Source of the DNA: Pseudonocardia asaccharolytica DSM 44247 = NBRC 16224
GTDB lineage: Bacteria > Actinomycetota > Actinomycetes > Mycobacteriales > Pseudonocardiaceae
Direction: 5' to 3'
Assembly: GCF_000423625.1 (NCBI RefSeq)
Contig: NZ_AUII01000004.1
Coordinates: forward strand, 124,001 to 188,000
DNA: 64,000 bases
Below the pieces are notes generated by a model. That model was not told the DNA's origin. It searched no databases and saw only the letters and a list, made by a program, of their open reading frames with translations. The stretch's first letter is position 1, and each line of letters starts with the position of its first letter. The position numbers and the translations under genes are program-made. Positions 1-64,000 of the stretch are shown here, piece by piece.

Positions 1-871
1 CGGTGTGCCCCATCGACTCCAGCTGCTCGGCGACCCCGCGCACAGCCGCCACGCACTGCGGGTCGACCGAACCCGGGCCCGACGACGGCGTGGTACTCAC
101 CGCGATCCGCAGCGGGCGGCTGCCGGCTCGTACCTCCTCGGCGAACGGACGCTCCGGGGCCGGCAGCAGATAGCGGTCGCCGGGCTGGGCGCCGTGCACC
201 GCGTCGAGCAGCCGCGCGCAGTCGCGCACCGTGCGGGTCACGGCGAACTCGATCGCCAACCCGAGCAGCAGGTCGCCGTAGTCCGGGCCGGGCGTCGTCC
301 GCCCCCGGGTCGGCTTGAGCCCGACCAGTCCGCAGCATCCCGCCGGGATCCGGATCGAGCCGCCGCCGTCGTTGGCGTGCGCCATGGGCAGCGCCCGCGA
401 GGCGACCAGGGCCGCCGAGCCACCGCTGGATCCGCCCGGGCTGCGCGTGGTGTCCCAGGGGTTGCGCACCGGTCCGGTGGCCACCGGCTCGGTGCTGGCG
501 TTGAAACCCAGTTCGGGAGTCGCGGTGAGCCCCATCGTCGCCAGCCCCGCTGCCCGGAACTGGGCCATCAGGTAGCTGTCGCCCGGCATCGCGACCCCGT
601 CGCCCAGCAGCCGGCTCCCGGCCCGCTGCGGGATACCGTCGGCGTGCAGGACGAGGTCCTTGATCGCGAACGGCACACCGGCGAACGGACCGTCCGCGGA
701 GTACGCCAGTGGTTCGGCGAACCGCTCACCGACCAGGGCGTTGAGCTCGGGCTGCACCGCATCGAGCGCGGCGGCCGCCGCCTCCGCGACCTCATCGGGC
801 TTGACCGCACCCTCGCGGATCAGCTCCGCCAATGCCGTCGCGTCGTGCGACACGTACTCGTCGACCCGCAT
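1..871 (-). CDS. Amidase (amidase signature family), C-terminus outside the window
   Basis: Reading leftwards from the ATG at 871, the frame stays open to the window edge, giving about 290 residues of a family usually 450-500 long. The Ser-cisSer-Lys triad of amidase-signature hydrolases is visible: Lys71 in FAIKD, the cis-serine region [11 protein letters not shown] (about 144-154) and the nucleophile in [10 protein letters not shown] (about 171-179). Such enzymes hydrolyse carboxamides to acid plus ammonia in the cytoplasm; the substrate cannot be told from sequence. GGAGG lies just upstream of the ATG. Long open frames on the other strand are GC-driven shadows. The family call is secure; only the C-terminus is missing. 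Confidence 0.9.
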
Positions 872-965
872 GGGTTCCTCCCTCAGCTGAACGCCCGGCG
901 CGGTGACGGTCGGTATCCGGGCGCGGGCAGCCATCGGCAGATCGACCGATGTCCGAACGCCGGAT

Positions 966-1145
966 CCACGCTCGGTTCGCCCACCGTAACGTGGCGGGGG
1001 TGATGTCGCACACATCCTCGCCGTCCAGTTCGGCGATGCCCACCCGGTCGCGCCCGGCAGGCCGGTGCCGGGCGGGCAGGGCGACGACCCGCTCCTCGTC
1101 GAACACCTCGTCGAATTGCAGCGGCGCGTGTCGGACCTCGACTTT
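966..1145 (-). pseudogene. Remnant of a LysR-type regulator substrate-binding domain
   Basis: About 60 residues in one minus frame resemble the effector domain of LysR regulators, with a core reading DEERVVALPARHRPAGRDRV followed by GIAELDGEDVCDITPATLRW. This matches the usual strand-helix-strand order (ALPAxHxLAGRxxVxLADLDGE). There is no helix-turn-helix N-terminus upstream and no further LysR similarity downstream, so the piece cannot be a working regulator. It fills much of the otherwise empty 872-1371 interval, where I see nothing else. The call rests on recognising the family pattern and is moderate; a chance open frame is possible but unlikely given the motif density. Confidence 0.5.
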
Positions 1146-1371
1146 TGCGGTTACGCGCCTGCCTGCGCCCATGCCAGGTGCACCTCCCGGATTTCCTCTT
1201 CGGGTCTGGCGTCTCGCACGGTGGCGTTCGTCTGGCCGTACACCTACACCGCGGAGCGCGCGGCCGAACTGCTCGCCCCCGAACTGGCCAGGGGGCCTGC
1301 CGTGACCGGCGGCGTCGCTCAGGTGACGGGGCGGCGATCTGACCGCAGGGCCCGCCGGGCCCTGCGCTTGA

Positions 1372-1752
1372 TCAGCCTGCGTTCCAGTCGACCAGTTGCA
1401 CGATCACACCGTTGGGGTCGCGTACCTGGAACGCTCGCTCGCCCCATTCCTCGCTGGTCAGCGGCATCGTGATGGCGACGCCCTCGGTCTGCAGCCGGGT
1501 CAGCTCGCCCTCGAGATCGTCGACCGTGAACGCCAGGATCAGCCCGGAGGCGTGGTCGTCGCGCTGGTCGGCGGGCAGGGTGGAAAGGCCGCGACGCAGG
1601 AAGACGACGTTCATCCCGGCGTCGTCGCGGGTGAGCGAGGCGAAGCCGGGCGCGGCCATCTCGGTGCGGAAGCCGAAGTGATCAACCAGGAAGGCGGTGG
1701 AGGCCTCGACGTCCTCCACATTCAGCGAGACGGCGGATGCGGTGATCTTCAT
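1372..1752 (-). CDS. VOC (glyoxalase/bleomycin-resistance) family protein
   Basis: A 126-residue protein starting MKITASAVSLNVEDVEAS, with the paired beta-alpha-beta-beta-beta modules of the vicinal oxygen chelate fold. The second module ends ERAFQVRDPNGVIVQLVDW, the typical GhxxxxxDPDGhxhxL ending. Members may be metal-dependent lyases or dioxygenases, or metal-free drug-binding proteins; nothing here fixes the substrate. The ATG at 1752 is chosen because the longer frame would run through the operator and into the divergent regulator. It faces the TetR gene at 1814 across a 61-bp intergenic region carrying the GTAC repeats, so it is probably repressed by that regulator (inference). Confidence 0.85.
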   Translation of the reverse strand: MKITASAVSLNVEDVEASTAFLVDHFGFRTEMAAPGFASLTRDDAGMNVVFLRRGLSTLPADQRDDHASGLILAFTVDDLEGELTRLQTEGVAITMPLTSEEWGERAFQVRDPNGVIVQLVDWNAG

Positions 1753-1770
1753 GCGGTGCTCTCTTCCATC

Positions 1771-1798
1771 GTACTTAGTACATTGTACACTGTACGCT
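1771..1798. promoter_or_regulatory. Four tandem GTACNNN units, likely TetR operator
   Basis: GTAC occurs at 1771, 1778, 1785 and 1792 with exact 7-bp spacing. The spacer triplets are TTA, ATT and ACT, with GCT after the last unit. The block also forms overlapping near-palindromes and lies between the divergent VOC (start 1752) and TetR (start 1814) genes, where an autoregulatory operator would be expected. The local base composition is AT-rich compared with its surroundings. Binding by the adjacent regulator is inference. Confidence 0.6.
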
Positions 1799-1813
1799 AA
1801 ACGCTGCGCCACA

Positions 1814-2584
1814 ATGGTCCCTGTGTCAAGTGACCGCAGCAGCGCCGGTGACCCGGACCGGACCCTCTCCCTGCTGTGGCGCGACGCCTCCGCCATCCCC
1901 CGCCGCGGACCGCGGCAGGGACTGGGCATCGACGTGGTCGTCGGCGCGGCGACGCGGCTGGCCGACGCCGAGGGGCTGGCGGCGGTCACGATGCGACGGG
2001 TGGCGCAGGCCCTCGGCGTCGCGCCGATGACGCTCTACACCTACGTGCCCGGAAAGGCCGAGCTACTCGACCTCATGCTCGACGCCGCCTACGCCGCGAT
2101 GCCGCGCACCGACACCGCGGGCCGACCGTGGCGGGAGCGGGTCGTCGCGATCGCCGAGGAGAACCGAGCCCTGTTCGAGGCGCACCCGTGGGCGGCCACG
2201 ATCTCCACCTGCCGTCCGCCGCTGGGGCCGGGGCAGATGGCCAAGTACGAGCACGAGTTGCGGGCGCTCGACGGGCTCGGCCTCTCCGACGTCGACATCG
2301 ACGCCGCGCTGGCGCACCTGCTCGGCTTCGTCCGCCTGCACGCCCGCGACGCGGCCGACGCCCGCGCCGCCCAGCGGGACAGCGCGATGGACGACGAGCA
2401 GTGGTGGGCGCTCAATGCTCCGCTGCTGGGCCGAGTGTTCGATGAGGCCGTGTACCCGACGGCCGCCCGGGTCGGGGCGGCGGCCGGCGCCGCCCACGGC
2501 AGCACCTGGAGCCCCGACCACGCCTGGGAGTTCGGGTTGCGCACGGTGCTCGACGGGCTGGCGGCACTGGTGGAGCGGCCCTGA
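1814..2584 (+). CDS. TetR/AcrR family regulator with TetR-type C-terminal domain
   Basis: A 256-residue protein. Residues about 35-80 form the DNA-binding domain (ATRLADAEGLAAVTMRRVAQ then LGVAPMTLYTYVPGKAELLD), a classic helix-turn-helix ending in YxYVxxKxEL. The long C-terminal part contains W-rich helices (WWALNAPLLGRVFDEAVYPT) like the TetR class C domain, which binds small ligands. The ATG at 1814 is preferred over the upstream in-frame ATG at 1697 because that extension would read back through the operator and the VOC gene. It probably represses itself and the divergent VOC gene. Its 3' half is covered on the other strand by the run-on frame of the DUF2795 protein. Confidence 0.88.
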   Translation: MVPVSSDRSSAGDPDRTLSLLWRDASAIPRRGPRQGLGIDVVVGAATRLADAEGLAAVTMRRVAQALGVAPMTLYTYVPGKAELLDLMLDAAYAAMPRTDTAGRPWRERVVAIAEENRALFEAHPWAATISTCRPPLGPGQMAKYEHELRALDGLGLSDVDIDAALAHLLGFVRLHARDAADARAAQRDSAMDDEQWWALNAPLLGRVFDEAVYPTAARVGAAAGAAHGSTWSPDHAWEFGLRTVLDGLAALVERP

Positions 2585-2830
2585 CAGCCCATCCGATCTG
2601 GGCCGGCGGTCCGGAACTGCGCGATATCTCGCCGGGGACCAGCTGTCCGCCGGGCTGCCGAGGTGCTCGGAAATCCGCTTCATGACCTCGTTCGGGCCGT
2701 CGACCTCGGGTAGCCCGCGCAGCACCGACACGAGGTCCTCGCCGGCCCCGTTGCGCTGAGCGAGGTCGGCGAGTTGTGGACCGGTCATCGGGTAGTCCGC
2801 ACCGTGGAGGTAGCGCTGCACCTCGGTCAC
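2063..2830 (-). CDS. DUF2795 domain protein with a run-on C-terminus antisense to the TetR gene
   Basis: The first 60 or so residues (MTEVQRYLHGADYPMTGPQL to NEVMKRISEHLGS) match DUF2795, a small all-helical actinobacterial domain of unknown function that is usually the whole protein (60-75 residues). Here no stop follows the domain (which ends near 2645), and the frame stays open to 2063, giving 255 residues. The last 520 bases lie antisense to the TetR coding region and read as low-complexity Arg/Pro/Gly protein. Either the natural stop has been lost, or the true end is hidden by an indel near 2600-2640. Only the N-terminal domain can be called with confidence. Confidence 0.6.
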   Translation of the reverse strand: MTEVQRYLHGADYPMTGPQLADLAQRNGAGEDLVSVLRGLPEVDGPNEVMKRISEHLGSPADSWSPARYRAVPDRRPRSDGLSGPLHQCRQPVEHRAQPELPGVVGAPGAAVGGAGRRPDPGGRRVHGLIEHSAQQRSIERPPLLVVHRAVPLGGAGVGRVAGVQADEAEQVRQRGVDVDVGEAEPVERPQLVLVLGHLPRPQRRTAGGDRGRPRVRLEQGSVLLGDRDDPLPPRSARGVGARHRGVGGVEHEVE

Positions 2831-2955
2831 CTGGAACGACGTGTCCGCGGGCTACCCCGTGCAGGCCGGATACACCTCGGCTCGGCTGCGGATCGTCCGC
2901 GTGTGGTCCAGGCTGGACGGATCGGTTCCGAGTCCGGGTACCAAGGAGGGTGACG

Positions 2956-3855
2956 ATGCCGCCGATGCCCCCGACCGGTCGGCAGTTCGTGATCGCGGCA
3001 GGCCCGGCCCGGGCGATCGTGACCGAGGTCGGGGCCGGGCTGCGCGCCTTCGACGTCCACGGGCGGGCCTACTGCGAGACCTTCCCCGAGGATTCTCACC
3101 CTCCGCTCGGCTCCGGTGCGCTGCTCGCGCCGTGGCCCAACCGGGTCGCGAGGGGATCCTGGGTGTGGCGTGGCCGGCCTCAGCAGCTCGCGCTCACCGA
3201 ACCCGCGGCCGGGAACGCGATCCACGGGCTGCTGCGTCACGTGCTGTGGGGAATCGTCGAACATGCCAGCGACGCCGTCGAGCTCGCCGCGGTCGTCACG
3301 GCGCAGCCGGGCTGGCCGGAGCCGGTGCGGGTGACCGCCCGTTATGCAGTATCCAGCGACGGACTCGCGGTGACCGTGACCGCGGAGAACCGCGGCGCGC
3401 GCGACGTCCCGTTCGGACTCGGCGCGCACCCGTACCTGCGGCTCGGTGACGTGCCCACGGAGGATTGCGTGCTGCACCTGGCCGCGACCGAGCGACTGCC
3501 GTTGGACGGCCAGCTGCCCGCCGGGCCGTTGCGCCCACTCGCCGTCGAGGACCGCGACCGGCCGCTGCGCGGCGCTCGCCTCGACGCCACCTTCGGCGGC
3601 TGCATGCCCGCGGTCGGCGACGACCGGGTGCGTCACCGGCTGTTCGCACCCGGGGCCGGGCTCGAGCTGTGGGCCGATCCGGATTTTCGCTGGGTGCAGG
3701 TGTTCACTCCGGACGACTTCCCTGGTCGCGGGCGGGCCGTCGCGGTAGAACCGATGACGTGCCCACCCGACGCGCTCAACGCGGGAACCGACCTCATCGT
3801 CCTGGCACCCGGTGAACGGTGGAGCGGTGGCTGGGGGCTGCGGCTCTTGGGCTGA
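2956..3855 (+). CDS. Aldose 1-epimerase family protein
   Basis: A 299-residue galactose-mutarotase-like protein. It shows the family landmarks PLGSGALLAPWPNRVARGSW, a histidine in GNAIHGLLRH, the second-histidine region in FGLGAHPYLRLG, and the glutamate-containing block AVEPMTCPPDALN near the C-terminus. These enzymes interconvert alpha and beta anomers of aldoses. The ATG at 2956 is chosen because AAGGAGGG sits just before it at 2943-2950; the open frame starts earlier but reads as low-complexity sequence. It stands alone, with no sugar-metabolism neighbours, so the sugar is unknown. Confidence 0.88.
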   Translation: MPPMPPTGRQFVIAAGPARAIVTEVGAGLRAFDVHGRAYCETFPEDSHPPLGSGALLAPWPNRVARGSWVWRGRPQQLALTEPAAGNAIHGLLRHVLWGIVEHASDAVELAAVVTAQPGWPEPVRVTARYAVSSDGLAVTVTAENRGARDVPFGLGAHPYLRLGDVPTEDCVLHLAATERLPLDGQLPAGPLRPLAVEDRDRPLRGARLDATFGGCMPAVGDDRVRHRLFAPGAGLELWADPDFRWVQVFTPDDFPGRGRAVAVEPMTCPPDALNAGTDLIVLAPGERWSGGWGLRLLG

Positions 3856-3937
3856 TCCCCGTTTCTGGGTATATGCCTGTTCGCGATGGTGAAGTCTTCG
3901 GTGGGAGACGGGCAGATGGGTGGACGAGGGGCGGGTG

Positions 3938-3953
3938 GCGAACGTACGTTCGA
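3938..3953. promoter_or_regulatory. LexA-type SOS box
   Basis: The 16-mer GCGAACGTACGTTCGA matches the mycobacterial/actinobacterial SOS box TCGAACNNNNGTTCGA at all but the first base, and its core CGAACGTACGTTCG is a perfect 14-bp palindrome. It ends three bases before the ATG of the DUF222/HNH gene. Several M. tuberculosis 13E12 (DUF222/HNH) genes are known to be preceded by LexA boxes, which strengthens the call. Confidence 0.75.
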
Positions 3954-3956
3954 TAT

Positions 3957-5747
3957 ATGGCGACGGGCGATGCGGCGGGTTGGGGCTCGGCGGAGCCCGG
4001 ACCCGGCCTGGCCGCCGCCCTGAATGCGCTTGATCTCGCCGCCGTACCCAACAGTGAGATCGTGGACGTATTGCAGGCCTCCTGGCGGCAGGTGTCGCAC
4101 TCCTACGCCCGGTTCCTGGCGGCTATCGTCGAGGTCAGCAGGACCGCCTCGGTCCCCGACGATCCCGCGGCCGAGGGTGCGGTGCGTCGGTCGCAGGCTG
4201 TGGGGGACTGGGCATCCGCCGAGATCGGCGCCGCGTTGACGTTCACCGGTCGCCGGGCGGATGCGGAGCTGGCGTTCGCGCAGACCCTGGTGCTGGATCT
4301 GCCGATGGTGTTCGCGGCGCTGCTGGCCGGGCGGATCGACCACCTCAAGGCTCGCGTCTTCGCGGACTACCTCGGTGATCTCACCGCCCAGCAGATCGCG
4401 GTCATCTGCGAGCGGACCGTGCCCTGCGCACCGAGCTGGACCACCGGGCAGCTCGCCCTGCGTCTACTGCGCGAGGTACAGAACATCGACCCGGACGCCG
4501 CCCGTCGCCGTTATCAGCGAGCGGTCCGGGAACGCGGGGTATCGGGATACCTGGATTCGACGGGGACCGCGCGGATCACCGCATATGGCCTGCCGCCTGC
4601 GGAGGCCGCCGCGGCCGCGGAGCGGTTGGAGAGACTGGCCCGCTCGGTGAAGGCCGCGGGGCATTCGGCCCCGGAGCGGATGCTGCAGGCCGATCTGCTG
4701 CTGCGGCTGCTGGACGGGCGATACGACGGGCTGAGCCGGGAGCAGATCATCGCGGCGATGCTTGCCGACCCGTCCACGTTTCCCGACCAGGACGCGAAGG
4801 GCGGTTCCGGTGGAGCGACGACATCGGCTCGGCGCGCGGGGGCCGCAGGCTCGGTCGTCCTCGCCCGTGCGGCAACTCGGCGGCGTTCCCGGCGCGGCGG
4901 CACGACAGGGCCCGCTTCCCGCACTCGACGTGCCTCGCGGCGCGAGGCTGCGACAACCCGGCGGCCGCATCCCGAGGGTCCCCCGGCGATCCGCTCGCGC
5001 GCCGGGGTCGAGGTCCGGATCGGCTTGTCCACCCTGCTCGGCCTGAACGAGAACACCGCTGAGCTGCCGGGATGGGGCCCGATCGTGGCCGCGGACGCTC
5101 GCACACTGGTCGCCTTGCAGCACGCCGGGGAGTGGCGGATCGCGATCACCGACGACGAGGGCTACCTGGCCCATGGGGCGATCACCCGGAAACGCCCTCG
5201 CGGGCATTCGCTCGACGATTCGGCCCGCGGCGGGGTGGTTGAGATCCACGTTCAGGCTCGGTTCCTGGAGCGGCTCACGGCCGGCGAGGTCGACCTGGAC
5301 GAGACGACGGCTACCGCCTGGGCCGGGGTGATCGCCGACATCGCCGCGCAGTACCGGGATCGCGGGTCCGCCCTGCGGCGAATCGAGGCGCACCCCCGGG
5401 ATCGGTTCGCCCGCGCGGCGTTGCGCCGGTACGTGCAGATGCGTGATCGAACCTGTGTGGCACCCGGCTGCTGGCGACCGGCCCTCAAGACCGATACCGA
5501 CCACACCCGCGACCATTGGCTGGGCGGCGACACCGTCAGCGGAAATCTCGAACCGCTGTGCGAACAGCACCATCTGATGAAACAGGCCGGCTGGACGTTG
5601 ATCCAGACCGCGCCGGGAACCTTCCGGTGGCGCAGCCCACTCGGGCAGGTTTACCTGACCCGTGGTGACCCTATTGCGGCGGATCTGCCGGAGCCGGTGC
5701 CGCGCGAACCCGAACCGGGCTCCGGCGAGCCGCCGGAGCCCGACTGA
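3957..5747 (+). CDS. 13E12-type DUF222/HNH endonuclease domain protein
   Basis: A 596-residue protein. The N-terminal 280 residues are helical and match DUF222. A linker of about 75 residues (positions about 280-355) is very rich in Arg, Ser, Thr and Gly. The C-terminus carries an HNH nuclease motif: RYVQMRDRTCVAPGCWRP, then DTDHTRDH, then NLEPLCEQHHLMKQ. Such multi-copy genes are common in actinobacteria, and their biological role is unsettled. The ATG at 3957 directly follows the SOS box; the frame is open further upstream but without the domain. DNA-damage induction is inferred from the box. The Arg-rich linker could hide a compensated frameshift, but no other frame there looks more protein-like. 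Confidence 0.88.
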   Translation: MATGDAAGWGSAEPGPGLAAALNALDLAAVPNSEIVDVLQASWRQVSHSYARFLAAIVEVSRTASVPDDPAAEGAVRRSQAVGDWASAEIGAALTFTGRRADAELAFAQTLVLDLPMVFAALLAGRIDHLKARVFADYLGDLTAQQIAVICERTVPCAPSWTTGQLALRLLREVQNIDPDAARRRYQRAVRERGVSGYLDSTGTARITAYGLPPAEAAAAAERLERLARSVKAAGHSAPERMLQADLLLRLLDGRYDGLSREQIIAAMLADPSTFPDQDAKGGSGGATTSARRAGAAGSVVLARAATRRRSRRGGTTGPASRTRRASRREAATTRRPHPEGPPAIRSRAGVEVRIGLSTLLGLNENTAELPGWGPIVAADARTLVALQHAGEWRIAITDDEGYLAHGAITRKRPRGHSLDDSARGGVVEIHVQARFLERLTAGEVDLDETTATAWAGVIADIAAQYRDRGSALRRIEAHPRDRFARAALRRYVQMRDRTCVAPGCWRPALKTDTDHTRDHWLGGDTVSGNLEPLCEQHHLMKQAGWTLIQTAPGTFRWRSPLGQVYLTRGDPIAADLPEPVPREPEPGSGEPPEPD

Positions 5748-5773
5748 CCGGTCACGGCATCCGGTTCGAGGGC

Positions 5774-6559
5774 ATGATCTACCGTTCAAGCGTGCGGAAG
5801 GTGTACGTCATCGGGATCGGCGCGGGGAATCCGGATCACATCACCGTTCAGGCCGTCAAGGCGATGAACCGGGTCGATGTGTTCTTCGTGATCGACAAGG
5901 GTCACCTCAAGGACGATCTGGCCGGACTCCGGACCGAGTTGCTCTCCCAACACGTCGAGCACGGCCGGTACCGCGTCGTCGAGGCGTCCGACCCAGAACG
6001 CGACCGGACCGCCGACGCCTACCGCGACGCCGTCGTCGACTGGCAGGATCGGCGCGCCGAGATCTACCAGCAGATGATCCTCGAGGAGCTCGGAGAGGAC
6101 CAGACCGGCGCGTTCCTCGTGTGGGGCGACCCTTCGCTCTACGACGGCACGCTGCGGCTTCTCGATCGCATCGCGGCGCGCTCTACGATGTCGTTCGAGG
6201 TCGAGAGCATCCCGGGGATCAGCAGCGTGCAGGCCCTGACGGCGGCGCACCGGCTCATCCTCAATCGCATCGGCCGCCCGGTGCTGATCACCACTGGACG
6301 CCGGCTCGCGGCGGGGATGCCCACCGACGTCGATGACGTCGTCGTGATGCTCGACGGCGGTTCTGCCTTCGCCGACCTACCCGACACCGACGTCGATATC
6401 TATTGGGGCGCCTACGTGGGCTCGCGCGACGAGGTGCTGGTGAGCGGCAACCTGCAGCAGGTCAAGGATGACATCGTGCGAATCCGTGCCGAACAGCGTG
6501 AGCGTAAGGGCTGGATCATGGACACCTATCTCCTGCGGCGCCGTCCCGAGGAACGCTGA
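5774..6559 (+). CDS. cobF: Precorrin-6A synthase (deacetylating), CobF
   Basis: A 261-residue SAM-dependent tetrapyrrole methylase. The N-terminus KVYVIGIGAGNPDHITVQAV is the GxGxGxPxxxT loop. The central VWGDPSLYDGTLRLL is the GDP motif, and the C-terminus has the CobF-like block GWIMDTYLLRRR. In the aerobic cobalamin pathway CobF methylates C-1 of precorrin-5 with loss of the acetyl fragment. The ATG at 5774 follows a weak GAGGG; the GTG at 5792 would give the start more usual for the family. It stands apart from the main cob locus, which begins at 13 kb. Its presence points to the oxygen-dependent route. Confidence 0.92.
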   Translation: MIYRSSVRKVYVIGIGAGNPDHITVQAVKAMNRVDVFFVIDKGHLKDDLAGLRTELLSQHVEHGRYRVVEASDPERDRTADAYRDAVVDWQDRRAEIYQQMILEELGEDQTGAFLVWGDPSLYDGTLRLLDRIAARSTMSFEVESIPGISSVQALTAAHRLILNRIGRPVLITTGRRLAAGMPTDVDDVVVMLDGGSAFADLPDTDVDIYWGAYVGSRDEVLVSGNLQQVKDDIVRIRAEQRERKGWIMDTYLLRRRPEER

Positions 6560-6642
6560 GGCATCAGACCGTCGTCTCCGAATGAGACGCCGAGTTGCTG
6601 TTCCTGGTGTTCACCGGCCGGGGATGAGGGTGCGACGGGCGG

Positions 6643-7245
6643 TCACCTCGAGGGAGCGGATGTCTCCAGCAACGCGGGAGCAACGCGCATGACGTGCGCG
6701 GTGATGGCCTGGGGGTCCGCATGGGCCAGTGGCTCGGTCTTCAACACGGTGCGCAGCAGCCCGATACCGAGCAGCCAGGCCATCAGCAGGTTGGCCCGCA
6801 CGGCCGCGTCTGCGGGGTCGTCGGTATCGGCCAGCGAGGCGAACGCTCGGCCGTAGCTGGTGCTCAGCTCGTCGCGGACCGCGGCGGCGGCCTCGGAGTT
6901 GCCGGCCGAGCGGAGCACGGCGTAGAACAGCTCACCACCCGAGGCATCCTCGGACAGCATGCTGTCGAGAATCCGGGGCAACAAGCTCTCCGGCGGACCC
7001 GCGTTCAGCACCTCCATCGCCTGCCCCGTGACGGCCTCCGCGAACAGCGCCTCCTTGTTGCCGAAGTGCCGGAACAGCAGCGCCTGGTTCACGCCGGCGC
7101 GGTCGGCGATCGCGCGGACCGTCGTCGCGTCGTAGCCGACCGTCGCGAAGAGCTCGCTGGCCGCCGCCAACAGCGCCTGACGGGTGGCTGCCGAGTCCCG
7201 CGGACGGCGGGGTCGGCCGGGCGCGGTGTCCGATGCGGTGCCCAT
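6643..7245 (-). CDS. TetR/AcrR family regulator
   Basis: A 200-residue regulator. The helix-turn-helix is clear: ATRQALLAAASELFATVGYD, then TTVRAIADRAGVNQALLFRH, then FGNKEALFAEAV. The remaining 120 residues form the ligand-binding part. The ATG at 7245 lies five bases past the stop of the upstream enoyl-CoA hydratase gene on the same strand, so the two are probably one transcript and the regulator may control acyl-CoA metabolism (inference). An in-frame TTG nine bases further upstream is less likely. Confidence 0.88.
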   Translation of the reverse strand: MGTASDTAPGRPRRPRDSAATRQALLAAASELFATVGYDATTVRAIADRAGVNQALLFRHFGNKEALFAEAVTGQAMEVLNAGPPESLLPRILDSMLSEDASGGELFYAVLRSAGNSEAAAAVRDELSTSYGRAFASLADTDDPADAAVRANLLMAWLLGIGLLRTVLKTEPLAHADPQAITAHVMRVAPALLETSAPSR

Positions 7246-7250
7246 GACGC

Positions 7251-8048
7251 TCAACGCCCGATGAAGCGCGGATCGCGACGCTCGAGCGACGCCGCGACGC
7301 CCTCGCGGAAGTCCGCGGTCTCGCGCAATCTCCGCTGTTCGGCGGCCTCGTGTTCGGTGATCGCGGCAACTTCCTCGGCGAGCCCGGCTCGCATGGTGGC
7401 TCGGATACTCCGGACGGCCAGTGGTGCTGCGGCTGCGACCTCGGCGGCCAGCGCGACCGCTCCGGCCCGGATCTCCTCGTCGCCGACGAGCCGGTCGACC
7501 AGCCCGAATCGCAGCGCCTCCTCTCCGCCGACCCGGCGGCCCGTCAGCAGCATGTCCAGCGTGTGCTGGGCGCCGACGACGCGCGGGAGGCTGACCGAGA
7601 GTCCGAAGCCCTGGTGAAGTCCGAGCCGGGCGAAGTTGGCGGCGAATCGGCTGCCGGGCCCGGCGACCCGGAAGTCCGCCGAGACCGCGAGCCCGAGCCC
7701 GCCGCCGATCGCGATGCCCTGCACCGCGGCCACGACGGGCGTGGCCACCGAGAACAGTCGTACGGCCTCGGCGTAGAGGGCGTTCGCGACCTCGGTGGTG
7801 ACCGCTTCACTGCGGCTGCCGTCGCCACCGAAGTTCGCACCGGCACAGAAGTTGCGGCCCTCGCTGCACAGCACGATCGCCCGGACCGAGTCGTCGGCGT
7901 CGAGTTCGGCGTGGATATCAGCGAGCGCGCGGACGAGGGGCAGGTCGAAGTAGTTGTGCGGGGGCCGGTGCAGCTCGACCAGCGCGACACCCTCTGCGGC
8001 GCGATCCACGGTGATCGGGGCGGCGGTCGGCTCGGCGAATGATGTCAT
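7251..8048 (-). CDS. Enoyl-CoA hydratase/isomerase family protein
   Basis: A 265-residue crotonase-fold protein. The oxyanion-hole segments are visible: SEGRNFCAGANFG near residue 65 and VQGIAIGGGLGLAVSADFRV near 110. The later segment FARLGLHQGFGLSVSLPRVV carries a non-standard residue where classical hydratases have the catalytic glutamate, so simple hydratase activity is not assured; isomerase or hydrolase activity is possible. GAGGAGG precedes the ATG. The TetR gene follows directly on the same strand. Confidence 0.85.
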   Translation of the reverse strand: MTSFAEPTAAPITVDRAAEGVALVELHRPPHNYFDLPLVRALADIHAELDADDSVRAIVLCSEGRNFCAGANFGGDGSRSEAVTTEVANALYAEAVRLFSVATPVVAAVQGIAIGGGLGLAVSADFRVAGPGSRFAANFARLGLHQGFGLSVSLPRVVGAQHTLDMLLTGRRVGGEEALRFGLVDRLVGDEEIRAGAVALAAEVAAAAPLAVRSIRATMRAGLAEEVAAITEHEAAEQRRLRETADFREGVAASLERRDPRFIGR

Positions 8049-8195
8049 GGGTCCTCCTCGTTCTTCCGACGATCAGAACACATTCGGCCTGCCTGACCGG
8101 GCTGCGCGTCCCCATCACCACTCGACCGGTGTGCGCGCGGCGCGTCCGGGGTACGCGGAGGACGACCCGGACGACGGCGAGAGGAGCGGGAACGG

Positions 8196-8720
8196 ATGGC
8201 TCAGCGTGACTACCGCGAGCAGTCCGAGGCCGCCGACCTAACCGACGGCCTGCACCTGGAGACGGCCGAGGTCCTGGTCTGCCCCGCCGGGGACGGCGAC
8301 GCCCTGGACTCCGGATACGCGACCGCCGGACCGGCCCTACGGTCTCGACGAGGACGGTGTGACGGCGGCCGGCGCGCCGGCCGGCGACACCATCGACGAG
8401 CGCCTCCATCGGGAACGGCCCCAGGCGGAGCATGCTGCGGCTGACCGACCCGGGCAGGGCGGCCGGTTGCGGCCGCCTCGACGGGTGAGCCCATGGACGA
8501 CAACGACGCGGCGGACGTCGGCATCGACGGGGGCACGGCTTCGGCAGAGGAGGCCGCCGTGCACGATGTCGACGGGGATATCTCAATAATTCCTGAGGAT
8601 TCGCGGGTGGACGACCCCGAGATTGCCGCCGCACTTGACGACGGACCGCGCGTCGAGCAGGCGTGGCGGGATGCCGCCCGTGACGCCGGGGCCGACGCCG
8701 GTCCGAAAGGGACGGTGTAG
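8196..8720 (+). pseudogene. DUF5709 family protein broken by two compensating frameshifts
   Basis: Three pieces of one DUF5709-like protein lie in two frames. Frame A, starting at 8196, reads MAQRDYREQSEAADLTDGLH to DALDSGYA. The sense then continues in another frame from about 8322 as PPDRPYGLDEDGVTAAG and GDTIDERLHRERPQAE. It returns to frame A near 8450 and continues through RAGRPVAAASTGEPMDDNDA and VGIDGGTASAEEAAVHDVD to the stop at 8720. One extra base near 8322 and one missing base near 8450 account for this; left uncorrected, frame A hits a TGA at 8442-8444. DUF5709 is an acidic actinobacterial protein of unknown function. It may be a recent pseudogene or a sequence error. Confidence 0.65.
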
Positions 8721-8730
8721 CCGGCGCCGA

Positions 8731-9144
8731 CTACCCTGCGCAGCTTCTGGTGATCTTCGCGAGCTCCTTGTCGAGATCCATCCGCATGGCCTCGTGGCCG
8801 AGAGCGACCACGTCAATGCTCGAGTCGATGAAGCGTCGGAGCAGGGCGCGGTCGACCTCCAGGACTGCACGGCCGCCCGTGGACCGGGCCTCGAACTCCA
8901 CGATGTCGTATCCGGCGACCAGCTGGGGGCTCATCCGGATGTCCCCTTCGCCCGCCGGCCCGTCGAACGCCGCGACCACGAGATCGCGGGCGACGAACCA
9001 CTCGATCCAACGATCGTTGCGGGTCTGAACGGCGAACGAGACCGCGAAGGGGTCGGACGCGTCGTAGGTCCACCGGGTCACGACCGGCACCGGCTCCCCG
9101 TGCAGCACGGTGAACATGTCCTGCTGGATGGACTCGATCGGCAT
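8731..9144 (-). CDS. SsgA-like (SALP) family protein, sporulation/cell-division regulator
   Basis: A 137-residue protein matching the SsgA family: VPVVTRWTYDASDPFAVSF, then the invariant-type IEWFVARDLVVAAFDGPAGE with GDIRMSP, then GGRAVLEVDRALLRRFIDSS. In Streptomyces, SsgA-like proteins place septa and control peptidoglycan at sporulation or division; in other filamentous actinomycetes their role is less studied. The ATG at 9144 follows AAGGGGG; the longer upstream open frame is low complexity. It stands alone, so its partners cannot be inferred here. Confidence 0.85.
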   Translation of the reverse strand: MPIESIQQDMFTVLHGEPVPVVTRWTYDASDPFAVSFAVQTRNDRWIEWFVARDLVVAAFDGPAGEGDIRMSPQLVAGYDIVEFEARSTGGRAVLEVDRALLRRFIDSSIDVVALGHEAMRMDLDKELAKITRSCAG

Positions 9145-9503
9145 CGCCGTCGCCCCCTTGTGGATCTGCGCTGCCCATGGCTGGGCGGGTTCATCAGGCA
9201 ATCGCACACCGGGCGCCAAACGCTGCAATCGGCGTACGTGTCTCACCTGAACAGGTGACGGTTCGCACCTTCGACGCCGGCGACCACCGCTCGGTTGCAG
9301 GCCCCGGCAGCCCGCCTGCGGGCGGGGCCGCCGGGGCCGCGGAGGCGGCGAATTACCCCCTTCGGGGGTGAGGCCCTCTCCGGCGGGGCTGGGCCGACCT
9401 GGTGATCGCCGCAGGCGGTGGGGATCACGCGACCGTGTCGGCACCGGCCCTCGTTAGGGTTGCGCCAAGCAGTGCAGCTCTTCCACGACTCGCGAGGTGC
9501 GAC
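9145..9503. other. Intergenic region, 359 bp, with one short hairpin
   Basis: This interval separates the SsgA-like gene (leftward) from the acyl-CoA synthetase gene (rightward) and should contain both promoters. The only structure seen is ACCCCCTTCGGGGGT at 9355-9369, a 6-bp stem around a short TTC loop. No convincing small open reading frame was found. Confidence 0.5.
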
Positions 9504-11201
9504 ATGAGCGAAACGGGTGCGCAGGCCTTTTACGCGGCGCGGGACTTCCTGCTCGACCATCGCGAGGACTACGAGACCGCCTATCGGGATTTCCGCTGGC
9601 CCGAGCTCGGCGAGTTCAACTGGGCGCTGGACCACTTCGACGCCGTCGCCGCCGACCCGGAGCGCGGTGCGCGCCGTGCGTTGTGGATCGTGGAGAGCGC
9701 CGGCGCGGAGGCCTCTTGGACCTTCGCCGAGCTGTCCGCGCGCTCCAACCGGGTCGCGAACTGGCTGCGCGCGCAGGGCGTCTCGCGTGGCGATCGGATC
9801 ATCCTCATGCTGGGCAACCAGATCGAGCTGTGGGAGACACTGCTCGCCGCGATGAAGCTCGGCGCCGTCGTCATCCCCGCGACGACACTGCTCAACGCGG
9901 CCGACCTGCGGGACCGGGTGGACCGCGGACATGCCAAGCATGTGATCGTCGGGGGCGGAAACGCCGAGAAGTTCGACGACGTCGCCGGCGACTACACGCG
10001 CATCGCCGTCGGCAACCCACCGTCGGGGTGGCTCGACTACAGCGACGCCTACTTCGCCGCCGACACGTTCGCCCCGGACGGTGTGACCAAGGCGAGTGAC
10101 ACCCTGCTGCTCTACTTCACCTCGGGCACCACGGCCAAGCCGAAGCTCGTCGAGCACAGCCACGTGTCCTACCCGGTGGGTCATCTGTCCACGATGTACT
10201 GGATCGGGCTGGAGCCCGGCGACGTGCACCTCAACATATCCTCGCCGGGCTGGGCAAAGCACGCCTGGTCGAACGTGTTCGCCCCGTGGATCGCCGAGGC
10301 GTGCGTGCTCGTGATGAACTACGCCAGGTTCGACGCGGAGAGCGTGCTGGGTGTGCTCGACCGCTGCGGGGTCGACAGCTTCTGCGCTCCGCCGACCGTG
10401 TGGCGGATGCTGATCCAGGCCGACCTGTCGGGCCTGAAGAACCCGCCGCGGAAGGTCGTCGGCGCGGGCGAGCCGCTCAACCCCGAGGTCATCGAGCAGG
10501 TGGAGAAGGCCTGGGGGGTGCGGATCCGCGACGGGTTCGGGCAGACCGAGACCAGCGTGCAGATCGCCAACCCGCCCGGCCAGCCGATCAAGGCAGGGTC
10601 GATGGGGCGGCCTGCGCCCGGCTTCGTCGTCGAGCTGATCGACCCGGCCACCGGCGAGAAGGCCGAGGAGGGCGAGATCTGTCTCGATCTGTCGCAGCGC
10701 CCGGCCGGCCTGATGGTCGGTTACCGCGACGACCCCGAGCGCAACGCCGAGGCCATGGCGGGCGGCTACTACCACACCGGGGACGTCGGGGCTCGCGACG
10801 AGGACGGCTACATCACCTATGTCGGTCGGGCCGACGACGTGTTCAAGGCCAGCGACTACCGGATCTCGCCGTTCGAACTGGAAAGTGTGCTCATCGAACA
10901 TCCCGCGGTGGCCGAGGCGGCCGTCGTGCCCTCACCGGATCCGGTCCGCCTGGCCGTGCCCAAGGCGTACATCGTCCTCGCCGCCGGCTACGAGCCGAAC
11001 GAGGAGACCGCGCGGTCGATCCTGGAGTTCGCGCGCGACAACCTGGCACCCTACAAGCGAATCCGGCGGCTGGAGTTCTTCGAGTTGCCGAAGACCATCT
11101 CGGGGAAGATCCGCCGGGTGGAGTTGCGGGGCCGTGAGGATGGGCTGCGCAGCGACGGTGGGGCCACCCCGGTTTCGCCAAAGGGCGAGTACACCCTCTG
11201 A
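9504..11201 (+). CDS. AMP-binding acyl-CoA synthetase
   Basis: A 565-residue adenylate-forming enzyme. The core motifs are LLYFTSGTTAKPKLVEHSH (P-loop, A3), GFGQTETS (A5), YYHTGDVGARDEDGYITYVG (A7) and the C-terminal PKTISGKIRRVEL containing the catalytic lysine. The pattern resembles medium-chain or acetyl/propionyl-type acyl-CoA synthetases, which activate carboxylic acids through acyl-AMP. The ATG at 9504 has GAGGTG upstream; the N-terminal residues of the longer frame are low complexity. The chain length of the substrate cannot be read from sequence. Confidence 0.9.
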   Translation: MSETGAQAFYAARDFLLDHREDYETAYRDFRWPELGEFNWALDHFDAVAADPERGARRALWIVESAGAEASWTFAELSARSNRVANWLRAQGVSRGDRIILMLGNQIELWETLLAAMKLGAVVIPATTLLNAADLRDRVDRGHAKHVIVGGGNAEKFDDVAGDYTRIAVGNPPSGWLDYSDAYFAADTFAPDGVTKASDTLLLYFTSGTTAKPKLVEHSHVSYPVGHLSTMYWIGLEPGDVHLNISSPGWAKHAWSNVFAPWIAEACVLVMNYARFDAESVLGVLDRCGVDSFCAPPTVWRMLIQADLSGLKNPPRKVVGAGEPLNPEVIEQVEKAWGVRIRDGFGQTETSVQIANPPGQPIKAGSMGRPAPGFVVELIDPATGEKAEEGEICLDLSQRPAGLMVGYRDDPERNAEAMAGGYYHTGDVGARDEDGYITYVGRADDVFKASDYRISPFELESVLIEHPAVAEAAVVPSPDPVRLAVPKAYIVLAAGYEPNEETARSILEFARDNLAPYKRIRRLEFFELPKTISGKIRRVELRGREDGLRSDGGATPVSPKGEYTL

Positions 11202-11203
11202 CC

Positions 11204-11335
11204 GTGACGGGCGCGAACCCGCCGGGGATCACCGGCGGGCCGATGGCCGCCATGCTCGCGGATATGGCTGAGGTGTGGCGGCGGCTGCTCGCCGAGCATG
11301 CACCAGATCGCGGTCGCGGCCCGCGCCGTGCATGA
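11204..11335 (+). CDS. Small hypothetical protein, 43 residues
   Basis: A short frame from the GTG at 11204 reads VTGANPPGITGGPMAAMLAD, then MAEVWRRLLAEHAPDRGR. It has the helical, amphipathic look of small actinobacterial proteins often left unannotated. It starts two bases past the stop of the synthetase gene and ends before the convergent flavin reductase. Codon use is consistent with coding, but the length makes the call weak. Function unknown. Confidence 0.4.
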   Translation: MTGANPPGITGGPMAAMLADMAEVWRRLLAEHAPDRGRGPRRA

Positions 11336-11358
11336 GTGGGGGTGTCCGGGCTGGCGCG

Positions 11359-11997
11359 TCAGGGTCCGGGCGGGGTGAAATGCCCCGGCCAGTCCTGGTG
11401 CGCGATCCGCGTGATCGATAGCACTTCCCCGATCGTGGACCATTCGTTGCGGCCCAGCCGGGCGAGCGGCCGCAGCTTCTCGATCGCCGGCAGGCTGTTG
11501 CCCCGCTCGTCGACGACGAACACGTCCTCGTCGACCGCGGCGTGCAGGACCCGGCCGATCACGACCGTCGAGTCGCCGAGCTCCAGGTCGCGCTCGAGCC
11601 GGCATTCGAATGCGACGGGCGACTCGGCGACGCGGAACGGCGCGACGGTCCGGCTGGGCTCGGAGGTCAGGCCGACCGCGGCGAACTCGCTGATCTCGGC
11701 GGGGAAGTCGGTGGCCGTCGCGTTGATCTTCTCGAACATCGGTTCGCCGGCCAAGCAGATGACGAACTCGCCGGTGGCGCGGATGTTGCGCAAGGAGTCT
11801 TTGGTGCCGACGGAGGTGAACTGCATCATCGGCGGGTCGACGCACGACACCGTGAAGAACGAGTGCGGGGCGAGATTGTCGACCCCGGCGGCGGAGCGGC
11901 TGGAGACCCAGGCGATCGGCCGGGGGACCACGGTGGCGGTCATCAGCTTGTAGAACTGGCGGGCCCCGAGATCGGCGGGGTCCAGGTCGGTACGCAT
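11359..11997 (-). CDS. Flavin reductase family protein
   Basis: A 212-residue FMN-binding split-barrel protein: ARQFYKLMTATVVPRPIAWV, then APHSFFTVSCVDPPMMQFTS, then TKDSLRNIRATGEFVICLAG. These are the usual flavin-contacting segments of the flavin reductase-like domain family. Members reduce FMN with NAD(P)H for partner monooxygenases or act as oxidoreductases themselves; no monooxygenase partner is adjacent. It diverges from the hypothetical gene at 12061 across about 60 bp. Confidence 0.87.
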   Translation of the reverse strand: MRTDLDPADLGARQFYKLMTATVVPRPIAWVSSRSAAGVDNLAPHSFFTVSCVDPPMMQFTSVGTKDSLRNIRATGEFVICLAGEPMFEKINATATDFPAEISEFAAVGLTSEPSRTVAPFRVAESPVAFECRLERDLELGDSTVVIGRVLHAAVDEDVFVVDERGNSLPAIEKLRPLARLGRNEWSTIGEVLSITRIAHQDWPGHFTPPGP

Positions 11998-12060
11998 GAC
12001 CCGATCTTCCCTCCTGGCCCCCGTCGCGGGGTCGGGACCGGTTCTGCCACTGTAGGTCGG

Positions 12061-13056
12061 GTGAACCCCGTGAGCCGTGGTCGCAAGCCGAAGAAGAAGA
12101 CCTCGCGCCGGGAGCGACGAGATGGTACGCAGCAGAATCCCCCGGATGTCCTGTTCGCCCAGATGGTCCGCGAGGTCGGCCATGGCCTGGAGCGGAGCGA
12201 TGAACCGCTCGACGCGGAGTTGTGTGTCTCCGAGCTGTTGGGACAGGGGTGGAAGCAACCGGGGGTCGATCCCGAGGTCGCTGATGTTCTCGGCGAGGGC
12301 CTGATCCGCCGTACCGCGGGCCGGCGGGCGCCCGGTGCGCTGGCCCTGCTGCGCGTCCTCGCCGAGCTGGCCGGCCCGGGGCAGCGTGAGCCGGCCGCCG
12401 ACTCGTTGGCCGCGCGCGGGGTGCGCGCCCCGGGCTGGGTGGACCAGCTGGGTGACTGGGCACCGGCGAAGGCATGGGCCCACGGCGATGTCTACGGCGA
12501 TCAGGTCGGCGTGGCTGTCGGTTTCGACCGATCCGGCAGCGCCCCGCATGCGGTGATGGTCCTCGTGGACCATGCGCTCGGCGGGGTCGTCAAGGATGCC
12601 ATGGTCGTGGACGATCCCGAGGGCACGCTGCGCGAGGCCCGGCAGTTCGGCGACGAACAGTTGACCTGGCTGCGCGAGATCCCGCCCGCCGAGGCGCGCG
12701 CGATGCTCGAGCCGGCCTTCGCCGCGACCGAGGAGCTGGTCCTCGCGCCGCTGTCCGAGCAGCTCCGGGAGACCCGGGCGCTGGCACTGGCCCGGCTGCG
12801 CCTGCTCCCCGAGCCTGCGGACGAGGTGGTCGCCAACCAGCTCTGGGACGACGACCCGCCCGAGGCGTGGCGTGCCGCGCAGCGACTGACCGCGGCCGGC
12901 GTGGACCGGCACGACGTGCTGCACAAGCTCGCCGAGGTGGCGGCGCATCACACGCATGCGGTGCTGACGATGTCCGAACCGGTGGATCCCGATGTGCTGC
13001 GGGCCGACCTCGACGCGCTGGCCGCGCCCACGCGGCGGCGCGGCCGCAGGCCGTGA
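12061..13056 (+). CDS. Conserved hypothetical protein with a basic N-terminus
   Basis: A 331-residue protein I cannot assign to a named family. It begins VNPVSRGRKPKKKTSRRERR, a strongly basic stretch that could bind nucleic acid, followed by a mostly helical, acidic body. No membrane segment, signal peptide or catalytic motif was seen. Its GTG could be at 12061 or 12070. The stop overlaps the GTG of cobD (GTGA at 13053-13056), so it is translationally coupled to the cobalamin gene and may share its transcript, but that does not prove a role in cobalamin synthesis. Confidence 0.7.
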   Translation: MNPVSRGRKPKKKTSRRERRDGTQQNPPDVLFAQMVREVGHGLERSDEPLDAELCVSELLGQGWKQPGVDPEVADVLGEGLIRRTAGRRAPGALALLRVLAELAGPGQREPAADSLAARGVRAPGWVDQLGDWAPAKAWAHGDVYGDQVGVAVGFDRSGSAPHAVMVLVDHALGGVVKDAMVVDDPEGTLREARQFGDEQLTWLREIPPAEARAMLEPAFAATEELVLAPLSEQLRETRALALARLRLLPEPADEVVANQLWDDDPPEAWRAAQRLTAAGVDRHDVLHKLAEVAAHHTHAVLTMSEPVDPDVLRADLDALAAPTRRRGRRP

Positions 13057-13991
13057 CCGGTCGGGCCCGCGCTGCCGGGCTGCTCCTCGGGGTGGCCGCC
13101 GACGCGGTGTTCGGTGACCCGCGCCGGGGACATCCGGTGGCGGCGTTCGGCGCGCTGGCCTCGGAGCTGGAGCGCCGCGGGTACGCGGACACCCGCGCCG
13201 CGGGTATCCGCCACGCCGGCGCGCTGGTGGGGGCGGCGGTGCTGCTGGGCGCGGTTGCCGAGCGGGCCTGCCGGCGGCGGCCGGTCTTGCGGGGCGCGCT
13301 CACCGCGGTCGCAACCTGGGCGGTGCTCGGGGGTGCCTCGCTGGCTGGGGAAGGCGTCGCGCTCGCCGGGGAGCTGGAGCGCGACGATCTGGACGCGGCC
13401 CGGCGCCGGCTGCCCAGCCTGTGCGGGCGCGACCCCGCGTCGCTGGATGCGGACGGCATGGCCAGGGCCGGGGTGGAGTCGCTTGCCGAGAACACCTCCG
13501 ACGCCGTCGTCGCGCCGCTGCTCTGGGGTGCCATGGCCGGGGCGCCGGGGCTGTTGGCGTATCGCGCAGCCAACACCCTGGATGCGATGGCCGGCTATCG
13601 GTCGGCGCGCTACGCGCGGTTCGGCTGGGCCTCGGCCCGACTCGACGATGCGGCGAACCTGGTTCCCGCGCGGGTCGCCGCGCTGCTGTTCGTCGCGCTG
13701 GCCCCGGCCGTCGGCGGTTCCCCGCGGGCCGCGCTGACGGCGTGCCTGCGCGATGCGCGGGCTCATCCCAGCCCGAACGCGGGCCCGGTGGAGGCTGCGG
13801 CGGCGGGCGCGCTGGGTGTGCGGCTGGGTGGGCGTACGGTGTACGCGCACGGGGTCGAGCAGCGGCCGACGCTGGGGTCGGGGCGGGCGCCGAGGATCGC
13901 CGATCTGCGTCGGGCCGCGCGGCTGTCCCGGCTGGTGGGGGTGGCGGCGGCGCTGTCCGCCGCGGCCGCCCTGGCGCTGGGCCGCCGCTGA
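13053..13991 (+). CDS. cobD: Adenosylcobinamide-phosphate synthase CobD
   Basis: A 312-residue membrane protein of the CobD/CbiB family, which attaches (R)-1-amino-2-propanol (or its phosphate) to adenosylcobyric acid. Family marks are FGDPRRGHPVAAFG near the N-terminus, ARAGVESLAENTSDAVVAP, YRAANTLDAMAGYRSARYAR, and HPSPNAGPVEAAAAGALGV. Several Ala/Leu-rich segments are probable membrane helices. The GTG start overlaps the upstream stop. Next to it, on the other strand, is the SURF1 gene, the same pairing as Rv2236c/Rv2235 in M. tuberculosis. Confidence 0.93.
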   Translation: MTGRARAAGLLLGVAADAVFGDPRRGHPVAAFGALASELERRGYADTRAAGIRHAGALVGAAVLLGAVAERACRRRPVLRGALTAVATWAVLGGASLAGEGVALAGELERDDLDAARRRLPSLCGRDPASLDADGMARAGVESLAENTSDAVVAPLLWGAMAGAPGLLAYRAANTLDAMAGYRSARYARFGWASARLDDAANLVPARVAALLFVALAPAVGGSPRAALTACLRDARAHPSPNAGPVEAAAAGALGVRLGGRTVYAHGVEQRPTLGSGRAPRIADLRRAARLSRLVGVAAALSAAAALALGRR

Positions 13992-14010
13992 ATCCCCGCG
14001 GGCGGGGGTC

Positions 14011-14883
14011 TCAGCGGCGGCCGTAGCGGTCGGCGAGCGGGGTCTCCCGCGGGCCGTCGTCCGCACCGCCGCCGGCCGGGTCCGGGGAGCCGATCGACTC
14101 CTGGTCGCGGCCGGCCAGCGCGTCGCGGAGTGCGTCCTTGCTCCGGGCCCCGCCGCGGCGTTGCAGCACCTCGAGCCGGATGAAGTACCCCAGGGCGACT
14201 AGGGCGATCACCCCAAAGGTCAGCCACTGCAGCGCGTAGGACAGGTTGGAGAAGGGAGCGCCGCCGGTGGGTGTGGTAACGGCGAGCGGGGCGAGCACGC
14301 CGGGCTGGTCGGCGGAGAGCTGGATGTAGCCGGGCATCAGGTCCAGCCCGGTGGCCGCGGCGAGCGGGCGGGAATCGGCCGCGTACAGCTGCCGGCGACC
14401 GTCGATCGTGAGGATCGGCCGGTCCTGCGGGTCGGTCTCGTTCACCCGCAGCCGACCGGTCACCGTCACCGTGCCCGGGGGCGGCGCGGCGTAGGCGGGA
14501 ACGCCCTGACCAGTGCTCGTCACCGAACCGCGGTTGATCGTGATCAGCCGGCCGTCCTCGGTGCGCATCGGGGTGAGCACCTCGAACGCGGGCTTCCCGT
14601 TGACGACCTGCAGCCGCACCAGGCTTTCGTCCGCGGGCAGATAGGTGCCGGAGATGCTCACCTGGCGCCATTCGACGTCGCGGGTGACCGCACCGTCGGC
14701 CGGCACGAGGTCCTGGAGCGGGGCAGGTGGAATGGCGTAGGAGGTGTCGATGGCTTGCTGCTGGGCGTCCCGCTGAGCCTCGCGGTTGAACTGCCACGGC
14801 GCGAGGAAGGTGTAGCAGGCGATCACGAACCCGACGACCGCCACGATGAGGGCGAGCCAGCTCGGCCGCAGCAGGAAGCGCAT
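14011..14883 (-). CDS. SURF1 family cytochrome oxidase assembly protein
   Basis: A 290-residue protein with the SURF1 layout: an N-terminal membrane helix ([20 protein letters not shown]) followed by [13 protein letters not shown], a central periplasmic-type domain ([22 protein letters not shown]), and a second membrane helix near the C-terminus ([20 protein letters not shown]). It ends with a hydrophilic tail of about 55 residues. SURF1 proteins help insert haem a into cytochrome oxidase. It matches Rv2235 in position and type. It diverges from cobQ across about 70 bp. Confidence 0.88.
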
Positions 14884-14955
14884 ATCCCTACGGTAAGCGG
14901 TCCCGCCACGGCGGCGGCGGTCACGTCGTGGTCCCGACCGGTGATACTGACGCGC

Positions 14956-16485
14956 GTGTCCGGTGGGTTGACAGGTGCGCTGCTGGTGGCGGGGACCACG
15001 TCGGACGCCGGGAAGAGTGTCCTGGTCGCAGGGCTCTGCCGGTGGCTGACGCGACGCGGCGTCCGCGTTGCCCCGTTCAAGGCGCAGAACATGAGCAACA
15101 ACTCGGTCGTCACCGTCGACGGTGGGGAGATCGGCCGGGCGCAGGCGATGCAGGCGCAGGCGTGTGGGCTGGAGCCGAGGGTCGCGTTCAACCCGGTGCT
15201 GCTCAAGCCCGGCGGCGACCGGACGTCCCAGGTGGTCGTGTTGGGCAGGGCCGACGGGCAGGTGAGCGCGCGGTCCTATCGGGATCGGACCGCCGGATTG
15301 CGGGAGGTCGTGGCCGCGACCCTGGCCCGGTTGCGCGCGGAGTTCGACGTGGTCGTGTGCGAGGGTGCCGGATCGCCTGCGGAGATCAACTTGCGTGCCA
15401 CGGATCTGGCCAACATGGGCCTGGCGCAGGCCGCGGACCTGCCCGTCGTCGTGGTAGGGGACATCGACCGCGGTGGTGTGCTGGCGCATCTGTTCGGCAC
15501 GGTTGCTGTGCTCGACCCCGCCGACCAGGCCCGGATCGCCGGGTTCGTGATCAACAAGTTCCGCGGCGATCCGGCGTTGCTCACCCCGGGGCTCGCCCGG
15601 CTGCGTGAGCTGACCGGACGGCCGACGTTCGGTGTGCTGCCCTGGGCGGAACGGTTGTGGCTCGACGCAGAGGATTCGCTGTCGGCCGTCGCGGACGGGA
15701 TTGTGGGCCGCCCGGCGCCGCCGCACGGATCGGCGTGGCTGCGGGTCGCGGTCGTGCGTCTGCCGCGGATCTCCAACGCCACCGATGTCGAGGCGCTGGC
15801 CTGCGAGCCGGGTGTCGCGGTCCGGTACGTGACGGAGCCGTCGCGGCTGCTCGACGCCGACGTGGTGGTGCTGCCGGGGTCGAAGGCGACCGTGTCGGAC
15901 CTGGCCTGGCTGCGGGCGTCCGGGTTGGCCGATGCGGTGGTGGCGCACGCGGACGCGGGCAGGCCGGTGCTGGGGATCTGCGGCGGCTACCAGATGCTCG
16001 GCAGACGGATCGCGGACCCGCTGGGGGTGGAGGTTCCCGGTGGTTCGGAGGTCGCCGGGCTCGGGCTGCTCGATCTGGAGGTGGAGTTCGACGCCGAGAA
16101 GCACCTGGCCCGGCCGTCGGGGGCCGAGCCGGGAACCGGCTACCAGATCCATCACGGGCGGGTCGTGCGCTCGGGGGACGCGTTCCTGCTGGCCGACGAG
16201 GGGTCTGATGCCGGGGTGGTGCTCGGCACCCACTGGCACGGCCTGTTGGAGGACGACGCGTTCCGCCGGGCGCTTCTGGAGCGGCTGGCCGCGCAGGCCG
16301 GGCGGAGCGGGTTCCGGATCGCGCCGGGCACCAGTTTCGCCGCGGAACGTGCCGCACAGCTCGATCTGCTCGGTGACCTCGTCGAGACCCACCTCGATAC
16401 ACGTGCACTTGAACATGTCATCAGTCACGGTTCGCCGGCCGAGCTCCCGATGATCGAGTGCGGTCTGGCAGGCTCCCACCCGTGA
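14956..16485 (+). CDS. cobQ: Cobyric acid synthase CobQ
   Basis: A 509-residue glutamine-dependent amidase that converts adenosylcobyrinic a,c-diamide to adenosylcobyric acid. The N-terminal ATPase domain begins [20 protein letters not shown] and includes [20 protein letters not shown] and [16 protein letters not shown]. The C-terminal glutamine amidotransferase domain has the nucleophile in [11 protein letters not shown] (about Cys342) and the histidine region GTHWHGLLE. The GTG at 14956 gives the N-terminus usual for the family; an upstream GTG at 14941 is possible. It is transcribed towards the chelatase gene. Confidence 0.94.
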
Positions 16486-16555
16486 GCGAGCGTGCGCGCT
16501 CGATGGCGACCGCGGCGTGGCGGCTGCGGACGAGGAACGTCAGCGAGGAGATTGC

Positions 16556-18637
16556 GTGATCGACCCGGCCTTGCGGCCCGCGCCGCACTTCCCGTTCTCC
16601 GCTGTCGTCGGTCACGACGACCTGCGGCTCGCGCTGCTGCTCAACGCGGTGCATCCGGGGGTCGGCGGAGTGCTGGTGCGCGGGGAGAAGGGCACCGCGA
16701 AATCGACGGCCGTGCGGGCGCTGGCCGCGCTGCTGCCCGGGTTGCGGGTGGTCCCGGGTTGCCGGTTCGGCTGCGCGCCCGAGGATCCGGACGCCGGCTG
16801 CCCCGACGGGCCGCACCCGATCGGCGGCACCGGGGAGGTCCGGCCCGCCCAGCTCGTCGAGCTTCCGGTGGGGGCGACGGAGGATCGGCTGGTCGGGTCG
16901 CTGGACCTGGAGCGCGCGCTGTCCGAGGGCGTGCGGGCCTACCAGCCGGGCCTGCTGGCCGACGCGCACCGCGGAGTGCTCTACGTCGACGAGGTCAACC
17001 TGCTGCACGACCATCTGGTCGATCTGCTGCTCGACGCCGCCGCGATGGGCCGCGCCCACGTGGAGCGCGACGGGGTGTCGGTCTCGCATGCGGCCCGCTT
17101 CCTGCTGGTCGGGACCATGAACCCGGAGGAAGGGGAGCTGCGCCCGCAGCTGCTGGACCGCTTCGGGCTGACCGTCGAGGTGCGCGCGGCGCGCGACGTC
17201 GACACCCGGGTGGAGGTGGTGCGCCGCCGGCTGGCGTTCGAGGCCGACGCGACCGGCTTCGCCGCCGAGTGGGCGGGGACGGAGGCCGAGACGGCCGAGC
17301 GGATCGCGGCGGCCCAGCAGCGGGTCGGGTCGGTGCGGCTGGACGACCGGGAGCTGCGCCGGATCGCGGCCGTCTGCGCGGCGTTCGACGTCGACGGAAT
17401 GCGTGCCGACCTGGTGATCGCGCGGGCGGCGACGGCGCATGCGGCCTGGCGCGGCGCCGACGCGGTGGCCGAGGAGGACGTCCGGGTGGCGGCGCGGCTG
17501 GCGCTGCCGCACCGGCGCAGGCGTGACCCGTTCGACGAGCCCGGCATCGACGACCAGACCCTCGAGGAGGCGCTGCGCGACGCCGCGCAGCAGCTCGACC
17601 CGCAACCGCCCGACGGCGGGGGCGGGGGAGCGCCCGACACTCAGCCCGAGGACCTGCGCGACGACGCCGCGAGCCCGCAACAGGACGGCCGCGACGACGG
17701 GTCGGCAGGTCCGCCGCCGACCGCCACCGGCGATCCGGCGGAGCCGGGCGAGCACCCGGGCGACGCCGGCCAGGCCCGTCCGGCCGGCGATGGCCCCGGC
17801 CGGCTCGCCCCGCCGCCGGCGAGCCCGTTCCGGGCGCGGCGGCTCGAGGTTCCCGGTATCGGGGAGGGCGCGCCCGGACGGCGGTCGCGGGCCCGCATCG
17901 ACACCGGCCGGGTCGTCCGGCCGTCGGATGCCACCCCGTTGCGCGCCGCCGACGTCCATCTGCCCGCGACGATCGTGGCGGCCGCGCCGTACCAGCGGGC
18001 TCGTGGCCGGATCGGCGCCGGGCTCCGGTTGCGGCACGACGACCTGCGCCACGCGGTCCGCGAGGGTCGCGAGGGCAACCTCGTCCTGTTCGTCGTGGAC
18101 GCGTCCGGCTCGATGGCCGCGCGCAGCCGGATGGGCGCGGTGTCGGGTGCGGTGTTGTCCCTGCTGCGCGACGCCTACCAGCGCCGCGACAAGGTCGGCA
18201 TGGTCACCTTCCGCGGGCTCGGCGCCGAACTCGTGCTGCCCCCCACCTCGAGCGTGCCCGCCGCACAGGCCCGGCTCGGTTCGATGCGCACGGGTGGGCG
18301 CACCCCGCTGGCCAGCGGACTGCTGCGGGCGCGCCGCGCGCTCGCCGCGGAGCGGCTGCGTGACCCGCGGCGTCGCCCGCTGCTGGTCCTGCTGACCGAC
18401 GGCCGGGCCACGATCGCCGCCCGGGCCGGGGGCGATCCGGTGGTGGACGCCTGCCGCGCCGCCGGGTTGCTGGCCGCCGACGGCGTGCACTCCGTCGTCG
18501 TCGACTGCGAGCGCGGGCCGGTGCGGCTGGGTCTCGCGGGCCGGATCGCGCTGGCCGCGGGCGGCCCGCTCGTCACCCTCGACGAGCTGTCCGCGGACAG
18601 CGTCGCCGGCGTCGTCACCACCGCCGTGAGCGCGTAA
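16556..18637 (+). CDS. Fused ChlI/ChlD-type chelatase subunit (putative cobaltochelatase)
   Basis: A 693-residue protein joining an AAA+ motor and an integrin-I (VWA) domain. Walker A is GEKGTAKST (about 43-51), Walker B is [10 protein letters not shown] (about 139-148), followed by a sensor region [20 protein letters not shown] linker (about 330-470) is rich in Pro, Gly, Asp and Ala. The VWA domain has its MIDAS motif in VVDASGSM (about 513-520). In actinobacteria such fusions are thought to serve with CobN for cobalt insertion. CobN is not in this window. GAGGAG precedes the GTG at 16556. The stop codon lies inside palindromic repeat B1. Confidence 0.88.
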
Positions 18638-18665
18638 CAGTGTTCTGACACCGTTCCGCACTCAC
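18626..18665. repeat. Imperfect palindromic element B1, overlapping the chlID stop
   Basis: Two 17-base arms, starting GTGAGCGCGTAACAGTG and ending CACCGTTCCGCACTCAC, flank a six-base loop TTCTGA and pair with three mismatches. The left arm supplies the TAA stop of the chelatase gene. The arms closely match the perfect palindrome inside cobB at 21107-21152, so both belong to one element family. It may also act as a transcription terminator. Confidence 0.7.
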
Positions 18666-18687
18666 CGGCCGACCGAAGGAGGCACAT

Positions 18688-19302
18688 ATGCCGCAGGGTC
18701 GCGTCACCGTGGTCCCCGAGGACGGGCTCACCACCCGGCAGCGTCGCAACCGGTCGCTGCTCGTCGTGCACACCGGAGAGATGAAGGGCAAGTCCACCGC
18801 CGCGTTCGGGCTCGCGCTGCGCGGGTGGAACCAGGGCTGGTCCATCGGGGTGTTCCAGTTCGTGAAGTCGGCGAAGTGGAAGGTCGGCGAGGAGGCGGCG
18901 TTCCGCGCCCTGGGTCGGCTGCACGAGCAGACCGGCGAGGGCGGCCCCGTCGAATGGCACAAGATGGGGCACGGCTGGAGTTGGATCCGCAAGGAGGGCG
19001 GTGAGGACGATCATGCATTGCAGGCGGGGAACGGCTGGGCGGAGATCCGCCGCCGGATCGAGAATCAGGTCCACGAGGTCTACGTGCTCGACGAGTTCAC
19101 CTACCCGATCAAATGGGGCTGGGTGGACGTGCGCGAGGTGGTCGACGTGCTCGCCGCGCGCGAAGGTCGCCAGCACGTGATCATTACCGGCCGGGACGCC
19201 GCGCCGGAACTGATCGAGGCCGCCGACCTCGTCATGGAGACCACGAAGATCAAGCATCCGATGGATGCCGGTCAGAAGGGCCAGCGTGGCATCGAATGGT
19301 GA
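18688..19302 (+). CDS. cobO: Cob(I)yrinic acid a,c-diamide adenosyltransferase CobO
   Basis: A 204-residue CobO/BtuR-type enzyme that transfers adenosine from ATP to the cobalt of corrinoids. The P-loop is HTGEMKGKSTAAFGLALRGW, followed by VGVFQFVK-like and KMGHGWSWIRKEGG segments, VLDEFTYPIKWGW and VIITGRDAAPELIEAADLV. The C-terminus has KIKHPMDAGQKGQRGIEW, typical of the family. AAGGAGG sits just upstream of the ATG. The gap to chlID is 50 bp and is largely filled by repeat B1. Confidence 0.95.
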   Translation: MPQGRVTVVPEDGLTTRQRRNRSLLVVHTGEMKGKSTAAFGLALRGWNQGWSIGVFQFVKSAKWKVGEEAAFRALGRLHEQTGEGGPVEWHKMGHGWSWIRKEGGEDDHALQAGNGWAEIRRRIENQVHEVYVLDEFTYPIKWGWVDVREVVDVLAAREGRQHVIITGRDAAPELIEAADLVMETTKIKHPMDAGQKGQRGIEW

Positions 19303-19322
19303 CGCCCGAGTAGACAGGTTTC

Positions 19323-20297
19323 ATGGAGTACACCCGACTGGGCTCGACCGGACTGGAGATCTCGCGGATCTGCCTCGGGATGATGAACTATGGCTCGCCG
19401 TCCTGGCGGGAGTGGGTGCTCGACCTCGACGACGCCCGCCCGCTGGTGCGCAGCGCCGTCGAGCGGGGAGTCACGTTCTTCGACACTGCTGACGTGTACT
19501 CGTTCGGTGCCAGCGAGGAGGTCACCGGCAGGCTGCTGACCGAGTTCTTCCCCGACCGCGACGACTACGTGCTGGGCACCAAGGTCTTCATGCCGATGGG
19601 GGAGGGGCCGAACAAGCGCGGGCTGTCGCGCAAGCACATCCTGTCGGGCATCGACGCGTCGCTACGCCGGCTCGGGACCGACCACGTCGACCTCCATCAA
19701 ATCCACCGCTGGGACCCGCACACCCCCATCGAAGAGACGATGGAGGCGCTGCACGACGTCGTCCGCGCCGGCAAGGCCCGCTATATCGGCGCGTCGAGCA
19801 TGTACGCGTGGCAGTTCGCCAAGGCCCAGCACGCGGCCGACCTCGGTGGCTGGACCCGGTTCGTGGCCATGCAGGACCACTACAACCTGCTCTACCGCGA
19901 GGAGGAGCGGGAGATGCACCCGCTGTGCCGCGACCAGGGCGTCGGGGTGATCCCGTGGAGCCCGCTCGCCCGCGGTGTGCTGGCCGGCAACCGCACCCGC
20001 GACGTGCGGAACACGACCAGGGCCAGCACCGACTCCTTCGCCGACCAACTCTACGCCGAGGCCGACTTCGCGGTGGTCGACGCGGTGCGCGCGCTTGCCG
20101 AGCAGCGCGGGCTGCCGCCCGCGCAGATCGCGCTGGCCTGGCTGCTGCACAAGGAGGCGGTGTCGGCGCCGATCGTCGGGGCGACCAAGCCGGGGCATGT
20201 CGAGGACGCGGTGGCCGCGGTCGGCGTGGAGCTCGGCGCCGACGAGATCGCGGCGCTGGAGAAGCCGTACGTGCCGCATCCGGTGCTCGGGCATTGA
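19323..20297 (+). CDS. Aldo/keto reductase family oxidoreductase
   Basis: A 324-residue (beta/alpha)8 NADPH-dependent reductase. The tetrad is visible: Asp and Tyr in FFDTADVYSFGASEE, Lys in LGTKVFMPMGEG, His in DLHQIHRWDPHTP. The cofactor end includes GVIPWSPLARGVLAG and VSAPIVGATKPGHVEDA. It resembles the YajO/AKR11-13 type. It lies between cobO and cobB in the same direction, 20 bp after cobO, and so is probably co-transcribed with them, although no aldo/keto reductase step is known in cobalamin synthesis. Confidence 0.92.
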   Translation: MEYTRLGSTGLEISRICLGMMNYGSPSWREWVLDLDDARPLVRSAVERGVTFFDTADVYSFGASEEVTGRLLTEFFPDRDDYVLGTKVFMPMGEGPNKRGLSRKHILSGIDASLRRLGTDHVDLHQIHRWDPHTPIEETMEALHDVVRAGKARYIGASSMYAWQFAKAQHAADLGGWTRFVAMQDHYNLLYREEEREMHPLCRDQGVGVIPWSPLARGVLAGNRTRDVRNTTRASTDSFADQLYAEADFAVVDAVRALAEQRGLPPAQIALAWLLHKEAVSAPIVGATKPGHVEDAVAAVGVELGADEIAALEKPYVPHPVLGH

Positions 20298-20299
20298 GC

Positions 20300-20389
20300 A
20301 TGACGGACGCTCCTGCCGCGAACGTCGAGAGACTGCTGTTCGATCACGCCCGGCACAGGGTTCCCGCAGCGGCCGGGCCCCGGCCATGA
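20300..20389 (+). CDS. Possible 29-residue leader-like ORF before cobB
   Basis: An ATG at 20300, three bases after the aldo/keto reductase stop, opens a 29-codon frame (MTDAPAANVERLLFDHARHR, then VPAAAGPRP) whose TGA overlaps the cobB ATG (ATGA). The arrangement would couple translation of the two genes. No relatives are recognised, and the call rests only on position. Confidence 0.3.
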   Translation: MTDAPAANVERLLFDHARHRVPAAAGPRP

Positions 20390-21759
20390 CCGCGCGCGCC
20401 CTCGTCGTGTCCGCGCCCGCGTCGGGCAGCGGCAAGACGACGATCGCCACCGGCCTGATGGCCGCCCTGCGCCGCCGGGGTACGCCGGTGGCGCCGTTCA
20501 AGGTCGGCCCGGACTACATCGATCCCGGCTACCACACGCTCGCCGCCGAGCGACCGGGCCGCAACCTCGACCCGGTGCTGGTCGGCCGGGACCGGATCGG
20601 TCCGCTCGTGCGGCATGGTGCGGCGGGCGCCGAGGTGGCCGTCGTCGAGGGTGTGATGGGCCTGTTCGACGGGCGGTTGTCCGACGGCGGCGGCTCGACC
20701 GCGCAGGTCGCGGGCCTGATCGGGGCGCCCGTGGTGCTGGTGGTCGACTGCCGTGGACAGAGCCGCAGCCTCGCGGCGCTGCTGCACGGCTTCCGTTCCT
20801 TCGACGACGAGGTGCGCGTCGCGGGGGTGATCCTCAACCGGGTGGGCAGCGCGCGGCACGAGGCCGTGCTGCGCGCGGCGGCCGACGAGGTCGGCCTGCC
20901 GGTGCTCGGCGCGGTCCCTCGGCGGGCGGAGCTCGCCGTGCCGTCGCGGCATCTTGGCCTAGTCACCGCGGTCGAGCACGGCGCGGCGGCCACGGCGGCG
21001 GTGGACGCGATGGCGTCGCTGGTGGCCGAGCACGTGGATCTGGACGCGGTGGTGCGGCTCGCCCAGCCGCTGCCGGCCGGCCCCGCCTGGAGCGCGGTCG
21101 ACGCGGCCTGTGAGTGCGTAACAGTGCTAGAACACTGTTACGCACTCACAGGCACGGAGCGTCCGGTGGTCGCCATCGCCGGGGGACCCGCGTTCACGTT
21201 CGGGTACGCCGAGCACGTCGAACTGCTCGAGGCAGCGGGCGCGCGGGTGGTGGTGGTCGATCCGCTGCGCGACGAAACGCTTCCCGAGGCGACGGCGGGA
21301 CTGGTGCTGCCCGGCGGGTTCCCGGAGGAGCACGTCGCCGCGCTGAGCGCGAACGCCTCGCTGCGAACGGCCGTCGCGGCACTCGCCGCGTCCGGGGCGC
21401 CCGTGCACGCGGAGTGCGGGGGTCTGCTCTACCTGTGCGCCGACCTCGACGGGAAGCCGATGTGCGGGGTGCTGCCCGCATCCGCCGGGATGAGCGGGCG
21501 GCTGACGCTGGGCTACCGCGAGGCGGTCGCCCTGACCGGCTCGCCCGCGTTCGCGGTGGGGCGGCGGGTGCTCGGACACGAGTTCCACCGCTGCGCGGTG
21601 ACTCCACGGGCCGGGACGACGCCGGCGTGGGGATGGCGCGGGGCCGACCCGGAGGGGTTCGTCTCCGCGGGCGTCCACGCCTCGTTCCTGCACACCCACC
21701 CGGCGGGCGTGCCGGACGCCGTCGCGCGGTTCGTGGCCGCCGCGGCGCGACCGCGGTGA
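20386..21759 (+). CDS. cobB: Cobyrinic acid a,c-diamide synthase CobB
   Basis: A 457-residue glutamine-dependent amidase that amidates the a and c side chains of (hydrogeno)byrinic acid. The N-terminal ATPase domain shows SAPASGSGKTTIATGLMAAL, APFKVGPDYIDPGYH and VEGVMGLFDG; the C-terminal amidotransferase domain shows VAIAGGPAFTFGYAEH, LVLPGGFPEEH, the nucleophile in HAECGGLLYL (about Cys344) and GHEFHRC. Between the domains (about residues 241-256) the coding sequence is a perfect palindrome, read as ECVTVLEHCYALTG. It overlaps its neighbours on both sides (ATGA, GTGA). Confidence 0.93.
   Translation: MTARALVVSAPASGSGKTTIATGLMAALRRRGTPVAPFKVGPDYIDPGYHTLAAERPGRNLDPVLVGRDRIGPLVRHGAAGAEVAVVEGVMGLFDGRLSDGGGSTAQVAGLIGAPVVLVVDCRGQSRSLAALLHGFRSFDDEVRVAGVILNRVGSARHEAVLRAAADEVGLPVLGAVPRRAELAVPSRHLGLVTAVEHGAAATAAVDAMASLVAEHVDLDAVVRLAQPLPAGPAWSAVDAACECVTVLEHCYALTGTERPVVAIAGGPAFTFGYAEHVELLEAAGARVVVVDPLRDETLPEATAGLVLPGGFPEEHVAALSANASLRTAVAALAASGAPVHAECGGLLYLCADLDGKPMCGVLPASAGMSGRLTLGYREAVALTGSPAFAVGRRVLGHEFHRCAVTPRAGTTPAWGWRGADPEGFVSAGVHASFLHTHPAGVPDAVARFVAAAARPR
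21107..21152. repeat. Perfect palindromic element B2 inside cobB
   Basis: Two perfectly complementary 20-base arms (left arm CCTGTGAGTGCGTAACAGTG) enclose the six-base loop CTAGAA. It matches element B1 at 18626-18665 but has no mismatch. It is translated in frame within the domain linker of CobB. A hairpin this strong in an mRNA could slow ribosomes or stop transcription. Confidence 0.9.
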
Positions 21760-22166
21760 AGGGTCCGCTCGTGGTCGGGCTTGGTTCGGCCCGCGGGGTC
21801 TCGTCCGGGGCGGTGCGGGCGCTGCTGCGGCGGATCTACGACGGACACGACCTCGATCCCCGCCTGGTCTGCGCCTACGCGAGCATCGACCGGCGGGCCG
21901 CCGAGCCGGGCCTGCTCGCCGCGATCGCGCCTGCGTCGCTGCGCACGTTCCCGGCTGCGAGGCTCGATGCCGTCGCGGTGCCGCACCCGAGCGAGCGGGC
22001 CCGCGCCGCGGCCGGCACCGGCAGCGTCGCCGAGGCGGCCGCCCTGCTGGCCGCGGCCGAGGTCGCCGCCGGGGACTGGGCGCGGGTAGCACTCATCGTG
22101 CCGAAGACGGCGGGGGATCGGGTCACCGCGGCCGTTGCCCGCATCCGCCCCCCGCATCGGATGTGA
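21756..22166 (+). CDS. cobE: CobE / CbiG C-terminal domain protein
   Basis: A 136-residue protein matching CobE, the free-standing form of the CbiG C-terminal domain: LVVGLGSARGVSSGAVRALL near the N-terminus, the central LVCAYASIDRRAAEPGLLA, and the glycine-rich VPHPSERARAAAGTGSVAEA. CobE is part of aerobic cobalamin synthesis but its exact task is uncertain (it may help corrin ring handling). The GTG overlaps the cobB stop (GTGA), so the two are coupled. It is the last gene before the first riboswitch. Confidence 0.85.
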   Translation: MKGPLVVGLGSARGVSSGAVRALLRRIYDGHDLDPRLVCAYASIDRRAAEPGLLAAIAPASLRTFPAARLDAVAVPHPSERARAAAGTGSVAEAAALLAAAEVAAGDWARVALIVPKTAGDRVTAAVARIRPPHRM

Positions 22167-22199
22167 CGTCCGGCGCCGGGCTGTCTGCGCCGCAGGCCG

Positions 22200-22355
22200 G
22201 GGCGGTTATGCTCCCCTTCGCTCGGCTGCATGGGAACCCGGTGCGATTCCGGGGCGGTCCCGCCGCTGTGACCCGGATGCTCTCCTGGGAGCCAGACCCC
22301 CTGCGGCCGCTGACCGTCCCCGCTGGGGACACCGGACCGGGCGTGGACCCCCGGG
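22200..22355 (+). promoter_or_regulatory. Cobalamin riboswitch upstream of cobA
   Basis: The leader contains the conserved series GGGAACCCGGTGCGATTCC, then GGGGCGGTCCCGCCGCTGTG, then CCTGGGAGCCAGACCCCC, the last being the B12 box (GCCAGA-type). Order and spacing match the cobalamin (AdoCbl) aptamer. The start of the gene follows 13 bases beyond, and a CCCCCGGGGAGGG stretch overlaps its ribosome binding site, so the switch probably acts on translation. The outer ends are approximate. Confidence 0.88.
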
Positions 22356-22367
22356 GAGGGACTGGCC

Positions 22368-23582
22368 GTGAGCGCGCATACCGAGCAGTACCTGGTCGGC
22401 CTGAATCTGGCCGGTCGCCGCGTCGTCGTCGTCGGCGGTGGACCGGTCGCGCAGCGCCGGATGGTGCGGCTGCTCGCGGCGGGTGCGCTCGTCGAGGTCA
22501 TCGCCCCGGAGGTGACGCCGGCGGTCGAGGGCATGGCCGCGGCCCGGGAGCTGATCTGGACCGAGCGGCGCTACGTCGAGGGCGATCTCGACGGCGCGTG
22601 GTACGTCCTCGCCTGCACCGATGATCCGGACGTCAATGCCGCGGTGGGCGCCGAGGCCGAGCGGCGCAGGGTGTTCTGCGTGCGCGCCGACGACGGCGCC
22701 GCCGGTACCGCGGCCACCCCGGCGACCGGGACGTACGACGGGCTGACCGTCGGGGTTCTGGCCCGGGGTGCACACCGGCGTTCCGCCGCCGTGCGCACCG
22801 CGCTGGTCGAGGCGCTGCGGGCGGGTGTCGTCGACGACGCCGCCGACGCGGTGCGGCCCGGGGTGGCGCTCGTCGGCGGCGGACCCGGCGACCCGGAGCT
22901 GATCACCGTGCGGGGACGGCGGCTGCTCGCGCGCGCCGACGTCGTCGTCGCCGACCGGCTCGGGCCGCGCGATCTCATCGACGAGCTCGGGCAGCACGTG
23001 GAGGTGATCGACGCCTCCAAGATCCCCTATGGACGGGCGATGGCCCAGCAACGGATCAACGAGCTGCTCGTCGAACGGGCCAGGGCCGGGAAGTTCGTGG
23101 TCCGGCTCAAGGGCGGCGATCCTTTCGTCTACGGCCGCGGGTTCGAGGAGGTCATCGCCTGTACCCAGGCCGGGGTGCCGGTGACCGTCGTCCCCGGTAT
23201 CACCAGCGCGTTCGCGGCGCCCGCCGTCGCCGGGGTGCCGGTCAGCCACCGCGGCGTCGCGCACGAGATCGTCGTGGTGTCCGGGCACGCCACGCCGGGT
23301 GATCCGCGCAGCCTCGTCGACTGGGCGGCGCTGGGCAGGCTGCGCGGTACCGTCGTGCTGATGATGGCGGTCGAGCGGATCGCCGAGATCGCCGCCGCGC
23401 TCGTGGAGCACGGCCGTCCGGCCGATACACCGGTCGCGGTCATCCAGGACGGCACCACCCGGATCCAGCGTTCGCTGCGCGCGACGCTCGCCACCGTCGC
23501 GGCGCGGATCCGCGACCACGAGATCAGCCCGCCGGCGATCATCGTCGTGGGCCCGGTGGCCGGGTTGAGCGCGCACGGCTGA
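22368..23582 (+). CDS. cobA: Uroporphyrinogen-III C-methyltransferase fused to a precorrin-2 dehydrogenase-like domain (CysG/CobA type)
   Basis: A 404-residue two-domain protein. The first 150 residues form a Met8p-like NAD-binding domain (NLAGRRVVVVGGGPVAQRRM). The rest is a SUMT domain with VALVGGGPGDPELITVRGRR, then VVRLKGGDPFVYGRGFEEV, then VVPGITSAFAAPAVAGVPVS. SUMT makes precorrin-2 from uroporphyrinogen III; the N-terminal domain oxidises it to sirohydrochlorin, although in cobalamin organisms this domain may be partly idle. The GTG at 22368 has GGGGAGGG upstream. The preceding cobalamin riboswitch places it under B12 repression. Confidence 0.92.
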   Translation: MSAHTEQYLVGLNLAGRRVVVVGGGPVAQRRMVRLLAAGALVEVIAPEVTPAVEGMAAARELIWTERRYVEGDLDGAWYVLACTDDPDVNAAVGAEAERRRVFCVRADDGAAGTAATPATGTYDGLTVGVLARGAHRRSAAVRTALVEALRAGVVDDAADAVRPGVALVGGGPGDPELITVRGRRLLARADVVVADRLGPRDLIDELGQHVEVIDASKIPYGRAMAQQRINELLVERARAGKFVVRLKGGDPFVYGRGFEEVIACTQAGVPVTVVPGITSAFAAPAVAGVPVSHRGVAHEIVVVSGHATPGDPRSLVDWAALGRLRGTVVLMMAVERIAEIAAALVEHGRPADTPVAVIQDGTTRIQRSLRATLATVAARIRDHEISPPAIIVVGPVAGLSAHG

Positions 23583-23590
23583 GCCCGGCG

Positions 23591-24217
23591 GTGCGCGCGC
23601 TCCCGAAGGGCCGGCGCCACGCGCCGACCACCCTCTACCTCGTCCGCCACGGCGAGAGCACCTGGAACGCCGCGGGCCTGCTGCAGGGTCGCACCGCGAT
23701 CGTCCCGCTGACCGAACGCGGCCGGGCACAGGCCGCGCGGGCAGCCGCGGCGCTGGCTGACCGGCCCATCGGCGCGGTGTGGTCCAGCGATCTGCTGCGG
23801 GCCCGGCAGACCGCCGCGCTCGTCGCGGCGGCACACGGGCTGCCTGTCCGCACCGTGCCCGCCCTGCGCGAACAGGGCCACGGCGTCTGGGAGGGGCGCC
23901 CCGCCGCGGGGCGCGCCGAACGCCTCGCCGCCGCCGGTCCGGACTGGGCGCCACCGGGCGGGGAAAGCGCCCGCGCGCTGCACACCAGGGTCAGGATGTT
24001 CCTCACCAGAGCGCTGCGGGAGCCGCCGACCGGCGAGCTGGTACTGGTCACGCACGGCGAGACGATGCGCGCCGCGCTGGCCGCGCTGCTCGGGGCTCCC
24101 GCCGAGGCGATGCCGCGCGCGCTGCCCGGCAACGGCGCCGTGCTCGGCGCCCGCCGCGACGGCCCGGGCGGGCGCTGGCGGTTGCTCGCCGACGTGGCGT
24201 CCGCCCCGCGTACTTGA
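23591..24217 (+). CDS. Histidine phosphatase family protein, possible alpha-ribazole phosphatase
   Basis: A 208-residue phosphoglycerate-mutase-like phosphatase with TTLYLVRHGESTWNAAGLLQ (RHG motif, phospho-histidine) and a second histidine in LVLVTHGETMRAALAALL. The family includes CobC, which removes the phosphate from alpha-ribazole phosphate late in cobalamin synthesis; placement inside the cob locus supports that role, but other histidine phosphatases look alike. The GTG at 23591 lies eight bases past cobA. It is probably on the riboswitch-controlled transcript. Confidence 0.85.
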   Translation: MRALPKGRRHAPTTLYLVRHGESTWNAAGLLQGRTAIVPLTERGRAQAARAAAALADRPIGAVWSSDLLRARQTAALVAAAHGLPVRTVPALREQGHGVWEGRPAAGRAERLAAAGPDWAPPGGESARALHTRVRMFLTRALREPPTGELVLVTHGETMRAALAALLGAPAEAMPRALPGNGAVLGARRDGPGGRWRLLADVASAPRT

Positions 24218-24239
24218 CCCCGCCGGGTGCGCTGTGGTC

Positions 24240-24432
24240 GAGTCCTGATCTGACGGCAGTGGAGGAAACCGGTGCGAATCCGGCGCGGTCCCGCCACTGT
24301 CACCGGGGAGCGCGTCCCCACCGTGTGGCCACCGTGGCGCAGCCGCGGGAAGGCCGGGCGGCGCCGCGGCGATCCGGGAGCCAGGACACTCGCTGCCGTC
24401 GTGGATCCGGACGGGAGGGCGCGGACCCTCCG
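24240..24432 (+). promoter_or_regulatory. Cobalamin riboswitch upstream of the methylase-like/bluB-cobT operon
   Basis: The aptamer core is plain: GGAGGAAACCGGTGCGAATC, CGGCGCGGTCCCGCCACTGT, and the B12 box GGGAGCCAGGACACTCGCTG. After it, GGGAGGG (24413-24419) can pair with CCCTCC (24426-24431), while the same CCTCC is complementary to the ribosome binding site GGAGG (24434-24438) just before the ATG at 24444. This offers two exclusive pairings, as expected for translation control. Ends are approximate. Confidence 0.92.
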
Positions 24433-24443
24433 AGGAGGCGACG

Positions 24444-24905
24444 ATGGACGGTCACCGTCCCCGGCCGCGCCGGCGCGGCCCTCACCTGCAGCCCTGTCCC
24501 CGCGTCCCGCGGCGCCGGTACCGGGGCATCCTGATCGGTCTGGGCGTGGGGCCAGGGGAGTCCGACCGGCCGCCCGACGGCGTCGACCGGCTGGCCCGCG
24601 CCGACGTCGTGTTCGCGCCTGCGGCCGCGGAGACCACGGTGCTGTTCTACGCCGAGGCGTGGCGGGTGGAGCAGGTCGGCGGCCGGTCCGGGTGTCGGGT
24701 CGCCGAATGGTTCGCCGCACATCCGGGCGGCACTGCGGTCTTCGCCACCCCCGGCGACCCCGCCGATCATCGCCCGTTCACCGACCTCGCCCGGCGGCTG
24801 CCCGGGGTGCGGGTCGAACACGTTCCCGGGGTGACGATCACGCCGCCGCGGCGCAGTCCCCTGCCCTGGATTCCCGAGGCTCCCCTGCACCGGACCGCGG
24901 AGTGA
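24444..24905 (+). CDS. Short tetrapyrrole-methylase-like protein
   Basis: A 153-residue protein. After a basic N-terminus of about 25 residues, YRGILIGLGVGPGESDRPPD resembles the SAM-loop of precorrin methyltransferases, LARADVVFAPAAAETTVLFY the following strand and helix, and VFATPGDPADHRPFTDL the GDP motif. The segment after VRVEHVPGVT stops where the second half of the usual 220-240 residue domain should begin. It lacks the C-terminal domain and is therefore a truncated or repurposed relative of CobI/CbiL. It has a strong ribosome binding site (GAGGAGG), follows directly behind a riboswitch and overlaps bluB-cobT (GTGA), so it is likely translated. Function unknown. Confidence 0.65.
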   Translation: MDGHRPRPRRRGPHLQPCPRVPRRRYRGILIGLGVGPGESDRPPDGVDRLARADVVFAPAAAETTVLFYAEAWRVEQVGGRSGCRVAEWFAAHPGGTAVFATPGDPADHRPFTDLARRLPGVRVEHVPGVTITPPRRSPLPWIPEAPLHRTAE

Positions 24906-26632
24906 CCGCGGACGCGCAGGCCCTCTACCGGGTGATCGCGGCCCGCCGCGACGTGCGGACGGGGTTCCGCCCGGAGGTCCCGGTCGCCGACGCGGTGTTG
25001 GACCGGGTGCTGGCCGCCGCGCACGCCGCGCCCAGCGTCGGGTTCTCCCAGCCGTGGGACTTCGTGATCCTCCGGGACCGTGCGGTGCGGGAACGGGTGC
25101 ACGCGCTGGTGGCCGCCCACCGCGCGGCCTACGCGGCCTCGCTGCCGAAGGCGCGCGCGGCGGCATTCGGTGCGATCAAGATCGAGGCGATCCTCGACAC
25201 CCCGGTGAACATCGTCGTGACCTGCGATCCGACCCGGGGCGGCCGGTACACCCTCGGCAGGCTCGCCCAGCCGCGGATGGCCCCGTACTCGACGGCGCTG
25301 GCGGTGCAGAACCTGTGGCTGGCCGCCCGCGCGGAGAGGCTCGGGGTCGGCTGGGTGAGCTTCTTCAGCGACGCCGGGGAGCGAGAGCTGGCCGGGCTGC
25401 TGGGGCTGCCCGGGCATCTGGAGATCGTCGCGTATCTGTGCATCGGACATGTCGAGGCGTTTCCGGCGCAGCCCGAGCTGGCCGCGGCCGGGTGGGCGCG
25501 ACGGCGGCCGCTGGGCTGGGCCGTGCACCACGAGACCTACGGGCGCAGGGCGCGCCCCGGAGAGGAACCGATGGACCTGCTCGCCGAGACGGTCGCCACG
25601 ATCACCCCCGCTTCGGCGCAGGCGCGCGCCGCGGCGTGCGACCGGCTGGACCGGATGACCAAGCCGCGGGGTTCGCTGGGGCGGGTCGAGGACGTCGCCG
25701 TCGCGCTGGCGGGGATGGCCGGGGAATGCCCGCCGCCGCTGCCCGAGCCGGCCGCGGTCGCGGTGTTCGCGGGCGACCACGGCGTCCACGCCCAGGGTGT
25801 GACCCCCTGGCCGCAGGAGGTCACCGCGCAGATGGTGGCGAACTTCCTGGCCGGCGGCGCGGTGGTCAACGCGTTCGCCCGCCAGCTCGGGGCCGAGGTG
25901 TGTGTGGTCGACATCGGGGTGAACGCGCCGCTGGACCCGGTGCCCGGGCTGCTGCCGCGCCGGATCGCCGCGGGCACCGCCGACATGACCGCGGGGCCGG
26001 CGCTCACCCCGGCGCAGGCCAAGGCCGCCGTCGAGGTGGGCATCGAGGTGGCGCGCGACCTCGTCGCCGCCGGCAACCGATGCCTGATCACCGGGGATAT
26101 GGGCATCGCCAACACGACCGCCGCGGCCGCGCTGATCTGTACGTTCACCGGGGCCGATCCCGCGGTGGCCACCGGGCGCGGCACCGGGATCGACGATGCG
26201 ACGCTCGCCCGCAAGACCGGGGTGGTGCGCAGCGCGCTGGAGCGCCACCGGGTCGGCGCCACCGACCCGCTCGGGGCGCTGGCCGCCTTCGGCGGGCTCG
26301 AGCACGCCGGGCTGACCGGGTTCGTCCTGGGCGCTGCGTCGCTGCGGGTTCCGGTCATCCTCGACGGGGTGAGCGGCGGGGCCGCCGCGCTGGCCGCCGC
26401 GGCGTTCGCGCCGGACGTCGTCGACTACTGCCTCGCCGGGCATCGCTCTGCCGAGCCCGGGCACGCGTTCACGCTCGCGCGGCTGGGCCTGGAACCGCTG
26501 CTGGACCTGGGGATGCGACTGGGGGAGGGGACCGGAGCGCTGCTGGCGTTGCCGGTGGCCCAGGGCGCCGCGCGGGCGCTGCACGACGTCGCCACCTTCG
26601 ATGCCGCCGGAGTCGCCGAGAAGGAGGTCTGA
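24902..26632 (+). CDS. bluB-cobT: BluB-CobT fusion: 5,6-dimethylbenzimidazole synthase and DMB phosphoribosyltransferase
   Basis: One 576-residue frame holds two enzymes. Residues 1-220 are BluB: RRDVRTGFRPEVPVADAVLD, AHAAPSVGFSQPWDFVIL, RMAPYSTALAVQNLWLAARA and LGVGWVSFFSD, which cleaves FMN with oxygen to 5,6-dimethylbenzimidazole. Residues about 224-576 are CobT: DRMTKPRGSLGRVEDVAVAL, FAGDHGVHAQGVTPWPQEVT, GDMGIANTTAAAALI and the catalytic glutamate in GMRLGEGTGALLALP (about 542), which joins this base to phosphoribose. The junction has a Met codon at 25571 preceded by GGAGAGG (25559-25565), so a separate CobT could also be made. The riboswitch upstream controls the operon. Confidence 0.93.
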   Translation: MTADAQALYRVIAARRDVRTGFRPEVPVADAVLDRVLAAAHAAPSVGFSQPWDFVILRDRAVRERVHALVAAHRAAYAASLPKARAAAFGAIKIEAILDTPVNIVVTCDPTRGGRYTLGRLAQPRMAPYSTALAVQNLWLAARAERLGVGWVSFFSDAGERELAGLLGLPGHLEIVAYLCIGHVEAFPAQPELAAAGWARRRPLGWAVHHETYGRRARPGEEPMDLLAETVATITPASAQARAAACDRLDRMTKPRGSLGRVEDVAVALAGMAGECPPPLPEPAAVAVFAGDHGVHAQGVTPWPQEVTAQMVANFLAGGAVVNAFARQLGAEVCVVDIGVNAPLDPVPGLLPRRIAAGTADMTAGPALTPAQAKAAVEVGIEVARDLVAAGNRCLITGDMGIANTTAAAALICTFTGADPAVATGRGTGIDDATLARKTGVVRSALERHRVGATDPLGALAAFGGLEHAGLTGFVLGAASLRVPVILDGVSGGAAALAAAAFAPDVVDYCLAGHRSAEPGHAFTLARLGLEPLLDLGMRLGEGTGALLALPVAQGAARALHDVATFDAAGVAEKEV

Positions 26633-28021
26633 TCAGCGACGGGCGTCGGTCGGCCACCAGCTGTCGCGCGGGTCGGCTCTGGTCAGGTCCTGCTCGTCGA
26701 CGGCGAACGTCCGCGCGACCCCCGGGCCGTTGGCGCGGGTCTCGAACCGCACGGTGACCCGCCCGTGCCCGGCACCCTGCACCCAGCCGTGTCCGAGCTC
26801 GGCGTGCCGCACGTCGTCGCCGGCCCGCCAGCGCCGGTCGTCCCGCTCCGGATCCGCACCGCCGTCGTCCGCCGCCGAGCAGCCCGCCTCCTCCGCCGCG
26901 GGCTGGGGCTCGGTGCCGGGGGGGACCGGAACCCAGCCGTCGGCGGAGGCCACGGCGTCGAACAGGGCCGGCGGGGGGCTCTCCCCCAGCCCCGACAGCG
27001 ACACCCCGATCAGCCGCACCCCGCCGTCGGGTACCGCCGAGCGGGCCAGCCGCTGCGCCACCGCGGTCAGCGTCGCGAGGTCGGTGCTGGCCACCGCGGT
27101 GGTCTCCGAGCGGCTCGCGGTCGTGAAGTCGGCGCTGCGCGCCTTCACCGTCACCGTCCGTGCGGCGCGACCCGAGGCGATCAGCCGCCGGTGGGCGGCC
27201 GCGGTCATCCGGCGCACCGCCTCGTGTACCTCGACCATCGCCGTCAGGTCGGTGTCGAACGTGGTCTCCGCGCTGACCTGCTTCGCCGCGCCGCGCGGGG
27301 CGACCGGCCGATCGTCGACACCGCGCGCGAGCCGGTGCAGTTCGGTGCCGATCGCGGCGCCCAGCAGCCCGGTGACCTCGCGCGGATCCATCGCCGCGAG
27401 CTGGCCGACCGTGGTCACGCCGACCTTGTGCAGCGACGCCTCGGCGACCGGGCCGACGCCCCACAGCACCCGCACCGGCAGCGGGTCCAGCACGGCGCGT
27501 TCGTCCTCGGGGGCGACGACGCGCAGCCCGTCGGGTTTGGCCAGCTCGGAGGCGATCTTGGCGAGCTGCTTGCCGGATCCGGCCCCGACCGAGGCGGGCA
27601 ACCCTGTCCGGTCCCGCACCGCCGCCCGCAGGGCCGTGCCGAACGCGGCGACCTCGGCACCGCCGGCGCCCGCCAGGTCCGGCGGCTCGAGGAACGCCTC
27701 GTCGAGCGAGACGGGCTCGAGCACCGGCGCGGCCTCGCCGAGCACGGCCATCACCTCGGCGCTGATCGTCTGGTAGAGCCTGAACCTCGGGGGCAGCACC
27801 ACCGCCTGCGGACAGCGCCGGCGGGCCTGCGCCATCGGCATCGCCGATCGGGCGCCGAATATCCGCGCCTGATAGCTCGCCCCGGCGACGACCCCGCGCG
27901 GCCCGGTTCCCCCGACCAGCACCGGGCGGTCGGCCAGCGTCGGACGGGTCAGCTGCTCGACCGACGCGTAGAACGCGTCCATGTCGAGGTGCAGCACCCA
28001 CCGCTGCGCCGTCCCTGCCAC
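26633..28021 (-). CDS. dinB: DNA polymerase IV (Y family)
   Basis: A 462-residue translesion polymerase. The catalytic acidic residues are in VLHLDMDAFYASVEQL near the start and in PVSLDEAFLEPPDL. YQARIFGARSAMPMAQARRR is the finger region, and ASVGAGSGKQLAKIASELAK the thumb. The C-terminal little-finger domain carries SAETTFDTDLTAM. The last 100 residues (Glu/Asp-rich linker, then HAELGHGWVQGAGHGRVTVR) are an extra module seen in actinobacterial DinB-type proteins. The GTG at 28021 is chosen just before the first catalytic strand. Its stop abuts the cobT stop. No SOS box was seen at its start. Confidence 0.93.
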   Translation of the reverse strand: MAGTAQRWVLHLDMDAFYASVEQLTRPTLADRPVLVGGTGPRGVVAGASYQARIFGARSAMPMAQARRRCPQAVVLPPRFRLYQTISAEVMAVLGEAAPVLEPVSLDEAFLEPPDLAGAGGAEVAAFGTALRAAVRDRTGLPASVGAGSGKQLAKIASELAKPDGLRVVAPEDERAVLDPLPVRVLWGVGPVAEASLHKVGVTTVGQLAAMDPREVTGLLGAAIGTELHRLARGVDDRPVAPRGAAKQVSAETTFDTDLTAMVEVHEAVRRMTAAAHRRLIASGRAARTVTVKARSADFTTASRSETTAVASTDLATLTAVAQRLARSAVPDGGVRLIGVSLSGLGESPPPALFDAVASADGWVPVPPGTEPQPAAEEAGCSAADDGGADPERDDRRWRAGDDVRHAELGHGWVQGAGHGRVTVRFETRANGPGVARTFAVDEQDLTRADPRDSWWPTDARR

Positions 28022-28062
28022 CGGCTCATTCTGACCTCGAGCCCCGACATCCCGGGCGTCCG

Positions 28063-28659
28063 CTACGAGGCGGAGGCCGGGCTCGGCTGCAGCGCCGCCA
28101 GCAACGCCGGGACGGTGACCGGACCGCGGTATCGCTCGCCGTTGACGAAGAAGGTGGGGGTGCCCCGCACGCCGCTGCGGACGCCGGAGTTGAAGTCGGC
28201 CTCCACCCGGTCCTCCACGAACCGGGTGGCGGGCCAGGTCACCTTCTGCGGGGGCACGCCGATCTCCTCGGCGTAGCGGCGCAGGTCGGTCTGGGTCAAC
28301 GCGGGCTCGTCGCCGGCGTAGAGCTTGGCGTGCATCGTCCAGAACCGCCCCGCGAGGCCGGCCGCCTCCGCGGCGGTGGCCGCGGCGAGGGCGAACGGGT
28401 GCACCTCGGCCAGCGGGAAATGCCGGAACGCGAACACCAGCCGGTCGCCGAGGGCGCGGCGTACCCGCTCGATCACCGGGACGGCGGCCCGGCAGTAGGG
28501 GCATTCGAAGTCCCCGTACTCGACCAGCGAGAACGCGGCCCCGAGGACACCCTCCAGGTGGTCGTAGGGTCCGATGGGCGGGTCGAGTCGTGACGTGCCG
28601 ATCGTGCTCCTCCTCGCCGCGCGCCGCCGCTCGGGGCAGGATCCTGGGGTGGCGGTCAC
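28063..28659 (-). CDS. DsbA-like thioredoxin-fold protein
   Basis: About 198 residues from the GTG at 28659. The thioredoxin fold starts at FSLVEYGDFECPYCRAAVPV, with a CPYC active site, then FRHFPLAEVHPFALAAATAA, and the cis-proline loop in GVRGTPTFFVNGERYRG. Such proteins make or exchange disulfides; no signal peptide is seen with this start, so it may act in the cytoplasm or as a Frn-type oxidoreductase. The start is unsure: there is no ATG in the right place and the chosen GTG overlaps the start of the divergent nhaA by about 11 bases. Confidence 0.82.
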   Translation of the reverse strand: MTATPGSCPERRRAARRSTIGTSRLDPPIGPYDHLEGVLGAAFSLVEYGDFECPYCRAAVPVIERVRRALGDRLVFAFRHFPLAEVHPFALAAATAAEAAGLAGRFWTMHAKLYAGDEPALTQTDLRRYAEEIGVPPQKVTWPATRFVEDRVEADFNSGVRSGVRGTPTFFVNGERYRGPVTVPALLAALQPSPASAS

Positions 28660-29989
28660 GACACTAGCCGAGCGTGGCGAGCTGAGCCGTGCCGCGCGCT
28701 CGTTCCTGCGCACCGAGTCGGGTTCGGCGGTCCTGTTGCTGACCGCGGCCGTGCTGGCGCTGCTGTGGGCCAATCTCTCGGAAAGCTACGAGGCCCTCTG
28801 GCACGCGGAGCTCGCGCTGCGCCTCGGCGGCGCCGAGTTCGCCAGAGATCTGCGGCACTGGGTCAACGACGGGTTGATGGTGCTGTTCTTCTTCAGCGTC
28901 GGGCTGGAGATCTCCCGCGAGATGACGCTGGGCGAGCTGCGCGGGATGCGCGTGCTGGCGGCGCCCGCGCTGGCCGCGGTCGGCGGGCTGGTCGTGCCCG
29001 CCGGGCTGTATCTGCTGTTCAATGCCGGGGGCGCCGGGGCGGACGCGTGGGGGATCGCGATCTCGACCGACACGGCGGTGCTGCTCGGCGTGCTCGCGCT
29101 GGTGGGTCCCCGCTGCCCGGACCAGCTGCGGATCTTCCTGCTGGCGCTGGCGATCGTCGACGATATCGGCGCCGTCGCCGCGATCGCGATCTTCTACACC
29201 ACGCGGGTGAACGGCGCGGCGCTGCTGCTCGCCGTCGCCCTGATCGCGGCGCTGCTCGCGCTGCGCTTCGCGCGGTTCTGGCGGACCCCGGTCTACGTCC
29301 TCATCGGCGTGGTCCTGTGGGCGGCGGTCGTGGAGTCCGGGGTGCACCCGAGCGTCGTGGGCGTCGTGCTCGGGCTGCTGGTCAACGCCTACGCGCCGAC
29401 CCCGCGCGACATGGCGAGGGCGCAGCTGCTCGGACGCAGCTTCCTGGTCGACCCGACCCCGTCGCGCGCACTGGCCGCGCAGAGCGCGGCGGCCGAGGCG
29501 GTGTCGCCCAACGAGCGGCTGCAGCTACGCATCCAGCCGTGGTCGAGCTACGTGATCGTCCCGCTGTTCGTGCTGGCCAACGCCGGCGTGGTGCTCGACG
29601 CGACGACGCTGCGCGCCGCGCTGGGCTCGCCGATCACCTGGGGCATCGTCGTCGGGTTGACGGCGGGCAAGCTCTTCGGCGTCAGCGCAGGCACGTGGGT
29701 GGCGCTGCGGACAGGTATCGGGCGGGTGCCCGACACGCTGCGCTGGGGCCAGCTCGTCGGCGGCGCGGGTTTGTGCGGCATCGGGTTCACCGTCGCGCTG
29801 TTCGTCACCGATCTGGCGTTGGACGACCCGGCGCTGCAGAACCAGGCGAAGATCGGCATCCTCGGCGGCTCGGTGCTGGCCGCGCTGATCGGCTGGTCGA
29901 TCTTCCGGCTGCTCGGCGAGCGCGGCGGCCAATGCGCCCCGAGCGGCCTTCCGGTGCTGCCGCCGCGGCCGTGGCGCCCGGTCGCGTGA
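28649..29989 (+). CDS. nhaA: Na+/H+ antiporter NhaA
   Basis: A 446-residue membrane protein with many hydrophobic helices. The NhaA marks are LRHWVNDGLMVLFFFSVGLE, the paired aspartates in LLALAIVDDIGAVAAIAIFY (sodium/proton site), and GAGLCGIGFTVALFVTDLAL near the end. It exchanges sodium for protons across the cell membrane. The GTG at 28649 gives a short cytoplasmic N-terminus; the open frame extends further up into the divergent DsbA gene. Because the two starts overlap, expression of both must come from within each other's coding region or from a very tight shared promoter. Confidence 0.93.
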   Translation: MAVTTLAERGELSRAARSFLRTESGSAVLLLTAAVLALLWANLSESYEALWHAELALRLGGAEFARDLRHWVNDGLMVLFFFSVGLEISREMTLGELRGMRVLAAPALAAVGGLVVPAGLYLLFNAGGAGADAWGIAISTDTAVLLGVLALVGPRCPDQLRIFLLALAIVDDIGAVAAIAIFYTTRVNGAALLLAVALIAALLALRFARFWRTPVYVLIGVVLWAAVVESGVHPSVVGVVLGLLVNAYAPTPRDMARAQLLGRSFLVDPTPSRALAAQSAAAEAVSPNERLQLRIQPWSSYVIVPLFVLANAGVVLDATTLRAALGSPITWGIVVGLTAGKLFGVSAGTWVALRTGIGRVPDTLRWGQLVGGAGLCGIGFTVALFVTDLALDDPALQNQAKIGILGGSVLAALIGWSIFRLLGERGGQCAPSGLPVLPPRPWRPVA

Positions 29990-30003
29990 GCGGCGCGGAT
30001 CGA

Positions 30004-30711
30004 TCAGCGGGGCATCCAGCCGAGGAGCAGCGGGTCGCCGTCGAACTCCTGGATCGACGGCGCCGTCCCGAATCCGGCGACGGCCGCGGGGTGGTCGGCT
30101 GCGGGCAGCAGATCCGCGAGCCAGACCGTCTCCCGCGGGGCGCCGTCGCCGGTCCAGGCCTCGACGGCGGGCGGCCGCCACGGCGGGCTCAGCGTGATCG
30201 ATGACATCGGCCGGGACAGCCCCTCGCCGGTGGCCTTGAGCAGCGCCTCCTTGCGGGTCCAGGTGGTGAGGAACGCGCGTGGGCCGGAGGGCCGCGGGCG
30301 GGCCAGCTCGGCGGGGGAGCAGACGTGGGCGGCCATGGCGGCGAGGTCGGACAGCGGCCGGTGCTGTTCCACGTCCAGGCCGACGGCGCGGTCGAACACG
30401 GCGAGCCCCACGAGGTCCCCCGAGTGGGCCAGCGAGAAACCGGGGCCGTCGCCGGCGAGTCGTGGCTTGCCGTGTTGCTGGCCGCAGCGGCAGGTGCGGT
30501 CGAAGCGCAGCCCGGCCGGGTGCGTCCCGAGGCGATGACCGAGCACGAGGCGGGCGAGCGCGTGTGCGGCAAGGTAGCGGGCCCGGTCGGCGGGCCTGCG
30601 GAAGGACTGCAGCCGGGTGCGCTCGTGCTCGTCGAGCAGGGCGAGGAGTGCCGGGTGGGCCTCGGGATCGATCGGCCGGGCCCACCAGACACCGCACTCG
30701 CCGCACCTCAC
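30004..30711 (-). CDS. 4'-phosphopantetheinyl transferase (Sfp type)
   Basis: A 235-residue enzyme that transfers phosphopantetheine from CoA to carrier proteins of fatty-acid, polyketide or non-ribosomal peptide synthesis. Motifs present are CGQQHGKPRL, FSLAHSGDLVGLAV, VGLDVEQHRPLSD (magnesium-binding Asp) and FLTTWTRKEALLKATGEGL. A short Cys-containing N-terminus (RCGECGVWW) is unusual and could bind a metal. The start is the GTG at 30711. No synthase gene lies close by, so the carrier protein it serves is not known. It converges with nhaA. Confidence 0.9.
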   Translation of the reverse strand: MRCGECGVWWARPIDPEAHPALLALLDEHERTRLQSFRRPADRARYLAAHALARLVLGHRLGTHPAGLRFDRTCRCGQQHGKPRLAGDGPGFSLAHSGDLVGLAVFDRAVGLDVEQHRPLSDLAAMAAHVCSPAELARPRPSGPRAFLTTWTRKEALLKATGEGLSRPMSSITLSPPWRPPAVEAWTGDGAPRETVWLADLLPAADHPAAVAGFGTAPSIQEFDGDPLLLGWMPR

Positions 30712-30760
30712 CGGGCCAGCCTGGCATGTCCGCCCCGGCCGCGACGCGACCGGGCCGTGC

Positions 30761-30797
30761 GGGCGCGGGAGGTGGCGCGGTGCCCCCTCCCGTGCCC
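30761..30797 (-). terminator. Possible terminator hairpin after the small ORF
   Basis: GGGCGCGGGAGG (30761-30772) pairs with CCTCCCGTGCCC (30786-30797) over 12 base pairs with one G-U wobble. It lies just past the stop of the small gene at 30808-30996. No U tract follows, as is common in high-GC actinomycetes. Confidence 0.5.
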
Positions 30798-30807
30798 GGC
30801 CGCGGTG

Positions 30808-30996
30808 TCAGCCGCGGCGGCGCACCGCGTAGTCGGTGCGGGTATGCACCGGCTTCAACCGCGCCGCCGCGCCTGCCGCGCGTCCGGCGCGTACCGCCAG
30901 TTGTGGCGGCAGCGGCTGTCGGGTGTCCTTCCCGCGTGCCCGGCGGGCGGCGCGGTTGGCGGCGGGCGACGTGCTGGACGAGTTCTGGGTAGGCAT
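30808..30996 (-). CDS. Small basic hypothetical protein, 62 residues
   Basis: MPTQNSSSTSPAANRAARRA starts 62 residues rich in Arg, Ala and Thr with no membrane segment. GGAGG is well placed before the ATG at 30996, so translation is likely. It is followed by a hairpin. Function unknown; the basic charge suggests binding to nucleic acid or to the cell surface, but that is guesswork. Confidence 0.6.
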   Translation of the reverse strand: MPTQNSSSTSPAANRAARRARGKDTRQPLPPQLAVRAGRAAGAAARLKPVHTRTDYAVRRRG

Positions 30997-31205
30997 ATGA
31001 ACCTCCGGGAAGGACGGGGCCGACCAGCTGGCGGACGGCGAGGGCCGGCCGGATGGGCTGGGACGGTGATCTCCCCCGGGGATCGCGACGCGACGAGCGG
31101 GGGCGGCGGGCCGGTGGCCCGCGTCATCTCAGAGGAACAGGCGCGTGACCGGGACCGTAGCGGCCGCTCCGCCCGCCGCGCGACCGAATTACTAGGGTCA
31201 GGTCC

Positions 31206-32339
31206 ATGTCTCCCGATCTTGTCGTGATCGGCGGCGGTATCGCCGGGGTCTCGATCGGCTATGAGCTGGCCGCGATGCGACGAGTCCTGGTGGTGGAGGC
31301 CGAGCCGACGCTGGCGGTGCATTCGACCGCCCGCTCGGCGGCGACCTACATCCCCGGTCACGGCGTGCCCGCCGTCCGGGCGTTGATCACTGCTAGCGGC
31401 CCGCGGTTCGCCCTGCTCGCCGGCGAGCTCGACGCGCCCCCGCTGCTGACCCCGCGCCCTGTCCTGTGGGCCGCGTTCGATGACGTCGGTGAGAGCGCTC
31501 TGGAGTTGCTGCTCGCCGAACGTGCGGGCGAACCCGACGCGCCGGTGCCCGTGGACGCCGCCGAGACGGTCCGCCGCTGCCCGGTGCTGCGGCCCGCCGT
31601 GGTGCGTGGGTCGGGGCTGACCGAAGCGTCCGCCGATGTCGACGCGATGGCGCTGCACCAGGCCTACGTGCGCGGCCTGCGCCGGCGCGGGGGAGCGGTG
31701 CGGTCGGACGCAGCGGTGACCGGGCTGGCGCGGACGGGCTCGGGCTGGCGGGTGCGGATCGGCGGGACCGACCATGTGGACGTGCCCGATGTCGTCAACG
31801 CGGCGGGGGCGTGGGCGGACGGGCTCGCGGCGCTGGCGGGGGTGCGGCCGATCGGGCTCAGGCCGCTGCGCCGCACGATCGCGCTGGCCAGGGTGCCCGA
31901 GCCGGAGCGGCTGCGGCCGCCGGACGGGTCCGCGCTGCCGATGGTCATCGAGGTCGGCGAGCGGTTCTACTTCAAGGCCGAACCCGGGCATCTGCTGGTC
32001 TCGCCCGGCGACGAGACCCCGGCCGAACCCGGCGATGCCCGGCCCGCGGACCTGGACGTCGCGCTCGCGCTCGAACGGGTCGAGGCGGTCACCTCGCTCG
32101 GGCTCCGCTCGATCCAGACGGCGTGGGCGGGCCTGCGGTCGTTCGTCCCCGACCGCGGCCCGGTCGTCGGGTCCTGGCCCGAGCACCCCGGGTTCCATTT
32201 CTTCGCCGGTCAGGGCGGATCGGGTATCGAGTCGGCGCCCGCGCTGGCCGTGCTGGGGGCGGCCATGATCACGGGCGGGCCGCTTCCCGCCGATGTCTGC
32301 GTCGATCCGGATCTGGTGAGCACCTCACGATTGATGTAA
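31206..32339 (+). CDS. FAD-dependent oxidoreductase (D-amino-acid oxidase/glycine oxidase family)
   Basis: A 377-residue flavoprotein. The N-terminal dinucleotide loop is VVIGGGIAGVSIGYELAAMR, followed by VEAEPTLAVHSTARSAATYI. The C-terminal flavin-contact region includes QTAWAGLRSFVPDRGPVVGS and FFAGQGGSGIESAPALA. The pattern resembles D-arginine dehydrogenase-like members of the DAO family, which oxidise an amine to an imine. The substrate is not predictable. It lies 33 bp before a cytochrome P450 gene in the same direction; the two may be co-transcribed. Confidence 0.9.
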   Translation: MSPDLVVIGGGIAGVSIGYELAAMRRVLVVEAEPTLAVHSTARSAATYIPGHGVPAVRALITASGPRFALLAGELDAPPLLTPRPVLWAAFDDVGESALELLLAERAGEPDAPVPVDAAETVRRCPVLRPAVVRGSGLTEASADVDAMALHQAYVRGLRRRGGAVRSDAAVTGLARTGSGWRVRIGGTDHVDVPDVVNAAGAWADGLAALAGVRPIGLRPLRRTIALARVPEPERLRPPDGSALPMVIEVGERFYFKAEPGHLLVSPGDETPAEPGDARPADLDVALALERVEAVTSLGLRSIQTAWAGLRSFVPDRGPVVGSWPEHPGFHFFAGQGGSGIESAPALAVLGAAMITGGPLPADVCVDPDLVSTSRLM

Positions 32340-32372
32340 GCGCCTGCTCACTTTCGCTGGCATCATGAAACC

Positions 32373-33575
32373 ATGACGAAAACGATGCCGGCAGACGCCC
32401 CCGAGGTGGAGGTCTTCACCGGGGCCTTCTGGAACGACCCGTACCACGCCTACGCCGTCCTGCGCGCGACGCAGCCGGTCCGCGAGGTGCGGCTGCCCGA
32501 CGGCCCGCTGTGGCTGGTCAGCCGTTACGACGACGTCAAGGCGGCGTTCAGCGATCCGCGGCTGAGCAAGGACTGGCGGCACGCGCTGCCGCCAGAGCAG
32601 CGCGTGGACGCGCCGAGTACACCGATCCCGATGATCATCATGATGGATCCGCCGGACCACACCCGGCTGCGCAAGCTCGTGAGCCGGTCGTTCACCCCGC
32701 GCCGGATGGCCGCGCTACGCTCCCGCGTCGAGCAGATCGCCGAGGGGCTGCTCGACGCCCTGCCGGCCGAGGGTGTCGTCGACCTCATCGCCGAATACGC
32801 CTTCCCGCTGCCGGTACAGGTGATCTGCGAGCTGCTCGGGGTACCCGCCGCCGACCGCGACGAGTTCGGTCACTGGTCGTCGGTGATGATCGACGAATCG
32901 CCGGCCGAGGAGAAGATGGCCGCCTCGGAGAGCATGGCCCGGTACCTGGGTGCGCTGATCGAGCGCAAGCGTGCCGAGCCGGACCACGCGCTGCTGGCCG
33001 CACTGGCCCAGGTCAGTGACGAGGACGGCGACCGGCTCTCGCCCGCGGAGCTGGTCGGGATGGCGATGCTGCTGCTCATTGCCGGGCACGAGACCACGAC
33101 CAACCTCATCGGCAACGGCGTCGCCGCCCTGCTCGCCCATCCCGATCAGCTCGTGCTGCTGCGCGAGCGGCCCGCGCTGCTGCCCGGCGCGATCGAGGAG
33201 ATCCTGCGCTGGGACTCGCCGGTCGCCACCGCCCCGGTGCGGTTCGCCGCCGAGGACATCGAGATCGCCGGGACCACCATCCCGGCCGGTGCCACGGTGG
33301 CGCTCGGGGTGGCGGCGGCCAACCGCGATGAGCGCCGGTTCCCCGACGCCGAACGGTTCGACATCACCCGCGACGCCGGCGGTCACCTCGCCTTCGGGCA
33401 CGGCGTGCACTTCTGCCTCGGCTCGCATCTGGCCCGGATCGAGGGCGAGGCTGCGATCGGCGCGCTGCTGGCGCGGCGACCCGGGCTGCGGCTCGCCGTC
33501 GACCCCGCCGACCTGGAGTACCGGCACAGCACGGTGGTCCGCGGGTTGCGCTTCGCGCCCGTGCGCGTGGGGTAA
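32373..33575 (+). CDS. Cytochrome P450
   Basis: A 400-residue soluble bacterial P450. The I-helix motif is LLIAGHETTTNLIGNG (oxygen activation), the K-helix ExxR is EEILRWDSPV, and the haem-binding loop is LAFGHGVHFCLGSHLAR with the proximal cysteine near residue 348. The N-terminus has no membrane anchor, as usual for actinobacterial class I enzymes, which take electrons from ferredoxin and ferredoxin reductase; the FprA at 39005 could serve. The substrate is unknown. It resembles CYP107-like families. Confidence 0.95.
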   Translation: MTKTMPADAPEVEVFTGAFWNDPYHAYAVLRATQPVREVRLPDGPLWLVSRYDDVKAAFSDPRLSKDWRHALPPEQRVDAPSTPIPMIIMMDPPDHTRLRKLVSRSFTPRRMAALRSRVEQIAEGLLDALPAEGVVDLIAEYAFPLPVQVICELLGVPAADRDEFGHWSSVMIDESPAEEKMAASESMARYLGALIERKRAEPDHALLAALAQVSDEDGDRLSPAELVGMAMLLLIAGHETTTNLIGNGVAALLAHPDQLVLLRERPALLPGAIEEILRWDSPVATAPVRFAAEDIEIAGTTIPAGATVALGVAAANRDERRFPDAERFDITRDAGGHLAFGHGVHFCLGSHLARIEGEAAIGALLARRPGLRLAVDPADLEYRHSTVVRGLRFAPVRVG

Positions 33576-33585
33576 CGCCGGGGCG

Positions 33586-34224
33586 TTACTGGGCACCCAC
33601 GAGCAGCGAAGCCGCGGTTCTGGCGCGGACCTCGGCCTCGCTCACGCCGGGGGCGAGCTCGACCAGCACGAGTCCCTCGCCGGTGACGTCGATGACCGCG
33701 AGATCGGTGACGATCCGGTCGACGCAGCCGAGCCCGGTGAGCGGCAGCGTGCACTCCTCGACGATCTTGGGTGAGTCGTCGCGGGAGACGTGGTCCATCA
33801 CCACGATGACCTGCCTCGCGCCGTGCACGAGGTCCATCGCCCCGCCCATACCCTTGATCATCTTGCCCGGGATGGCCCAGTTGGCCAGATCCCCGCGCGC
33901 GCTGACCTGCATCGCGCCGAGCACGGCGACGTCGACATGGCCGCCGCGGATCATTCCGAAGCTCGCGGCGGAGCCGAAGTAGCTCGCCCCGGGCAGCACC
34001 GTGACGGTCTCCTTGCCCGCATTGATCAGGTCTGGGTCGACCTCGTCCTCGGTCGGGTACGGGCCGACGCCGAGGATGCCGTTCTCCGAGTGCAGCACCA
34101 CCGTCCGTCCCGGCGGGATGAACCCGGGAACCAGCGTGGGCATCCCGATGCCGAGGTTGACATACGACCCGTCGGGCAGCTCCGCGGCCACCCGGGCGGC
34201 GAGCTCGGTGCGCGTCCAGCTCAT
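33586..34224 (-). CDS. pcaJ: 3-oxoacid/3-oxoadipate CoA-transferase subunit B
   Basis: A 212-residue beta subunit of a family I CoA-transferase. The catalytic glutamate lies in [14 protein letters not shown]. Other marks are [20 protein letters not shown] and [20 protein letters not shown]. With subunit A it moves CoA from succinyl-CoA to 3-oxoadipate (PcaIJ) or to another 3-oxoacid (ScoAB); the neighbouring pcaB and IclR genes favour the oxoadipate role. Its ATG overlaps the stop of subunit A (ATGA). Confidence 0.88.
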
Positions 34225-34967
34225 GAGCGCACCGTCCGGAACTCGACCGGCTTGTCCTCGTCGGGAACGTGTACCACGCGCTGCACGTGGATGCCGGGGG
34301 TGTGCACGGCGTCGGGGTCGATCTCGCCGGGTTCCACGAGATGCTCGACCTCCGCAATGGTGATCCGCCCCGCGGCCGCGCAGTCGGGGTTGAAGTTGCG
34401 GGCGCTGCGCCGGTAGACGAGGTTGCCGTGCCGGTCGCCCTTCCAGGCGTGCACGAGCGCGAAGTCGGTGACGATCGAGCGCTCCAGCACGTAGGTGCGG
34501 CCGTCGAACTCGGCGGTCTGCTTCGGTGGCGACATCACTGCGACCGAGCCGTCCGGGTGGTAGCGCCATGGCAGCCCGCCCTCGGCGACCAGGGTGCCGA
34601 CGCCCGCGGGAGTGTAGAACGCGGGGATCCCGGCGCCGCCCGCGCGCAGCCGTTCGGCCAGAGTGCCCTGCGGGGTCAGCTCCAGCTCCAGCTCCCCGGC
34701 CAGATACTGGCGGGCGAACTCCTTGTTGTTGCCGACGTAGGAGCCGATGGTGCGGCGGATGCGGCCTGCCGCGAGCAGGGTTCCCAGTCCGAACCCGTCG
34801 ACGCCGAGGTTGTTGCTCACCGTCTCCAGATCGGTGGCGCCCTGTTCGAGCAGGGCGGCGATCAACGCGGTCGGCACCCCCGCCATCCCGAACCCGCCGA
34901 CCGCCAGGGATGCCCCGTCCCCGATGTCGGCAACCGCCTTGGCCGCGGTCGCGACCACCTTGTCCAT
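34221..34967 (-). CDS. pcaI: 3-oxoacid/3-oxoadipate CoA-transferase subunit A
   Basis: A 248-residue alpha subunit: [20 protein letters not shown], then [20 protein letters not shown], then [20 protein letters not shown] and [13 protein letters not shown]. These are the CoA-binding segments of the family. The ATG at 34967 is chosen from the family start ([12 protein letters not shown]); the frame is open 18 codons further. It precedes subunit B on the same strand with overlap. A perfect palindrome lies about 100 bp upstream and may be the operator for the IclR regulator at 36914. Confidence 0.88.
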
Positions 34968-35066
34968 CACCAGCCCATCACCGGCCGATCCCCGGCAGGT
35001 CGCCCCGGTTCGCAGCAGCACGTCGCATGCCGCCAGGTTAGCCTTTTGTGCGAGTCACGTACAATC

Positions 35067-35081
35067 GTTCACAATGTGAAC
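35067..35081. promoter_or_regulatory. Palindromic operator candidate upstream of pcaIJ
   Basis: GTTCACAATGTGAAC has perfect 7-base arms around one central base. It lies between the HAD gene and pcaI, in a short AT-richer stretch that also reads GTACAATC just before it. Palindromes of this size are usual for IclR-type or GntR-type regulators; a PcaR-like IclR gene lies two kilobases away. Binding is inference. Confidence 0.5.
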
Positions 35082-35082
35082 A

Positions 35083-35724
35083 TCAGCGAATGAGCATCGG
35101 GCCGAGCGCCGCCGGGGACTCCACGATCGCCACCGCGCCGGCTGCGGCGAGCTCATCGGGCTCCCCGTAGCCCCACCCGGCGCCGAGGCAGTCGATTCCG
35201 TGGGCGCGGGCGCCGACGACATCCGTGCGCCGGTCGCCGATCATGACGGCGCCGTCGTGACCCCCGAGCCGGGCCAGCGCCTCCGCGATGACCGCGGCCT
35301 TGGTCGGCAGGCCCGCGTCCAGCGTGTCGCCGACGATCTCGGCGAACAGGTCACTCCAGCCGAGGTTCTCCAGGATCACCCGGGCATGGACCTCGGCCTT
35401 GCTCGTCGCGAGCGCGAGCCGGGCACCCCGACCGGCCAGCTCGTGCAGCAGCTCGGCGATGCCGGGGTAGGGGATGGACCGGTGCAGTCCCTCCTCGGCG
35501 TAGCGGCGCCGGTACGCCTGCATGACCGCGCGGGTGGCCTCGGCGCCGATGATCGACGGCAGCGTCTCGTGGAGCGGCGGGCCGAGGATCGCCGGGCCCA
35601 CCGAATCCTCGGGCCAGGGCACGCCCAGCTCGTCGAACGCATCGCGCAGCGAGCCGAAGATGCCGGCGGCGGAGTCGACGAGGGTGCCGTCGAGGTCCAG
35701 CAGAACGGTGTCGAAGTCACTCAC
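35083..35724 (-). CDS. HAD-superfamily phosphatase (phosphoglycolate-phosphatase-like)
   Basis: A 213-residue hydrolase with motif I FDTVLLDLDGTLVDSAAGIF (nucleophile Asp), motif II LALATSKAEVHAR, and motif III/IV GGHDGAVMIGDRRTDVVGAR. The cap is the small alpha-helical type between I and II. Such enzymes dephosphorylate phosphoglycolate, nucleotides or sugar phosphates; the substrate is not known. The GTG at 35724 is just before motif I. It diverges from pcaB by about 48 bp. Its stop overlaps the region of the palindromic operator. Confidence 0.9.
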   Translation of the reverse strand: MSDFDTVLLDLDGTLVDSAAGIFGSLRDAFDELGVPWPEDSVGPAILGPPLHETLPSIIGAEATRAVMQAYRRRYAEEGLHRSIPYPGIAELLHELAGRGARLALATSKAEVHARVILENLGWSDLFAEIVGDTLDAGLPTKAAVIAEALARLGGHDGAVMIGDRRTDVVGARAHGIDCLGAGWGYGEPDELAAAGAVAIVESPAALGPMLIR

Positions 35725-35772
35725 CCCCTCATCCTTCCCGACCGCGCCGACGCATCCCGTACCGTCGTTCGC

Positions 35773-36909
35773 ATGACGAACGCAGCGGCGCTGTTCGACG
35801 CGCTGTCCGGCGCGGATCGGGTCTCGACCCGGCTCGACGACGCGGCGTGGATCCGCGCCCTGCTCGCGGTCGAGGTCGCGCTCTCCCACGCCGCCGCCGC
35901 CCACGGCCTCGTCCCGGCCGCCGACGCCGACCGGATGGAGCAGGCCGCGGCCGGCCTCCACATCGACCCCGCCGCACTGGGCCGGGCCGCCGTCGAGGGC
36001 GGGAACCCGGTGATCCCCCTGGTCCGGCTGCTGCGCACCGCGGCGGGCGCCGCCGCGGCCGCCGTACATCCCGGGGCCACCAGCCAGGACGTACTGGACA
36101 CCGGGCTGGTGCTGCTCGTCCGGTCCGCGGCGGACGTCGTGCTCGACGATCTCGGCGCCGCCGCCGACGCCGCCGCGGTTCTGGCCGCGGCGCACCGGGA
36201 CACGCCGATGATCGCCCGAACCCTCGGCCAGCAGGCGCTTCCCACGACGTTCGGGGCGGTCGCCGCGGGATGGTCCGCCGGGCTCGACCGGGCGCGGCGC
36301 CGGCTGAGCGCGGTCGTCGGCGGGCTGCCGGTGCAGTTCGGCGGCGCCGCGGGCACCCTGGCGGCCTCCTACCCGCACGGGCCCGCCGTCGCCGACGCGC
36401 TGGCCGACCGGCTCGGGCTCGCCCGCCAGGGCGTGCCATGGCACACCGAGCGGACCCGGATCGGCGAGCTCGCCGGCGCGCTCGGGGTGGCCGCCGGGGC
36501 GTGCGCGAAACCCGCGGCCGACGTCGTCGCGCTGGCGGCGACCGAGCTGGGCGAGGTCAGCGAGGCCGCGCCGGGAGACTCCTCGTCGATGCCGCACAAG
36601 CGCAACCCCATCGCCGCGATCACCGCGCGCGCCTGCGCCCGGCGGGCCCCCGGTCTGGCCGCGACACTGCTTGCGGCCATGGAGCACGAGCACCAGCGCG
36701 CCGCGGGCGCCTGGCACGCCGAATGGGAGAGCCTCACCGACCTGCTGCGCGCCACCGGTGGGGCGGCCGCCCGGCTGCGCGTCTGCCTGTCGGGGCTGCA
36801 GATCCACCCCGAGGCGATGGCGCGCAACCTCCGGCCGAACGCCGCCGAACCCGGCCGCCATCACGCCGCAGACCTCGTCGACCGGATCCTGGCCGCGCGA
36901 GCCTCGTGA
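35773..36909 (+). CDS. pcaB: 3-carboxy-cis,cis-muconate cycloisomerase PcaB
   Basis: A 378-residue member of the fumarase/aspartase superfamily. The signature GDSSSMPHKRNPIAAITA is the flexible catalytic loop of the cycloisomerase/adenylosuccinate lyase group. VHPGATSQDVLDTGLVLLV and ARTLGQQALPTTFG are the other conserved blocks. PcaB lactonises 3-carboxy-cis,cis-muconate in the protocatechuate branch of the beta-ketoadipate pathway. The length is somewhat shorter than the usual 430-450, as in some actinomycetes. The IclR gene follows after four bases. pcaGH, pcaC and pcaD are not in this window. Confidence 0.88.
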   Translation: MTNAAALFDALSGADRVSTRLDDAAWIRALLAVEVALSHAAAAHGLVPAADADRMEQAAAGLHIDPAALGRAAVEGGNPVIPLVRLLRTAAGAAAAAVHPGATSQDVLDTGLVLLVRSAADVVLDDLGAAADAAAVLAAAHRDTPMIARTLGQQALPTTFGAVAAGWSAGLDRARRRLSAVVGGLPVQFGGAAGTLAASYPHGPAVADALADRLGLARQGVPWHTERTRIGELAGALGVAAGACAKPAADVVALAATELGEVSEAAPGDSSSMPHKRNPIAAITARACARRAPGLAATLLAAMEHEHQRAAGAWHAEWESLTDLLRATGGAAARLRVCLSGLQIHPEAMARNLRPNAAEPGRHHAADLVDRILAARAS

Positions 36910-36913
36910 CGTC

Positions 36914-37681
36914 ATGACACTGCCGCGCACCGACTACGTCCAGTCGCTGGCCCGCGGGCTGGCCGTCATCCGCGCGTTCGACGCCGAGCACCCCGAACGC
37001 ACCCTCTCCGACGTCGCCCGCGCCACCGATCTCACCAGGGCGGCGGCGCGGCGGTTCCTGCTCACCCTGGCCGAGCTCGGCTATGTGCGCACCGACGGCC
37101 GGTTGTTCGCGCTCACCCCTCGGGTGCTGGAGCTGGGCTATTCCTACCTGTCCAGCCTCACGCTGCCCGAGGTCGCCGCGCCACATCTGGAGGCGCTGTC
37201 GCGGGCGGTGGGCGAGTCTGCGTCGATGTCGGTGCTCGACGGCGGCGACGTCGTGTACGTCGCCAGGGTGCCGACCTCACGGATCATGACGGTGGCGATC
37301 ACGATCGGGACCCGGTTCCCCGCCTTCGCGACGTCGATGGGACGGGTGCTGCTCGCCGCGCTGCCGCCCGCCCGGCTCGACGAGGTGCTTGCCGAGCTGG
37401 AGCTCCGGCAGCTCACCGCGCACACTCTCACCGACCTCGACGCGCTGCGCCGCGAGCTCGAGACGGTCCATGCGGCCGGGCATTGCCTCGTCGACCAGGA
37501 GCTCGAGCTGGGCCTGCGTTCGGTGGCCGTCCCGGTGCGGGACCGGTCGGGCACGGTGGCGGCGGCCGTGAACGTCAGCACCCAGACGTCCCGGGGCACG
37601 CCGGAGGACCTGCGGCGCGACATGCTGCCCGCGCTGCGGGCCTGCGCCGTCGCCATCGAAGCCGACCTGCGCACCACCTGA
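36914..37681 (+). CDS. IclR family regulator, PcaR-like
   Basis: A 255-residue regulator. The winged helix is at residues 8-70 (YVQSLARGLAVIRAFDAEHP, then LSDVARATDLTRAAARRFLL, then LGYVRTDGRLFALTPRVLEL); the IclR effector domain follows (VARVPTSRIMTVAITIGTRF, FPAFATSMGRVLLAALPP, SVAVPVRDRSGTVAAAVNVS). This is the PcaR/PobR branch, which responds to beta-ketoadipate or aromatic acids. It follows pcaB directly, so probably controls pcaB and pcaIJ; a candidate operator is at 35067-35081. Confidence 0.9.
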   Translation: MTLPRTDYVQSLARGLAVIRAFDAEHPERTLSDVARATDLTRAAARRFLLTLAELGYVRTDGRLFALTPRVLELGYSYLSSLTLPEVAAPHLEALSRAVGESASMSVLDGGDVVYVARVPTSRIMTVAITIGTRFPAFATSMGRVLLAALPPARLDEVLAELELRQLTAHTLTDLDALRRELETVHAAGHCLVDQELELGLRSVAVPVRDRSGTVAAAVNVSTQTSRGTPEDLRRDMLPALRACAVAIEADLRTT

Positions 37682-37689
37682 CCCCCCGT

Positions 37690-37755
37690 GAGTCGCGGTA
37701 TTTCCGAGCGCGAGTCGGGGTGTTTCCGTGACCGAGCCGGGGTGTTTCCGCGAGC
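37690..37755. repeat. 22-bp tandem repeat, family A, copy 1 (three units)
   Basis: Three units of 22 bp follow each other exactly, starting GAGTCGCGGTATTTCCG at 37690, GAGTCGGGGTGTTTCCG at 37712 and GAGCCGGGGTGTTTCCG at 37734. The same unit recurs at 48754 and 62534 on the same strand. This copy lies eight bases after the IclR stop. Confidence 0.9.
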
Positions 37756-37817
37756 GAACCGGCCCGCCGGCACGGGTCGTCGCCGCCGAGACCGTGGACC
37801 CGAGGCACACTCGCCGG

Positions 37818-38873
37818 GTGGCCGAACGAGTCCTGACCCGACGCCGACTCAACCGGGCCCTGTTGGCCCGCCAACTGCTGCTGGACCGCGCGGCGCTCAC
37901 CCCGGCCCGCGCGGTGGAGCGGGTCGGCGGGCTGCAGACGCAGTACGCCCCATCGGGCTACATCGGGTTGTGGTCGCGGCTGGCGGGGTTTCGCCGCGCG
38001 GATCTCACGCGGGCGCTGGAGCGGCGCCGGATCGTCCAGGGCTGGGTCATGCGCTGCACCATCCACATGGTCTCCGCGCGCGACTACGTCCCGCTCATCG
38101 AGGCGGTCCGCGCCGAGCGGCGCCGCTGGTGGCTGCGGACGCACAAGGAGCTGGCCGTGGTCGGCATGCCCGCGGTCGCGGCCGCGGTGCGTCGCCACCT
38201 CGCCGACGGCCCGCGCAAGCAGGCCCAGCTGGTCGAACTGCTCGCCGCGGACGGGTTCCCGCGGGAGGTGTTCCCGGGCGCGCAGCTGTGGGTCGACCTC
38301 GTCCGCGTCCCGCCCGCCGGCACCTGGGAGAGGCCGCGGGCGCATGTCTACGGGCTGGCCGAGCAGTGGCTGCCGGACGGCGCCGCCGACCGGCAAGCGG
38401 CCGAGGAGCTGCTGGTCACCCGGTACCTGCGCGGCTTCGGCCCGGCCTCGGCGAGCAGTATCGCGCGGTTCTGCGGGTTTCCGGTGACCGCGACCCGGGC
38501 GGTGCTCGGCCGCCTCGAGCTGCGCCGGTTTCGCGCCGAGTCGGGGGAGGAGCTCGTCGATCTACCCCGTGCTCCGCTGCCCGACGCGAACACCCCGGCG
38601 CCGGTGCGTTTCCTGTCCACGTTCGACGCGGTGCTGCTGCTCGGGCATGCCCGGCGCGCCGGAATCGTGCCCGAGGAGCACCGGTCGAAGCTCTTCGACC
38701 CCGCGAGACCGCAGTCGGTGCCGACCTTTCTCGTCGACGGCCGGGTCGCCGGCACCTGGCGCTGGGCAGACGACCGCGTGCGGTGGGAGCCGTTCGACGA
38801 GCTCGCGGCGCCGGTGCGCAGGCAGGTGGCGGAGGAGGCGGAACGGCTGGCCGCCTTCCACACCGATACGTGA
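37818..38873 (+). CDS. Winged-helix DNA-binding domain protein (HTH_42 / YcaQ-like)
   Basis: A 351-residue protein starting VAERVLTRRRLNRALLARQL. GGLQTQYAPSGYIGLWSRLA, MRCTIHMVSARDYVPLIEAV and the later VRFLSTFDAVLLLGHARRAG are typical of the HTH_42 family of winged-helix proteins. This family includes AlkX/YcaQ-type glycosylases that unhook DNA interstrand crosslinks, so a role in DNA repair is possible but not shown. The GTG at 37818 is chosen at the family start; the upstream frame runs into the 22-bp repeats. Confidence 0.82.
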   Translation: MAERVLTRRRLNRALLARQLLLDRAALTPARAVERVGGLQTQYAPSGYIGLWSRLAGFRRADLTRALERRRIVQGWVMRCTIHMVSARDYVPLIEAVRAERRRWWLRTHKELAVVGMPAVAAAVRRHLADGPRKQAQLVELLAADGFPREVFPGAQLWVDLVRVPPAGTWERPRAHVYGLAEQWLPDGAADRQAAEELLVTRYLRGFGPASASSIARFCGFPVTATRAVLGRLELRRFRAESGEELVDLPRAPLPDANTPAPVRFLSTFDAVLLLGHARRAGIVPEEHRSKLFDPARPQSVPTFLVDGRVAGTWRWADDRVRWEPFDELAAPVRRQVAEEAERLAAFHTDT

Positions 38874-39004
38874 GCAGCTCATGCGCCGCCCGATGACGCT
38901 TGCGGCGCTCAAACGTCGGTGCGGGACGAGCCTTACGGGTCGATTGACCGGGCAGGTAAGAATGGACGGACCATGACCACGGATCGGCGCCGCAAGGAGA
39001 CTGC

Positions 39005-40378
39005 ATGACGCCCCCTCAGCCACGAGTGGCGGTGATCGGGGCCGGTCCGTCCGGGCTCTACGCCGCCGCGTCGCTGCTCGGATCCGGCCTCGACAGCGGG
39101 ATCAGTGTCGACGTGATCGACCGCCTTCCCGCTCCCTACGGTCTCGTCCGCTACGGGGTGGCGCCCGATCACGTGAAGATGAAGTCGGTCATCCGGGTGC
39201 TGCGCAAGCCCTTCGACCTGGCCGAGGTAAGCTTTCTGGGCAACGTCCGGGTGGGTCGCGAGCCAGGGGTGCCGTTCGACGAGCTACGCGAACATTACCA
39301 CGCCGTCGTTTACGCCACCGGCAGCACGGTCGACCGCACCCTCGGGGTCCCCGGCGAGCAGCTCGCCGGCAGCCTGGGCTCGGGCGAGTTCGTCAGCTGG
39401 TACTGCGGGCATCCCGACTTCGTCCGGCTCGACCCGCCGCTCGACCACCCGGGCGTCGCGGTCGTCGGGGCCGGCAACGTCGCGCTCGATGTCGCGAGGG
39501 TGCTGGCCAAGAGCCACGAGGAGATGTCCTCGACCGACATCCCCGACCCGGTGCTCGAGGCGCTCACCCACAGCCGCGTCCGCGATGCGCATGTGCTGAT
39601 CCGCCGCGGCCCCCAGCATGTCCGGTTCACCCCCGCCGAGCTTCGCCAGATCGGTGAGCTGGCCAACGCCGACGTCATCGTGCACGACGACGGGCTGTTC
39701 GCGGCCGGGGCCATCGACATCGAGCAGATCGACGAGCGCCGGCAGCGGCAGAACCTCGAGATGCTCAGCGCATGGGCCGCGAAGGGCACCGCGGGGACCG
39801 GTAAGCCGCGGCGTATCCACCTGCGGTTCCTGCGCAGTCCGGTGCGGTTGCACGGGGAGAACGGCCGGGTGTCGTCGGTGGTCGTCGAGCGCAACGAGAT
39901 CGTCGACGGACGGGTGGTCGGCGGCGGGGAGCAGGAGAGTCTCGACGTCGGCCTGGTCGTCCGCGCGATCGGCTACGCCGCCGAACCCATCCCGGGGCTG
40001 CCCTTCGACGAGGCCACCGGCACCGTGCCCAACGAGGGCGGCCGGGTGGTTCGCGACGGCGAGCCGGTGCCGGGCGTGTACGTCGCCGGGTGGATCAAAC
40101 GCGGGCCGACCGGTGTGATCGGCACGAACAAGGGCGACGCCGCCGAGACCGTCGCGGCGTTGCTGGCGGATCTGCCCACGCTGCCCGAGCCCAAGCAACC
40201 CGACCGCGACATGCTGCTGGCGACGTTGGCCGGGCACGGCGTCCAGCCCGTCGACTGGAGCGACTGGCTCCGCCTGGACGCCGAGGAGATCCGGCTGGGC
40301 GAGGTGCGCGGCGGCGCGGAGCGGGTGAAGGTCGCCGAGCTCAAGGAGATGCTGGCGGTCTGCCGGCCCGCAGGGTAG
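39005..40378 (+). CDS. fprA: Ferredoxin-NADP reductase FprA (adrenodoxin-reductase type)
   Basis: A 457-residue flavoprotein. The FAD loop is RVAVIGAGPSGLYAAASLLG, the active-site region PYGLVRYGVAPDHVKMKSVI, the NADP loop VAVVGAGNVALDVARVLAKS, and the C-terminal flavin segment VYVAGWIKRGPTGVIGTNKG. It passes electrons between NADPH and ferredoxin, for instance for P450 enzymes. The length matches mycobacterial FprA. AAGGAG precedes the ATG. A very long palindrome follows the stop. Confidence 0.95.
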   Translation: MTPPQPRVAVIGAGPSGLYAAASLLGSGLDSGISVDVIDRLPAPYGLVRYGVAPDHVKMKSVIRVLRKPFDLAEVSFLGNVRVGREPGVPFDELREHYHAVVYATGSTVDRTLGVPGEQLAGSLGSGEFVSWYCGHPDFVRLDPPLDHPGVAVVGAGNVALDVARVLAKSHEEMSSTDIPDPVLEALTHSRVRDAHVLIRRGPQHVRFTPAELRQIGELANADVIVHDDGLFAAGAIDIEQIDERRQRQNLEMLSAWAAKGTAGTGKPRRIHLRFLRSPVRLHGENGRVSSVVVERNEIVDGRVVGGGEQESLDVGLVVRAIGYAAEPIPGLPFDEATGTVPNEGGRVVRDGEPVPGVYVAGWIKRGPTGVIGTNKGDAAETVAALLADLPTLPEPKQPDRDMLLATLAGHGVQPVDWSDWLRLDAEEIRLGEVRGGAERVKVAELKEMLAVCRPAG

Positions 40379-40425
40379 CCGCCCGGCCGTGGGCCGTCCC
40401 GGCCCGATGAACCCACCCCGCGTGA

Positions 40426-40488
40426 TGATCGTTGTTCGGGAGCCGGTAGCCGCGATATTCGCGGCTACCGGCTCCCGAACAACGATCA
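40426..40488. repeat. Perfect palindrome with 30-bp arms between fprA and the ACT-like gene
   Basis: The left arm begins TGATCGTTGTTCGGGAGCCG and the right arm is its exact complement; the loop is only three bases (TAT at 40456-40458). It lies in the intergenic region of two convergent genes. As RNA it would be an extremely stable hairpin on either strand, so it may act as a bidirectional terminator; the length and perfection are more than a terminator needs. Confidence 0.95.
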
Positions 40489-40533
40489 CAGCGGGAAGCG
40501 GGTCGGGCAGCGCAGGTCAAGCGGGTTCGCGGC

Positions 40534-40812
40534 TCAGCCGGGGTCGACGGCGATGACAGCGGGGACGGAGCACAGGCGGGCGACGAGCCGCTGTGCCTCG
40601 TCCGCGGTCATCGAGATCGTGCAGCTCAGCGAGCCATAGGCGACGCCTTCGCGGACATCCACGGAGAAGTCGCGGACCGGCAGGCCACAGTCCTGCAGCA
40701 CGCCGGCAACCTGCATGACGCCGGTCATGCCGCCGGAGGTGAGGATGTTGTGCCTGCGGTGAATGCGCGCGGCGATATCGGGGAACGGGCGGGTCTCGGA
40801 CAGGATGCTCAT
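40534..40812 (-). CDS. Small ACT-domain-like protein
   Basis: A 92-residue protein. After MSILSETRPFPDIAARIHRR the fold reads NILTSGGMTGVMQVAGVLQD, CGLPVRDFSVDVREGVAYGS, LSCTISMTADEAQRLVARLC and VPAVIAVDPG, which follows the beta-alpha-beta-beta-alpha-beta order of ACT domains. Such domains bind amino acids or other small ligands and usually regulate enzymes. It is free-standing here. Function unknown; the fold call is from pattern only. Confidence 0.7.
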   Translation of the reverse strand: MSILSETRPFPDIAARIHRRHNILTSGGMTGVMQVAGVLQDCGLPVRDFSVDVREGVAYGSLSCTISMTADEAQRLVARLCSVPAVIAVDPG

Positions 40813-41101
40813 GAACAGGCTCCGGCGGGTCCATGGGGAGGGAACCCGAGCCAGGTCTCGGTGATCACGAGGCGCCGCGGGGGTGGGCGGCGAGGGCGCG
40901 CGGGCAGCCTGGCTCAGCCGGCGCGCGAGGGTACTACCTCCGCGCGCGGAGCGATGGGCTCAACGATGCGCATGACCCAACCCTACCAACGGCCGCCGTC
41001 CCGCGGAACCCGGGCGGCCGAGGCGTCCCGGCTCCCGCGACCGCCATGGGTAGCATCCGCCAGGCCGTGCGGCAGCGGCCGGGACGAGTGATGGGAGATC
41101 G

Positions 41102-41860
41102 ATGTCGAGGCTGACGGGGTCCGTGGTGATCGTGACCGGCGGCGGGCGGGGGATCGGGGAGTCGATCTGCACCGAGCTGGCGAGCCAGGGCGCGGACGTC
41201 GCGGTCGCCGACCTCGACGAGCGCGCTGCCGCCACCGTCGCGGCCTGCCTCGCGCAGCGGTACGGCGTCCACACGCTCGGGGTCGGGGCCGACGTGACCG
41301 ATCCCGGCGCCGTGCGGGCCGTGGTCGACGCGGCGGAGTCCGAGCTGGGTCCGGTCACCGGCCTGGTCAACAACGCCGGCATCGACGTCATCGGCCGCTT
41401 CGTCGACTCCACCCCGGACACCTGGGACCGGCTGATCGACGTCAACCTCAAGGGGACGATCGGGGTCACCCGGGCCGTGCTCGACGGGATGATCGCGCGT
41501 TCCGCCGGGCGTATCGTCAACATCGCCTCCGACGCGGGCCGGGTCGGTTCCTCGGGGGAGGTCGTCTACTCCGCGACCAAGGGCGGTGTGATCGCTTTCT
41601 CCAAGGCGCTGGCCCGCGAGGTCGCCAAGGAGCACATCACGGTCAACGTGGTCTGCCCCGGCCCCACCGATACCGCCCTGCTCGATCAGGTCGCGGAAGC
41701 CAGCCAGAAGCTCTACGACGGCCTGGCGAGGGCGGTTCCGATGCGCCGGATCGCGCAGCCTGCCGATATCGCGCCCGCGGTGGCCTTCCTGCTCTCGCCC
41801 GGCGCGGGCTACATCACCGGCCAGACCCTGTCGGTCTCCGGTGGCCTGACCATGGTCTGA
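41102..41860 (+). CDS. Short-chain dehydrogenase/reductase
   Basis: A 252-residue classical SDR. The cofactor loop is VIVTGGGRGIGESICTELAS, followed by VNNAGIDVIGRFVDSTPDTW. The catalytic Ser-Tyr-Lys lie in RIVNIASDAGRVGSSGEVVY and SATKGGVIAF. The C-terminus has GYITGQTLSVSGGLTM. The Asp after the second strand (VADLDE) suggests NAD preference. The sequence resembles 2-hydroxycyclohexanecarboxyl-CoA or 3-hydroxyacyl-CoA dehydrogenases; substrate unsure. It converges with qcrB. Confidence 0.93.
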   Translation: MSRLTGSVVIVTGGGRGIGESICTELASQGADVAVADLDERAAATVAACLAQRYGVHTLGVGADVTDPGAVRAVVDAAESELGPVTGLVNNAGIDVIGRFVDSTPDTWDRLIDVNLKGTIGVTRAVLDGMIARSAGRIVNIASDAGRVGSSGEVVYSATKGGVIAFSKALAREVAKEHITVNVVCPGPTDTALLDQVAEASQKLYDGLARAVPMRRIAQPADIAPAVAFLLSPGAGYITGQTLSVSGGLTMV

Positions 41861-41955
41861 GGTCCGGTCGCGCACCCCGCGAACCGGGCGGTGGCGACGG
41901 TCTCGCCGGCGGCGTCGGTCAGCACGAGCTGGGCCGCCGGAGGCTGCCGGTATCG

Positions 41956-41993
41956 AGCTGGGCCCCGCCGGATCACGCCGGCGGGGCCCAGCT
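41956..41993. terminator. Bidirectional terminator hairpin between the SDR gene and qcrB
   Basis: AGCTGGGCCCCGCCGG (41956-41971) pairs perfectly with CCGGCGGGGCCCAGCT (41978-41993) around ATCACG. The two flanking genes converge on it (stops at 41860 and 42013). There is no clear U tract. Confidence 0.75.
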
Positions 41994-42012
41994 GCGCGCT
42001 ACGGCCGAACCG

Positions 42013-43713
42013 TCAGTCGGTCGTGCCCTTCGGGCGCCCGCCATCGGGGCGGCCGGCGAGCGCGGCCCGCTCATGGTCGATGGTGTCGCCCTCGATGCTG
42101 CCGTAGCGGGTCTTCTCGGCGGCCACCTCCTCGGCCCTGGCCCGTTCCAACGCCGCAGACTCCTCGACCGGGTCGGGGGTGAGCAGCGATCCGGGCACCG
42201 GGGCGCCCGCCGAACCCAGCTGGTTCATCCGCTTGGGCACCGGGGCGCCCTGGTATTCCAGCGGGATCGGGTGGCCGTGGGAGTCCACCCCGGCCAGCGG
42301 CTGGTGCACCTCGATGAACGCGCCGTGCGGCAGCCGCCGGATGATGCCGGTCTCGATGCCGTGCTCGAGGACCGCCCGGTCGTGGCGCTGCAGGCCGAGG
42401 CAGATCCGGTAGGTCACCCAGTAGGCGATGGGCGGGACGAGCAGCGCGCCGATCCGGCCCGCCCAGGTGGTGGCGTTGAGCGAGACGTGGAAGAAGTAGG
42501 CGATCCAGTCGTTGATGCCGCTGAGCACCAGCACGGCGTAGAACGAGATCGCCATGACGCCCAGGGCGGTCCGCACCGGCGCGTCCCGCGGCCGCTGCAA
42601 CAGGTTGTGCAGCGCGTTGTCCTGGGTGAACTTGCGTTCGACCGCCGGGTACACCGCGGCGAGGACGAACAGCAGCGGCAGGAACGCGGCCGTGGCGAGG
42701 AACGCGCCCGGGATCGTGTAGTTGCCGAGGTAGAACTCCCACGGCGGGAAGATCCGCGCCATGCCCTCGGTGAACAGCACGTACCAGTCCGGCTGCGAAC
42801 CGGCCGAGATCTGCGCTGCGTTGTAAGGACCGATATGCCAGATCGGGTTGATCTGGAAGATACCGGACATCATCCCGATGACGCCCACGGTGACGGCGAA
42901 GAACGCGCCGCCCTTGGCCGCGAACGTCGGCAGGATCCGCACCCCCACCACGTTGTTCTCGGTGCGGCCCGGGCCGGGGAACTGGGTGTGCTTCTGGTAC
43001 CAGACCAGCCCGACGTGCACGGCGATGAGCGCGAGCAGGATCCCGGGCAGCAGGAACACGTGCGCGATGTAGAACCGCGGGATGATCTCGTTACCGGGGA
43101 ACTCGCCGCCGAACAGCAGCCAGTGCACCCAGGTGCCCATGACCGGGACGGTCATCGTGATACCGGACATGATCCGCAGGCCGGTACCCGAGAGCAGGTC
43201 GTCGGGCAGCGAGTAGCCGGTGAGGCCCTCGAAGAACCCGAGCAGGATCAGCACGACGCCGATCATCCAGTTCGTCTCGCGCGGCTTGCGGAACGCGCCG
43301 GTGAAGAAGGTGCGGAACATGTGGGCGACCATCGCGGCCATGAACAGCAGCGCCGACCAGTGGTGGACCTGCCGTACGAACAGCCCGCCGCGGACCTCGA
43401 GGGAGATCTGCAACGTGGTCTCGTAGGCCCGGGACATGGTCACGCCGCGGAGCAGGTCGAGCGGCCCGTCGTAGACGACCTCGGCCATCGAGGGGTCGAA
43501 GAACAGCGCGAGGTAGGTGCCCGAGGCCAGCAGCACGATGAACGCGTAGAGCGCGATCTCACCGAGCATGAACGACCAGTGCGTCGGGAAGACCTTGTTG
43601 AACTGCCTGCGCATCCCGGCGGCCGGATGAAACCGCTGGTCGAGCTCGTCGAGTGCGGCTGCGGCCTTGGCTGCGCCGCCGGGGCTGCCGGTGGGGGTGG
43701 TGATCGAGCTCAT
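42013..43713 (-). CDS. qcrB: Cytochrome bc1 complex cytochrome b subunit QcrB
   Basis: A 566-residue membrane protein. Haem ligands and quinol sites lie in [40 protein letters not shown] and [40 protein letters not shown] contains a variant of the PEW quinol-site motif (PDW). The hydrophilic C-terminal extension of about 120 residues is typical of actinobacterial QcrB. It takes electrons from menaquinol in the bc1-aa3 supercomplex. It is the last gene of ctaE-qcrCAB; its start overlaps the qcrA stop. Confidence 0.96.
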
Positions 43714-44849
43714 GGTCTCCGCTCCCAGAAGGCCGGGCCGACGGCTTCGATGAAGTCACTGCGGGCGACGAAGTAACCCTCATCGTTGACCGTGATGGGC
43801 AGTTGTGGCAGGGGCCGGGTGGCCGGGCCGAAGATCGGCTTGGCGTACTCGGTGGCCAGGAACTGTGACTGGTGGCACGGGCACAGGATGCGGTTGTCCT
43901 GCGCCTGGTACAGCGAGGTCGGGCAGCCCAGGTGGGTGCAGATCTTGGAGAAGGCGTAGTAGTCGCCGTAGTTGAAGTCCTCCTGGCCGGGCCGCTTGAC
44001 GACCTGCGTTCCCGGGCGCAGCCGGATGAGCATGACCGGGGTGTCGGAGGCGCGCTGGGCGTGCAGCAGGGCCTCCTTGTCGCCGCGCTCGGACTCCCGG
44101 AACGGGAACACCGTCTGCATCGAGCCCGGCGCCATGTCCTCGGGCCGGATCCTGGCGATCTCGCCGAGCACGCCGGTGTCGGTGCGCAGGTAGACCGTCT
44201 CGCCGTTCACCGGACGCCAGGGGGTGACCCACAGGGCGGCCTGGTCCCCGCCTTTCCACGGGTTGCGGACCAGGGGGGCGATCGCGGCGATGCCCAGCCC
44301 GATGCCGAACAGCCCCGCGGCGGCACCCGCAGACCGCTTGATCATCGAACGGCGGCCGATCGTGGTGTCCTTGCCGGCCTGCACCAGCTGGGCCACCACG
44401 GTCTTGCGCGCCACCTCGTCCGAAGGGCCGTCGTGGCGCTGCTGCACCGAGACCTCGTCCGGGAAGAACTTCTTCACATACGAGATGACGGCGATGCCCA
44501 GCGCCAGCACCGCGAAACCGAACGTGAACCCGATGACCGGGGTGTAGAGGCTGTAGAGCGTGTGGCCCGGCTCGAAGGGGCTGACGTACTCGTGCGGCCA
44601 GGCGATGAACGCGACGATGAACGCCAGGCCGGAGAGTGCCGACAGGATGAACCACGTGGCGACCGTGCGCTCGGCGCGCTTCTCGGCTCTGGTGCCGGGG
44701 ACCGGGAACTTGCGCGTGTTGTGGACGACCTCGACGTCGTCGAGCTCCGAGGCGAGGCGGGCGAGCTGCTCCTGCGACATGTCCTCGAGCTCGTGCTCAG
44801 CAGGATGGCCGGTTCCGCCACCGGACCCGTGCGGGCGTCCTGTGGTCAT
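43710..44849 (-). CDS. qcrA: Cytochrome bc1 complex Rieske iron-sulfur subunit QcrA
   Basis: A 379-residue protein with three predicted membrane helices ([59 protein letters not shown]), as in other actinobacterial Rieske proteins. The 2Fe-2S ligands are in [20 protein letters not shown] followed by CPCHQSQF. The ATG at 44849 overlaps the qcrC stop (ATGA); an upstream in-frame start would read into qcrC. It carries electrons from menaquinol to the cytochrome c domain. Confidence 0.96.
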
Positions 44850-45703
44850 GACTTCGCTCCCAACCACATCGCGACTCCGACGAGCGCCGCCAGGCCCACG
44901 ATGAACGCGATCAGGCCCTCGGAGGTCGGACCGATGCCACCCAACGGGTTGCCGCCGGGGTTGTTGTTGCCGTTGGTGACGGACTTGACGAAGGCGATGA
45001 TGTCCTCCTTCTCCGTCGGCGTGAGCTGGCGATCGGAGAACTTCGGCATGTTCTGCGGGCCGGTCAGCATCGCCGTGTAGATCTGCTCCTCGGTGACGCC
45101 GTCCAGCGTCGGGGCGTACTTGCCCGAGGACAGCGCGCCGCCGCGGCCGGTGAAGTTGTGGCAGGACGCGCAGTTGAGCCGGAACAGCTCGCCGCCGCGC
45201 GCCGGGTCGGAACCGCGCAGCGCCTCACCGGTGGCCGCCGGATTCTCCGGACCGCCGCCGTGGGCCTGCACGAACGCGCCGAGCGCCTCGAGGTTCTGCC
45301 TGCCCTCCGGGGTGTCCTGGTCGAACTGCGGCCTCGGAGGCTTGCGCTGAGCCTGGGCCTCCTGGCGGGCCAGCGGCATCCGCCCGGTCGACACCTGGAA
45401 GTAGGTCGCGGCCTCACCGACGCCGATCAGGCTGGGCCCCTTGTCCTGAACACCCTGCAGGTTCGAGCCGTGGCAGCTGATGCAGGCGGTGTTGTAGAGG
45501 TCCTGACCCTTGGCGATCAGTGCGGCGTCCGCCTGCGCGGTCGCGACCTGCGGCTTCGGGGTCAGGACCGTGTAGAGTCCGCCGACCGCCAACAGGCCGA
45601 GGCCGAGGGCGAGTGCGGCGGCCAGCCTGCGCCGGAGCTTGCCGTGCGGCCGCCTGCCCCGGCGGCCCCGGGGCGGCGGTGGAGTGGTGGTCTCGGTGGT
45701 CAT
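44846..45703 (-). CDS. qcrC: Di-haem cytochrome c subunit QcrC
   Basis: A 285-residue protein: an N-terminal membrane helix ([20 protein letters not shown]), two CxxCH haem c motifs ([15 protein letters not shown] and [15 protein letters not shown]), and a C-terminal helix ([20 protein letters not shown]). In actinobacteria this di-haem protein replaces soluble cytochrome c and joins bc1 directly to the aa3 oxidase. Start at 45703. The gap to ctaE is about 75 bp. Confidence 0.96.
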
Positions 45704-45777
45704 CGTCGGCGTCTTCCAACCCTTGCGGTCGTGGCGGTCTGTCCGTGCAGGTCGTGATCGGATCGTGCGGGTCCGCG

Positions 45778-46380
45778 CTAGCGGATGAAGTAGATGACGG
45801 CGAACAGGCCGATCCAGACCACGTCGACGAAGTGCCAGTAGTAGGACACGACGATGGCGGCGGTGGCCTGGGCCGGGGTGAACTTGCTGAGCTTGGTGCG
45901 GATGAGCAGATAGACGAACGCGAACAGGCCGCCGATGACGTGCAGCGCGTGGAATCCGGTCGCCATGTAGAAGACCGTGCCGTAGGCGCTGGAGGAGATC
46001 GTCGTCGCGTGGTCGGTGACCAGGACGCGGTACTCGTTGGCCTGGCCGACGACGAAGATCGTCCCCATCACCAGGGTCAGCGTGTACCAGCGCCGCAGCC
46101 CGAACACGTCCCCGCGCTCGGCGGCGAACACGCCGAACTGGCAGGTGAACGAGGAGGCAACCAGCACGATCGTCACCACAAGGGCGTAGGGGACGTCGAG
46201 GTGGGTCGGCGGTGGCGGCCACTCACCGACGTGTTGGGCCCGCGCGGTGAAGTAGATCGCGAACAGCCCGGCGAAGAACATCAGCTCGCTGGACAGCCAG
46301 ACGATGGTGCCGATGCTGACCAGGTTCGGGCGGTTCAGCGAGTGGATCCGCGCACTGATGTTAGGAGCCGCTGTCGTCAC
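45778..46380 (-). CDS. ctaE: Cytochrome c oxidase subunit III CtaE
   Basis: A 200-residue membrane protein with five hydrophobic helices; [40 protein letters not shown] and [20 protein letters not shown] are the family marks. It belongs to the aa3 oxidase, and the ctaE-qcrCAB order is the actinobacterial norm. The start is a GTG at 46380. It diverges from the receiver-like gene across 135 bp, which should hold both promoters. Confidence 0.95.
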
Positions 46381-46515
46381 GCGGGCATTATGACCCGGGC
46401 CAAACTTCTACAGGCTGTCGGGGCTGGGTCGGGGCCCCTTCAACGCAACGGGCCGCCCGTCGAACGAGTTCCCGCGCGCGCGGCCCGGACGGGCTGCTGA
46501 CTACCATGACCCCCC

Positions 46516-46989
46516 GTGAGCAGCCCCGTAAGCAACTCCCTCGGCCACCCGGACCAGCGGCGGACCCGGACGATCCTGGTGTTCAGCCACCGGCCCGAGG
46601 TGCGTGAGGGAATCATCACATCCATCGGCCGGCGGCCGGCTCCGGATCTGGGCCGGGTCAGGTTCACCGAGGCCAGTGGGATCGCCGAGGTACTCGCGGC
46701 GTTCGACGGGGGCCAGGTCGACCTGGCGATCCTCGACGGCGAGGCGCAGCCGACCGGCGGAATGGGGCTGTCCCGGCAGCTCAAGAACGAGATCGCCGAC
46801 TGCCCACCCGTGATCATCACGGTGCGCCGCCGTGACGACCGCTGGCTCGCGACCTGGTCGCAGGCCGATGCCGTGCTTGTGCACCCCCTCGATCCGCTGA
46901 CGGCCGCGGAGACGGTTGCCGAGGTGCTGCGCCGCTCCCGCGAGGTCTCCGCGGACCTCACCCTGGGCGGCGCAGGCGGGCATGGCTGA
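46516..46989 (+). CDS. Receiver-like domain protein coupled to trpD
   Basis: A 157-residue protein with a response-regulator-like fold: [20 protein letters not shown] (strand 1), [20 protein letters not shown] (phospho-acceptor-like Asp), [14 protein letters not shown], then [20 protein letters not shown]. The acidic pair near strand 1 is missing, so phosphorylation is doubtful. There is no DNA-binding output domain. The GTG at 46516 is assumed. Its end overlaps the trpD start, so they are coupled; what it senses is unknown. Confidence 0.75.
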
Positions 46990-48031
46990 CGCGGGGGGGC
47001 GCACCTGGCCCGGCGTGCTCGGCAGGCTGATCGCCCGGCACGACCTCGATGCCGCGGACACCGCGTGGGTCATGGACCGGGTGCTCTCGGCCGAGGCCAC
47101 TCCGGCCCAGCTCGCGGGCTTTCTGGTGGCGCTGCGCACCAAGGGCGAGACGGCCGCCGAGATAGGTGGGCTGGCCGAGGCGATGCTGCGCCACGCCCTC
47201 CGGGTCTCGGTGGCCGGGCGCGCCGTCGACGTGGTGGGCACCGGTGGCGACCAGGCCCATACGGTGAACATCTCCACGATGTCGGCGATCGTCGTCGCGG
47301 CCGCCGGGGTGCCGGTGGTCAAGCACGGCAACCGGGCCGCTTCGTCCAGGTGCGGGGCGGCGGACCTGCTCGAGGAGATCGGGGTCGCGATCGACCTGCC
47401 GCCCGACGCGGTCGCGGCCTGCGTCGCCGAGGTCGGTATCGGGTTCTGCTTCGCGCCGGTGTTCCATCCGGCCATGCGTCACACGGGCGGGGTGCGCCGC
47501 GAACTGGGCGTGCCCACGGCGATGAACGTGCTGGGGCCGCTGACCAACCCGGCCCAGCCGTCCGCCGCCCTGGTGGGCTGCGCCGACGCGCGGCTGGCAC
47601 CGGTGCTCGCGGAGGTGTTCGCCGCCCGCGGGGCCTCCGCGCTGGTCGTGCGCGGCGACGACGGCCTCGACGAGCTGACCACCACGACCACCTCGACGGT
47701 CTGGGTGGCCGGTGGTGGCGGGGTCCGTACGGAGACGCTCGACCCCGCCGCGCTGGGGGTGCCCGCGGCGACCCGGGAGGAGCTGCGCGGCGGCGACCCG
47801 GCCGACAACGCCGCGGCCTGCCGGGCGGTGCTCGCCGGCGACGGCGGGCCGGTGCGCGAGGCGGTGCTGCTCAACGCCGCGGGTGCCCTGGTCGCGGTGG
47901 ACGGCCCGACCGCCGACCTCGCCGACGCGCTGGGAGCGGCTCGGGAGCGGGCCGCCAAGGCGATCGACTCGGGCGCCGCCGCCGCGCTGCTGACCCGCTG
48001 GGCCGAGGCGTCGACCCGGCTCCGGAGCTGA
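46982..48031 (+). CDS. trpD: Anthranilate phosphoribosyltransferase TrpD
   Basis: A 349-residue enzyme of tryptophan synthesis, joining phosphoribose from PRPP to anthranilate. The PRPP loop is [20 protein letters not shown], followed by [20 protein letters not shown] and [20 protein letters not shown], then [20 protein letters not shown]. The ATG at 46982 gives the usual start. No other trp gene is nearby. The position next to ctaE matches Rv2192c in M. tuberculosis. Confidence 0.95.
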
Positions 48032-48091
48032 AGCCACCCGCCGCACGTGCCGCCACCCGCCACGTGAGCGGCGCAAGCGTCGCTCGGCGGG

Positions 48092-48370
48092 TCAGTCGAG
48101 ACCGACCGAGAAGGTGGCCTCGATATCGGCACGGGAGTAGGAGCGGAAGGCGATATGGGTGTCGGTGCGCCGCACGCCCTCGATCTTGCTGAGCCGCCCC
48201 GCGATGACGTCGGCCAGCTGCTCGTGCTCGGCCACCTTCACCACCGCGATGAGATCGACGTCGCCGGCGCACGAGTAGACCTCGCTGACCCCGTCGAGGT
48301 CCGCGATGGCCTGCGCGGTCTCGGGGATCCGGTCGGTGGCGGTATGCACCAGGACGATCGCGGTGATCAA
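48092..48370 (-). CDS. Lrp/AsnC ligand-binding domain protein
   Basis: A 92-residue stand-alone RAM/AsnC effector domain: ITAIVLVHTATDRIPETAQA, then VSEVYSCAGDVDLIAVVKVA, then EGVRRTDTHIAFRSYSRADI. There is no helix-turn-helix, so it likely modulates a partner or senses an amino acid. The start is a TTG at 48370 behind a strong AAGGAGGAG. It converges with trpD, which may be relevant to amino-acid sensing (inference only). Confidence 0.85.
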   Translation of the reverse strand: MITAIVLVHTATDRIPETAQAIADLDGVSEVYSCAGDVDLIAVVKVAEHEQLADVIAGRLSKIEGVRRTDTHIAFRSYSRADIEATFSVGLD

Positions 48371-48426
48371 CGTTTCTCCTCCTTGGACGGTGGCCCGCGG
48401 GTGGATCGCGCGCCGTCGCAGGTTAG

Positions 48427-48771
48427 TCAAGCACCGCCGCCCCCGGGTCGGGGACGGGTCGGGGACGGGCCCGCGCCGCCCACGCGCCCCACGCCGCGGC
48501 CCCGGCGCGGACGGGGGGTGCTCGGCGAGCGCGCGGTGCACAGCACGGGAGGGCGCGGCCAGGGGTGGCCGTGGCGTTCGCAGGTGGCGCGCAGGAACCC
48601 GGCGTCGAACGGCGCGTTGTGCGCGACCAGGATCGCCCCGGAGAGGAACTCCAGCAGCGACGGCAGGACCTGGGCCGGTTGCGGGGCGGTGCGCAGCATC
48701 GCGGTCGTGATGCCGATGAGGGCGACGCTATCCGCACCCCCCGACATCCCCGCGAGTCGGGGTGTTTCCAC
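48427..48771 (-). pseudogene. Remnant of a DEDD-type exonuclease gene (Rv2191-like)
   Basis: About 70 residues match the middle of DnaQ-like 3'-5' exonucleases: LIGITTAMLRTAPQPAQVLP, SLLEFLSGAILVAHNAPFDA and GFLRATCERHGHPWPRPPVL. The first exonuclease motif (the DxE strand) is missing upstream, and the later catalytic motif and any UvrC-like part are missing downstream, where the frame dissolves into Arg/Pro-rich sequence. At the 5' end the frame runs straight into repeat copy A2. In M. tuberculosis the full gene (Rv2191, about 645 residues) sits at this place in the same gene order, so this is most likely its decayed remains. Confidence 0.7.
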
Positions 48772-48809
48772 GACCGAATCGGGGTGTTTCCGCGATCGAG
48801 TCGGGGACC
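48754..48809. repeat. 22-bp tandem repeat, family A, copy 2 (two units plus a partial)
   Basis: Units start GAGTCGGGGTGTTTCCA at 48754 and GAATCGGGGTGTTTCCG at 48776, with a shortened GAGTCGGGGACC at 48798. It overlaps the 5' end of the exonuclease remnant and lies before the NYN-domain gene. Same strand as copies 1 and 3. Confidence 0.9.
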
Positions 48810-48890
48810 GGGGAGGCCGTGACGCCGGCCGCGACGGGGCCTGGCGGGACGGCGGTCGCCCGTTCGGTTCAGCGCGGATAACCTGGTGCG

Positions 48891-50291
48891 ATGTGCCCCG
48901 ACGCGCGCCCTTCGCCCGACCGTGGCGACGCGTCGTCCTCTCGTCCCGAAACCGGCGAGGCGCCCGCCCCGATCGGCGCGGGCGACACGGAGGCCGCCGA
49001 GCGCGCGCCTGGCGTCCTCGACTGGGATCGGCTGCCGGATCCGGTCCGCGGCAGGCTCGCCGAGGTGGCCGCCGTTGCCGTCGGTGGGCTCCCGATCTCC
49101 AATGTGCCGGTTCCCCTGCGCAGGCTCGCCCGGTTCACCCCGGCCAAACGGGCTCGGCTCGGCGCCGGGCCGTTGCTCGCCGAGCTGAGGGCCTCCGCCG
49201 TCTTCCGTTCCGCCGTGCTCGCGTGGTGGGCCGAGCAACGGCCCGGCGAGCTGGATGTGCACTGCGAGGAACCGTTGAGGGCGGCCGCCGCCGCGGTGCT
49301 TTCCGGTGCACCGGAGACCGACGAGGTGGTCGCGGCCGCCGCCCGCCGCGGCGAGGTCGCGGAGCTGCGGGCCGAGCGGGATGCGGCGCTCGCCCGCGTG
49401 GACAAGCTGACCGTCGAGCTGGAGCGGCTGCGCGCCGAGCTCGCCGACGCCCGCGAGCAGGCCCGCTGCGCCGACCAGCTGCGCGACGCCGAGTTCGCCC
49501 AGCTGCGTCGCCGCGTCAGCGAGCAGGGCGCGAAGCTGCGGGTGGCGCTCGATGCCCGTGTCGCCGCGGAAACGACGGTCGAGGAGCTGCGCGGCAGTGC
49601 CAGCGCCGAGTTGGCTCAGGCGCTCGCGGAGCGCGACCGGGAACGGGCCAGGGCAGAGGAGGAGCGCAGGCGAGCGGCCCGCGCCACCGCAGAGATCGCC
49701 GCGGCCCGGCAGGCGGCCCGCGAGGCGCGGCAGGCCGACGAGGTGCGTCTGGGCCTGCTCATCGACACTCTCTCCGGCGCGGTGGCGGGACTGCGCCGCG
49801 AGCTCGCCTTCGGCGGGGGCGGCCCGCGTCCCGGCGATCTGGTGGCCGGGGCGCATGGCGCCCGCGCAGGCGCCCCGGTCGACGATCGCGCCGCGCTCGA
49901 CGCGTTGCTCGCTCTGCGGACCGTGCACCTCGTCGTCGACGGCTACAACGTCAGCAAGACCGGCTATCCGGAGCTGCCGCTGGCCGATCAGCGCACCCGG
50001 CTGGTGCGTCAGCTCGGCGCACTCGCCGCACGCACCGGTGTCGAGATCACCGTTGTCTTCGACGGTGCCGGGGTGGTGGCGGCTCCGACGCGCGGCTCGC
50101 GAGGGGTGCGGGTGCTCTTCAGCGACGCCGGGGTGCTCGCCGATGACGTGATCCGCTCGCTGGTCGCGGCCGAGCCCGAGGGCAGGCCGGTCCTCGTCGC
50201 CACGTCGGACCGGGCCGTTGTGGAGTCGGTACGCCGCAGGGGCGCGCACGCGCTTCCCTCGGCGGTGCTGCTGGCCCGGTTGCGGGGCTGA
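48891..50291 (+). CDS. NYN-domain (YacP-like) putative RNA-binding nuclease
   Basis: A 466-residue protein. Residues about 1-150 are hydrophilic with a short helical part (VPLRRLARFTPAKRARLGAG). Residues about 155-300 are a Glu/Arg/Ala-rich region with coiled-coil character. The C-terminal 160 residues form the NYN/PIN-like domain: RTVHLVVDGYNVSKTGYPEL, GVEITVVFDGAGVV, RVLFSDAGVLADDVIRSLVA and VATSDRAVVESVRRRGAHAL. The acidic residues suit a metal-dependent RNA nuclease. It is related to YacP/Rae1-type proteins, but the target is unknown. Confidence 0.88.
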   Translation: MCPDARPSPDRGDASSSRPETGEAPAPIGAGDTEAAERAPGVLDWDRLPDPVRGRLAEVAAVAVGGLPISNVPVPLRRLARFTPAKRARLGAGPLLAELRASAVFRSAVLAWWAEQRPGELDVHCEEPLRAAAAAVLSGAPETDEVVAAAARRGEVAELRAERDAALARVDKLTVELERLRAELADAREQARCADQLRDAEFAQLRRRVSEQGAKLRVALDARVAAETTVEELRGSASAELAQALAERDRERARAEEERRRAARATAEIAAARQAAREARQADEVRLGLLIDTLSGAVAGLRRELAFGGGGPRPGDLVAGAHGARAGAPVDDRAALDALLALRTVHLVVDGYNVSKTGYPELPLADQRTRLVRQLGALAARTGVEITVVFDGAGVVAAPTRGSRGVRVLFSDAGVLADDVIRSLVAAEPEGRPVLVATSDRAVVESVRRRGAHALPSAVLLARLRG

Positions 50292-50384
50292 TCGCGGGTC
50301 TTGTACGCGCGCCCGGCGCCGAATGTCGGTGCCGAGTCGTAGCGTCCGCGGCGTTCGGATGTTCGACCCGTCGAGGAGCGCGTA

Positions 50385-50654
50385 ATGATCATCGACTGCG
50401 AACGGTGCGAGGTCCGCGAGATCGCCTGCGACGACTGTGTCGTCGGCGTCCTGCTCGGTGCGCCCGAACCGCGGATACGGGGTGGCGAGGTGCCGTCCGG
50501 CGCGTCGGTCATACAGCTCGACGCACCGGAATGTCGCGCGCTCGACGCTCTGGCCGCTCACGGCATGGTGCCGCGGTTGCGGCTGGTGGCTGGTTCACCG
50601 CGACGAGTGACATCTGATCCAGAGAGTTTCCTCCAAGATCGCGACGCTGGGTAA
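50385..50654 (+). CDS. Small cysteine-containing conserved protein
   Basis: An 89-residue protein beginning MIIDCERCEVREIACDDCVV, with paired cysteines (C-x2-C, then C-x2-C) that could bind a metal, followed by GVLLGAPEPRIRGG and PECRALDALAAHGMVPRLRL. Similar small proteins occur in this place in other actinobacteria; function unknown. It lies upstream of the NlpC/P60 gene in the same direction, with a 230-bp leader between them. Confidence 0.72.
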   Translation: MIIDCERCEVREIACDDCVVGVLLGAPEPRIRGGEVPSGASVIQLDAPECRALDALAAHGMVPRLRLVAGSPRRVTSDPESFLQDRDAG

Positions 50655-50686
50655 CGAAACGTCGTCGTAGAACGTCGAACGGGTAC

Positions 50687-50702
50687 CGAGGGTGAACCCT
50701 CG
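50687..50702 (+). promoter_or_regulatory. Hairpin in the long 5' leader of the NlpC/P60 gene
   Basis: CGAGGGTGAACCCTCG has perfect 7-base arms around GA. It lies in the 234-bp interval 50655-50888 before the NlpC/P60 start. Cell-wall hydrolase genes of actinobacteria often carry a c-di-AMP (ydaO) riboswitch or MtrA sites in such leaders; I could not match the full ydaO core here. A GTAACG at 50651 may be part of a regulator site. Confidence 0.3.
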
Positions 50703-50888
50703 AGGTTCGTCTCGTCCGGATTCTCCGGTGCTGGACGCTCTGTCGGTGTCTCCGTAATCTCCCCGCGACCTTGCGGAGAGTCAGCCATTCAGGTCGGAGT
50801 GGCGACGCAGGGTCACCGCACGTCGGCCGTCCGGATGCCCGCTGCACGCGAGGGCCGAGCTGCGGGACGAGGAAGGAGACCCGTTCGC

Positions 50889-51974
50889 GTGGTGTCGCCT
50901 CGGCGCGGTGGAGACGGAGGAAGCGCCGTCCGGCGCAACGGGCGACGATTCGGTCGCTCGGCTTTGCTGGCCGCCCCCATGGGCGTCGCCGCGGCGCTGG
51001 TCATCGGGGTGAGCGCCACCCCCGCGATCGCCCAGCCCGATCCGCCGCAGACCGCTTCCGACGCACGGTCCCAGCTGGACCAGGCGCAGCGCGAGGCGGA
51101 GGCGCTCACCGAGCAGTGGCACGCCGCCACCGACGCGTTCACCGCCAGCCAGGCCGAGGCCGACACGGCGCGGGCGGCGATCGAGCCGGCCCGGGTGGCC
51201 GCCGAACAGGCTCGGGCCGACGAGGACCAGCTGCGTCAGCAGATCGACATCGTGGCGCTGTCGACGTTCGAGAGCGGCCGGCTCGACCAGTTCAACGCGC
51301 TGCTCGTCAGCGACTCGCCGCAGCACTACCTCGACCAGATGTCGGCGCTGGAGTCCCTCTCGGCCGATCACAAGGCCCAGCTCGACGAGCTGCTCGCCAG
51401 GGTCGCGGCGACCCGCCGCGCCCAGGCCGACGCCGACGACGCGGTCGGACGCGCTCAGGAGGCCGCGGACGCGGCGCGTCGGGCCGCCGACGAGATCGAT
51501 GCCCGCAGGCGCGCCGCCGAGATCCGTATCACCGAGGTCGAGCGGCTGCTCCGGCAGCTCAGCCCGCAGCAGCGCGCCGAACACAACGGCCCCGACGCGG
51601 GCGCCCCGTCCGGCGGGTTCAGCGGCAGCGGGGTGGGAGTGCGCGCGCTCCAGGCGGCCGCGACCAAGCTGGGCAAGGCCTACCGGTGGGGCGCGAGCGG
51701 CCCGAACACCTTCGACTGCTCGGGTCTCACGTCCTGGGCGTTCGCGCAGGCCGGAGTGTCCCTGCCCCGATCGAGCAGCGCCCAGGCCACGGTCGGCAAG
51801 GCCGTCTCGTGGAACGAGCTGCGGCCCGGTGACCTGGTCTTCTACTACACCCCGGTCAGCCACGTCGGCATCTACGCCGGAGAGGGAAAGATGATCAACG
51901 CCCCGCAGTCGGGCGACGTCGTGAAGTACCAGACGGTCTCCCGGAACGCGTTCAGCGGCGCGCGGCGCCTGTAG
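50889..51974 (+). CDS. NlpC/P60 peptidoglycan endopeptidase
   Basis: A 361-residue secreted protein. An N-terminal signal (GRRFGRSALLAAPMGVAAAL, then VIGVSATPAIAQP) is followed by a long coiled-coil region (about residues 50-220) and the NlpC/P60 domain: LGKAYRWGASGPNTFDCSGL (catalytic Cys), RSSSAQATVGKAVSWNELRP, GDLVFYYTPVSHVGIYAGEG (His). It cleaves peptide stems of peptidoglycan; the layout matches Rv2190c and RipA-like enzymes. The GTG at 50889 follows AAGGAG at a good distance. Confidence 0.92.
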   Translation: MVSPRRGGDGGSAVRRNGRRFGRSALLAAPMGVAAALVIGVSATPAIAQPDPPQTASDARSQLDQAQREAEALTEQWHAATDAFTASQAEADTARAAIEPARVAAEQARADEDQLRQQIDIVALSTFESGRLDQFNALLVSDSPQHYLDQMSALESLSADHKAQLDELLARVAATRRAQADADDAVGRAQEAADAARRAADEIDARRRAAEIRITEVERLLRQLSPQQRAEHNGPDAGAPSGGFSGSGVGVRALQAAATKLGKAYRWGASGPNTFDCSGLTSWAFAQAGVSLPRSSSAQATVGKAVSWNELRPGDLVFYYTPVSHVGIYAGEGKMINAPQSGDVVKYQTVSRNAFSGARRL

Positions 51975-52054
51975 CCCCCCGATCTCGTCCGCTCCCCGCG
52001 CCGGGCACCGGCCCGCCTGCCGCCCGCTCCCCGCGCCCGATAACGTCACCGTTC

Positions 52055-53200
52055 GTGCCCCGCACGCTGCTCGTCACGAATGATTTCCCGCCCCGCACCG
52101 GTGGAATCCAGAACTACCTGCAGGCCCTCGCGGACCGGCTGCCGGCAAGCGAGCTCGTCGTCTACGCTCCGGCGTGGTCCGGTGCCGCCGGGTTCGACGC
52201 CACCCGCGGCTACCCGGTGTACCGGCACCCCACCTCGCTGATGCTCCCCGTCCCGACGGTCGCGCGGCGCGCCGTGCGGATCGCCCGCGAGCGCGACGCC
52301 ACGACCGTCTGGTTCGGGGCCGCGGCACCGTTGGCCCTGCTCGGGCCGGTGCTGCGCCGCCGGGGCGGGATCGAGCGCGTCGTCGCCAGTACGCACGGCC
52401 ACGAGGTGGGCTGGTCGATGCTGCCGGGTGCGCGGCAGGCGCTGCGCCGGATCGGTCGCGACGCCGACGTGCTCACCGTCATCTCCCGCTATACCCGCGG
52501 ACGCGTCGCCTCGGCGTTCGGGCCGGAAGCGGCCCTGGAGCTGCTGCCGTCGGGGATCGACGCCGAACGGTTCCGGCCGGACCCCGCCGCCAGGGCCGAG
52601 CTGCGCGCCCGCTATCGGCTCGGCGACGCACCGGTGGTCGCGTGCGTGTCCCGGCTGGTGGCCCGGAAGGGCCAGGACATGCTGATCCGGGCGCTGCCCG
52701 AGATCCGCCGCCGGGTGCCGGGCGCCCGGCTGCTGATCGTGGGCTCGGGGCCGGATGCCGCTCGGCTGCGTGCGCTCGCCGCCCGGCACGACGTCACCGG
52801 CCCGGTCGTGTTCACCGGCGCCGTACCGGCCGACGAGCTGGCCGCGCACCAGGCCGTCGCCGATGTGTTCGCGCTGCCGTGCCGGACCCGCGGCGGTGGA
52901 CTCGACGTCGAGGGCTTGGGCATCGCGCTGCTGGAGGCGTCGGCCTGCGGGGTGCCGGTGGTGGCGGGCGACTCCGGCGGCGCTCCCGAGACGGTCCTGG
53001 AGGGCCGCACCGGACACGTCGTCGGCGGCCGCGACCTCCCTGCGCTCACCGGCGCCGTCGCCGGTCTGCTCGCCGACCCGGACCGGGCCCGCGCGATGGG
53101 CGCGGCAGGCCGCGAGTGGATGCTGCGCGACTGGTCCTGGCCTGCGCTGGTCCGGCGGCTTCGCGGGTTCCTGGAGGGTGCCCCGGTTCCGGTGAGCTGA
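52055..53200 (+). CDS. pimB: GT4 mannosyltransferase, PimB-like
   Basis: A 381-residue GT-B fold enzyme. The N-terminus reads LLVTNDFPPRTGGIQNYLQA, the nucleotide-sugar end DVEGLGIALLEASACGVPVV (E-x7-E motif), and the centre VACVSRLVARKGQDMLIRAL. PimB adds a second mannose to phosphatidyl-myo-inositol mannoside at the membrane. Position and length match Rv2188c. The GTG at 52055 is the start. It converges with the fadD15-like gene with only a few bases between the stops. Confidence 0.9.
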   Translation: MPRTLLVTNDFPPRTGGIQNYLQALADRLPASELVVYAPAWSGAAGFDATRGYPVYRHPTSLMLPVPTVARRAVRIARERDATTVWFGAAAPLALLGPVLRRRGGIERVVASTHGHEVGWSMLPGARQALRRIGRDADVLTVISRYTRGRVASAFGPEAALELLPSGIDAERFRPDPAARAELRARYRLGDAPVVACVSRLVARKGQDMLIRALPEIRRRVPGARLLIVGSGPDAARLRALAARHDVTGPVVFTGAVPADELAAHQAVADVFALPCRTRGGGLDVEGLGIALLEASACGVPVVAGDSGGAPETVLEGRTGHVVGGRDLPALTGAVAGLLADPDRARAMGAAGREWMLRDWSWPALVRRLRGFLEGAPVPVS

Positions 53201-53206
53201 GCGCCG

Positions 53207-55036
53207 TCAGGCGTTCTGCCTGGTCGTGGTGTAGATCGCCGCGATCTCGGCGGCGTACTGCGTCGCGACGACGCTGCGCTTGACCTTCATCGTCGGGGTC
53301 AGCTCGCCGCCGGCCTCGGTGAAGTCGTCGGGCAGGATCCGGAACTTGCGGATCTGCTCGGCCCGCGAGACCGCCTGGTTCGCCTCTTCGACCGCCGCCG
53401 CGATCTCCCCGCGCAGCTCCGGGTCCTCGACCAGGTCGGCGGCGCCGTCCCCGGCGGGTTTGCCGGCCCGTTCCCGCCACGCGGGCAGCGCCTCCGTGTC
53501 GATGGTCACCAGCGCCGCGATGAACGGCTGCCCATCGCCCACGACCATGCACTGGCTGACCAGCGGATGCGCCCGCAGCCGGTCCTCGAGCACGGCGGGG
53601 GCGACGTTCTTGCCTGCGGCCGTCACGAGAATCTCCTTCTTGCGGCCGGTGATCGTGAGGAAGCCGTCGACGTCGAGCTCGCCGATGTCGCCGCTGTGGA
53701 ACCAGCCGTCGACGATGGCCTCCTCGGTGGCTGCGGGGTTGCGCCAGTAGCGGCGGAACACGATGCCGCCGGACAGCAGGATCTCCCCGTCGTCGGCGAT
53801 CCGGACCGCGTGCCCCGGGATCGGGCGGCCCACGGTGCCGACGCGCTGCGCGGACAGGGTGTTGACCGTGATCCCCGCCGCGGTCTCGGTGAGGCCGTAT
53901 CCCTCGAGGATCGGCAGCCCGGTGCCGCGGAAGAAATGGCCGAGCCGCTCACCGAGCGGGGCGCTGCCCGACACCGCGGCGACGACGTTTCCGCCGACCG
54001 CGGCGCGCAGCTTGCCGTACACGAGCTTGTCGAACAGCGCATGCTTGAGCCGCAGCGGCAGGCCGGGACCGCCGGTGTCGAGGGCGCGGCTCCAGGCGAT
54101 CGCGGTCTCGGCGGCGGCGTCGAAGATCTTGCCCTTGCCCTCGGCGTGGGCCTTCTGCCGCGCTCCGTTGTAGACCTTCTCGAACACCCGCGGGACGGCG
54201 AGCAGGAACGTCGGGCGGAACGAGGCGAGGTCATCGAGCAGGTGGGAGACGTCGGGGGTGTGTCCGACGACGCTGCGGTTGGCCACGGCGCCGCACTGGA
54301 TCACCTTGCCGAACACGTGGGCGAGCGGCAGGAACAGCAGCACCGAACCGTGCTCGGAGAGCAGCTCGGGGAACAGCTGGCTGACCGTCTTGACCTCGGT
54401 GACCAGGTTGCGGTGGCTGAGCTCGACGCCCTTGGGCCTGCCCGTCGTGCCCGAGGTGTAGATCAGCGTGGCCAGGTCGTCGGCGGTGACTGCGCGGTGG
54501 CGGGCGTGCACCTCGTCGTCCCGGATGTCGGAGCCGAGCGCGGCCAGTTCGTCGACCGCACCGGGGGTGCCCGGTGCCTGGGCGAGCGCCTCGATCTGCC
54601 AGATCCGCTTCAGTGTGCCGATCGACCCCGCCACGCTCTCGACCAGCGCGCGGTGCTTGTCCGACTCGACGATGATCGCCGCGGCCTCGGAGTTCGACAG
54701 GATCCAGTCGATCTGGTCGGCCGAGGAGGTCTCGTAGATCGGCACGGTGACCGCGCCCGCGGCCAGGATCGCGTAGTCGAGCAGAGTCCACTCGTAGCGG
54801 GTGCGGGAGAGCAGCGCCACCCGGTCTCCCCGTTCGATCCCGCTCGCGATCAGGCCGCGCGCGACCTCGGTGACCTGCTCGGCGAAGCGGGCGGCCGGGA
54901 CATCGGTCCAGCCGTCGCCGTCGCGGCGTCGGAACAGGACGGCATCGGGGTGCCGCTGCGCGTGCTCGAAGACCGGATCGACGAGGTTCTCCTCCGCACC
55001 GACGCGAACCGTTGTGGGCACGCTGTACTCACGCAC
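53207..55036 (-). CDS. fadD15: Long-chain acyl-CoA synthetase, FadD15-like
   Basis: A 609-residue AMP-forming ligase. Core motifs are TLIYTSGTTGRPKGVELSHR (P-loop), EGYGLTETAAGITVN (A5), GWFHSGDIGELDVDGFLTIT (A7) and GRKKEILVTAAGKNVAP. It belongs to the long-chain type (VFGKVIQCGAVANRSVVGH region). The C-terminal domain ends TMKVKRSVVATQYAAEIAAI with the catalytic Lys. It activates long fatty acids. GTG start at 55036. Place and type match Rv2187. Confidence 0.93.
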   Translation of the reverse strand: MREYSVPTTVRVGAEENLVDPVFEHAQRHPDAVLFRRRDGDGWTDVPAARFAEQVTEVARGLIASGIERGDRVALLSRTRYEWTLLDYAILAAGAVTVPIYETSSADQIDWILSNSEAAAIIVESDKHRALVESVAGSIGTLKRIWQIEALAQAPGTPGAVDELAALGSDIRDDEVHARHRAVTADDLATLIYTSGTTGRPKGVELSHRNLVTEVKTVSQLFPELLSEHGSVLLFLPLAHVFGKVIQCGAVANRSVVGHTPDVSHLLDDLASFRPTFLLAVPRVFEKVYNGARQKAHAEGKGKIFDAAAETAIAWSRALDTGGPGLPLRLKHALFDKLVYGKLRAAVGGNVVAAVSGSAPLGERLGHFFRGTGLPILEGYGLTETAAGITVNTLSAQRVGTVGRPIPGHAVRIADDGEILLSGGIVFRRYWRNPAATEEAIVDGWFHSGDIGELDVDGFLTITGRKKEILVTAAGKNVAPAVLEDRLRAHPLVSQCMVVGDGQPFIAALVTIDTEALPAWRERAGKPAGDGAADLVEDPELRGEIAAAVEEANQAVSRAEQIRKFRILPDDFTEAGGELTPTMKVKRSVVATQYAAEIAAIYTTTRQNA

Positions 55037-55170
55037 TGTCTCGACCTCCTGGCCCGGTGCTGGCAGGTTCCAGCCGATCGATGCCGAATCTATCGCGCGT
55101 TCGCTGGGTACGCATCGACCGGTTTCGACCGGTTTTCGCCGGTACGGCGGGGTGCGGGAGGCTGGGCGGC

Positions 55171-55563
55171 GTGCCGTCGGTGGATGTCGTGGACGAGACG
55201 TTCCTCGCCGTGCCGCGAGCCCGGGTGGCAGCCGAGCTCGGCGAGCCTGCGTGCTGGCCGCGGCTGTGGCCCGACCTGCGGCTGGAGGTCGTCGCCGACC
55301 GGGGCGAACAGGGCGTGCGGTGGACGGTGGGAGGTGCGCTGGTCGGGAGCATGGAGATCTGGCTGGAGGAGGTCCTCGACGGGACCGTGCTGCACTACTA
55401 CCTGCGCGCCGATGCGGCTGGCGCGCAGGGCAGACCGGCCCCGCAGTCGCCGCGCAGGGCGGCGGCGGAGACCCGGCGGCGGCAGCGGGCGGCGAAGGCG
55501 ATCGCGTTCGAGCTCAAGGGCCGGCTGGAGGCGGGCCGGGCGCCGGGCGAGCCGCCGGCATGA
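55171..55563 (+). CDS. Conserved actinobacterial protein, Rv2186c-like
   Basis: A 130-residue protein: VDVVDETFLAVPRARVAAEL, WPRLWPDLRLEVVADRGEQG, VRWTVGGALVGSMEIWLEEV, DGTVLHYYLRADAA, then a basic tail. The order of strands and helices resembles START/SRPBCC folds, like its downstream neighbour. It corresponds by position to Rv2186c. The ligand is unknown. The start is a GTG at 55171. Confidence 0.8.
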   Translation: MPSVDVVDETFLAVPRARVAAELGEPACWPRLWPDLRLEVVADRGEQGVRWTVGGALVGSMEIWLEEVLDGTVLHYYLRADAAGAQGRPAPQSPRRAAAETRRRQRAAKAIAFELKGRLEAGRAPGEPPA

Positions 55564-55662
55564 CCGCGACTCGGTCACGGAAATGGCGCGGCTCGCGGGG
55601 TGGCGTGAGGGTTGCGGCCCGGGAAGGTCGGTGGCGCTGCCGCGCAACGGTAACCTCCGCGC

Positions 55663-56100
55663 ATGGCCGACGCGACCACCTCCTCGATCTCCATCGCCGC
55701 GAACCCGGAACGGGTGATGTCGGTGATCGCCGACTTCCGCGCCTACCCCGAGTGGGCGGACCAGGTCAAGACCGTCGAGGTGCTGGTCACCGGGCCTGAC
55801 GCTCGGGCGGAACGGGTCCGGTTCACCATGGACGCCGGCCCGATCAAGGACTCCTACACCCTCGACTACGAGTGGGCGCCCGATGGGTTGTCGGTCAGCT
55901 GGAACCTCGTGAAGGGGCAGATCCAGAAGGCGCAGAACGGTTCGTACCGGCTGGTCGCCGAGGGCGATTCGACGATGGTGACGTACTCACTGGCCGTCGA
56001 CCTGAACATCCCGATGATCGGCATGCTCCGGCGCAAGGCCGAGAAGGTGATCATCGATACCGCGTTGAAGGGGCTCAAGCGCCGCGTCGAGCGCGGCTGA
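55663..56100 (+). CDS. SRPBCC family protein, Rv2185c-like
   Basis: A 145-residue START-like lipid/ligand-binding protein: SSISIAANPERVMSVIADFR, AYPEWADQVKTVEVLVTGPD, VSWNLVKGQIQKAQNGSYRL and the C-terminal helix RKAEKVIIDTALKGLKRRVE. This is the polyketide cyclase/dehydrase and lipid transport group. It matches Rv2185c (TB16.3) by position. It is followed by the ArsA-like gene and may work with it, but no function is established. Confidence 0.88.
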   Translation: MADATTSSISIAANPERVMSVIADFRAYPEWADQVKTVEVLVTGPDARAERVRFTMDAGPIKDSYTLDYEWAPDGLSVSWNLVKGQIQKAQNGSYRLVAEGDSTMVTYSLAVDLNIPMIGMLRRKAEKVIIDTALKGLKRRVERG

Positions 56101-56149
56101 CCGCCCGGGGCGCGAACGGTCCGTGGGCTCGGACGGCTACGCTCCGGCG

Positions 56150-57409
56150 GTGCGCGTGGTGCTGTTCACCGGCAAGGGAGGCGTCGGTAAGACCACTCTT
56201 GCCTCGGCAACGGCCGCCCGGCTGGCGCGGTCGGGGCGCAAGACCCTGGTCGTCTCCACCGATCCGGCGCATTCCCTCGGCGACGCACTCGAGGCCGAGC
56301 TCGACGACGAGCCCCGCGAGCTGGGCGGGGAGGCCAGAGGGCTGTTCGCCGCCCATATCGACACCCGGGTGCTCCTCGGCGGTGCGTGGGGCCGATTGCA
56401 GGGCCACCTGCGGGTGCTGCTGGCCGGCGCCGGGGTCGACGACCTGGTGGCCGACGAGCTGACCGTGCTGCCCGGGGTGGAGGAACTGCTCGCGCTGACC
56501 GAGGTGCGCAGGCTCGCCGAGACCGGCCCCTGGGAGGTGGTGGTCGTCGACTGTGGGCCGACCGCCGAGACCCTGCGGCTGCTCGGCCTGCCCGAGGCGC
56601 TGTCGAGCTACCTCGAACGGCTCTTCCCCGCCCACCGCCGTGCAGTGCGCGGGTTGCTCGCCGGGCTGGCCGGCAAGCGGGAGGCGACGGAGTCCGCGGC
56701 CCGCTTCGACCGGGCGATCGACGCACTCGACGGGCTCGCCGAGCAGCTGGCGGGGCTGCGCGCGCTGCTTGCCGACCCCGGACGCACGAGCATCCGGCTG
56801 GTCCTGACCCCGGAGCGGGTGGTCGCCGCCGAGACCCGGCGGATGCTCACCGCGTTCGCGCTGCACGGCCTTCGGGTCGATGGCCTGGTGGCCAACCGGA
56901 TCGTGCCCGACCCCCCGCCGTCGCTGCGCGGGCCCGCCGCGCGCTGGCTGCGCGAGCGGCACGCCGAGCAGCAGACTGTGCTCGCCGAGCTCGTCGAGCT
57001 GTGCGACGGGGGCCCGACGCTGCGCACCGCCGACTACGCCGCCGCCGAGCCGACCGGCGTTCGCGCGTTGCTCGAGCTGGCCCGGTCGGTGTACGGGGAC
57101 GACGACCCGGTCGCGGCCGGGCACCCGGCGCCCCCGGTGCTGGGGGTCCGGCGCACCGCGGGCGAGGGCACCGCGCTGGACTCGGAGTTCGAGCTCGCCG
57201 TGCGGCTGCCCGGCGCCGAACGGGGGCCCGTCGAGCTGGCCCGGATCGGCGACGAGCTCGCGATCACCATCGGGCTCACCCGGCGGATGGTCGACCTGCC
57301 GTCCGTGCTGCGCCGCTGCACGGTGGAGTCCGCCCGGCTGCAGGGCGCCGGAACGCACGCCGAGCTGCGCGTCGTGTTCCGGCCCGATCCCACGGTCTGG
57401 ATGCGATGA
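56150..57409 (+). CDS. ArsA/GET3-like ATPase, Rv2184c-like
   Basis: A 419-residue ATPase. The deviant Walker A is VVLFTGKGGVGKTTLASATA, switch I VVSTDPAHSLGDALEAELDD, and switch II reads VVVDCGPTAETLRLLGLPEA. There is no metal-binding cysteine triad, so it is not an arsenite pump subunit. It resembles the actinobacterial branch typified by Rv2184c, of unknown cargo. The GTG at 56150 is the start. The stop overlaps the next gene (ATGA). Confidence 0.88.
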   Translation: MRVVLFTGKGGVGKTTLASATAARLARSGRKTLVVSTDPAHSLGDALEAELDDEPRELGGEARGLFAAHIDTRVLLGGAWGRLQGHLRVLLAGAGVDDLVADELTVLPGVEELLALTEVRRLAETGPWEVVVVDCGPTAETLRLLGLPEALSSYLERLFPAHRRAVRGLLAGLAGKREATESAARFDRAIDALDGLAEQLAGLRALLADPGRTSIRLVLTPERVVAAETRRMLTAFALHGLRVDGLVANRIVPDPPPSLRGPAARWLRERHAEQQTVLAELVELCDGGPTLRTADYAAAEPTGVRALLELARSVYGDDDPVAAGHPAPPVLGVRRTAGEGTALDSEFELAVRLPGAERGPVELARIGDELAITIGLTRRMVDLPSVLRRCTVESARLQGAGTHAELRVVFRPDPTVWMR

Positions 57410-57789
57410 GCTCGGGAACGGGAGCACCCGGCTGCGACCACGGCGGGCTGGCCGAGGATCTGCGCGCCGCCGCGCTACAGTTGCTGGACCGGTTACAGCC
57501 GGCCGTCGAGCGGCTGCGTGCCGCGGGCGCCGTCGGCTCCGGCGGCCCCACGGACACCCCCGCGAGCTGCGCGGCCTGTCCGGTATGCGCGTTGATCACC
57601 GCGCTGCGCGGGGAGCGCCCGGAACTCGCCGGCCGCATCGCCGAGCACACCGCAGGACTGCTTGCCGTGCTGCGAGCCGCGCTTGTGGAAGGGGCAGGCT
57701 CGTCGGACGGCTCGTCGGGTAGGCCTGCCTCGGAGAGCGCGCCGTCGTCGGCCCGCAGGGTCCAGCACATCACGGTGCGGCGCGGATGA
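57406..57789 (+). CDS. Small Cys-motif protein, Rv2183c-like
   Basis: A 127-residue protein with helical N-terminus (DLRAAALQLLDRLQPAVERL), a CxxCxxC motif (SCAACPVCALI) that could bind a metal or form a disulfide, and a Ser-rich tail. It overlaps the ArsA-like gene before it and the ROK gene after it (ATGA both times), so it is translated as part of one operon. Function unknown. Confidence 0.75.
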   Translation: MSSGTGAPGCDHGGLAEDLRAAALQLLDRLQPAVERLRAAGAVGSGGPTDTPASCAACPVCALITALRGERPELAGRIAEHTAGLLAVLRAALVEGAGSSDGSSGRPASESAPSSARRVQHITVRRG

Positions 57790-58805
57790 CCCTGCGCGGT
57801 CGGCTCCCGGCGCACCGGTGCGGGGCCGGCTCGGCAGCGTTGGATTCGGCCTCGCTGCTGACGGTGGGCGTGGACGTCGGCGGCACGAGCGTGCACGCCG
57901 GCGTGGTCGATGCCGACGGCACGGTGCTCGACAGCACGCGGACCGCCACCCCGGCGAGCGCCGTCGCGCTGGAGGACACGATCACGGCCGCGGTCGGTGA
58001 GCTGGCCGCGCGGCATCGGGTCGCGGCGGTCGGACTGGCGTTGGCCGCGTTCATCGGACCCGACCGCAACACCGTCCGGTTCGCCCCGCATCTGCCCTGG
58101 CGCGACACCCCCGTCGCGGAACGGTTGTCCGCGCGGTTCGGCCTGCCCACCGTCGTCGAGCACGACGCCAACGCCGCCGCACTCGCCGAGCGCCGGTTCG
58201 GCGCGGCCGCGGGCGCCGCGACGTCGGTGTTCATCGCGCTGGGCACGGGCATCGGCGCCGCGCTGCTGATCAGTGGCGAGCTCTATCGCGGCGCCCACGG
58301 GGTGGCCCCCGAGCTGGGGCATCTGCGGGTCGTCCCGGAGGGCCGGCCGTGTCCCTGCGGCAAACGCGGCTGCTGGGAGCGCTACTGCAGCGGAACCGGG
58401 CTCGCCGCGACCGCCGTCGAGCTGCTCGCCGCCGATTCCGGGGTGTCGCTGCTGGCCAGACAGGCGGCCCGCGACCCCGAGTGGGTCACCGGTCAACGGG
58501 TGGCGGCGGCCGCCCGGGAGGGCGACCGGCTCGCCCGCCGGGCGATGGCCGACCTCGGCCGCTGGCTGGGGGAGGGTCTCGCGATCGTCGCGGACGTGTT
58601 CGACCCGGAACTGGTGGTGATCGGGGGCGGGGTCGCCGACTCGGCCCCGCTGTTCCTCGACGAGGCCCGCGAGCACTACGCGCGCACGGTGACCGGGGCG
58701 GGAAACCGCCCGCTGGCGCGGATCCGGACCGCTCAGCTCGGCGCGGCGGCCGCGGTGGTCGGGGCCGCGCAGCTGGCCCGCGACCACCGCGGCGGCCGGC
58801 ATTAG
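57786..58805 (+). CDS. ROK family glucokinase/sugar kinase
   Basis: A 339-residue ROK protein: LTVGVDVGGTSVHAGVVDAD (phosphate loop), VVEHDANAAALAERRFGAAA (catalytic Asp), FIALGTGIGAALLISGELYR, and the zinc motif CPCGKRGCWERYCSG. It has no DNA-binding domain, so it is a kinase, most likely for glucose. A 20-residue N-terminal extension precedes the fold; the ATG at 57786 overlaps the upstream stop. Its own stop overlaps that of the membrane protein on the other strand. Confidence 0.9.
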   Translation: MTLRGRLPAHRCGAGSAALDSASLLTVGVDVGGTSVHAGVVDADGTVLDSTRTATPASAVALEDTITAAVGELAARHRVAAVGLALAAFIGPDRNTVRFAPHLPWRDTPVAERLSARFGLPTVVEHDANAAALAERRFGAAAGAATSVFIALGTGIGAALLISGELYRGAHGVAPELGHLRVVPEGRPCPCGKRGCWERYCSGTGLAATAVELLAADSGVSLLARQAARDPEWVTGQRVAAAAREGDRLARRAMADLGRWLGEGLAIVADVFDPELVVIGGGVADSAPLFLDEAREHYARTVTGAGNRPLARIRTAQLGAAAAVVGAAQLARDHRGGRH

Positions 58806-59248
58806 AGCACGGCGCCGTCGTCCTCGTCGTCATCGCGCGCCGGTGCGGACGGCCACAGCCGCAGCACCAGCCACCCCAGCCCGGCGGCCAGCGACAGCAG
58901 GCCCAGCGGCAGCCCGTGGCCCGAGGACAAGCCGATGATCTCGGGCGCGGTGACGAGAACCAGGCCCAGTACGAGCAGCGCCAGCCCGACCACGGCGGGT
59001 GGGCCGAGCCGCGGCAACGGCGGCGGATCGGGCGGGACGAAATGGTCCTCGTCGTCCGGCACGGGTGGCAGCGGACCGGTCGCCGGCTCGGCGGTGGCGC
59101 CCTCCCAGTCGTCGACCACCTCCTCCGACGGCCACTGCGGGACCGAACCCTCCTGCCGCCACCCGGCGACGATCTGCTCGAACTCGTCGCGGAGCGGATC
59201 CGGTTGATCGGTGTCGTGACGGCGGCGTTCCTCGGGATCGCGGTTCAT
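58802..59248 (-). CDS. Actinobacterial membrane protein with acidic N-terminus
   Basis: A 148-residue protein. The N-terminal 80 residues are acidic and Pro-rich (EEVVDDWEGATAEPATGPLP). Two adjacent hydrophobic stretches follow (AVVGLALLVLGLVLVTAPEI; GLPLGLLSLAAGLGWLVLRL), so two membrane helices near the C-terminus. Similar proteins occur at this site in other actinobacteria. Function unknown. The ATG at 59248 is chosen because the earlier frame is low complexity. Confidence 0.75.
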   Translation of the reverse strand: MNRDPEERRRHDTDQPDPLRDEFEQIVAGWRQEGSVPQWPSEEVVDDWEGATAEPATGPLPPVPDDEDHFVPPDPPPLPRLGPPAVVGLALLVLGLVLVTAPEIIGLSSGHGLPLGLLSLAAGLGWLVLRLWPSAPARDDDEDDGAVL

Positions 59249-59471
59249 CCCGCACCGCCCGTGCTGACGACGGTCCAGGCCTGCCCGACATGCGCGTCGA
59301 GGGGCATCGGCGACCTCCCCTGGTGCCGTCGGCGACGGCGCGGAGGACATCCTGACATGTTCCTCACCCATCCGGACATGGCGTTGCGGGGGGAAGTCGG
59401 TGAGCAACCCGTTGTCGGCGCCCGGACGCCGTCCGTAGGCTGGCTTCGTCGCGAGAGGGGAGCACGCGCAG

Positions 59472-60203
59472 GTGCTGTACTGGTGGTCGAAGTACGTGCT
59501 GCTCGGCCCGCTGCTGCGGCTGTTCTGCCGGCCGACGATCGAGGGGGCCGGACACATCCCCGAACGCGGGCCCGCGATCCTGGCCAGTAACCATCTCGCC
59601 GTCGTCGACTCGTTCTTCCTGCCGCTGCTCGTCCCGCGCCGGATCACGTTCCTGGCCAAGCGCGAGTACTTCACCCAGCCCGGCCTGGTCGGCTGGCTGA
59701 AGAAACAGTTCTTCGCCGGCGTCGGGCAGGTTCCGGTCGACCGCTCGGGCGGGTCCGCGGCTCGGGCCGCGATGGACACGGCGGTGCGGCTGCTGGGCGA
59801 GGGCAGGCTGCTGGGCATCTATCCGGAGGGCACCAGATCCCCCGACGGCAGGCTCTACAAGGGCAAGACCGGGGTGGCCCGGATGGCGCTGGAGGCCGAG
59901 GTCCCGGTGATACCGGTCGCGATGATCGGCACCGACCAGGTCAACCCGATCGGCTCGCGCATGTGGCGGCCGCACCACGTGCACGTCAAGATCGGTGAGC
60001 CGCTGGACTTCTCGCGCTACGCCGGGATGCAGGGCGATCGGTTCATCGAGCGGTCGATGACCGATGAGATCATGTACGCCCTGATGGAGCTGTCCGGGCA
60101 GACCTACGTCGACCTGTACGCGGCCTCGGTCAAGGAGAAGGCCGCCGCGGCCGTGCCGGACGGCCGGGACGCCTTCCGCCTCCCCGACACCAAGGCGGGT
60201 TGA
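59472..60203 (+). CDS. 1-acyl-sn-glycerol-3-phosphate acyltransferase, PlsC-like
   Basis: A 243-residue membrane-associated acyltransferase: ILASNHLAVVDSFFLPLL (NHx4D), GVGQVPVDRSGGSAARAAMD, IYPEGTRSPDGRLYKGKTGV (EGTR), VPVIPVAMIGTDQVNPIGSR. The first 15 residues (LYWWSKYVLLGPLLRLF) form a likely membrane anchor. It makes phosphatidic acid from lysophosphatidic acid or a similar lipid. It matches Rv2182c. Start GTG at 59472. Confidence 0.9.
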   Translation: MLYWWSKYVLLGPLLRLFCRPTIEGAGHIPERGPAILASNHLAVVDSFFLPLLVPRRITFLAKREYFTQPGLVGWLKKQFFAGVGQVPVDRSGGSAARAAMDTAVRLLGEGRLLGIYPEGTRSPDGRLYKGKTGVARMALEAEVPVIPVAMIGTDQVNPIGSRMWRPHHVHVKIGEPLDFSRYAGMQGDRFIERSMTDEIMYALMELSGQTYVDLYAASVKEKAAAAVPDGRDAFRLPDTKAG

Positions 60204-60291
60204 CCGCTCGATCCGGCCGCCGATCGCCGTGCGCTGCCCCGGCGGACATAGAGTGACGCCGAGGGCGCCTGCCGGCAGGAACGGGACGGAT

Positions 60292-60804
60292 ATGCGGTTC
60301 TTCTACGACTGCGAGTTCATCGAGGACGGCACCACGATCGATCTGGTGTCGATCGGGGTCGTCGGGGAGGACGGCCGGGAGTTCTACGCCGTCTCCACCG
60401 AGTTCGACCCCGGCCGCGCCGGCGCCTGGGTGCGGGCCAACGTGCTGCCCAAGCTGCCCTCGCCCGCCGACCCGGCGTGGCGGTCGCGGGCCGGGATCCG
60501 CACCGACCTGCTGGACTTCCTGACCTCGGGGCCCGGCGAGGTCGAACTCTGGGCGTGGATCGCGGCCTACGACCACGTCGCGCTGTGTCAGCTGTGGGGC
60601 GCCATGCCCGCACTGCCGCGCGCGTTGCCTCGCTTCACCCGGGAGCTGCGCCAGCACTGGGAGGACGCCGGGCGGCCGCTGTTGCCCGCGCCCACGGCCG
60701 ACGCGCATGACGCGCTGGCGGATGCCCGGCTCAACCTGAAGCGGTGGGAGGCGATCAAGGCGGCGACCGTCGCCGATCGGTCGCGCCAGGCGCAGCTCAG
60801 GTGA
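60292..60804 (+). CDS. 3'-5' exoribonuclease, Rv2179c-like
   Basis: A 170-residue DEDDh-type RNase: MRFFYDCEFIEDGTTIDLVS (Asp, Glu), VELWAWIAAYDHVALCQLWG (Asp), APTADAHDALADARLNLKRW (His, Asp). This is the single-domain family typified by Rv2179c, which trims polyadenylated RNA. The stop region overlaps the small membrane protein on the opposite strand. No operon partner upstream. Confidence 0.92.
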   Translation: MRFFYDCEFIEDGTTIDLVSIGVVGEDGREFYAVSTEFDPGRAGAWVRANVLPKLPSPADPAWRSRAGIRTDLLDFLTSGPGEVELWAWIAAYDHVALCQLWGAMPALPRALPRFTRELRQHWEDAGRPLLPAPTADAHDALADARLNLKRWEAIKAATVADRSRQAQLR

Positions 60805-60931
60805 AGACGCTCACGCCCCCGAGGAGCCCGACGATGATCAGCACGATGCCCCAGAGGAGTTGACGGCGGACGATCGCGACAACGCCGGCAACGACGAGGA
60901 TGGCGGCGAGAATCCACAGTAGAATTGCCAT
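60797..60931 (-). CDS. Small membrane protein, 44 residues
   Basis: MAILLWILAAILVVAGVVAI, then VRRQLLWGIVLIIVGLLGGV and SVFT: two membrane helices around a short positive turn. This pattern matches the actinobacterial small membrane proteins with a C-terminal Gly-rich turn (GPGG-motif type, here LLGG). It overlaps the exoribonuclease stop by eight bases on the opposite strand. Function unknown. Confidence 0.7.
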   Translation of the reverse strand: MAILLWILAAILVVAGVVAIVRRQLLWGIVLIIVGLLGGVSVFT

Positions 60932-60952
60932 GCCTGGTCCGTACCAAGATGA

Positions 60953-62515
<1,563 letters not shown>

Positions 62516-62533
62516 CCACCCACCCTCTCCCGC

Positions 62534-62566
62534 GAGTCGGGGTATTTCCGCGAGCGAGTCGCTCCT
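62534..62566. repeat. 22-bp tandem repeat, family A, copy 3 (one unit plus a partial)
   Basis: A full unit starts GAGTCGGGGTATTTCCG at 62534 and a broken one GAGTCGCTCC at 62556. It lies between the convergent aroG and cds1 genes, five bases before the cds1 stop. Same strand as the other two copies. Confidence 0.85.
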
Positions 62567-62570
62567 CGGC

Positions 62571-63673
62571 TCAGGTGTCGACCCACATCCCGGTGTCGAA
62601 GGCCCGTTCGATGACTCGCCGGTACGGATCGATGTCGAGGTGGTTGTCGCGTAGCCAGGCGTCGTCGAAGTAGGACTGAGCGTAGCGTTCCCCGGCGTCG
62701 CACAGCAGGGTGACGACGCTGCCGGTCTGTCCGGTGGCGCGCATCTCGCAGACGATCCGGAGCGCGCCGTAGAGGTTGGTGCCGGTCGACCCTCCGGCGA
62801 CGAGCCCGGTTCGGTCGCGGAGCAGGCGAATCGCGGCGATCGATGCGGCATCCGGGATGCGGATCATGCGGTCGACGACGCTCGGGACGAAGCTGGGCTC
62901 GATCCGGGGCCGGCCGATCCCTTCGATCCGGGATCCGATGTCGGTGCGCAGATCCGGGAGATCATCGGCCCAACCCGGGAAGAACGCCGAATTCTCCGGG
63001 TCGACGACGCAGAGCCTGGTGGCATGGCCGCGGTAGCGCAGGTATCGGCCGATGGTCGCGCTGGTGCCCCGGTCCCCGCGCCCACGACGATCCAGCGAGG
63101 TTCGCTGTGCCGTTCCAGCCGCATCTGCTCGAAGATCGACTCGGCGATGTTGTTGTTGCCGCGCCAGTCGGTCGCCCGCTCGGCGTGGGTGAACTGGTCC
63201 ATATAGTGCCCGCCGAGGCCGGCCGCCAGCCGCCGGGACTCGTCGTAGATCGACGACGGGTCGTCGACCAGATGGCAGCGCCCGCCCTGTTGTTCGATCA
63301 GCACGATCTTCTCGGGGCTCGTGGTGCGCGGCATGACGGCGATGAACGGCAGACCGAGCATCCGAGAGAAGTAGGCCTCGCTGATCGCGGTGGAGCCGCT
63401 GGACGCCTCGACGACGGGTGATCCCTCGGTGAGCCACCCATTGCAGAGGGCGTAGAGGAACAGGGACCGCGCCAGCCGGTGCTTGAGACTTCCCGTCGGG
63501 TGGGTCGACTCGTCCTTGAGGTACAGGTCGGTGCCCCAGTCGCACGGGAGGGGGACGCTGAGCAGGTGCGTGTCCGCGGACCTGTTCGCGTCCGCCTCCA
63601 CGAGCCTGACGGCCCACGCCTGCCAGCTTCGGTCGCGTTCGGACCAGCGATCGACGTCGGCCGCGGCCGTCAC
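62571..63673 (-). pseudogene. cds1: Cds1-type PLP cysteine synthase/L-cysteine desulfhydrase with a frameshift
   Basis: Read leftward from the GTG at 63673 the protein is plainly a PLP enzyme: [20 protein letters not shown] (Schiff-base Lys), [36 protein letters not shown]. The frame breaks after WIVVGAGTG near 63066-63070 and the sense resumes in another frame as [35 protein letters not shown] and [20 protein letters not shown] to the stop at 62571. One missing base in a G run (expected GTGGTSAT) explains it. The two parts together give the full length of Cds1 (Rv3684-like, about 346-370 residues). Either a pseudogene or a sequence error. Confidence 0.75.
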
Positions 63674-64000
63674 GAGCGGCTCGCGAGCGAGGTCGTGGAG
63701 ACGATGAACTCGGGGTGGTTCTCGATGGTGTTGTGCACCTTGCACCGGTTGCCCGCGCGGACCAGAGCCTGCACCTGCGTCTCGGTGAGCGTGCCGGGAA
63801 GCTCGTAGGTGACGTGGATGCGGTTCATCCGCATCGGCCGGGTTGCGGTATCCCCGAGACGCTGACTCCGACGCCGCACACATCGAGGGCATGCTGCTGG
63901 GTGTGGTCGACCGAGGTGGCGAGCGTGCAGGCGCCGAGGCCGGCGAGGAACGGTTCGGTCGCCAGCAACGACCGGTCGGCAGGGTCCCAGTCGGTGGTGA
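63670..64000 (-). pseudogene. OsmC family peroxiredoxin, partial and frameshifted
   Basis: Entering from the window edge, one frame reads [36 protein letters not shown] (first catalytic Cys region). The sense then moves to another frame as [48 protein letters not shown] (second Cys) to the stop at 63670. One missing base in the G run near 63852-63856 (expected SGDTATRPM) would restore the frame. OsmC proteins reduce organic peroxides with two cysteines. The stop overlaps the cds1 GTG, so the two are coupled. Truncated at the 5' end by the window. Confidence 0.75.

Follow-up and report, generated by a model that had tools for sequence, protein, structure and literature searches.

The window analysed here is a 64-kb stretch (C4:124001-188000) of a Pseudonocardia genome of 5.05 Mb, which is assembled in 71 contigs. 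A pyridine-nucleotide-disulphide oxidoreductase gene is located on its plus strand at 39005-40378 (Pfam PF07992 over the cut-off); we read this gene as ferredoxin-NADP reductase-like, its product giving partial NCBIfam matches, every one below the cut-off. It converges on a minus-strand gene at 40534-40812 without assigned family, the 92-aa product of which has zero Pfam or NCBIfam matches. In several relatives the reductase gene is likewise followed by a small minus-strand gene, the DNA of which matches the gene at 40534-40812. The middle of the 155-bp gap between these convergent genes is occupied by a perfect 63-bp palindrome at 40426-40488, comprised of a 30-bp left arm (40426-40455, plus strand), the loop TAT (40456-40458, plus strand), and a 30-bp right arm (40459-40488, minus strand) that is the exact reverse complement of the left arm, with zero mismatches. 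The oxidoreductase stop codon lies 47 bp upstream of the palindrome, and the stop codon of the 92-aa gene 45 bp beyond it. Among the listed inverted repeats of the window, with arms at most 200 bases apart, this is the longest, the next-longest perfect one having 21-bp arms. An earlier note on this DNA had described a perfect palindrome with 30-bp arms and a three-base loop, placed between convergent genes, and both descriptions are confirmed.

A simple scan of 36500-44500 gave no sigma-70-like promoter, and a scan of the same region gave no intrinsic terminator-like site, i.e. no GC hairpin followed by a T-tract. Searching Rfam with 40000-41200 returned eight matches at E <= 1, five of them to microRNA models and all below the gathering score. 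Folded as RNA, the 155-nt gap reaches -113.5 kcal/mol (z -10), and none of 200 dinucleotide shuffles was as stable.

The palindrome is one copy of a dispersed 63-bp palindromic repeat family in Pseudonocardia. The genome count of a 20-mer that the earlier note had suggested finds exact matches at both arms of one site only in the 5.05 Mb, and this count was rejected as a copy-number test for being too strict: the resulting label "single copy" is misleading because full-length relatives, although diverged, are recovered by a 63-bp blastn search and by a covariance model. A member of a large diverged family can thus pass for single-copy in an exact k-mer count. Diverged copies were found by blastn in this genome and in two other searched genomes, both Pseudonocardia, and eight copies among the blastn matches were used to make the covariance model (R1). 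The model gave 123 matches in this genome, most elements being matched on both strands, which correspond to about 61 elements down to E 3.5e-5, plus three weaker matches. The figure of 61 is a lower bound because the best 150 of 9530 first-look candidates were scored; in a fully scanned 400-kb sample of this genome, nothing scored above 21.5 bits. The window copy, itself one of the eight sequences from which the model was built, is the top-scoring copy of the genome, reaching 84 bits on one strand and 83 on the other.

Sixty of the 61 elements were read (C1:55807 and the three weaker matches were left out), of which 55 are 63 bp and five are 62 bp long. Pairwise identity among them has a mean of 0.70 and a maximum of 0.90, and therefore points to no recent burst of the family. 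Their consensus is TGATCGnCGTTTsGGmGsCGssrrCCGCG-n5-CGCGG...CCsAAACGnCGATCA, with the columns GATC, GG, and CCGCG near invariant on both arms and the columns between these blocks often limited to two letters (C/G or A/C), a conservation that is somewhat inflated because the search model scores pairing and these same blocks. The copies are preceded by CA in 29 and followed by TG in 34 of the 60 cases, flanks that look like extended symmetry rather than a direct repeat. Plasmid and phage collections gave zero blastn matches to the 63-bp element, and in the open-licence PMC literature none of the matches listed describes a family of this kind in Pseudonocardia. Scattered half-sites comparable to DNA-uptake sequences were considered and rejected, nothing else in the window scoring above 19.1 bits with the model. 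Perfect fold-backs can be artefacts, and a fold-back chimera from assembly or amplification was considered as the origin of the window copy. Such an origin is very improbable, since the length, ends, and internal blocks of the palindrome are those of the 63-bp family at dozens of places, in other species too, and the sequence differs beyond its two ends.

To place the copies relative to genes, genes were called by codon usage, with the window as training set. The 60 copies comprise 23 in convergent gaps, 29 in co-directional gaps, four in divergent gaps, and four inside called genes. Gap statistics were calculated on the 56 copies outside called genes (the four others being left out), against all 63-bp placements in the gaps of 464 kb of this genome, i.e. 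the window and 20 hand-picked 20-kb stretches without any of the 61 listed elements. The copies are in excess in convergent gaps (23 of 56, 7.0 expected, p 8e-8), avoid divergent gaps (4 of 56, 22.8 expected, p 2.7e-8), and are about as frequent as expected in co-directional gaps (29 observed, 26.2 expected), convergent and co-directional gaps together holding 52 of the 56 copies. The copies lie at a median of 39 bp from the end of the closest upstream gene, compared to 100 for random placement, and in 10 of 52 cases (p 1.5e-11) the first TGA of the element doubles as the stop codon of the gene. The 63-bp copies are mostly located at gene 3' ends.

The earlier note had proposed a strong bidirectional terminator. 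Broadened to a bidirectional terminator or mRNA 3'-end stabiliser, in which selection keeps the hairpin itself and no U-tract is required, this explanation agrees with the position of the copies after stop codons and in convergent gaps, with the avoidance of divergent gaps, and with their strong folding, and stem-loop transcript ends without U-tract are described as common in Streptomyces clavuligerus (PMC8269248). T-tracts are not enriched after the copies, at least three T in the following 8 nt being found at 8 of 75 transcribed ends versus 13 of 132 in control gaps, and conservation of sequence and length across loci is something that a terminator would not need.

Several copies, moreover, are translated through in frame, which also counts against a terminator. 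Three of the 60 lie in frame inside well-scoring genes: one in a 2-oxoacid dehydrogenase E2 gene, within the linker of a protein that has lipoyl, E3-binding, and catalytic domains, one in a gene that we read as CobG/nitrite-reductase-like, and one at the end of a gene that we read as encoding a LuxR-like regulator. A fourth in-gene case has a weak gene call and a different frame. The E2 gene of Pseudonocardia bannensis (G032) carries an element in the same linker, and this copy and the three from the genome under study share one reading frame (e.g. QDRRSGAADREIRGSGRPTGDH and ADQRPGAASRADRGSVLPTADH). The 63 bp correspond to 21 codons, and the shared frame avoids TGA.

A second palindrome family was observed in the same genome. 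A palindrome with 21-bp arms at window positions 21106-21153 lies inside the plus-strand gene 20386-21759, identified as cobB (cobyrinic acid a,c-diamide synthase, NF002204 over the cut-off), where it is translated in frame without a stop (...AACECVTVLEHCYALTGTERPVV...). It belongs to a family of the form GTGAGTGCGTAACAGTG-n6-CACTGTTACGCACTCAC (e.g. L121, L125, L138, and L154), whose arm occurs 134 times in forward and 132 times in reverse orientation at no more than one mismatch, with 94 exact hairpins; the exact hairpin was found in none of the 59 other Pseudonocardia genomes searched. The 24 sites that were read display an invariant core plus 0-8 bases that are locus-specific yet complementary, and none except the cobB copy falls within a called gene, most being located at gene ends. 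In another Pseudonocardia, G072 (L024), the gap after the reductase gene contains a long hairpin of a different kind, GTTCAGGAAAGCCACATTC..., which hints at further palindrome families.

The corresponding gap of relatives was examined for the 63-bp element, a check proposed in the earlier note. In Pseudonocardia sp. 73-21 (G062) the same gap contains an imperfect 62-bp element of 31 bits, and the element is absent from this gap in P. bannensis and P. acidicola (G013), the nearest species by reductase gene, whose stop-to-stop gaps of 49 and 24 bp, respectively, contain no hairpin. Across 63 other reductase loci, drawn from two collections that overlap in species, a copy above 30 bits was found downstream only in two records of 73-21, and one locus (L072) has a 19-bit match downstream of the reductase gene. 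Among 30 loci surveyed for the content of the gap, nine of which have no usable next gene, six possess a hairpin scoring 10-13; the presence of such a short GC hairpin instead of the element in the gap of some relatives (e.g. L014-L017, L021, and L038) speaks for the terminator explanation. Of 15 tested element loci of P. bannensis, two share neighbour genes with copies of the genome under study, namely the E2 gene and a cluster whose three elements agree in their order and in their spacing (1044 and 131 bp; 1088 and 132 bp). This low proportion indicates turnover rather than long-kept sites: turnover of the 63-bp copies is high, with some old shared copies.

Within the genus, 51 of 60 Pseudonocardia genomes (including the one studied here) have a match at E <= 1e-4 and 23 have at least 10 strand matches, with up to the best 89 candidates scored per genome. 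Many copies are present in G000, G007, G008, G028, and G062, and the genomes that gave no match are G010, G017, G022, G031, G064, G069, G073, G078, and G080. Among 149 genomes of the order from other genera, 18 reach E <= 1e-5, mostly with weak matches. Fifteen copies from other genera were read, five of which fall within called genes and resemble chance matches. Genome G194 possesses four copies of 61-63 bp that share the outer blocks and are located 5-89 bp downstream of a gene, and G122, from another genus, has a 57-bp palindrome with TGATCA ends (L296, G122:C9:314788-314844), flanked by two convergent genes at distances of 9 and 21 bp. A strict gapped pattern matched two of 394 genomes of the class (this genome and G239), and was set aside as too strict for describing the range.

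In the two genomes whose clusters were read (G028 and G008), the elements are arranged in tandem, with about 5 to 20 members per array, a few of which are weak matches. Spacers range from 23 to over 100 bp, most being 28-50 bp, and are alike within an array. Of eight clusters from these genomes, convergent gaps account for five and a co-directional gap for one, the remaining two being truncated where the stretch ends. The arrays look like the product of local tandem growth, as in BIMEs. An interpretation as integron attC sites or CRISPR was rejected, since the spacers of an array resemble one another and could not accommodate cassette genes. In one array (L241, G008:C39, 3075-4469) a higher-order period was observed, with triplets 92 bp apart that recur about every 350 bp.

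The dispersed copies and their high turnover between species, together with in-frame survivors in protein linkers, recall a functionless MITE-like element, which would be moved by a putative transposase, would owe its symmetry to a palindromic parent, and would be found at gene ends as a result of insertion survival. The earlier note had likewise offered a mobile palindromic element; the dispersal, turnover, and in-frame copies agree with mobility, whereas neither a transposase nor a target duplication nor a clean insertion was seen. We regard the functionless version as unlikely. A mean identity of 0.70 and a maximum of 0.90 leave no young burst, and neutral decay should affect all columns equally, whereas some columns are near invariant next to neighbours that are 50:50 C/G on both arms independently, a contrast for part of which the model-based selection of copies accounts. 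Neither a target duplication nor a matching transposon was seen, the PF01797 matches of this genome being an IS200/IS605-type gene and a fragment.

What distinguishes a selected hairpin from a symmetric DNA site is the relation between the two arms, for which pairs were counted on the 55 copies of 63 bp (the five 62-bp copies were left out). Watson-Crick pairs between the arms number 1131 of 1650, compared to 1132.8 +/- 12.4 when the right-arm letters are shuffled among copies; 562 of 1000 shuffles reach the observed count, and z is -0.65 to -0.84 when the copies are oriented at random (three trials). Overall, these 55 copies thus display no arm-to-arm covariation; pair 7/57 does covary (z 3.3), and pair 4/60, at near-invariant columns, has z 2.9. 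Swapping whole arms leaves the mean folding energy of the copies, about -36.8 kcal/mol (-36.75), unchanged (-36.16 +/- 0.81), and 28 co-directional copies, read on their sense strand, contain G-U and A-C mismatches in about equal numbers (57 versus 47, p 0.38). Seven array sets, each tested singly with only those array elements that are 63 bp long and in register, showed no pairing excess (z -2.1 to 0.9). The 17 best hits from other genomes do covary (z 8.0), a result set aside because taking one best hit per genome favours well-paired copies; if this bias is small, it counts against a DNA site. Arms without covariation are compatible with a MITE-like element, and argue against a terminator, as does the near equality of the two mismatch classes. 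We therefore consider the terminator or 3'-end stabiliser rather unlikely as an explanation for the family, while an RNA role may exist because of the mean folding energy of the copies.

Without covariation, the symmetry within this genome reflects position-specific preferences and not compensation. The left-arm and right-arm profiles are nearly the same at seven compared positions. In P. bannensis, C at position 12 increases from 10/55 in this genome to 9/13 on the left arm (p 7e-4) and from 7/55 to 8/13 on the right arm (p 6e-4), and position 11 changes similarly, giving a TT-to-CC shift on both arms, as measured on only 13 copies and at positions chosen after looking; 15 of the 24 P. bannensis elements were fetched, and the profile drops one of 62 bp and one at a contig start. 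The matching profiles and the shift on both arms therefore favour a dyad DNA site and a symmetric protein. Such a shift would fit a dimeric DNA-binding protein with changing specificity, and would fit equally well the re-spreading of a species-specific symmetric master copy.

The perfection of the window copy is exceptional in this family. It is the sole perfect one of the 55 copies, the other 54 having 15-25 of 30 pairs (mean 20.4, sd 2.4), and the chance of 30 of 30 pairs under arm independence is 9e-7; among 141 copies from several genomes, the runner-up has 27 pairs. The expectation that mutations soon blur such a palindrome is upheld by the low pairing of these 54 copies, which is also the reason to believe that the window copy was probably perfected recently. 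It carries four family-rare bases (positions 7, 8, 12, and 22; pooled frequency 0.04 to 0.14), each of them mirrored on the other arm. Template switching at quasipalindromes is described as a known mutation type (PMC7202029), and quasipalindrome correction by template switching as a process that perfects imperfect inverted repeats in one step (PMC8794818, PMC7202029); the mirrored rare bases seen here agree with such a process. One-arm copying is probably the best explanation for the window copy: a template switch during replication would have copied one arm onto the other, making it secondarily perfect. This process is a mutation and not an element family, and it is deduced here from the present state rather than from a parent copy. 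A shortened near-perfect fold-back with a shifted centre (L239:3928) has the shape that template switching would leave. A perfect palindrome may thus be a late copying event and no sign of selection for pairing.

For the family as a whole we lean towards a REP-like dyad DNA element read by a putative symmetric protein. The symmetry would be that of a site recognised, in double-stranded or extruded form, by a putative dimeric or tetrameric protein, which may be a chromosome or topology protein, as proposed for REP/BIME, or an enzyme that spreads the element. Copies would be retained where their harm is smallest, directly after stop codons and between convergent genes, and the stable hairpin in the RNA would be a side effect, which may also contribute to transcript ending. 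More tentatively, gene ends in Pseudonocardia, especially those between convergent genes, may be marked by an undescribed symmetric protein of chromosome organisation or recombination, which would have the 63 bp as its site, would have rare relatives in other Actinomycetes, and would shift its specificity jointly on both half-sites per species. In REP-like repeats it is difficult to separate the roles of hairpin structure, recognition by a transposase, and binding by a protein; a fixed length, with arms that are independent within a genome yet apparently co-shifting between species, separates a symmetric DNA site from a base-paired hairpin on sequence evidence alone, and the 63-bp element offers a defined probe to fish for the protein.

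Among known systems, the REP/BIME repeats tagged with GTAG or CGTC are described as short palindromic sequences, mostly extragenic, between convergent or co-directional genes, the ends of which often provide a stop codon (TAG), with some copies in genes and with clusters (Di Nocera et al. 2013, PMC3733652); the main text of that paper mentions neither Actinobacteria nor Pseudonocardia nor Streptomyces. The 63-bp family resembles them in being palindromic and extragenic, in its convergent and co-directional placement, in its stop-codon ends (TGA here), and in its in-gene copies and clusters. It differs in size (63 bp instead of REP units of 20-40 bp) and in its symmetric TGATC...GATCA ends, present in nearly all listed copies, in which no unpaired GTAG or CGTC tag of the REP type was found by inspection. 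A RAYT-driven REP was rejected as a reading, no RAYT being found via PF01797 in this genome, where just one IS200/IS605-type gene and one fragment match and no 63-bp element lies within 1.5 kb of either; the CGTC REPs are likewise described as having no dedicated transposase (PMC3733652). The IS200/IS605-type element (L246, G000:C16) is an ordinary one with a Y1 transposase gene (PF01797, 147.8 bits), and we read the adjoining gene as tnpB. Rickettsia palindromic elements (RPE), in-frame palindromic repeats of about 150 bp in unrelated genes and mostly intragenic (PMC10969869), are called to mind by the in-frame copies of the 63-bp family, and differ from it in length and in location, most copies here being extragenic, with three clear in-gene cases in 60. 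The hairpin transcript ends without U-tract of GC-rich bacteria (PMC8269248) are similar in having a GC-rich stem-loop after genes, and differ from the present family, whose loci share a conserved sequence and length and whose paired positions do not covary. From these comparisons, the 63-bp family appears to behave more like REP/BIME repeats than like a plain terminator.
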